From the IMG/VR virus record IMGVR_UViG_3300050140_000010, positions 1-23,988 of that record: DNA of 23,988 nt. One strand, written 5' to 3'. This DNA is from a virus. Under the pieces are notes generated by a model. That model was not told the origin of the DNA and made no database searches. It saw only the letters and a program-made list of their open reading frames with translations. Position numbers and translations under genes: made by a program. The number at the start of each line of letters is the position of its first letter. Within the stretch, counting starts at the first letter, position 1. Of this stretch, positions 1 to 23,988 are shown one piece after another.

Positions 1-66
1 ATGGGAGTAAATAGTCAAGCAGCAATAGAGGCAGCATATACCAGTTTCACCGGAACAATTAATTAA
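1..66 (+). CDS. 3' end of an unidentified gene (or a 21-residue ORF)
   Basis: Frame 1 is open from the first base to a TAA at 64-66 and ends in the residues SFTGTIN. The first codon is ATG, but the window edge hides anything upstream, so this is most likely the tail of a longer forward gene. A forward terminator follows 25 bp later, which fits the last gene of a transcription unit. The 21 residues match no family I can name. Confidence 0.4.
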   Translation: MGVNSQAAIEAAYTSFTGTIN

Positions 67-90
67 CCCTTAAAGTATGTAATACATAAC

Positions 91-126
91 AGCCCACTCT
101 CTTAATTGAGGGTGGGCTGTTTTTTT
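91..126 (+). terminator. Intrinsic terminator ending the upstream forward unit
   Basis: An 11-bp stem (91-101 paired with 108-118, one G-T pair) with loop TTAATT is followed by seven T at 120-126. The T run is on the forward strand, so it terminates the gene running in from the left edge. The TAA stop of the reverse XRE gene lies inside the loop, so both converging units share the hairpin. Confidence 0.85.
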
Positions 127-338
127 GTGCCTAAACCGTTATCCCAACCCATGAGATCAGATGGAGAGCATTCAAATACTTTTGCTAATTTTTCAATTTT
201 ATCTGATGGGATATTTCCAATAACTCCGCTTTCGTATCTTTGGATGGTTTGTTTGCTTGTGTCTATTTTTTGTGCCACTTCTTCTAATGTCATATTTAAC
301 GCTTTTCTTTTAGCGTAAATATTTTGTCTAAGCGTCAT
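102..338 (-). CDS. XRE-family HTH repressor (CI-like)
   Basis: A 78-residue protein made almost entirely of a helix-turn-helix of the HTH_3/XRE family: residues 10-60 carry the pattern LNMTLEEVAQKIDTSKQTI followed by RYESG and IPSDKIEKLAKVF, typical of lambda-Cro/434-type DNA binders. There is no peptidase or dimerisation domain, so it is much shorter than lambda CI. The start is set by AGAGGTG just upstream of the ATG. It is divergent from the Cro-like gene at 490 across about 150 bp holding both promoters and a palindrome. The inferred role is lysogeny repressor; without an auto-cleavage domain, induction would need an antirepressor, for which the nearby Rha proteins are candidates. Confidence 0.85.
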   Translation of the reverse strand: MTLRQNIYAKRKALNMTLEEVAQKIDTSKQTIQRYESGVIGNIPSDKIEKLAKVFECSPSDLMGWDNGLGTKKQPTLN

Positions 339-369
339 TTCATCACACCTCTTAAATTTTAATGTTTTT

Positions 370-397
370 ATTATAACATATATTACTTAATATGCAA
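370..397 (-). promoter_or_regulatory. Promoter of the XRE repressor
   Basis: On the reverse strand there is a perfect TATAAT -10 (375-370), preceded 16 bp away by a weak -35, TTGCAT (397-392). The -10 lies about 32 bp before the repressor start codon. Confidence 0.55.
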
Positions 398-422
398 CAA
401 TTATTTCTCATAAAATAGAAAT

Positions 423-441
423 TATCACTTGACAAGTGGTA
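423..441. promoter_or_regulatory. Candidate repressor operator, 19-bp palindrome
   Basis: TATCACTTG A CAAGTGGTA is an inverted repeat with one mismatch; its core CACTTG-A-CAAGTG is perfect. It covers the -35 of the forward (Cro-side) promoter. Further GTGATAA copies occur at 448-454 and 482-488. This is the expected place for a CI/Cro operator. Confidence 0.65.
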
Positions 442-457
442 TATTCGGTGATAATAT
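429..457 (+). promoter_or_regulatory. Early forward promoter (P_R-like)
   Basis: A perfect -35 TTGACA (429-434) is followed 17 bp later by TAATAT (452-457); GATAAT at 450-455 is an alternative -10. It sits in the divergent switch region and would drive the Cro-like gene and the early operon. Confidence 0.6.
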
Positions 458-489
458 TGTTACATAGCAGGTGACACGGAGGTGATAAA

Positions 490-687
490 GTGATAGCTGT
501 AAATGAACTTAAAGGCAAAATTATAGCCAAGGGTTACACACAAGAAAAAATCGCAGAAGCCTTAGGGATTACGCCAAAAACATTGAGCCTTAAGCTTAAG
601 CGAGGAGTTCTCGGCTCCAATGAGATTGAAAAGCTAATTGAGATACTTGCAATTAGCGAACCAATGGCAATTTTTTTTGCTAAATAA
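490..687 (+). CDS. Cro-like HTH regulator (DUF739-type)
   Basis: A 65-residue GTG-start protein. Residues 8-40 form a helix-turn-helix (YTQEKIAEALGITPKTLSLKL), followed by the IEKLIEILAISEPMAIFFAK tail found in small phage HTH proteins of the DUF739/P22 Cro-like type. A strong SD (GGAGGTGAT) overlaps the start region. As the first gene of the rightward early unit, opposite the repressor, its inferred role is Cro: repressing the repressor gene and damping early transcription. A palindrome starts at its stop codon. Confidence 0.8.
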   Translation: MIAVNELKGKIIAKGYTQEKIAEALGITPKTLSLKLKRGVLGSNEIEKLIEILAISEPMAIFFAK

Positions 688-707
688 GTCACTTAATACG
701 TGACTTA
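685..707. promoter_or_regulatory. 23-bp palindrome after the Cro-like gene (second operator candidate)
   Basis: TAAGTCAC and GTGACTTA form perfect 8-bp arms (685-692 and 700-707) around TTAATAC. The arm shares TCACTT with the palindrome at 423-441. With no T run after it, it is not an intrinsic terminator. It is best read as a distal operator, or as a hairpin in the early mRNA. Confidence 0.5.
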
Positions 708-793
708 GACGGAGGATTCTGGCACCCGCGATTCCGCATGATACATAAACAAAAACCCGCCCAACCACAAACTGAAAGAAAGGAGAAAAAACA

Positions 794-1012
794 ATGAAAT
801 GTTCAAATTGCGATGCCGAAAACATTGAACGCACACACGATAACCCGCATGTTCCTTATATGCCATTGAATTTTTGCCGTCAGTGTGGTGTCAAGCTCGT
901 CGAAACATGTGAATGTTGGATAAAAGATAAGCCCTATAACTGCGGGCACTCCAAATGTCCGGGTTACGGGCTTATGGTGGAAGAATGCAAAAATCAAATA
1001 TTAGGTGAGTGA
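794..1012 (+). CDS. Small zinc-ribbon protein
   Basis: A 72-residue protein with eight cysteines: C3/C6, C28/C31, C39/C41, and C50 with C55 (CGHSKC). The paired CxxC sets suggest one or two zinc ribbons. The SD AAGGAG precedes the ATG. Its last 12 bases overlap the end of the convergent reverse gene at 1001-1480. The function is unknown; a nucleic-acid or protein-binding adaptor is a guess from the fold only. Confidence 0.65.
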   Translation: MKCSNCDAENIERTHDNPHVPYMPLNFCRQCGVKLVETCECWIKDKPYNCGHSKCPGYGLMVEECKNQILGE

Positions 1013-1480
1013 TTCTTTCACAAATTCGCAAGTCCAGTCAATTATAAATTTTCTTATAGCCATGCTTGCAGATGTGCCAAGTTGTTTTGTATACCTTTTA
1101 GCTTTCATGGTTGCAACAGAAGTTTTCGGAGTTTCGGATATTAAATCTGGCAAGATTGATTTGAAGTCTTCTTTTTCTGCTGCACTTAATTTTTCATCCA
1201 GTTCAATGATTTGATTTGCGCTTTCAATGCTCTCTTTAGTCCACGGAAACGGGTTTCCGCATTGGTAGCAATACTTTGGAGAATCATATCCCTGCGCAAA
1301 AGAGAAAGCTCCATCAACATGATAGTCACCGCGAATATTGGCACCACAAGAAAGACATTTAGTAATTGTTTCGGCTCCGCATTTATCGCATCGTGGGGCA
1401 GATAACTCTTGAGAAGTTTCTAAACTATCAGTAACACAATGCCCGTTCAAACAAATTTGCGCCGTTCTGTATGTTCCCAT
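1001..1480 (-). CDS. DUF2321-like zinc-ribbon protein
   Basis: A 159-residue reverse-strand protein. The start is placed at the ATG following GGAGGGAGGTGATTAAA; an upstream TTG would add only eight residues. The N-terminal half has four CxxC-type pairs (C10/C15, C31/C34, C42/C45, C71/C74) with the motif YCYQCGNPFPWT, matching my memory of DUF2321. The C-terminal half is helical and ends near KFIIDWTCEFVKE. It has its own promoter (1505-1533) inside an otherwise forward early region, as expected of a lysogeny-expressed accessory gene. The family's biochemical role is not known to me. Confidence 0.7.
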   Translation of the reverse strand: MGTYRTAQICLNGHCVTDSLETSQELSAPRCDKCGAETITKCLSCGANIRGDYHVDGAFSFAQGYDSPKYCYQCGNPFPWTKESIESANQIIELDEKLSAAEKEDFKSILPDLISETPKTSVATMKAKRYTKQLGTSASMAIRKFIIDWTCEFVKESLT

Positions 1481-1504
1481 TTTAATCACCTCCCTCCAAA
1501 GCAA

Positions 1505-1533
1505 ATAATACCATAATAATTCAAATTTCGCAA
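1505..1533 (-). promoter_or_regulatory. Promoter of the reverse DUF2321-like gene
   Basis: Reverse strand: TTGCGA (1533-1528), a 17-bp spacer, TATTAT (1510-1505). The -10 is about 25 bp from the start codon at 1480. It lies between this gene and the divergent Rha gene at 1636. Confidence 0.6.
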
Positions 1534-1568
1534 CAAAAACCGCCTCAACTCCACCAAGTCAAGACGGT

Positions 1569-1596
1569 TAATGAAAGAGATTTATTCCTTTCATTA
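1569..1596. repeat. Inverted repeat before the first Rha gene
   Basis: TAATGAAAG (1569-1577) and CTTTCATTA (1588-1596) are perfect 9-bp arms around a 10-nt loop, 40 bp upstream of the Rha start codon. No T run follows. It could be an operator or a leader hairpin. Confidence 0.5.
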
Positions 1597-1635
1597 TAGC
1601 ATCAAAATTATTGAAAAGGAAGAGGTTTATTAAAA

Positions 1636-2304
1636 ATGCAAGACTTATTAGTATTTGAGAAAAAAGACCAACCTATGACCGACAGTCTTAAAGTGGCTGA
1701 TGGATTTAAAAAACGTCACGCAGATGTTTTAAGAGCCATTAAAGAAATTACAGACACCAATAGCGGTGTAAGTGAAGAATTCGGACAACGCAATTTTGCA
1801 CAGTCCTATTATGTCAACGAGCAGAACAAAAGACAGCCCAAAACAATAATGACCTATGACGGATTTATGCTTTTAGTTATGGGATTTACAGGGAAACGTG
1901 CAATGGAAGAAAAGGAAAAGTACATTTCCGAATTTAGCCTCATGCGCTCCTTTATCTCGCAACTCACCGCCGCCAAAATTGATTATCACGAAGTAACCGA
2001 AGCTATCAAACTCACAGTTGACGAGCCGCACAACTACACATTTTCAAATGAGTTTAATTTGATTGACATTGTTGTACTTGGCATGACTGCGAAAAAGTTT
2101 AAACAAGTCAATGGCATACCGGCAGAAGAGAAAAGTATCCGTCCGTTTCTCACACCAGAGCAACTTGACGGAATATCGCGTGTTCAGAAGTTTGATGCAA
2201 ACCTTATTATCATGGATTCGATTTACGACGATCGGAAAAGGGCACTTTCGGAATATTGGAGCAGAATTCAGAAGATGCGACAACCAGTTAGATTGATGGC
2301 ATAA
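1636..2304 (+). CDS. Rha-family phage regulatory protein (copy 1)
   Basis: A 222-residue protein. Residues 10-95 form the Phage_pRha-type N-terminal domain (MTDSLKVADGFKKRHADVLR; later MTYDGFMLLVMGFTGKRA). The C-terminal half (about 125-215) carries FSNEFNLIDIVVLG, FLTPEQLDGI and YDDRKRALSEYW. It is a full-length paralog of the protein at 3409. Rha-type proteins are phage regulators, often antirepressor-like and linked to growth in particular host backgrounds. The SD GGAAGAGG precedes the ATG. It is the first forward gene after the divergent DUF2321-like gene. Confidence 0.85.
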   Translation: MQDLLVFEKKDQPMTDSLKVADGFKKRHADVLRAIKEITDTNSGVSEEFGQRNFAQSYYVNEQNKRQPKTIMTYDGFMLLVMGFTGKRAMEEKEKYISEFSLMRSFISQLTAAKIDYHEVTEAIKLTVDEPHNYTFSNEFNLIDIVVLGMTAKKFKQVNGIPAEEKSIRPFLTPEQLDGISRVQKFDANLIIMDSIYDDRKRALSEYWSRIQKMRQPVRLMA

Positions 2305-2381
2305 CCCCACCAACGCCTAACCATACATAAAACAAAAGGACGTTCAAATAAAATCCAAAATTTAATTTGAGGAGATTTATT

Positions 2382-2576
2382 ATGAACGAACAATTTACAA
2401 ACAATCTATTTGACCAATGGAATTATGAACCAGACCAACAAGACCAGATGCTAACCGATTTATTAAGCGCGATTGAATATCAAACCCGCAAACTTATCAA
2501 TGGAAACGGCAATATCACAGTTTTTAATATCATTGTCAATGCCTATCTCTTTTATAGGGAGGCATACGCGGTATGA
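2382..2576 (+). CDS. Small acidic protein of unknown function
   Basis: 64 residues, Gln/Asn-rich at the N-terminus (FTNNLFDQWNYEPDQQDQM), then predicted helices. The start was chosen at the ATG after TTGAGGAG rather than an upstream TTG. Its stop overlaps the next start (ATGA), implying translational coupling. No recognised family. Confidence 0.6.
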   Translation: MNEQFTNNLFDQWNYEPDQQDQMLTDLLSAIEYQTRKLINGNGNITVFNIIVNAYLFYREAYAV

Positions 2577-2704
2577 ATGTTTTAATTGCTCTTATAGTTC
2601 TTGGAATTTGCATCGTCGCGGCACTTAAAGAAAAATCTGATTGGAGATATTCAGCATCAATCATCTGCGCTGGGGTTTTCTTTGTGGGGTGCGTGTTATG
2701 GTAA
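2573..2704 (+). CDS. 43-residue two-helix membrane peptide
   Basis: Starts by ATGA overlap and reads MNVLIALIVLGICIVAALKE, then a charged turn (KSDWRYS), then a second hydrophobic stretch (ASIICAGVFFVGCVLW). Two short transmembrane helices in a hairpin are predicted. SD-like AGGGAGG is 11 bp upstream. It overlaps the next gene by seven bases. Small membrane peptides of this sort occur in early phage regions; its target is unknown. Confidence 0.55.
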   Translation: MNVLIALIVLGICIVAALKEKSDWRYSASIICAGVFFVGCVLW

Positions 2705-2922
2705 ATGATTTTGAAGCGGCTTTTAATCCTGAAAGTGTCACAATAGAGTATTTTTCAGAAACGGATTTAGTCACATGCAACTCACCACTTAGAACCAGAA
2801 TAGGAGCCGCCGCGATACTTGGAACTTTAATCAACGAATGTTTGCAGCAAAAGATATTAAGTGAAGACGATGTTTTAACGGTGGTTCAAGCCGCATTTGA
2901 TGAATTCGAAGAGGCAGAATAA
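2698..2922 (+). CDS. Small acidic protein of unknown function
   Basis: 74 residues, starting at the ATG that overlaps the preceding TAA; the frame is open further upstream but only inside the membrane-peptide gene. The sequence is acidic (EFEEAE tail) with an amphipathic helix around RIGAAAILGTLINECLQQ. No motif recognised. Confidence 0.55.
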   Translation: MVNDFEAAFNPESVTIEYFSETDLVTCNSPLRTRIGAAAILGTLINECLQQKILSEDDVLTVVQAAFDEFEEAE

Positions 2923-2978
2923 TGCCCTCATAATCACTAACCATACATAGCATTAATTAGGAAAGGAGGTGAAAAAGA

Positions 2979-3140
2979 ATGACAAAGGAAAATTTTGATA
3001 AAGCAGAAAGTGCATTACTGAAAGTAATCGGCGAAATCAGCGCAAAAGAGCAGGCCGCGAACTTCTCCGATAGGTTGAACGCGACCATTTACGCTCTTAT
3101 TTACTTAGACCTCAAAAGAACTGCACTTGTTAGTCCGTAA
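2979..3140 (+). CDS. 53-residue protein of unknown function
   Basis: Preceded by a near-ideal SD (AAAGGAGGTGAAAAAGA). The protein is helical and charged (ENFDKAESALLKVIGEIS, then RLNATIYALIYLDLKR). Its last 11 bases overlap the 3' end of the convergent reverse gene at 3130-3276, mirroring the 794/1001 arrangement. The family is unknown. Confidence 0.6.
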   Translation: MTKENFDKAESALLKVIGEISAKEQAANFSDRLNATIYALIYLDLKRTALVSP

Positions 3141-3276
3141 CTTCCAATTCCTTTATCGCCTTGAATACTGCATCAAGGAATTCAACCGTATCTTCAGGAT
3201 TAACCAAATTCCCCGCGTTTGCAAAAGCAACCGCGATCTCTTTCGTGTATTCAAGCGCTTTTGATGTATCAGCCAT
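3130..3276 (-). CDS. 48-residue acidic protein on the reverse strand
   Basis: Begins MADTSKALEYTKEIAV after a strong SD (AAAGGAGGGGATAATA) and ends KAIKELEVTD. It is acidic and helical. A perfect-consensus promoter is found about 100 bp upstream, with a terminator-like hairpin in between. No family recognised. Size, charge and context would suit a small antagonist or antitoxin-like protein, but that is speculation. Confidence 0.6.
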   Translation of the reverse strand: MADTSKALEYTKEIAVAFANAGNLVNPEDTVEFLDAVFKAIKELEVTD

Positions 3277-3335
3277 TATTATCCCCTCCTTTCGCCAACA
3301 GTTTACATTATTCGGGCGAAAAAGACAAGGAAAAA

Positions 3336-3355
3336 GCTCCTGTATCAGCAGGAGC
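3336..3355 (-). terminator. Leader hairpin with T run (attenuator or short-RNA terminator)
   Basis: GCTCCTG and CAGGAGC form a perfect 7-bp stem with a 6-nt loop. Reading on the reverse strand it is followed at once by TTTTT. It lies between the reverse promoter (3378-3406) and the reverse gene (start 3276), so transcripts would often stop here after about 40 nt unless antiterminated. Confidence 0.6.
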
Positions 3356-3377
3356 AATGAACAAAATCTATACCGCT

Positions 3378-3406
3378 ATTATAAGCGGATTTGAGAGGAA
3401 TGTCAA
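3378..3406 (-). promoter_or_regulatory. Perfect-consensus reverse promoter overlapping the second Rha start
   Basis: Reverse strand: TTGACA (3406-3401), exactly 17 bp, TATAAT (3383-3378). Both hexamers and spacing are consensus for the vegetative sigma factor. The -35 overlaps the sequence between the SD and the ATG (3409) of the forward Rha gene, so the two should interfere. The start site is predicted near 3371. Confidence 0.75.
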
Positions 3407-3408
3407 TA

Positions 3409-4041
3409 ATGAACGAATTAGTTTTTGAAAAACAGGACAAGCCCATGACCGACAGCTTAAAAGTGGCCGAGTATTTCGGGAAACGGCACGATCACGTGCT
3501 TAGAGACATAAAAGAGCTTGAATGTTCAGAAGAATTTCGACAGTCCAATTTTGGGGAGTCGAATTACATGAACGAACAGCGTCACAGGCAACCCAAATAT
3601 AACATGACCTTTGACGGTTTTATGTTCCTTGCAATGGGTTATCGCGGGAAAAGAGCGGCCTCACTCAAAGAAGCCTACATTAAAGAGTTTAACCACATGG
3701 GCGACTTCATCCGTCAACTCGATACCGCCCGTCTCGACTTTCACGACTTCGCGCAGGCAATTAAGGAGGCTCACGACGAACCGCGCAGTTATCACTTCTC
3801 GAATGAGTTTGACCTTATTAATAGAATAGTGCTCGGGACTTCCACAAGAAAATACAAAAGAGAGCACGGCATAGAGGCCAGCAGCATCAGAGAGTTTTTA
3901 ACTCCCGAACAACTTGATGGGGTAATTAGATTGCAACGCTTTGACATGGGACTTGTTGTAACGGTGCCGGAATACGAAGACCGCAAGCAGATATTGAGTA
4001 AATATTATGGGCGCATCCGGCAACTGGTATTAAAGGGGTGA
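3409..4041 (+). CDS. Rha-family phage regulatory protein (copy 2)
   Basis: 210 residues, starting at the ATG preceded by GAGAGG; upstream in-frame TTG and ATG codons are badly spaced. It matches copy 1 along its whole length: FEKQDKPMTDSLKVAE, FDGFMFLAMGYRGKRA, FSNEFDLINRIVLG, FLTPEQLDGVIRLQRFD and YEDRKQILSKYYGRI. The N-terminal half is the pRha domain; the C-terminal half is a conserved helical module. Conserved length and motifs argue that both copies are functional. Confidence 0.85.
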   Translation: MNELVFEKQDKPMTDSLKVAEYFGKRHDHVLRDIKELECSEEFRQSNFGESNYMNEQRHRQPKYNMTFDGFMFLAMGYRGKRAASLKEAYIKEFNHMGDFIRQLDTARLDFHDFAQAIKEAHDEPRSYHFSNEFDLINRIVLGTSTRKYKREHGIEASSIREFLTPEQLDGVIRLQRFDMGLVVTVPEYEDRKQILSKYYGRIRQLVLKG

Positions 4042-4045
4042 GATT

Positions 4046-4249
4046 GTGATGGACACCCTCATTAATGTAAAGGACGCTGCTGAACAAATGGGAATTGCAT
4101 TTCAGACATTGCAAATGGCTCTAAAAGCAAAGTTATACCCCTTTGGGGAGGCAATACCGTGCAAAAACAGATACAGGTATGTTATCATCCGCACCCGCTT
4201 TGAAGCATACATGTCAGCACAGGATATGTTGCCGGTCAGAATGATTTAG
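4046..4249 (+). CDS. Small HTH-like DNA-binding protein
   Basis: 67 residues. LINVKDAAEQMGIAFQTLQMALKAKLYPFGEAI resembles the first helices of MerR/excisionase-like HTH proteins, followed by RYVIIRTRFEAYM, the typical beta-wing and recognition ending. The GTG at 4046 has better SD spacing (GGGG seven bases upstream) than the ATG at 4049. It follows the second Rha gene closely. Likely a small transcription or excision factor. Confidence 0.55.
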   Translation: MMDTLINVKDAAEQMGIAFQTLQMALKAKLYPFGEAIPCKNRYRYVIIRTRFEAYMSAQDMLPVRMI

Positions 4250-4281
4250 GACAAGCCCCCAAAAGAAAGGCCGTGATTAAA

Positions 4282-4479
4282 ATGTTACCTCTGCGCTGCC
4301 CCAGATGCCCTGAACATTGCCTAAACCGTGGTGCTGATATATGCCACACCATTGATTGTGAGGTCAACAAGAGCCAAAAGGAATGGTATAAGGCACGAAC
4401 AGCCGAACGCCGCAAAAGAGTTGACATTGAAGTCTATTTTATTAGAAGTGCGATGCGCCACAATGCGATGGCGAGATGA
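4282..4479 (+). CDS. Small Cys-rich basic protein
   Basis: 65 residues starting at the ATG after GTGATTAAA (GTG at 4273 is the alternative). An N-terminal Cys cluster (LRCPRCPEHCLNRGADICHTIDC) suggests zinc binding, followed by a basic helical tail with KARTAERRKR. Its stop overlaps a possible upstream start of the next gene. No family recognised. Confidence 0.5.
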   Translation: MLPLRCPRCPEHCLNRGADICHTIDCEVNKSQKEWYKARTAERRKRVDIEVYFIRSAMRHNAMAR

Positions 4480-4496
4480 AAGAAGGAAGTATAAAA

Positions 4497-4688
4497 ATGT
4501 TTGATTTTATGGAGCTTTTCAGAAGCCATAAAGGCTATCACGGCAAATATAAAGGTTTTTTTAAAGCGGAGCGTTCGGTTGAAATGCAAAAGTTTTTGAA
4601 GAAATTAGCGAAAGAAAAACGCCAACGTCGATGTGAACGCAATTTAAGACTCGTTGAGTGCGGCGGCATGATAGCGACGGCGAGATAG
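4497..4688 (+). CDS. Small highly basic protein
   Basis: 63 residues, starting at the ATG after GAAGGAAG; an in-frame ATG at 4476 is less well placed. It is rich in Lys and Arg (FLKKLAKEKRQRRCERN). Its last coding bases (GCGACGGCGAGAT) repeat those of the preceding gene (GCGATGGCGAGAT), and both are followed by AGGAAGTAT, suggesting a local duplication. Unknown function; nucleic-acid binding is possible. Confidence 0.5.
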   Translation: MFDFMELFRSHKGYHGKYKGFFKAERSVEMQKFLKKLAKEKRQRRCERNLRLVECGGMIATAR

Positions 4689-4696
4689 GAGGAAGT

Positions 4697-4864
4697 ATGA
4701 AAGGAATACACAATCCGAATTGCAGGGAATGCATTTGTTGGAAATGTGCAAAAGACTGTGTCGAATGTTGCAGTGAGCACCAAGACGATTTAACTTGCAT
4801 GGACGATCTTGAAGAGGACGAGGCACAAGATTGCCCCGACTTCACACCAGAAACGGAGGAATGA
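4697..4864 (+). CDS. Small Cys-rich acidic protein
   Basis: 55 residues after a strong SD (TAGGAGGAAGT). The N-terminal half has seven closely set cysteines (CRECICWKCAKDCVECC), the C-terminal half is very acidic (DDLEEDEAQDC). This suggests a metal-binding knuckle with an acidic tail. No named family. Confidence 0.55.
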   Translation: MKGIHNPNCRECICWKCAKDCVECCSEHQDDLTCMDDLEEDEAQDCPDFTPETEE

Positions 4865-4866
4865 AA

Positions 4867-5103
4867 ATGTTTATCCAAAATATCAAAGGGTATTTAAACA
4901 AAACTTTCACCGCACAGCCCGAAGAACCCGACGACAATGATTTTCAGGAAGAGTTTGAACCTTTGGACGTTAAAAAACTGCCGCACCTTTACACGGTGAG
5001 TGACACAAAGGTTGAGGCGGTAAGGCGCAAGGCTAAAAACTGCACCGACGTGTTCGCGGCCGGCATGCTCAGGACGCTTGAATTGTTAGGGTTGCCGTCA
5101 TGA
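4867..5103 (+). CDS. Small protein of unknown function
   Basis: 78 residues. The ATG at 4867 has proper spacing from GGAGG; the ATG at 4861 touches the SD. It has an acidic centre (EEPDDNDFQEEFEPLD) and a C-terminal helical part (VRRKAKNCTDVFAAGMLRTLELLG). It overlaps the next start by ATGA. No motif recognised. Confidence 0.55.
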   Translation: MFIQNIKGYLNKTFTAQPEEPDDNDFQEEFEPLDVKKLPHLYTVSDTKVEAVRRKAKNCTDVFAAGMLRTLELLGLPS

Positions 5104-5189
5104 ATGAAATAGGCGTTATTTTAATTGCAATAATCTGTGTCATGGTGGTTTTAACTATCGGCGGTCTGATTTGTCGGGAAAAATGGTAG
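5100..5189 (+). CDS. 29-residue single-pass membrane peptide
   Basis: Translationally coupled to the previous gene by an ATGA overlap. It reads MNEIGVILIAIICVMVVLTI and ends GGLICREKW: one transmembrane helix with a short positively charged end. It is the second tiny membrane peptide in this early region, after 2573-2704. Confidence 0.5.
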   Translation: MNEIGVILIAIICVMVVLTIGGLICREKW

Positions 5190-5190
5190 A

Positions 5191-5217
5191 GCCGTGAAAG
5201 CTCTGAACTCTCACGGC
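5191..5217. other. Hairpin between early genes
   Basis: GCCGTGA and TCACGGC form a perfect 7-bp stem with a 13-nt loop directly after a stop codon. There is no T run, so it is more likely an mRNA processing or stability element than an intrinsic terminator. Confidence 0.45.
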
Positions 5218-5268
5218 CAAGGGAAAATGTCTAAGTAAATTATAACAAAATTAAAGGAGTTGTCAAGC

Positions 5269-5478
5269 ATGGCTAAATTAACTGTTTTTGAGCAAGACAC
5301 CATTACCCTAATGAAACACTTAAAAAGATATTCAAAGAAGTACCGCAATACGCCGGACGGATACATAACCGCCTATGTGTTAGACGAAAATGTCGGTATT
5401 GGGAACTCACCAAGTGAAGAAAACCATATTGATGCGCATTCTGCGAGGTTCCCTTACAAAGAGGCTTTAAATGGATAG
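5269..5478 (+). CDS. Small protein of unknown function
   Basis: 69 residues starting at the ATG after AAAGGAG; a TTG at 5260 would add three residues. The N-terminus is helical (LTVFEQDTITLMKHLKRYSKKY). It overlaps the next gene by eight bases. No motif recognised. Confidence 0.55.
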   Translation: MAKLTVFEQDTITLMKHLKRYSKKYRNTPDGYITAYVLDENVGIGNSPSEENHIDAHSARFPYKEALNG

Positions 5479-5713
5479 CAGTTTCGACCGCGCGCAAGTC
5501 CAGTATGAAAATAAGATGCCGGACGAACCTAAATGTCTATACGGTTTTTACATGGAGGACAGGGTAGCAGTAATAAAAAGAGGCTATTCCGATTTTGGAT
5601 TTGAGGGCGTTATCAAAGGGTTTGACGAGGGAGTTTTAAAGGTCGAGGTTTACGGCGACACAATGAAATGGATTGATTGGTTGCCGCCTGAGGATTTGAG
5701 GAGGGTGGACTGA
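5471..5713 (+). CDS. Small SH3/KOW-like protein
   Basis: 80 residues. After an N-terminal tail, residues 30-62 read as short beta strands (DRVAVIKRGYSDFGFEGVI, then VLKVEVYGD), reminiscent of SH3/KOW-like barrels. Overlapped by its neighbours at both ends, so part of one coupled run. The fold is a weak inference. Confidence 0.5.
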   Translation: MDSSFDRAQVQYENKMPDEPKCLYGFYMEDRVAVIKRGYSDFGFEGVIKGFDEGVLKVEVYGDTMKWIDWLPPEDLRRVD

Positions 5714-5931
5714 TGGCTAAGAATGGCGTTGACTACTACACAGATGGCACGGCAACCGTCACAGTGCATTTCCCAGAGGATAGAACAGTTTGCCAATATT
5801 GTCCCTACTGTAGAAACGAGGACAGCCTGAAGCGTTGGAAGTGCCTGTTGACGGATGAATATGTCTTATACCCGTTTGTGAGCGTGGGAAATAAATGTCC
5901 TATTATTTTTGAGGAGGTAAAAAAAGAGTGA
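5713..5931 (+). CDS. Conserved Clostridia-phage Cys-rich protein
   Basis: 72 residues, starting on the TGATG junction. Cysteines 27, 30, 33, 44 and 62 (VCQYCPYCR, KCLL, KCPI) fit a zinc site. The opening NGVDYYTDGTATVTVHFPE resembles proteins I recall just upstream of Sak4-type genes in Clostridia phages. The role is unknown; position suggests a link to recombination or replication. Confidence 0.6.
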   Translation: MAKNGVDYYTDGTATVTVHFPEDRTVCQYCPYCRNEDSLKRWKCLLTDEYVLYPFVSVGNKCPIIFEEVKKE

Positions 5932-6569
5932 GCAAGGTTATAGCAATTATTGGAGAGTCCGGAGCAGGAAAAACAACATCAATGCGCAATCTTGACCCTA
6001 AAATCACATTCTATTTTGATTGTGACAAAAAAGGTCTGTCGTGGAAAGGGTGGAAACAGCAGTACAATTCCACAAATAAAAATTATAAGGCGACAAGTGA
6101 CGCTAAATACATACTGGCTGCATTGCACGGAATAAGCGAAAAAAGCCCACAGGTCAAAGTCGTTATTATCGACACAATTAACGGGATAATGATTGACGAT
6201 GAATTCGACAGGGCAAAAGAAAAAGGATATGACAAGTGGCAAGACCTCGCCGCCTCAGTATGGGGGCTTGTGAGCGAAGCACACAACCTAAGAGATGACC
6301 TAACGGTTATCTTTACAGCACACACGCAAACAGAGCGTGACGACAGCGGATTTGCTTTCACCCGAATTAAAACGTCAGGCAAAAAGCTTGACAAGATTGT
6401 CCTTGAAAGTAAATTTACAACCGTGCTTATTGCAAGGGCTATTGATGGAAAATACATACTCGAAACTCACGCAAAAAACAGCACAGCAAAGTCACCTATG
6501 GGAAGTTTTACCGAAGACGAGATACCGAACGATATTGTCGATGTACTAAAGAAATTGGAGGAATATTAA
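5928..6569 (+). CDS. RecA-like AAA ATPase, Sak4-type recombinase
   Basis: 213 residues, GTG start coupled by GTGA, SD GAGGAGG. Walker A is GESGAGKTT (residues 9-17) and Walker B VVIID (78-82), followed by FTAHTQ like the RecA/Sak4 sensor region; there is no RecA C-terminal domain. Sak4 proteins are short phage RecA-core ATPases that promote single-strand annealing with a phage SSB partner. The next gene encodes an SSB-like protein, supporting this over a generic AAA call. Confidence 0.85.
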   Translation: MSKVIAIIGESGAGKTTSMRNLDPKITFYFDCDKKGLSWKGWKQQYNSTNKNYKATSDAKYILAALHGISEKSPQVKVVIIDTINGIMIDDEFDRAKEKGYDKWQDLAASVWGLVSEAHNLRDDLTVIFTAHTQTERDDSGFAFTRIKTSGKKLDKIVLESKFTTVLIARAIDGKYILETHAKNSTAKSPMGSFTEDEIPNDIVDVLKKLEEY

Positions 6570-6570
6570 A

Positions 6571-7146
6571 ATGAACGAACCACAAGGATGGAATACAGCA
6601 GAAGCTTTTACAGGCGATTTTGAAACCTTACCGCTCGGCGGTCATGTCTGCATCATCAAGGGTGCAAGGATAGAAGAAACTGCAAGCGGCAGTGAGATGC
6701 TCGTAGTGGCGTTTGATATTAACGACGGGAATAAATATGACGGATATTTTAAACGTCAGCATGAGCATAAGAAGCAGTCCGTACCAGATGCAAAATGGCC
6801 TAACGGCGGCACATACCGCCAGTTTACCAAAAACAAAGACGGCACCGCAAACAGCTTTTTTAAGGGAATGATCACTTGCATTGAAAAGTCAAACGCTAAT
6901 TTCAAATTTAATTTTGATGAAAAAACCTTGACCGGAAAACTGTTTGGCGGAGTGTTTGGACGTGAGCAGTTTGAGAGTGATGATGGCCTAAAATGGTCAA
7001 CTAAATGCGTTTCAATTCGTTCAACCGAAACCATTAATAAGGGCGTTGAAATACCTGCGGACAAGTTGGTAAAGGGCGCTACACAGCCTCAAGGGTTGCC
7101 GGAGGGATATACGGAGATTGCGGGTGACGATGATCTTCCTTTCTAA
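6571..7146 (+). CDS. SSB-like single-stranded DNA-binding protein (DUF669-type)
   Basis: 191 residues. The body (residues 1-150) is predicted beta-rich and matches what I know of DUF669 phage proteins. The extreme C-terminus is DDDLPF after an acidic stretch, nearly identical to the SSB tip (DDDIPF in E. coli) that recruits replication and repair proteins. Directly downstream of the Sak4-type gene, SD GGAGG. Its likely role is coating ssDNA and serving the recombinase and replisome. Confidence 0.75.
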   Translation: MNEPQGWNTAEAFTGDFETLPLGGHVCIIKGARIEETASGSEMLVVAFDINDGNKYDGYFKRQHEHKKQSVPDAKWPNGGTYRQFTKNKDGTANSFFKGMITCIEKSNANFKFNFDEKTLTGKLFGGVFGREQFESDDGLKWSTKCVSIRSTETINKGVEIPADKLVKGATQPQGLPEGYTEIAGDDDLPF

Positions 7147-7189
7147 ATCAAACGCTATGGGCGGCTAATCCCGCCCGAAAGGAGCAAAC

Positions 7190-7693
7190 ATGAACGAGAT
7201 TTGGGAAGACATCAAAGGATGCGAAGGGTTATATCAAGTTAGTGACAAGGGTCGCGTAAAAAGCTTTTGGTATGGGAGAACCAAAATACTTAAGTTAAGA
7301 ACGCTTGGAAATTATTTTGGGGTTTCTTTGCGTAATGGAGCGAGTAAAAAGAATAAAACAATACACAGACTTGTGGCTGAAACTTTTTTAAAAAACGAAA
7401 ACAGCTATCCGTGCATTAACCATAAAGATGAAAACAAATCAAATAATAATGCCACAAATCTCGAATGGTGCACTTATTCCTACAACAATGGATATGGGAC
7501 AAAACCAATCATACAAACGCTTAAAGTAGGAAAATCTATAAACCAGTATAGTAAAAATGGAACACGCATAAAAACATGGGATAGTATTTTAAGTGTCGAA
7601 AAAATATGCGGAATTAATAATTCCAATATCTCACAATGTTGCCAAGGAAAAAGAAAAACAGTTGGAGGATTTATATGGAGGTATGCCGAATGA
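7190..7693 (+). CDS. HNH homing endonuclease (NUMOD4-HNH)
   Basis: 167 residues. Residues 3-50 match NUMOD4 (IWEDIKGCEGLYQVSDKGRVKS). The HNH nuclease core follows: IHRLVAETF (58-66), CINHKDENKSNNNATNLEW (75-93). The C-terminal part (about 115-165) looks like a NUMOD1/IENR1 DNA-binding repeat (SINQYSKNGTRIKTWDS). It is a free-standing mobile gene placed after the recombination pair; its last bases overlap the start of the next gene. No flanking intron is recognisable. Confidence 0.85.
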   Translation: MNEIWEDIKGCEGLYQVSDKGRVKSFWYGRTKILKLRTLGNYFGVSLRNGASKKNKTIHRLVAETFLKNENSYPCINHKDENKSNNNATNLEWCTYSYNNGYGTKPIIQTLKVGKSINQYSKNGTRIKTWDSILSVEKICGINNSNISQCCQGKRKTVGGFIWRYAE

Positions 7694-8103
7694 TTGACGA
7701 GATTGAAAAGGCAATAGAAGTTTTTGAATCCGAGAAAAAATGTTGGGAACGTGAATGTTGTGATTGTAAAGCTGAGAACAAAGGGTGTTACCTTTCCACA
7801 ACTGATTTCATTTATGCCGAAGCTCGTGACGTTGCACTCCAAGTCCTCCGCTCCCAACTCACCCGTGAGAAGAATGAGCCGCTAACGCTTGAGGAATTAA
7901 AGGGGATGGAGAGATCGCCGATATGGACAATTACCAAAGGTGTGAACGGCTCTGGAAGGTGGGAACTGTTTGAATTTACAACATTGCGAATTTGCCCTCT
8001 TAAAAAGGTTTTGACACTCATTAATTTAGACGAAGGTGCAACAGACTATGATATTGAAACATACGCCAAAACGTGGTTTGCCTACCGCAAGCCCAATAAA
8101 TAA
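7690..8103 (+). CDS. Phage protein of unknown function with N-terminal Cys cluster
   Basis: 137 residues, starting at the ATG overlapping the HNH stop, with SD ATGGAGG inside the end of the HNH gene. The N-terminus is a coiled helix (MIDEIEKAIEVFESEKK) followed by C18, C23, C24, C26 and C33, typical of small phage proteins. The rest (EPLTLEELKGMERSPIW onward) looks like a common phage module. Unknown function. Confidence 0.6.
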   Translation: MIDEIEKAIEVFESEKKCWERECCDCKAENKGCYLSTTDFIYAEARDVALQVLRSQLTREKNEPLTLEELKGMERSPIWTITKGVNGSGRWELFEFTTLRICPLKKVLTLINLDEGATDYDIETYAKTWFAYRKPNK

Positions 8104-8143
8104 TACAATCCGTATATTTCGGTGGAGGAATGGGGGGGGTTAA

Positions 8144-9019
8144 TTGAAAGTGGGCTTGTGGAATGACGATCATAATTTTCCCAATCTTGCAACCATGAAA
8201 TTGTCTGCTTATCACAAGGCAAAAGGTGACAAAGTTGAGTTGTTAGATCACCTGAATACATACGATCTTGTTTATTGCTCAAAAGTGTTTGATTTTACAG
8301 CTGATGCGGAAGATGGTGCAATAATCAGGGCAGATAAGATTATTAGAGCAGGAAGCGGATATCACAACTATACTGACAATCTGCCCCCTGAGATTGAGCA
8401 CCTTTATCCCGACTATGGGCTTTATCCGCAATATAAAGAGGCATATGGATATTTAACAAGGGGATGTCCGAGGGGATGCTCATTTTGTATCGTTGCAGAT
8501 AAAGAGGGCAGAAAGAGTGTACACGTTGCAGATTTATCGGAGTTTTGGAGAGGGCAAAAGGAAATTAAGTTACTCGACCCGAACCTTTTGGCCTGTAAAG
8601 ACCACGAGCGGATTTTAAAGCAGTTGGCTGATTGTGGAGCATGGATAGACATTACGCAAGGTTTTGATATCCGATTTGTAACTCCTGAAAATATGCCACT
8701 TATAAACAAGATTAAAGTTAAAATGCTTCACTTCGCATGGGATAACCCAAAAGACGATCTGACAAAGCAGTTTGAATTTTTCAAAGCTCACACGGTTTTA
8801 GACTGGCACAAATTGAGAGTTTACGTGCTTGTCAATTTTAATAGTACCCACGAACAAGACTTATATCGGATATATAGACTGCGAGAATTAGGATTTGACC
8901 CTTTTGTAATGATTTTTGACAAGTTACACGCAAGCAAGCAAGTGAAGCAACTTGCGAGATGGGTAGACAATAAATGGATTTTCAGATCATGTGCAAAATT
9001 TGAGGATTACAAAGGGTAA
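8144..9019 (+). CDS. Phage radical SAM enzyme
   Basis: 291 residues from a TTG start just after a G-rich SD; the opening MKVGLW and HNFPNLATMKLSAYHKAKGD match the conserved N-terminus of this phage family. The radical SAM cluster motif CxxxCxxC is at C108, C112 and C115 (RGCPRGCSFC), binding a 4Fe-4S cluster that cleaves SAM to a radical. The N-terminal 100 residues resemble a cobalamin-binding-like domain. Substrate unknown; tRNA, DNA-base or peptide modification are possible. It sits just before the replication genes and shares the region with a PAPS-reductase-like gene. Confidence 0.8.
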   Translation: MKVGLWNDDHNFPNLATMKLSAYHKAKGDKVELLDHLNTYDLVYCSKVFDFTADAEDGAIIRADKIIRAGSGYHNYTDNLPPEIEHLYPDYGLYPQYKEAYGYLTRGCPRGCSFCIVADKEGRKSVHVADLSEFWRGQKEIKLLDPNLLACKDHERILKQLADCGAWIDITQGFDIRFVTPENMPLINKIKVKMLHFAWDNPKDDLTKQFEFFKAHTVLDWHKLRVYVLVNFNSTHEQDLYRIYRLRELGFDPFVMIFDKLHASKQVKQLARWVDNKWIFRSCAKFEDYKG

Positions 9020-9065
9020 AACCGTGCTAACAATTTATTTCAAACTGAATGGGGGTGATTAAAAT

Positions 9066-9830
9066 TTGCCAAACGAAGGGTACATAAAAGTATACAGATC
9101 AACGGTAAACAATCCTATTTATACCCAGCCTCCGTTATATTTAAGAGTTTTTGAACGGCTGATAATGGAGGCAAATTATAAATGCGCAAGGATACCATTT
9201 AATGGGGGAACAAAGTTAGTAAAAAGGGGAGAGAAAATTACTTCTATCCGTCAAATTGCCGAATGGGTTGGATGGTATGAAAGAGGAATTTTTAAGGTTT
9301 CAAATCCCAAAACCATATCAGAAATCTTGAATTGGCTCATAGAAAACAAGATGATTGAACTACTCGATAGAGGTAACGCCCAAGTAACACACTACAACAT
9401 AGTAAACTACTGCATTTATCAGTCGTCAGATAGCACAGAAGTAACAGTAGACGGAGCGGTAAGTATACAGTGGCTGGATACAAACAAGAAGGGTAATAAA
9501 GTAAAGAAGGTAAAGAAGGTAACTACTATACCCCCTATACCCCCTCAAAAATCTTCTTACGGCGAAAGCAAAAACATAACTTTGCTGGCGGTAGAGTTTG
9601 AAAAATTAAATACTGAATTTGGAGCAGACAAAACAAAAAGGGCAATTGAGTTTTTATCGTCTTACAAAATTGAAAAACCAAACTATAAAACCGCAAGCGA
9701 TTATTTGACAATGCGGAGATGGGTATTTAAGGCAATTGAAAAAGACGAAAAGGACAAGCCACAAAAAACCGACTACTCAAACCCTGACCGCTATAAAAAT
9801 GCAGAAAGTGAGGATGATGCTTTTGGATAA
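9066..9830 (+). CDS. Phage replication initiator / replisome organiser
   Basis: 254 residues from a TTG start with SD GGGGGTGATTAAAA. Residues 1-130 are a winged-helix-type domain (GYIKVYRSTVNNPIY; RGEKITSIRQIAEWVGW; ISEILNWLIENKMIELL). A basic, proline-rich linker (NKKGNKVKKVKKVTTIPPIPP) leads to a C-terminal helical domain (FEKLNTEFGADKTKRAIEFL). Such proteins bind the origin and recruit the helicase loader, which is encoded next. Tandem repeats in the linker DNA may be the origin. Confidence 0.7.
   Translation: MPNEGYIKVYRSTVNNPIYTQPPLYLRVFERLIMEANYKCARIPFNGGTKLVKRGEKITSIRQIAEWVGWYERGIFKVSNPKTISEILNWLIENKMIELLDRGNAQVTHYNIVNYCIYQSSDSTEVTVDGAVSIQWLDTNKKGNKVKKVKKVTTIPPIPPQKSSYGESKNITLLAVEFEKLNTEFGADKTKRAIEFLSSYKIEKPNYKTASDYLTMRRWVFKAIEKDEKDKPQKTDYSNPDRYKNAESEDDAFG
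9501..9544 (+). repeat. Two pairs of 9-bp tandem repeats inside the initiator gene (possible origin)
   Basis: GTAAAGAAG occurs twice in tandem (9501-9518) and TATACCCCC twice in tandem (9527-9544), in the linker of the initiator gene. Lambda-like phages place origin iterons within the initiator gene, so this is an origin candidate. They also encode a low-complexity linker, which is the simpler reading. Confidence 0.5.
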
Positions 9831-10581
9831 TATTACATCTGAAACAATAGTGACTGATGAAAAATGTCTTGATTGCGGCAGACCCTTAGAAATCGGCATA
9901 CTCAATCTTTTTGGCAAAAAGCAGGAATATAAGATAACCTGCCAATGTGTCATTGATAAGCGAGAGGCCGAGAAAAAAGAGCAGGAAGCCGAGGATCGCC
10001 GCCACTACATATCAGATTTAAGGCACGACAGCGGATTGCCCTTGAAATGGCTAAGAGTATCGCTTGATAACTTTGAACCCCGCAACGGCACAGAGAGAGC
10101 ACACAAGGCGTGTTGCAATTATGCCGAGCAATTTTCGAGTTTGCAGAGCCGAGGAATAGGCATGTACCTTTTTGGGACAAGCGGAGGTGGTAAATCAAGG
10201 CTGGCCGCGTCGGTAGCAAATAAAATTATTGACAAGGGTATTTTGGTGCGCTGGTGGAACGTGACAAGCTTATATCTTACAATCCAAAGGACATTCCGCA
10301 ACGACTACAGAGACCCTGACATCTTAGAGGATTGCACGCGCGCGGGTCTTTTAATCCTTGACGACATGGGGGCTGAAAAGCCGTCTGAGTGGACTATGGC
10401 AACCATGTACGACATTATCAACAGCCGAATTGAAAACGTGCTGCCAACGATTATAACCAGCAACCTGACCTTTGAGGAACTCGAAAAGAAAGTTGACAGC
10501 CGCGTAATGAGCCGTTTGAGTGACAAGGATATTTTTCCGAGGATTGCAAATACGGCGGCAGACTACAGGAGGCAGAAGTGA
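9814..10581 (+). CDS. DnaC-like helicase loader ATPase
   Basis: 255 residues. A Cys4 N-terminal motif (C18/C21 and C43/C45, KCLDCG and TCQC) precedes an AAA+ core: Walker A GTSGGGKS (121-128), Walker B LLILDD (179-184), sensor I TSN (215-217), and an arginine in RVMSRL (230-235). It loads replicative helicase at the origin with the upstream initiator. The start is uncertain among ATG 9814, ATG 9817 and TTG 9823; it overlaps the initiator end. Confidence 0.8.
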   Translation: MMLLDNITSETIVTDEKCLDCGRPLEIGILNLFGKKQEYKITCQCVIDKREAEKKEQEAEDRRHYISDLRHDSGLPLKWLRVSLDNFEPRNGTERAHKACCNYAEQFSSLQSRGIGMYLFGTSGGGKSRLAASVANKIIDKGILVRWWNVTSLYLTIQRTFRNDYRDPDILEDCTRAGLLILDDMGAEKPSEWTMATMYDIINSRIENVLPTIITSNLTFEELEKKVDSRVMSRLSDKDIFPRIANTAADYRRQK

Positions 10582-10709
10582 TAACAGACGAGCAGATCAC
10601 TGAGTGGACGCGCCGGAGTGTTGAACAGATTATAAATTGCAAGACCGAGGATTTAACACCGCAGGATGTGCTGAGGATTGCGGAGAGCAAGGCGAGAGGT
10701 GAGGAATAA
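10578..10709 (+). CDS. 43-residue protein of unknown function
   Basis: GTG start coupled to the loader stop (GTGA), with SD ACAGGAGG. The product is a short helical protein (ITDEQITEWTRRSVEQIIN; PQDVLRIAESKARGEE). No family recognised; tight coupling suggests a replication accessory. Confidence 0.55.
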   Translation: MITDEQITEWTRRSVEQIINCKTEDLTPQDVLRIAESKARGEE

Positions 10710-10752
10710 CCCCGTCAGCCCCACCACAAGCCCCCACAGCAGATGAATTAGA

Positions 10753-10771
10753 TAAAAGCATGGAACTACAC
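10753..10771 (+). repeat. Copy 1 of a 19/20-bp direct repeat
   Basis: TAAAAGCATGGAACTACAC. It differs from copy 2 at 11146-11165 by one missing A. Here its ATG opens only five codons before a stop. It lies in the 86-bp gap before the gene at 10796, which otherwise shows only C-rich sequence. Confidence 0.6.
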
Positions 10772-10795
10772 CCTTAAAATTATATCGCCCACAGC

Positions 10796-11113
10796 ATGGG
10801 CAGAAAGAAGTCACACATGATTTTTCACCTTGACGAACAAGAAATAGGCATAGCAATTAACGCCGCAGATACGTTTGCAGTTGTGACGGTCACCGGATAC
10901 CCTATGTACTTACGAAAACTTGAGCAATTAGCGGCGAAATATCCAGAGGCATATAAATTAACGCACGAAGAAACAGACGAAAATGGAGCGATTTATTGCC
11001 GACAGTACCACGTTGAAAAGAAATACATAAAATTTGGCAAACCTGCGAGTGAAGCGAGAAAAGAAGTCGGGCGCAGACTTGCCGCAAACATGCGGGCAAA
11101 CAACGATGCATAG
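10796..11113 (+). CDS. Phage protein of unknown function
   Basis: 105 residues. The start is uncertain: the ATG at 10796 has no clear SD, and the ATG at 10817 is an alternative. The middle (MYLRKLEQLAAKYPEAYKL, then CRQYHVEKKYIKFGKPASEA) resembles small phage proteins with an N-terminal beta part and a basic helical end. Flanked by both copies of the 19/20-bp repeat. Confidence 0.55.
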   Translation: MGRKKSHMIFHLDEQEIGIAINAADTFAVVTVTGYPMYLRKLEQLAAKYPEAYKLTHEETDENGAIYCRQYHVEKKYIKFGKPASEARKEVGRRLAANMRANNDA

Positions 11114-11145
11114 GCAATTGCGTGACCGTGGACGAGCTTAAACCC

Positions 11146-11165
11146 TAAAAGCATGGAAACTACAC
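11146..11165 (+). repeat. Copy 2 of the direct repeat, holding the PAPS-like gene start
   Basis: TAAAAGCATGGAAACTACAC. Its ATG (11153) is the start assigned to the PAPS-reductase-like gene. There is no good SD nearby, so the repeat could be a translation or recombination signal. Confidence 0.6.
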
Positions 11166-12052
11166 GGACAAGCAGTCCGAGGTCACACAGCGCACAAGAG
11201 GAGGCGATAGACACGTTAGTCGAAAATACTTTGTTTGGCGAAGTGGATAAGGTCAAGATTGCCATTGACAGGCTAAAAGCGTTTGAACCGCCCGAAGGAT
11301 ATTATTTAGCTTTTTCGGGTGGAAAAGATTCGCAATGCATTTATCATTTAGCGATTGAGGCAGGGGTAAAGTTCGACGCTCATTACAACATCACCACGGT
11401 TGACCCGCCGGAGCTTATTTATTTTATCCGTGACAATTACCCGAACGTGAGCATGGACAGCAGTGGCACAACAATGTGGGAATTGATAGAAAAAAATGGG
11501 TTGCCGACTATGATAATGCGTTTTTGCTGCGCCCGACTTAAAGAGAGAGGCGGAGAGGGCCGAATTTGTGTTACTGGTGTTAGGCGGGAAGAAAGCACTC
11601 AACGCAAAAACCGCGGGCCATTTGAGGTAGTGACTAAGCGTAAACAAGATAAGGCATTATTTAATGACAACGATGAGGATAGACAATTGTTTGAAAACTG
11701 TACTGTCAAAGGTAAGCGAATTGTAAACCCCATTATTGACTGGCTTGAAACAGATGTTTGGGATTATCTGAATGGTCGGCACTTACCGCATTGTTGCCTT
11801 TACGACCAAGGATATACACGTTTAGGATGTATCGGATGCCCTTTTTCAAAAATGTCAGGCAGATTAAGAGATTTTAAAAGAAACCCTAAATTTCAGGATA
11901 GTTATTTAAGGGCGATTAAAAGAAACATCGAATATAGGAAAATGCGAGGTCTTAATGCTTTTAGAAATGGGAAAACCGCCGAAGAAATAATGCATTGGTG
12001 GATTTATAACTCTGACAAAATAAAACAATGTGACGGTCAAGAAGAGTTTTAA
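11153..12052 (+). CDS. PAPS reductase-like adenine nucleotide alpha-hydrolase
   Basis: 299 residues. The PP-loop SGGKDS is at residues 55-60 (FSGGKDSQCIYHLA), followed by NITTVDPPELIYFIRDNYP, C125-C126 (RFCCARLK), TGVRREES and a C-terminal pair C226/C229 (LGCIGCPF). PP-loop enzymes bind ATP or PAPS; close relatives include PAPS reductases and the DndC family. Phage versions are common but of unproven substrate; sulfur transfer to nucleic acid or sulfate reduction are options. No DndA/D/E-type genes are nearby. SD unclear. Confidence 0.8.
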   Translation: METTRTSSPRSHSAQEEAIDTLVENTLFGEVDKVKIAIDRLKAFEPPEGYYLAFSGGKDSQCIYHLAIEAGVKFDAHYNITTVDPPELIYFIRDNYPNVSMDSSGTTMWELIEKNGLPTMIMRFCCARLKERGGEGRICVTGVRREESTQRKNRGPFEVVTKRKQDKALFNDNDEDRQLFENCTVKGKRIVNPIIDWLETDVWDYLNGRHLPHCCLYDQGYTRLGCIGCPFSKMSGRLRDFKRNPKFQDSYLRAIKRNIEYRKMRGLNAFRNGKTAEEIMHWWIYNSDKIKQCDGQEEF

Positions 12053-12078
12053 TTTACTTTAGATTGAGAGGGAAAAAA

Positions 12079-12237
12079 ATGAATAAACCTAAATGGTGTC
12101 CATTTAGCAAACCGGAGGGAATGGTTTTATGCACAAGAGACGAATGTGCAATATGGGACGAAAAACGAGAGTGCTGCTCTTTTAAGACTACGCCAAGTCA
12201 GATATTTAGCAGTGAAGCAAAGGAGGGCGCAAATTGA
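12079..12237 (+). CDS. 52-residue Cys-rich protein
   Basis: Preceded by GAGAGGG. The protein reads MNKPKWCPFSKPEGM, then VLCTRDECAIWDEKRECCSF: five cysteines in a compact likely metal site, placed after the PAPS-like gene. Its stop overlaps the RusA start. The pattern is common in phage small proteins; function unknown. Confidence 0.6.
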   Translation: MNKPKWCPFSKPEGMVLCTRDECAIWDEKRECCSFKTTPSQIFSSEAKEGAN

Positions 12238-12614
12238 TACTATCAATCCCCGGCCAACTCCCCGGCCTGAACGAATACATACACGCCATAAATAAAGACC
12301 GTCATATCGGGAACAAACTCAAACAAGATACTCAGCAAATTATTGAGTGGGAAATCAAAAGGCAATTACCGCACGTTGCAATCCTCATGCCTGTCAAAAT
12401 ATTATACAGATGGTATATGAAAGATAAGCGGCGTGACCTTGACAATGTATGCAGCGCGAAGAAATTTATAAACGATTCGCTTGTCGAAATGGGTGTTATC
12501 CCGGACGATGGGCAAAGGTGGGTTACTGCAATCCCTGATGAATTTTACATTGACAAGAAAAATCCAAGAACAGAAATTGAAATTGAAGAATTTTTAGGAG
12601 GGCAAAATGATTGA
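12234..12614 (+). CDS. rusA: RusA-family Holliday junction resolvase
   Basis: 126 residues, TTG start coupled to the previous stop, SD AAGGAGGGCG. The opening LSIPGQLPGLNEYIHA and the acidic motif KRRDLDNVCSAKKFINDSL (D68, D70, K76) with GVIPDD (D91) match the RusA family, whose essential Asp residues coordinate magnesium. It is a homodimeric endonuclease cutting Holliday junctions during recombination and replication; a typical phage companion to Sak4 and SSB. Confidence 0.88.
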   Translation: MILSIPGQLPGLNEYIHAINKDRHIGNKLKQDTQQIIEWEIKRQLPHVAILMPVKILYRWYMKDKRRDLDNVCSAKKFINDSLVEMGVIPDDGQRWVTAIPDEFYIDKKNPRTEIEIEEFLGGQND

Positions 12615-12789
12615 GAAAAATGGCGGCAAATATCATTTAGTTTGTGATAACTGCGGCGAGGAACATGACGAAGATTTTGATAGTTGGGATGAGGCGGTAG
12701 ATTTTAAACGGGAAAGCGACTGGTTTAGTAAAATACATGGTGGCGGATGGGCAGATATATGCCCGAGTTGTGGAGGGGCAGGGAAATGA
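12607..12789 (+). CDS. Zinc-ribbon phage protein
   Basis: 60 residues with a CxxC pair at each end (C13/C16 and C52/C55) around FDSWDEAVDFKRESDW. This is a compact zinc ribbon common in phage accessory regions. SD TTAGGAGG. Overlaps neighbours by ATGA-type contacts. Confidence 0.65.
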   Translation: MIEKNGGKYHLVCDNCGEEHDEDFDSWDEAVDFKRESDWFSKIHGGGWADICPSCGGAGK

Positions 12790-13349
12790 TTAGAGGCGAA
12801 CTATTCTCGCAGGATATGGTCAAGGCGTTTTTGGAAAATCGGAAAAGCAGGACAAGCAGACCCATTAAGCCACAACCAACAAGACCATATTGGTGTGGTA
12901 TCGGTCATGGTTGGGATGATGGGCACGGATATGAGATTAAGCCCAAACACAGCGTCGGAGATGTCATTTATGTGAGGGAAACGTGGCAATATGGGCCGGG
13001 AGAAAATGGGCCATACGTTTATAAAGCATCTCCTGAATTGTCACACTACAACCCAAATATACCAAACGATTATACATGGCACCCCTCTATCCACATGCCT
13101 CGTTCAGCCGCCCGCCTATGGTTCAAGGTGACAGATGTAAAGGTGCAACGGCTGGACGATGTGACCGAGCAGGACGCGGTTGAGGATGGGTTTGAGACCA
13201 CCGCCGGAAAAGATGGAATTTCGATAGAATTTACCGCACTTATGAATTTTAAGCGTTTTTGGAAAGCGCAATATGGCCCCGATACAAAATGGATGTGGGT
13301 TTATTACCTACAGCCGGTCACAAAAGAGGAAGCGTTAAAGGATGAATGA
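12786..13349 (+). CDS. ASCH/PUA-like phage protein
   Basis: 187 residues, starting at the ATG coupled to the previous stop. It carries KSRTSRPIKPQP, VGDVIYVRETW, WHPSIHMPRSAARLWFKVTDVKVQRLDDVTEQD (by position 105-137), and ends in a Trp-rich strand (KWMWVYYLQPV). This resembles a widespread phage family with an ASCH/PUA-like RNA-binding fold, in memory annotated only by domain. Function unknown. Confidence 0.65.
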   Translation: MIRGELFSQDMVKAFLENRKSRTSRPIKPQPTRPYWCGIGHGWDDGHGYEIKPKHSVGDVIYVRETWQYGPGENGPYVYKASPELSHYNPNIPNDYTWHPSIHMPRSAARLWFKVTDVKVQRLDDVTEQDAVEDGFETTAGKDGISIEFTALMNFKRFWKAQYGPDTKWMWVYYLQPVTKEEALKDE

Positions 13350-13566
13350 TGAACTTGATTGGGATGAAAAGATTTCAGCTTTTTTTCTTGAATATGTGAA
13401 ACCCCAAAAAGACGCATACACGCCAAATGGGAACTTAACATTTACGGCAATTCGAGTAGCTGTTAAATTGCTTTTGAAAGAAAACGTGTTTTCGTCGAAG
13501 AATGACATGAAATTTGAAGCAATGAAAGATTACAAGATCGTGCTACCGGAAACAATTTTTGAATAG
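13342..13566 (+). CDS. Small protein of unknown function
   Basis: 74 residues from an ATG overlapping the preceding gene by eight bases. Begins MNDELDWDEKISAFFLEYV and ends KIVLPETIFE. No motif recognised. It is the last link of the coupled run that starts at 12079. Confidence 0.5.
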   Translation: MNDELDWDEKISAFFLEYVKPQKDAYTPNGNLTFTAIRVAVKLLLKENVFSSKNDMKFEAMKDYKIVLPETIFE

Positions 13567-13576
13567 GAGGCCACCC

Positions 13577-14221
13577 ATGACAAGTAAAATGGCACCGGCA
13601 GAGATAGCGGAGAGGCTTGAATGGATTTTACAAAATGCAAATATCGCTGGTGTAATAGACGGTATTGACCGTATGGCTTTGTCGGAAGCCGCCGAGATAG
13701 TCAGAAAGGTTGAGCGGGGCGAACTGGTGGATATTGTGAGGTGCGGGAGCTGCAAACGTTATAATTCAACAAATTGCCCCGCATGGAACGAATGTACAAA
13801 ATCAACCGCAAATTATATGACGTTTTGCAATGCGGGCGAACGAAAGGACGGCGAAGAAAAGCTGAAAGACCACAGACTGTATAAGTTTTATTACGGTGAG
13901 CAGTGCGTTTATTTGGGCAGAACCAGTCAAGATTTTAAGAACAGATTAAGAGGGCATTTTTTTAAAAAGCCGATGCACAGAGCGATTAACATAAATTTGG
14001 TTACAAAAATCGAAACGGTTGTTTTGCCGACACAGGCCGACATGTTTTTGTATGAGATTTATTACATAAACAAATTAAGACCAGCGCTTAACGTTGATGA
14101 CAAAGCAATCGACGGCTTGGGCTTGACGGTTAATTTGCCGGAACTGGAGTTTCAAGAGTATAAATTAAATTTGCTTGATAAATGGAAATTGATTTTAAAG
14201 GACGGTGACACCAATGTCTGA
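13577..14221 (+). CDS. Fusion of a small phage Cys protein with a GIY-YIG nuclease-like domain
   Basis: 214 residues, ATG after AGGAGGCC. Residues 1-90 look like a complete small phage protein: a helical part (MAPAEIAERLEWILQ), then Cys residues at 56, 59, 67, 73 and 84 ending MTFCNAGERKDG, a usual C-terminus. Residues 100-180 form a GIY-YIG-like domain: LYKFYY, VYLGRT (111-116), RLRGHF with R125, E160 in LYEIYYINK, and PALN. The domain is found alone in related phages, so this is likely an in-frame fusion made by insertion. Confidence 0.75.
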   Translation: MTSKMAPAEIAERLEWILQNANIAGVIDGIDRMALSEAAEIVRKVERGELVDIVRCGSCKRYNSTNCPAWNECTKSTANYMTFCNAGERKDGEEKLKDHRLYKFYYGEQCVYLGRTSQDFKNRLRGHFFKKPMHRAININLVTKIETVVLPTQADMFLYEIYYINKLRPALNVDDKAIDGLGLTVNLPELEFQEYKLNLLDKWKLILKDGDTNV

Positions 14222-14597
14222 CATCTTATCCCGCCTACAATCAGCCTACCAGCGCAATCCTGCCGAGGTACTTAATTTATTGCCTAAGTTTTTTGACAGC
14301 GTGGGGAAAACGGTGATTGAGATGCCATGTGAAGTGGGGGCAGACGCTTACATAATCAGTTCGAATTGCGAAGATAACCACAAAAAAGATCAAATGTGTT
14401 TCTGCTGGGGTAAATCATGTGATAAGTGTGAGAAATCTTATCCTGATATCTTTAAAGTCAAATATCCAACAGAAAGCATAAGAAAAATCATCGAGAATAT
14501 GGGGCTATGCGGAGAAAAAGGCGGATTCGGCAAGACCGTTTTCTTAACCGAGCAATCGGCGAAAGATGCGCTGGAAAGGGGCAAGGAAGATGCCTAA
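14214..14597 (+). CDS. Phage protein of unknown function with Cys cluster
   Basis: 127 residues, ATG after AAAGGACGGTGA. The N-terminus is helical (MSDILSRLQSAYQRNPAEVLNLLP by position). A Cys-rich middle (C52, C62, C64, C69, C72: CFCWGKSCDKC) may bind metal. The C-terminus is mixed. No family name known to me. Confidence 0.55.
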   Translation: MSDILSRLQSAYQRNPAEVLNLLPKFFDSVGKTVIEMPCEVGADAYIISSNCEDNHKKDQMCFCWGKSCDKCEKSYPDIFKVKYPTESIRKIIENMGLCGEKGGFGKTVFLTEQSAKDALERGKEDA

Positions 14598-14754
14598 AAC
14601 AGTTTATGGATTGATAAAAGAGGCAAGAGAAAATTTAAGGGTAGCAACCAAATATAATGACCCACAATGTGCTCTAATTGCATTTGAAACTCTCAATAAA
14701 GCCATAGATGCCATAGACAACGGCGGCAGCTTAGAAACGGTGGTGAGAAATTGA
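14590..14754 (+). CDS. Small helical protein of unknown function
   Basis: 54 residues, starting at an ATG eight bases inside the previous gene. All-helical composition (TVYGLIKEARENLRVATKY; LIAFETLNKAIDAI). No motif recognised. Confidence 0.5.
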   Translation: MPKTVYGLIKEARENLRVATKYNDPQCALIAFETLNKAIDAIDNGGSLETVVRN

Positions 14755-15158
14755 CGGAACAAATAATATTTGTGCATCATGCCCCCACACCCTCACGCAA
14801 GCCCGCTTACGAGCCAATGCGCCATGCAACCGATAAAGATAAGACTGAGATAAAACGCCGCTACAGATGCGGAGATTGCCCCCTTGCGATTGCGTATGAT
14901 TTAAACATTATGGCTGAGGACATCGAAAAAGTTTTAAAAATAGTGTTTTATCCTGACAAAAGGTTTGCAAAAAAATATTTACACTGTGACATAAAACAAA
15001 CAAGGCGGAAACCGATAACCCGCGAGCTTATCTCCCAAATGATGGATTTATACGGCAGCGGCAAAACATATACCGAGATCGGCAAAATACTTAAAATACG
15101 CCGCCCGACTGTCTACGAAAATATCAAAAAAGAGGCAAAGAAAGCCCCTCGTAATTGA
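14751..15158 (+). CDS. HTH phage protein
   Basis: 135 residues from a TTG start coupled to the previous stop. Two HTH-like stretches: residues 28-62 (DKTEIKRRYRCGDCPLAIAY) and 90-125 (ELISQMMDLYGSGKTYTEIG, KILKIRRPTVYENIKK), the second resembling a resolvase/sigma-type HTH. It is the last gene before a hairpin at 15142-15166. A role as a DNA-binding regulator is plausible. Confidence 0.55.
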   Translation: MTEQIIFVHHAPTPSRKPAYEPMRHATDKDKTEIKRRYRCGDCPLAIAYDLNIMAEDIEKVLKIVFYPDKRFAKKYLHCDIKQTRRKPITRELISQMMDLYGSGKTYTEIGKILKIRRPTVYENIKKEAKKAPRN

Positions 15159-15166
15159 GGGGGCTT
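15142..15166 (+). terminator. Hairpin at the end of the HTH gene
   Basis: AAGCCCCTC (15142-15150) pairs with GAGGGGGCTT (15157-15166) with one bulged G, loop GTAATT. Only a weak T-rich tail follows, so termination may be partial. The -35 of the next promoter begins in the last stem bases. Confidence 0.55.
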
Positions 15167-15193
15167 GCATCTTAAAAGTTTTAGCAATATAAT
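15165..15193 (+). promoter_or_regulatory. Forward promoter before the gene at 15273
   Basis: TTGCAT (15165-15170), a 17-bp spacer and a perfect TATAAT (15188-15193). The start site is predicted near 15200, directly before ATG codons at 15201 and 15206. Confidence 0.55.
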
Positions 15194-15205
15194 TTAATCA
15201 ATGAT

Positions 15206-15286
15206 ATGATATCAGCGGCTCTGGAGCAGTACACGGGGCTTGAGGGGTTGAGGTTGAAAGGGGATAACGCTCATGAAATGGGTTGA
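15206..15286 (+). CDS. Possible 26-residue leaderless ORF or gene remnant
   Basis: ATG lies about six bases after the predicted transcription start. The protein reads MISAALEQYTGLEGL and ends HEMG; ALEQYTGLEGL recalls the common phage motif YEDTGLTPEE, so it may be a decayed piece of such a gene. No SD. It overlaps the next gene by 14 bases. Confidence 0.25.
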   Translation: MISAALEQYTGLEGLRLKGDNAHEMG

Positions 15287-15515
15287 CGTAAAAATAGCCC
15301 TTGAAACAAACGGGAAATGCAGCATCAACAATTACATATTTACGCTAAATCAAAGAAAAGACAAAATCGGTAGAACTTTCACCAGAATTGAAATGCATGA
15401 GATTGACACTAAAATTCCAGGCTCTGATGAAAACTGGATTATGCTTTCTCCCGGGTTTAACTCATATGATAAGTTTAGGTATTGGCTTGCGCAGCATCAA
15501 TACATAGAGGATTAG
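15273..15515 (+). CDS. Small protein of unknown function
   Basis: 80 residues, SD AAAGGGG about ten bases upstream. Begins MKWVDVKIALETNGKCSINN; beta-rich with a C-terminal FRYWLAQHQYIED. It is flanked by its own promoter and a strong terminator, so it forms a single-gene unit at the end of the early region. Confidence 0.6.
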   Translation: MKWVDVKIALETNGKCSINNYIFTLNQRKDKIGRTFTRIEMHEIDTKIPGSDENWIMLSPGFNSYDKFRYWLAQHQYIED

Positions 15516-15520
15516 ATTAA

Positions 15521-15554
15521 AGGCAGTCTCTTAATTGAGGCGGTCTCTTTTTTA
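15521..15554 (+). terminator. Terminator of the early forward region
   Basis: AGGCAGTCTC (15521-15530) pairs with GAGGCGGTCT (15537-15546) with one mismatch, loop TTAATT, then CTTTTTT. The CTCTTAATTGAG core is identical to that of the terminator at 91-126. Confidence 0.75.
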
Positions 15555-15563
15555 TAAAGTAAA

Positions 15564-15585
15564 GACCCCCGATTATTCGGAGGCC
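15564..15585 (-). terminator. Terminator of the reverse AP2 operon
   Basis: A 9-bp stem (15564-15572 with 15577-15585) with loop TTAT; on the reverse strand it is followed by TTTACTTTAT. The stop codon of the AP2 gene is the loop itself. Confidence 0.65.
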
Positions 15586-15947
15586 TTTAAATGTTTCTCT
15601 GCATTTTTACGGGCGCATACTGCATCGCCAAAATCGTCAAAAAATCCTAAATAATGATTTTTCCCATCATGATAAATATAGGCTTGCCATTTCTTACTTT
15701 GAGTTGACCATCTAACTCCGATTACGCCACTTTTATTTCTTTTGCCAGGTTTACAATAAGGAGTTGTACTATTTTTTAGGCAACCGCAAGACTTAGTATT
15801 GAGAGATACCAAGTCAACAGCAGGGATGTCAATCACATTTCCACAGTCACATTGGCATTTCCAAAAGTAGCTGCCCTGAGCTGTTTTTTTACTAACCCTG
15901 TACAGCGCAACAAGATGTGTAAAACGCCGTTTTGTTAAATCTTTCAT
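15573..15947 (-). CDS. AP2-domain DNA-binding protein with zinc-like N-terminus
   Basis: 124 residues. The N-terminal half matches the zinc-binding module common at the start of phage AP2/HNH proteins: C31, C33, C35 (KCQCDCGN) and C54, C56 (KSCGCL). Residues 73-118 form an AP2 domain (SGVIGVRWSTQSKKWQAYI; HYLGFFDDFGDAVCAR). The HNH nuclease usually found with such proteins is absent, leaving a pure DNA binder. It is the last gene of a four-gene reverse operon, coupled to the HTH gene by ATGA. Confidence 0.8.
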   Translation of the reverse strand: MKDLTKRRFTHLVALYRVSKKTAQGSYFWKCQCDCGNVIDIPAVDLVSLNTKSCGCLKNSTTPYCKPGKRNKSGVIGVRWSTQSKKWQAYIYHDGKNHYLGFFDDFGDAVCARKNAEKHLKASE

Positions 15948-16114
15948 TTTTTATATCTTTTATCTGTCGGCCACTCTGTACCCTCTGGTATGAGCCAGTC
16001 ACGGCCTATCTTTTGTGCTGCCGGTAATTTGCCACGCCTTATGATTGATCGCGCTGATGTATCACTGTGGCCGGTCTCAGCCGCCCATCGTGCGGTAGTG
16101 ATTAGTTTACTCAT
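15944..16114 (-). CDS. Small HTH (excisionase/MerR-like) protein
   Basis: 56 residues on the reverse strand. MSKLITTARWAAETG, then SARSIIRRGKLPAAQKIGRDW and LIPEGTEWP match the short helix-turn-helix with wing of excisionase-like proteins, in which the G-x-x-P-A-x-K-I-G-R-x-W stretch is diagnostic. It overlaps the 134-aa gene by eight bases and the AP2 gene by ATGA. Likely a DNA-binding regulator or directionality factor. Confidence 0.7.
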   Translation of the reverse strand: MSKLITTARWAAETGHSDTSARSIIRRGKLPAAQKIGRDWLIPEGTEWPTDKRYKK

Positions 16115-16511
16115 TTATTAACGTCGCCTCGGCGCTGTCGCGGAGATAATATTCATCATCCTGCTCGCCTGTTTCGCTGTCCTCTTCATAAACTTTATTG
16201 CCATCAAAATTTAATCGTTTACCATTGTCGATAGCCTTGTCACGGAGAGCTTCCCAAAACGATTCTACGGCTTCAATCGCGTTGTCGGCGATAATATCAC
16301 CGGTTACTAATTCAAGGCTCGAGTAACTATTTTTGTTTGTGCTTACAGATACTTCGTATTTCATGGTTTTATTTTCCTCCATCTCATTGATTTTTTCGGC
16401 TTTTTTGACATAATCCTCGGCTTGCTCGGTTGTCGCAAATGCAAACATTTTTTTAATGCGTTCAGGGTCTGGGTGCTCCGTTGTTGCGCTATAATTAATA
16501 ACCTTGCTCAT
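16107..16511 (-). CDS. Protein of unknown function in the reverse operon
   Basis: 134 residues, SD CAGGAG before the ATG. The first 49 residues are charged helices (ERIKKMFAFATTEQAEDYVK). From residue 50, MKYEVSVSTNKNSYSSLELV is beta-rich, and the tail is acidic. An internal SD (GGAGG) with in-frame ATG at residue 50 could give a shorter second product. No family recognised. Confidence 0.55.
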   Translation of the reverse strand: MSKVINYSATTEHPDPERIKKMFAFATTEQAEDYVKKAEKINEMEENKTMKYEVSVSTNKNSYSSLELVTGDIIADNAIEAVESFWEALRDKAIDNGKRLNFDGNKVYEEDSETGEQDDEYYLRDSAEATLINE

Positions 16512-16559
16512 AATATACTCCTGTTGCCTGCCTCCCTTGCGGTGAGGACTTGCGGCTTG

Positions 16560-16784
16560 TTAGCCTAAAAAATGCTTAATTAATTCTGGTCTGTCTGCTC
16601 CACTTGTCAAAAAATCAACTTCGTCCGCTGCAAAATACTTTTTTAACTCGTTAATGGTACTTTTTACAGCGTCACACATTTTTGCACTATAACCGACTTT
16701 TGCAGCGGCAACATGTGCGTCAAAAGCAACCTGAGCCTTTAAATAATTTGCGAGTGCGTCGGTCTGCTCTTTTGTTAAATCCAT
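16560..16784 (-). CDS. First gene of the reverse operon, unknown function
   Basis: 74 residues, starting at the ATG after AAAGGTGG; the open frame upstream is non-coding-looking. Helical and Ala/Lys-rich (MDLTKEQTDALANYLKAQVA; VKSTINELKKYFAADE). Separated from the divergent late promoter by about 80 bp. Function unknown. Confidence 0.55.
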   Translation of the reverse strand: MDLTKEQTDALANYLKAQVAFDAHVAAAKVGYSAKMCDAVKSTINELKKYFAADEVDFLTSGADRPELIKHFLG

Positions 16785-16863
16785 TATAAAAACCACCTTT
16801 ATTAATTTGTGTTTTGCTGATGCACTTATACTATCACTGCACCGCCAACAATGCAATAGGCAA

Positions 16864-16891
16864 TTGATAATAATTGATAACTTTGTATGAT
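16864..16891 (+). promoter_or_regulatory. Forward promoter of the late-regulator unit
   Basis: TTGATA (16864-16869), 16-bp spacer, TATGAT (16886-16891). The region also holds a 9-bp direct repeat AATTGATAA at 16862-16870 and 16872-16880. Transcription would start within the TTGCACAA repeat array. Confidence 0.55.
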
Positions 16892-16943
16892 TGCACAAAA
16901 ATATTTTTAAAAGTTGTGCAACATTAATTGAGGTGTTGCACAA
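16891..16943. repeat. Three evenly spaced TTGCACAA repeats, alternating orientation
   Basis: TTGCACAA at 16891-16898 (+), TTGTGCAA at 16914-16921 (the inverse), TTGCACAA at 16936-16943 (+). Centres are 23 and 22 bp apart, about two helical turns. Copies 2 and 3 pair perfectly as GTTGCACAA arms with the SD GAGGTG in the loop, just before the ATG at 16945. Operator or RNA-switch candidate. Confidence 0.7.
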
Positions 16944-16944
16944 A

Positions 16945-17097
16945 ATGCGCAGGAGCATAACAGGGCTAAAGCCGCATAGATACAGGGTTTGTTTAAGATG
17001 GCATGTTAATAATGTTGTATGCCCGACAAAATTGTTGTTGCGTGCAAGAGATACGTACGATAGAATCATATTAGGCAATAAATTTATAGCGAGGTGA
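16945..17097 (+). CDS. 50-residue basic protein
   Basis: Start chosen at the ATG after GAGGTG. MRRSITGLKPHRYRVCLRWH and a tail RARDTYDRIILGNKFIAR: strongly basic. It immediately precedes the ArpU-like gene and is the first product of the promoter at 16864. Unknown; nucleic-acid binding is possible from charge. Confidence 0.45.
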   Translation: MRRSITGLKPHRYRVCLRWHVNNVVCPTKLLLRARDTYDRIILGNKFIAR

Positions 17098-17101
17098 ATA
17101 G

Positions 17102-17518
17102 ATGGCGAATAAAAGAGATTTAAAGTTGGATGAATACAATATCAGCAAATTCGCCTACCGCGAATTAAATAATTTCTGCCTGCAATATCCCGAGAAAAAG
17201 CAAAAGCTTTTAGACATGCGCAACCCTTTAAAAGCTCAACAATACTCGGACATGCCCCACGGCAGCGGCGTAAGCGACCCCACAGCAGCAGCGGCAATAA
17301 GGGCAGCAGCATTAGCCAAAGATACAGAGCTGATAGAACAGACGGCGATAGAGGCTGATGCAGGAATATATCAATACATAATCTTAGCCGTAACTCAGCA
17401 GGGCATAAACTATGAGATTTTAAGGGCTTGCAAAGACATCCCATGTGGGAGACGATATTTTTATATACGCCGCAGGCAGTTCTTTTATCTGTTGGCAAGA
17501 AAAAAGGGGATTGATTAA
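17102..17518 (+). CDS. ArpU/RinA-like late-gene regulator
   Basis: 138 residues, SD GAGGTGAATAG. The N-terminus is LKLDEYNISKFAYRELNNF; the C-terminal 55 residues (IYQYIILAVTQQGINYEILR; DIPCGRRYFYIRRRQFFYLL) form a sigma-4-like HTH pattern typical of phage ArpU/RinA/DUF1492-like proteins found just before terminase genes. Such proteins activate late transcription. A Gly/Ala-rich linker (DPTAAAAIRAAALAKD) separates the two halves. The exact family name is uncertain. Confidence 0.65.
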   Translation: MANKRDLKLDEYNISKFAYRELNNFCLQYPEKKQKLLDMRNPLKAQQYSDMPHGSGVSDPTAAAAIRAAALAKDTELIEQTAIEADAGIYQYIILAVTQQGINYEILRACKDIPCGRRYFYIRRRQFFYLLARKKGID

Positions 17519-17565
17519 AAGGGTAACCGCAAGGACATACAAAGGGTATAAAATACTATTATTAA

Positions 17566-17596
17566 AAGCGTTCGAGAAATCGGGCGCTTATTTTTA
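17566..17596 (+). terminator. Terminator after the late regulator, GNRA-type loop
   Basis: A 10-bp stem (17566-17575 with 17580-17589, two G-T pairs) is closed by a GAAA tetraloop and followed by ATTTTTA. This ends the regulator unit and isolates it from the packaging genes. Confidence 0.65.
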
Positions 17597-17616
17597 TGCC
17601 AAAAGAAGGTGCCGCA

Positions 17617-17820
17617 ATGAAACCGTTTAGCCCCTGCGAAATATGCGAACCGTCTGTCAAACCTTTATGTGTGCAGGACTGTCAGAACGTCTGCCCTGAG
17701 GTTATACGGCTTAGGCACTGCTATGATACAGATTGTAATAGTAGATCAGCAGCAAATCATTGCACAAATGCGTCATATAGTGATTTAACAAAATGCAAGT
17801 GGTATAAAAATGGACAGTAA
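17617..17820 (+). CDS. Cys-rich small phage protein
   Basis: 67 residues, ATG after AGAAGGTG. Nine cysteines spread evenly (FSPCEICEPS; LCVQDCQNVCPEV; HCYDTDC; NHCTN; KCKW), suggesting zinc knuckles. Sits between the late-regulator terminator and the terminase genes. Function unknown. Confidence 0.55.
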   Translation: MKPFSPCEICEPSVKPLCVQDCQNVCPEVIRLRHCYDTDCNSRSAANHCTNASYSDLTKCKWYKNGQ

Positions 17821-17965
17821 ACATCCGCATTATAAACCTGTTTGGGACGAGTATCTATTTGACATGATTTGCAGGGATGCGGATAAGTATTGGGCAGAGT
17901 GGAGAAAAAGGAGAAATCTTTATGCTGACGGAACAAAAGGAAAAAGCAATAACAATGCTGATTAA
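17810..17965 (+). CDS. 51-residue protein overlapping the terminase small subunit start
   Basis: ATG 11 bp inside the previous gene; reads MDSKHPHYKPVWDEYLFDMI, CRDADKYWAEWRKRRN and a Lys/Asn tail, and overlaps the terminase small subunit gene by 44 bases. The SD is poor. Composition is protein-like (Trp, Tyr, charged), but the overlap lowers confidence. Confidence 0.4.
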   Translation: MDSKHPHYKPVWDEYLFDMICRDADKYWAEWRKRRNLYADGTKGKSNNNAD

Positions 17966-18347
17966 GGGAGATAACCCGACAGTTATTTGTAAATTATTAG
18001 GCATAGCAAGGTCGACGGTATATGACTGGCAAAAAAATGATGAATTTAATAAAGAGTTAGAGGCCAGAAAAAAAGAGATAGTAAAGTCAGGAAACGATTT
18101 TATATTGTCAAAAACAGATAAATACTTAGAGCAGTTAAATTTAATAGCAATGACAAGCAATGATGATCGCTCTAAATTATCAGCTTTAACATATTTATTA
18201 GATAGGTCGTTAGGCAAGATAGCACAAAGGTTTGAGGTTGAACCTATAGAGATGGCAAAGATACCATCCAGAGAAGAACTTGAAAGTGAGTTTGCACAGT
18301 ATAGAGGCAGTGTAGTTATAGATGATAGGTTCGTGGATGATGTGTAG
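17922..18347 (+). CDS. Terminase small subunit-like HTH protein
   Basis: 141 residues, SD AAAAAGGAG, ATG chosen over an upstream frame extension. Residues 1-50 are an HTH (KAITMLIKGDNPTVICKLLG, IARSTVYDWQKNDEF), followed by a long helical dimerisation-like segment (ARKKEIVKSGNDFILS) and an acidic end (DDRFVDDV). This matches small terminase subunits that bind packaging sites, upstream of the large subunit; a simple transposase-like HTH protein is the alternative. Confidence 0.7.
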   Translation: MLTEQKEKAITMLIKGDNPTVICKLLGIARSTVYDWQKNDEFNKELEARKKEIVKSGNDFILSKTDKYLEQLNLIAMTSNDDRSKLSALTYLLDRSLGKIAQRFEVEPIEMAKIPSREELESEFAQYRGSVVIDDRFVDDV

Positions 18348-18728
18348 GGATGTAGGTTTATACCCACCTATACGGTTAATAGGGCATGTGTGAGTAGAGT
18401 TAAAATATATCTTCTAATTTATACAGATGTTTAATGTACAGGTATAAGTTAGAGCAAATATATGAGGGTAGAGTGGCTGAGGCTCACACGCTCGCCCACA
18501 TTTATCTCCCACCTATATAATGCATTTATATACATTAATACTGCATAATTATACATGTATATATACAGATATAATTACTGTTAATCTGTGTACAGTCTTA
18601 ACAATGGTATAGGTATGCCATTAGTTGGCTGTTTACTGACCTTATCTGATTTAGACAAAAGAACTCTTTTGTATAGTACGATTGTATTTTTATCATAGGG
18701 GGCTCCTTCTTTTTAGGAGGTGGCAGGA

Positions 18729-18779
18729 ATGCCCACATTCACCCCAACAATTATCTACAACAGTTTCACAACTCATTAA
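18729..18779 (+). CDS. 16-residue leader-like ORF with strong SD
   Basis: The ATG follows TTTAGGAGGTGGCAGGA, one of the best SDs of the region, and codes MPTFTPTIIYNSFTTH before TAA. CTCCT at 18703-18707 can pair with AGGAG in the SD (18715-18719). Leader peptide or chance ORF. Confidence 0.3.
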   Translation: MPTFTPTIIYNSFTTH

Positions 18780-18978
18780 CAATATATGTCAGCACTCAAT
18801 AGCGCTTAAAACACCTTCCTTACAATTATTTTTATAAAATTTTCAAAGCCTTTAAGTAGGACAAATTCTCCCTTCCGTGTACGAGTATCCGTAGTATGTA
18901 TAAGGGAGTGACACACGAAAATATTTCCAAATGTTTAATTAATGGCTTAGGTATGCAACAATATAGGATTTTTAACGT

Positions 18979-19024
18979 TACATAAAAAGTGTGAGATTTT
19001 AACCAATTTATACATAAAAAGTGT
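18979..19024 (+). repeat. 14-bp direct repeat before the winged-helix-like gene
   Basis: TACATAAAAAGTGT at 18979-18992 and 19011-19024, period 32 bp (three helical turns). The second copy is fused to the SD (GTAGGAG) of the gene at 19035. A binding-site pair is plausible. Confidence 0.6.
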
Positions 19025-19034
19025 AGGAGAAAAT

Positions 19035-19577
19035 ATGAGTAATAAAATGTTAAAAACAACTTCATATACAGATACTGAAACCGGATTAACTTCTGAAAGA
19101 CAGCGGTATGTCGATGCGCAATTTAGTGAAGATGGATATTTGTTTTGGTGCAAAAAGAATAGCGTCAAGACCTTTGTTGATATACCGCTTCCTAATGCGT
19201 TTACATGGGCAGAGCGCGGGAGACTGACAGAGTTGCAACACTATATGCTTAAAGACAATCAGCTCATTGTTTACAGGTCTCACAGCGGGATAAAGCCAAT
19301 AGCGGTTGAAGACATGCGCAGGATATTTGAAATGTCGGACAGACAATGCAGAGTACTTATCGCTAAGGCCAAACAGCATAAGATTATTAAAGAGGTCAGC
19401 ATAGACGGAATTAAATATTTTGCTTATAACCCCGTGTACGGTTTTAAGGGCAAGCGCATGAGTATTATAGTATTCATCTTATTTCAAGAGGAATTAAAGT
19501 CACTTATGCCGCCGTGGGTGGTTGAAAAGTTTATGAATGAGGCAGAGGAAATAAGACCGACAATCAGAATTATTTAG
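19035..19577 (+). CDS. Winged-helix-like protein near terminase
   Basis: 180 residues, SD GTAGGAG. Middle part ERGRLTELQHYMLKDNQLIV, then MRRIFEMSDRQCRVLIAKAK and HKIIKEVSIDGIKYFAYNPVYGF (by position 120-142) read like a winged helix in which the recognition helix is DRQCRVLIAKAK. Such proteins occur in phages upstream of terminase; a RepA-like or MarR-like fold are alternatives. Its upstream direct repeat suggests autoregulation. Confidence 0.55.
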   Translation: MSNKMLKTTSYTDTETGLTSERQRYVDAQFSEDGYLFWCKKNSVKTFVDIPLPNAFTWAERGRLTELQHYMLKDNQLIVYRSHSGIKPIAVEDMRRIFEMSDRQCRVLIAKAKQHKIIKEVSIDGIKYFAYNPVYGFKGKRMSIIVFILFQEELKSLMPPWVVEKFMNEAEEIRPTIRII

Positions 19578-19585
19578 GAGGCCAT

Positions 19586-19876
19586 ATGAAAAATTTTAAA
19601 ATGATGGTAGCACAAGAGCAGATTGAGGAACTCACCACAGACCAACTAAAAAAGTTTAAAGAATTAACCGGAATAAGAACAAACCCAATAAAGGGCTTTA
19701 TGCTTGCCGGAATAATTAGTTTGCTCGACGAATTGAACCCTGATGTCTTAATATCACTTGCTTTTGGTCAGGGGCAATATAAAGTTTATCTTGATGATGG
19801 TCACGACGATATTGAAAAGGGCTTAGGCGATAATGCCGTCGATGCGCTCTGGGAAGCGCTTAAAACTATGCTGTAA
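19586..19876 (+). CDS. Small acidic protein before terminase, unknown
   Basis: 96 residues, strong SD TAGGAGG. Helical N-terminus (EELTTDQLKKFKELTGI), hydrophobic middle (FMLAGIISLLDEL) and acidic C-terminus (DDGHDDIEKGLGDN). Its position next to the large terminase subunit hints at packaging, but no family is recognised. Confidence 0.55.
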   Translation: MKNFKMMVAQEQIEELTTDQLKKFKELTGIRTNPIKGFMLAGIISLLDELNPDVLISLAFGQGQYKVYLDDGHDDIEKGLGDNAVDALWEALKTML

Positions 19877-19885
19877 GGTGACAAC

Positions 19886-21607
19886 ATGAATGAAGAGGAC
19901 AAGCAGAACCGCCAACTATTATATGCTGCGGTTTATCAAAGATACATAGAGGCAGGCGCAAGCCCGGCAGAAGCATCCGCCGCAACCGAGGGAATGATAT
20001 TCAAACACATCAACAATTTATTTGGATTTCAAGGTCTTGCTTATCAGATGGGGGAGATCTCTTTCCCCTTCTTTTGCAAATACTTTCTTCAAGACACATT
20101 CATACCGAAAGAAAACAATGCCGCCCGCGAACTTGCGCCGGTGCATCTTGAGGTGTGGGACGAGCTCGACAGGATGTTTCTACGGGATGAATTCGACAAA
20201 GAAGAATTCATACTTCCCCGAGGTTGTGCCAAAACAACAATAGTTGACTTTGCTTTGTCCGTGTGGTTGCACTGCTATAAAAAATCTACTTACACATTAG
20301 TTTGCGGACGTACAGAGCAGGACAGTACAGAATTTCTCGCACAAACTCGGCAGGCCTTTGAAGAGAATAAATATATCCTCGATGCTTTTGGGAAGTTGGT
20401 AAATACTAAATTAACCGTCAACAAATTGGAGCTTGAACTATCCAACAAAACAAAAATACAGGCCATATCTTCAACCTCTTCAATGCGTGGTAAAAAGTAT
20501 GACGGCAACCGCCCCAGCGTTATTATCGCAGACGATTATCAAGGGCGAATTGATATTATCACGCAGGAGGCAAGGGATAAAAAGTATAACACCTGGATGG
20601 AAGACAGCGGGTATGCAGGAGATAAAGCGGTCTACCGCAAAAAAGTGAAGATTAAGCAGGCAACAAAATTTATTGTTTGCGGCACTATCTTACATCGTGA
20701 CTGCTTTATGTCGAGGCTCCTACTCAATAAGGATTATAAGCACGTTTTAAAAAGAGCGGTTAATTTTGATGTAGACGATTTCTTCCACGCTGAATTGTGG
20801 GAAGAATTTCGTCTTATTTATTTTAACGACAAATTACAAGACAGTGTTTCGGCTGCTAAAGAGTTTTATTATCAGCACGAGCCGGAATTGCAATATAAAA
20901 CGATCTGGGAAGATAAATTTGATTGTCTTGACCTTGCGATAGACTATTATACCAACCCACAGGCATTTAAACAAGAGATGATGAACGATGCCTCAAAGAT
21001 TGGCGAAAAATGGTTTAAGTCTAACCGTGCCGATGAGGATATTGAAAATCACACCTTTGTTAAGACAATGCTTTGTGTTGACCCCGCTTCAACATCAACT
21101 CGTAATTCAGACAGTTTTGCTTTTCTTGTCGGCTCGCTTGCAGACAATGACTTTAAATATGTCCGCAAGGGCGAACTCCTAAAGATGGATGCCCGCACGG
21201 AGTTTGACAAATACATCGAGCATATTGTCAAACTTTTAAGGGATTATTCGGATATTACTTGCGTCTACATCGAGAAGAATACTTTTAACGGCTCCGACGC
21301 GAACCGATTAGAGCAGTTTATAGAAGCGGATCCGCTACTAAGGGGTAGAGGGATAACTATCATCAATGAGGCTACGAGGGCTAACAAGGACGATAAGATA
21401 GCAAGTTGCGTCGCGGATGTAAACAACGGCAGGATTATATTTAATGCCGAGGACACAGATTTTATTCAGCAGGTTATGGACTTCGCGGGAACAGATTTCA
21501 CGCAACACGATGATGCGCCCGATATTTTGTCTGAATTTAGTAATCGCATTAGCAATATTATTACAATTGGTACAATCACATTTTTAGATAAAAAAGTCTT
21601 GTTTTAA
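19886..21607 (+). CDS. terL: Terminase large subunit
   Basis: 573 residues, ATG with SD AAGGTGA. The ATPase half has Walker A PRGCAKTT (111-118), Walker B SVIIADD (211-217) and a coupling motif near GTILHRDC (266-273). The nuclease half has the RNase-H-like acidic set: D399 in LCVDPAST, E463 in VYIEKNT, and D543/D546 in HDDAPD. This is the motor that packages DNA into the prohead and cuts it at the end. The length is normal and the reading frame intact. Confidence 0.93.
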   Translation: MNEEDKQNRQLLYAAVYQRYIEAGASPAEASAATEGMIFKHINNLFGFQGLAYQMGEISFPFFCKYFLQDTFIPKENNAARELAPVHLEVWDELDRMFLRDEFDKEEFILPRGCAKTTIVDFALSVWLHCYKKSTYTLVCGRTEQDSTEFLAQTRQAFEENKYILDAFGKLVNTKLTVNKLELELSNKTKIQAISSTSSMRGKKYDGNRPSVIIADDYQGRIDIITQEARDKKYNTWMEDSGYAGDKAVYRKKVKIKQATKFIVCGTILHRDCFMSRLLLNKDYKHVLKRAVNFDVDDFFHAELWEEFRLIYFNDKLQDSVSAAKEFYYQHEPELQYKTIWEDKFDCLDLAIDYYTNPQAFKQEMMNDASKIGEKWFKSNRADEDIENHTFVKTMLCVDPASTSTRNSDSFAFLVGSLADNDFKYVRKGELLKMDARTEFDKYIEHIVKLLRDYSDITCVYIEKNTFNGSDANRLEQFIEADPLLRGRGITIINEATRANKDDKIASCVADVNNGRIIFNAEDTDFIQQVMDFAGTDFTQHDDAPDILSEFSNRISNIITIGTITFLDKKVLF

Positions 21608-21632
21608 AAAGCCTGCTTATTTAGCAGGCTTT
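21608..21632 (-). terminator. Terminator shared by terL end and the reverse RHH gene
   Basis: A perfect 9-bp stem (AAAGCCTGC, 21608-21616, with GCAGGCTTT, 21624-21632), loop TTATTTA. On the reverse strand the tail is TTTTT, better than the forward tail. The RHH stop codon is in the loop; the terL stop is one base before the stem. Confidence 0.75.
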
Positions 21633-21760
21633 AGGTATTCTTCAATTGCTTTTTCTATTATTTTGCTAATTGGTACCATAGTCTTTTCCGAATAGTCTTT
21701 GAGCTGTTTCACTAAACCTATCGGCAAAGATGTCCCGATTCGCTCTTTATTTTTTAGCAT
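21617..21760 (-). CDS. Ribbon-helix-helix (CopG/Arc-like) repressor
   Basis: 47 residues after GAGGTGATAATT. MLKNKERIGTSLPIGLVKQL forms the strand and first helix, KDYSEKTMVPISKIIEKAIE the second helix: the ribbon-helix-helix pattern, binding DNA as a dimer through the N-terminal strand. It is divergent from the GIY-YIG endonuclease, with overlapping promoters, so it likely represses itself and the nuclease. Confidence 0.8.
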   Translation of the reverse strand: MLKNKERIGTSLPIGLVKQLKDYSEKTMVPISKIIEKAIEEYLKPAK

Positions 21761-21778
21761 AATTATCACCTCAAAAAC

Positions 21779-21807
21779 ATTATACCACATAACACAAGGT
21801 ATTGACA
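21779..21807 (-). promoter_or_regulatory. Promoter of the RHH gene
   Basis: Reverse strand: perfect TATAAT (21784-21779), with TGTCAA 17 bp upstream (21807-21802), which is the same six bases as the forward -35. The weaker -35 makes strength uncertain. Confidence 0.5.
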
Positions 21808-21831
21808 AGTAACATAACTTTATGATATAAT
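21802..21831 (+). promoter_or_regulatory. Strong promoter of the GIY-YIG gene
   Basis: TTGACA (21802-21807), 18-bp spacer, TATAAT (21826-21831): both hexamers are consensus. Direct repeats ACATAAC at 21787-21793 and 21812-21818 flank the -35 and are candidate RHH operators. Confidence 0.7.
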
Positions 21832-21849
21832 ATATATGAGGTGAAAAGC

Positions 21850-22680
21850 ATGGAAGAAGAGGCCAATAAGCCATATGGTTTTATTTATATTACTACTAAC
21901 TTAATCAATGGGAAAAAGTACGTAGGGCAAAAAACATATAATAATCGTTGGAAGTGCTACTTAGGAAGTGGGAAATACTTTAAACTTGCGGTTAAGAAAC
22001 ACGGCAGAGAAAACTTTGTAAAAGAAATAGTTGCTATTGCATACTGCAAAGATGAACTTAACAAGTTAGAAGCAGAATATATAAAAAAATTCAATGCCGT
22101 TCAGTCTGCCGATTATTACAATGTTGCTACCGACAGTTTCCCTTCGTACATCGGGCTAAAGCATACAGAAGATTATAAAATCAAAATGAAAATACTTAAT
22201 GAAGGCAAACTGATGAGCGAAAAGTCAAAAGAAAGAATGAAAGAAAATCATTATGATGTTAGTGGGGAAAATAACCCGAACTATGGGAAACATTGGTCAG
22301 AAGAATGGCGTACAAATCATAGCAAAGCAATAAGCGGGGAAAATAATGTTTTATTTGGAACTCACCGCAGTGAAGAAACCAAACGGAAAATAAGTGAATC
22401 GAATAAAGGCAAAATTTTTAGTGAGAAACACTTGCAAAATTTAAGCAAGGCTCATAAAGGGAAGGAATTAGGAAGCAGTAATCCTAAAGCTAAAAAAGTA
22501 GTTTGTTTAACTGAAAATAAGATATTTGATACTTTAAAAGATGCTGCTGAATATTATAATTGTACAAGTTCAAATATTTCCATGTGTTGTAGTGACAGAA
22601 GCCGTAAGCATGCTGGTAAACTTTCAGATGGTACAAAACTGCAATGGATGTATTATAGTGACTATTTGCTGTTAGTCTAA
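21850..22680 (+). CDS. GIY-YIG homing endonuclease with NUMOD3 repeats
   Basis: 276 residues, ATG after GAGGTG. GIY-YIG nuclease: GFIYITTNLINGKKYVGQK (10-28), acidic catalytic E74 (LEAEYIKKF). Three NUMOD3-type repeats follow (NYGKHWSEEW; LFGTHRSEETKRKISESNKG; KHLQNLSKAHKGKE), then a NUMOD1/IENR1 DNA-binding end (KVVCLTENKIFDTLKDAAEY). Similar in build to I-BmoI/I-TevI types. It has its own promoter and terminator and sits between terL and the portal gene, so it is a mobile gene; no intron is evident. Confidence 0.88.
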   Translation: MEEEANKPYGFIYITTNLINGKKYVGQKTYNNRWKCYLGSGKYFKLAVKKHGRENFVKEIVAIAYCKDELNKLEAEYIKKFNAVQSADYYNVATDSFPSYIGLKHTEDYKIKMKILNEGKLMSEKSKERMKENHYDVSGENNPNYGKHWSEEWRTNHSKAISGENNVLFGTHRSEETKRKISESNKGKIFSEKHLQNLSKAHKGKELGSSNPKAKKVVCLTENKIFDTLKDAAEYYNCTSSNISMCCSDRSRKHAGKLSDGTKLQWMYYSDYLLLV

Positions 22681-22695
22681 AAATAAATAACAATT

Positions 22696-22726
22696 AAGCA
22701 CTCTCGGATGGGGGTGCTTTTGTTTT
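22696..22726 (+). terminator. Terminator after the homing endonuclease gene
   Basis: A 10-bp stem (22696-22705 with 22710-22719, two G-T pairs) with loop GGAT, followed by TTTGTTTT. It would isolate the cassette from the portal gene 16 bp downstream, so portal expression needs antitermination or a start site after it. Confidence 0.7.
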
Positions 22727-22741
22727 AGGGGGAAAGCATAA

Positions 22742-23988
22742 ATGTTCGATGTGAATGTGAATAAAGAAATTCTTACTAAGGTTTTTGGAAATTTTCAACT
22801 TTCTTATCACATCAATCTCAAAATGTACCTGTATTACATGGGGGTAACGGATGGAAATACTTTGGGTATTTCTACAAATGGTTCATATGACGATTTGGTA
22901 ATTAATGAGTTTAATTTGGATGCGGAAGGTGCAGGAAACTATAATTTCGTAAATGACAGATATGGAAAAGGAATATCTACCAATTTTATTAAAAAATTCA
23001 TTAAAGAAGAGGTGTCTTATAGCGTCGGAAATGATATTACTTACACCAGTCACAAGGGCGATGATAAAATCATTGAACTGTTGAGGCAAAGCACAGCCCA
23101 TTGGAAAGCTGACCATGATGCAAACTTGGCGAAAAATATGTTAGTTTATTCTGCTGCTTATGAATTGTACTACATTGATAAAGATGCTCAATTTTGCAGC
23201 CGAGTAATCAGCCCAAGACACGGTATTGCCTATACTGATAGTTGCGATAATTTAATATTTTTTCTTCATATTTTCAGACAACGCTATGATACCAAAATGT
23301 ATGTTGATATTTATACCGACAGCGAAATTATACATTGTGATGAAACATTTAACGAATTAGGACGCACTTCTCATCCTTTTGGATGTGTTCCGATAGGTAT
23401 TGCAACGGTAAGTGAAGAAGGATGGTTGGATAGCATTTATAGCGATATTAAATCTCTTCAAGATGCTTATTCCAGAAATTTGAGCGACATATCAAGCGAG
23501 ATAACCGAGTTTAGGAACGCTTATCTTGTGCTCAATAACCTCGACTTGCAAGACGGTGACCTTGCCACAATGAAAAAGCAGGGCATTATGAAAACCAAAG
23601 GCAAAGACGGCTCCGCTGGATGGCTTATCAAAACTATCAACGACACTTTCATCCAAAACACTCTCACAACCCTTGAAGATAAGATGTTCCAAATTTCTTG
23701 CCACATAAACAGCAACGAGAAAATGAGCGCCAACACTTCAAGTCTGGCACTGCGCGCGCGCCTCATATCTCTTGAGGAAAAATGTAAACTCAATCAAAAA
23801 GCCCTTGCAAATTGCGTAAAAACACGGCTTCAGATGCTACTTGTTTACATGAACGGACTGAAAAACACGTCTTACGATTACAGGGACATAAAGGTCAAGT
23901 TTACGCCGAATATTCCGTCAGATGATCTGACAAATAGCACTGTTGTCACCGCTTTGGGCGATAAACTAAGCACCGAAACCGCCCTGTC
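22742..23988 (+). CDS. Portal protein, partial (SPP1 gp6-like)
   Basis: Open from the ATG (SD GGGGGAAAG) to the window edge, about 415 residues with no stop, so truncated by the window. Features: an N-terminal NVNKEILTKVFGNF, a long conserved middle (YSVGNDITYTSHKGDDKIIE; SAAYELYYIDKDAQFCSRVI), GWLDSIYSDIKSLQDAYSRN, and a helical stem. This pattern is typical of SPP1 gp6-type portals, which form the dodecameric ring through which terminase threads DNA. It follows terL, as usual, apart from the inserted cassette. Confidence 0.85.
   Translation, partial: MFDVNVNKEILTKVFGNFQLSYHINLKMYLYYMGVTDGNTLGISTNGSYDDLVINEFNLDAEGAGNYNFVNDRYGKGISTNFIKKFIKEEVSYSVGNDITYTSHKGDDKIIELLRQSTAHWKADHDANLAKNMLVYSAAYELYYIDKDAQFCSRVISPRHGIAYTDSCDNLIFFLHIFRQRYDTKMYVDIYTDSEIIHCDETFNELGRTSHPFGCVPIGIATVSEEGWLDSIYSDIKSLQDAYSRNLSDISSEITEFRNAYLVLNNLDLQDGDLATMKKQGIMKTKGKDGSAGWLIKTINDTFIQNTLTTLEDKMFQISCHINSNEKMSANTSSLALRARLISLEEKCKLNQKALANCVKTRLQMLLVYMNGLKNTSYDYRDIKVKFTPNIPSDDLTNSTVVTALGDKLSTETAL

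Follow-up and report, generated by a model that had tools for sequence, protein, structure and literature searches.

A GIY-YIG homing endonuclease gene and a divergent RHH gene inserted between phage terL and portal: a probable portable repressor switch that recurs with unrelated nucleases

Described systems closest to the unit

Free-standing GIY-YIG endonucleases of the T4 Seg type (phrog_314, TIGR01453) combine a catalytic with a NUMOD3 domain, are located between structural genes and are present or absent among close relatives. According to the sections of a review drawn on here (PMC2988022), homing endonucleases are controlled by phage promoters, by RNA structure or, if intron-encoded, by the enzyme itself, as in T4, where I-TevI represses its own promoter; for free-standing GIY-YIG genes, these sections describe no dedicated divergent repressor. 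The unit reported here was found in a virus record of 23,988 bases, the whole of which was analysed and is referred to as the window. It shares all of the above features with the Seg type but does have a divergent gene for a putative repressor of its own. As in I-TevI, a promoter-bound protein is proposed to limit expression of the nuclease; however, whereas the endonuclease is itself the repressor in I-TevI, this role would here fall to the product of a separate RHH gene which is common to unrelated nucleases.

Like this product, CopG and Arc are RHH proteins of minimal size that have no additional domains. The former controls the copy number of plasmids and the latter a gene of P22, and neither of them is known to guard a nuclease. 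Separate small regulators of selfish, potentially harmful genes are also represented by the Omega/PaaR repressors of three-gene toxin-antitoxin systems and by the C proteins of restriction-modification systems, the latter of which form incompatibility groups by operator (PMC3874152). The unit in the window differs from both in that it contains neither antitoxin nor methylase, that its genes are divergent and that one regulator family is combined with five kinds of nuclease.

The insertion between terL and portal

The order of genes in the window is terL, RHH (minus strand), GIY-YIG/NUMOD3 (plus strand) and portal, with the inserted unit flanked by two copies of TTGTTTTA (Table 1). The nuclease scores above cut-off with PF01541, PF19835 and PF07460, that is, with the GIY-YIG catalytic domain and the DNA-binding motif, and reaches 95.6 bits with TIGR01453 (cut-off 56). 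A search for a group I intron returned no intron family at E<=1 within 21400-22900, and by its sequence the unit would be a mobile free-standing homing endonuclease gene, homing itself being presumed. The RHH protein matches PF12651 (RHH_3, E=2.6e-15, 56.5 bits as compared to a cut-off of 21.6) as well as phrog_3180 'Arc-like repressor'. Its AlphaFold2 model (pLDDT 86) shows helices at residues 14-27 and 31-43, the second one ending four residues before the end of the 47-residue protein, and a toxin-binding tail is absent; Foldseek matches of the model include CopG and Arc, none of them at E<=0.001. Both open reading frames of the initial annotation, which was made from the sequence alone, are thus confirmed by profiles. 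No second RHH gene of this type is present in the window. Three other homing-type genes, coding for a NUMOD4-HNH protein (7190-7693, +), a GIY-YIG-like protein (13559-14221, +) and an HNH/AP2-like fragment (15573-15947, -), are without an RHH gene.

Table 1. Coordinates of the unit, its flanks and its predicted control elements in the window
Feature	Position	Strand	Basis
terL, upstream flank, gene hosting the insertion site	19886..21607	+	phrog_38 terminase large subunit, E=2e-83
8-bp border repeat TTGTTTTA, left copy, end of terL	21599..21606	.	read from sequence
Hairpin across RHH stop codon, putative RHH intrinsic terminator	21608..21632	-	T-run on minus strand
RHH (Arc/CopG-like) repressor gene, 47 aa, without C-terminal extension	21617..21760	-	PF12651, phrog_3180, AlphaFold2
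RHH promoter, -10 box TATAAT	21779..21784	-	sequence
Left ACATAAC copy, possible second operator half-site	21787..21793	+	25 bp from right copy
Nuclease promoter, -35 box TTGACA	21802..21807	+	sequence
RHH promoter, -35 box TTGTCA, overlapping the nuclease -35 box	21803..21808	-	sequence
Right ACATAAC copy, within conserved operator stretch	21812..21818	+	shared with L202, L203
Predicted core operator, inverted repeat CATAA-CT-TTATG	21813..21824	.	nuclease promoter -35/-10 spacer
Nuclease promoter, -10 box TATAAT, extended TG	21826..21831	+	sequence
GIY-YIG/NUMOD3 homing endonuclease gene, 276 aa	21850..22680	+	NUMOD3, SegE-type GIY-YIG, GIY-YIG, phrog_314, TIGR01453
Intrinsic terminator 3' of the nuclease gene	22696..22719	+	hairpin
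8-bp border repeat TTGTTTTA, right copy, before portal ribosome-binding site	22720..22727	.	read from sequence
portal, downstream flank, runs off the window	22742..23986	+	PF05133 SPP1_portal, E=6e-79

The initial annotation had regarded the two genes as a self-contained cassette with a dedicated repressor and had proposed a search for phages in which terL and portal are directly joined. Such phages exist. Four of the five relatives compared in viral contigs (TerL 89-94% identical), namely L006-L009 with TerL identities of 89-92%, have an empty site with a terL-portal gap of 9-12 nt and contain neither the RHH gene nor the nuclease gene. As the whole unit is missing at the empty sites, the RHH gene lies inside the insertion. 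A self-contained cassette with its own repressor is well supported by these empty sites and by the recurrence of the pair elsewhere, both at further insertion sites and in further phages. The fifth relative, L005, carries a different unit at the terL/portal boundary, in which an RHH gene is paired with a divergent gene of the HNH type and which is placed within a duplicated 5' end of portal; a truncated portal 5' end of about 15 codons is found upstream of the HNH cassette and a recoded 5' end downstream (6720-8300). The same place is occupied in L041 by an RHH gene 63% identical to that of the window with a different GIY-YIG gene (31%). By eye, the 5' end of a RuvC-like gene is similarly duplicated around the HNH cassette of L081 (operator at 3417). 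Duplication of the target gene was considered as a general signature of insertion and rejected, since among 40 loci the test was clear only for L005. Finally, the genes queried from the window have 100% identical copies in a contig of 39,828 bases, and because this longer copy has an integrase domain the phage is probably temperate.

The two promoters are close to consensus (12/12 positions for the forward TTGACA-18-TATAAT, which also has an extended -10 box, and 11/12 for the reverse TTGTCA-18-TATAAT), and their -35 boxes overlap with an offset of one base. The overlap of divergent promoters noticed initially therefore holds, but the same six bases do not serve both directions: the reverse box is TTGTCA (21808-21803), one base off TTGACA, and TGTCAA, which had been taken for it, is merely the complement of the forward box. 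Likewise, the ACATAAC repeats proposed as operators are present at 21787 and 21812, 25 bp apart, but the pair alone does not exceed chance, as some 7-mer direct repeat turns up in 41% of dinucleotide-shuffled versions of the 89-bp intergenic region. The unit L202 has ACATATC at the same spacing of 25 bp. The operator core reads better as an inverted repeat than as a direct repeat of ACATAAC, and CATAACTTTATG is the candidate RHH-binding sequence within 21760-21850 of the window.

Hairpins are found at both ends of the unit, as had been described. The left one, however, straddles the stop codon of the RHH gene, and with a T-run located on the minus strand it looks like the terminator of the RHH gene itself; its tail on the plus strand is AGGTATTC, and it would hardly stop late transcription coming from terL. 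The suggested insulation from late transcription thus finds no support on the left side, and since a left hairpin that could act on the plus strand was found in 1/41 recurrent cassettes and a 3' terminator of the nuclease gene in 8/41 (as compared to 9/83 control gene ends), insulation at both ends is not general either. An own-strand terminator of the RHH gene is present in 20/41 cassettes at a strict threshold below which that of the window falls.

Recurrence of the RHH gene and its putative operator

When viral contigs were searched with an alignment built solely from RHH sequences, 55 loci were obtained, 41 of which are distinct. A divergent nuclease gene is present in 33 of these 41 (31/39 without two near-duplicate pairs), a fraction which applies to this RHH branch because most of the RHH genes behind the seed alignment were linked to nucleases. 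The arrangement is more general than initially guessed, as the nuclease is not always of the GIY-YIG type: there are 12 HNH, 2 HNH_3 and 5 phrog_374 HNH genes, 6 GIY-YIG genes (one with an internal stop), 4 TnpB genes, 1 LAGLIDADG gene and 3 genes for zinc-finger endonucleases, with an HNH-like domain at the end of one of the three proteins. That the zinc-finger protein is an endonuclease is suggested by an IE.DGEQH motif and PHROG matches; a fold search with its model (pLDDT 62) gave nothing meaningful. The -35 region is shared between both promoters in 30 of 43 nuclease cassettes (shuffles: mean 1.8, maximum 6), and 13 lack this geometry; TTGCAA, which is its own reverse complement, occurs as the -35 box for both directions with 17-bp spacers. 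A search with the promoter pattern TATGATATAATATANNTNNGGTGA returned three chance loci and two already known ones.

Such units are scattered through viruses of Gram-positive bacteria. The pair is inserted between terS and terL, between terL and portal, after portal, at a RuvC-like gene and, with TnpB, in bacterial chromosomes. Isolated phages of Streptococcus thermophilus and related ones carry it between terS and terL, and in D1811 and CHPC1040, whose terS is 94-99.8% identical to that of P7154, terS is joined directly to terL and the site is empty. Brussowvirus CHPC1042 has an Arc-like repressor divergent from an HNH gene. What is annotated in the Anoxybacillus phage A403 (L121, 1869-2414) as the small terminase subunit is, by Pfam, an HNH endonuclease (PF01844, E=2.7e-13), and its gene diverges from that of an Arc-like repressor. 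Among 391 genomes of the class Clostridia there are five strong RHH_3 matches, one adjoining a LAGLIDADG gene and one TnpB, and no nuclease was found beside the weaker matches in these genomes; among 398 Bacillota genomes the RHH branch occurs in 5, the readable neighbours being TnpB or TnpB-like by eye. The loci L219-L225 on Bacillota chromosomes are RHH-TnpB units. In G537 two RHH-TnpB copies, 99% identical over 362 bp, lie at contig ends, which suggests an IS-like repeat, and in L221 the RHH gene adjoins a repeat array which borders on cas-like genes.

The initial annotation had named retention of the RHH gene without the nuclease as evidence against a joint cassette. This situation does occur, in the first RHH locus of L047, in L128 and in L169, but there a promoter or operator remains from which the nuclease has been lost, which looks like decay rather than an independent function. 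At L047 2360-2490, an RHH gene of the window's group is left without nuclease and its promoter region runs into the apparent C-terminal tail of a cytosine methyltransferase. In L078 and L079 an in-frame stop interrupts a GIY-YIG gene whose operator is intact, a state to be expected of homing genes in decay.

The putative operator goes with the RHH gene and not with the nuclease. The intergenic stretch of the window is shared exactly over 29 bp with L202 (HNH) and over 24 bp with L203 (GIY-YIG), as compared to a maximum of 13 bp in shuffles, and L201 (zinc-finger endonuclease) has 13 bp in common with it and a similar core. All 18 viral contigs matching the 20-bp pattern GTCCTTGCAAGTCCTTGGAC are RHH units or decayed ones, in which it precedes GIY-YIG, HNH and TnpB genes. 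Similarly, 15 of the 19 contigs matched by TTGCAACTACNNGTAGTTA, which precedes GIY-YIG, HNH, TnpB, LAGLIDADG and zinc-finger endonuclease genes, are cassettes, two of them cut off before the nuclease; the other four are ordinary sequence without an RHH gene. A fourth group with TACGTATATACGTA-like sites comprises L047 (HNH), L052 (GIY-YIG) and Streptococcus phages, that is, phages of different hosts. In the less similar units L041, L005 and L025, no confident assignment of an operator was reached. Across 338 cassette pairs of different nuclease class, operator identity correlates with RHH identity (Spearman rho 0.72, exceeded in 0 of 2000 permutations). This shows that the RHH gene and the intergenic region travel together, though binding is not proved by correlation alone. 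The group B operator gave three matches in bacterial genomes, all by chance, and the group F pattern gave none in the 398 Bacillota genomes. One phage, IMGVR_UViG_3300034171_000127 (L047, L086), has three RHH units of three operator groups, and another, IMGVR_UViG_3300023301_000735 (L052), has two units of two groups.

A proposed negative-feedback switch

The anatomy of the unit, its presence or absence as a whole, its recurrence, the co-inheritance of RHH gene and operator across kinds of nuclease and the bias in orientation lead us to suggest, with a probability of about 0.72, that a portable RHH switch acting by negative feedback controls the mobile, free-standing homing endonuclease gene of this unit. 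The RHH protein would bind the pseudo-palindromic operator between the divergent promoters and thereby cover or abut the two -35 boxes where they overlap, together with the nuclease promoter's spacer, so that both promoters would be blocked and the nuclease as well as the RHH protein itself repressed. Upon entry of the DNA into a repressor-free cell, where a competing genome may be present, the near-consensus, host-type promoter would give rise to a burst of nuclease, which could cut a co-infecting genome without the unit and thus promote homing, until accumulating RHH protein would shut expression down and keep it down in the prophage. It counts against this reading that, within the late operon, a terminator on the nuclease side would be expected to exert polarity on portal if neither leakiness nor antitermination relieves it. 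Moreover, a strictly lytic life cycle is likely for some of the Streptococcus phages that carry the unit; if so, protection of the prophage cannot be the whole reason for the switch.

But would the nuclease be made upon entry or late in infection? The same RHH switch might be released by late transcription, with upstream structural transcripts antisense to the RHH gene lowering the RHH supply and reading into the nuclease gene, which would then be expressed in the lytic phase. The nuclease gene is indeed on the same strand as its left neighbour in 39/41 cases and as its right neighbour in 36/38, the RHH gene thus being antisense to the operon, the left hairpin is usable on the plus strand in a single cassette, and the longer copy of the window's phage has an integrase. 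Yet selection against disruption of the operon could be enough to produce the bias, and a nuclease with a near-consensus promoter of its own does not need read-through, and we therefore consider this timing unlikely. The likeness to a toxin-antitoxin layout seen initially finds no support. Although a small RHH gene adjoins the nuclease gene and RHH domains are common in antitoxins (PMC8987985), the protein is a bare DNA-binding domain whose predicted fold stops at the second helix, the genes are divergent and form no antitoxin-toxin operon, and RHH genes without nuclease exist as do broken nucleases with an RHH gene. Moreover, one RHH/operator type is combined with up to five kinds of nuclease of unrelated folds, which is hard to square with direct neutralisation, and it seems highly improbable that the RHH protein serves as the antitoxin of a toxic nuclease in an addiction module. 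We attach hardly more than nominal weight to the idea that it is a regulator of the phage, for instance of late genes, which merely adjoins a homing endonuclease gene: 8 of the 41 RHH loci are without nuclease and some of these lie beside replication genes (L167, L177), but the phages with empty sites lack RHH gene and nuclease together, and the pair is found at many sites including bacterial chromosomes with TnpB.

If the negative-feedback switch is taken as the basis, its versions may form orthogonal groups, a unit already in place silencing newcomers of its own group but not those of others, a tentative extension that would amount to superinfection-style compatibility groups among nuclease genes. 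It is part of the same speculative reading that unrelated selfish nucleases, protein-guided ones as well as the RNA-guided TnpB, might repeatedly have picked up one and the same exchangeable control element, made up of repressor, operator and a two-way promoter with a shared -35 box.

Taken singly, homing endonucleases, RHH repressors and TnpB have all been described before. A dedicated exchangeable RHH control unit is undescribed in the open-access papers searched, a scope outside which bioRxiv and most subscription journals fall. The finding bears on how free-standing homing endonucleases outside T4 spare their hosts and on the timing of their expression, and the presence of the unit in isolated phages of Streptococcus thermophilus makes it amenable to study. 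If true, a swappable repressor module across nuclease folds and TnpB would provide one testable rule for many elements and would supply a set of small operator/repressor pairs.
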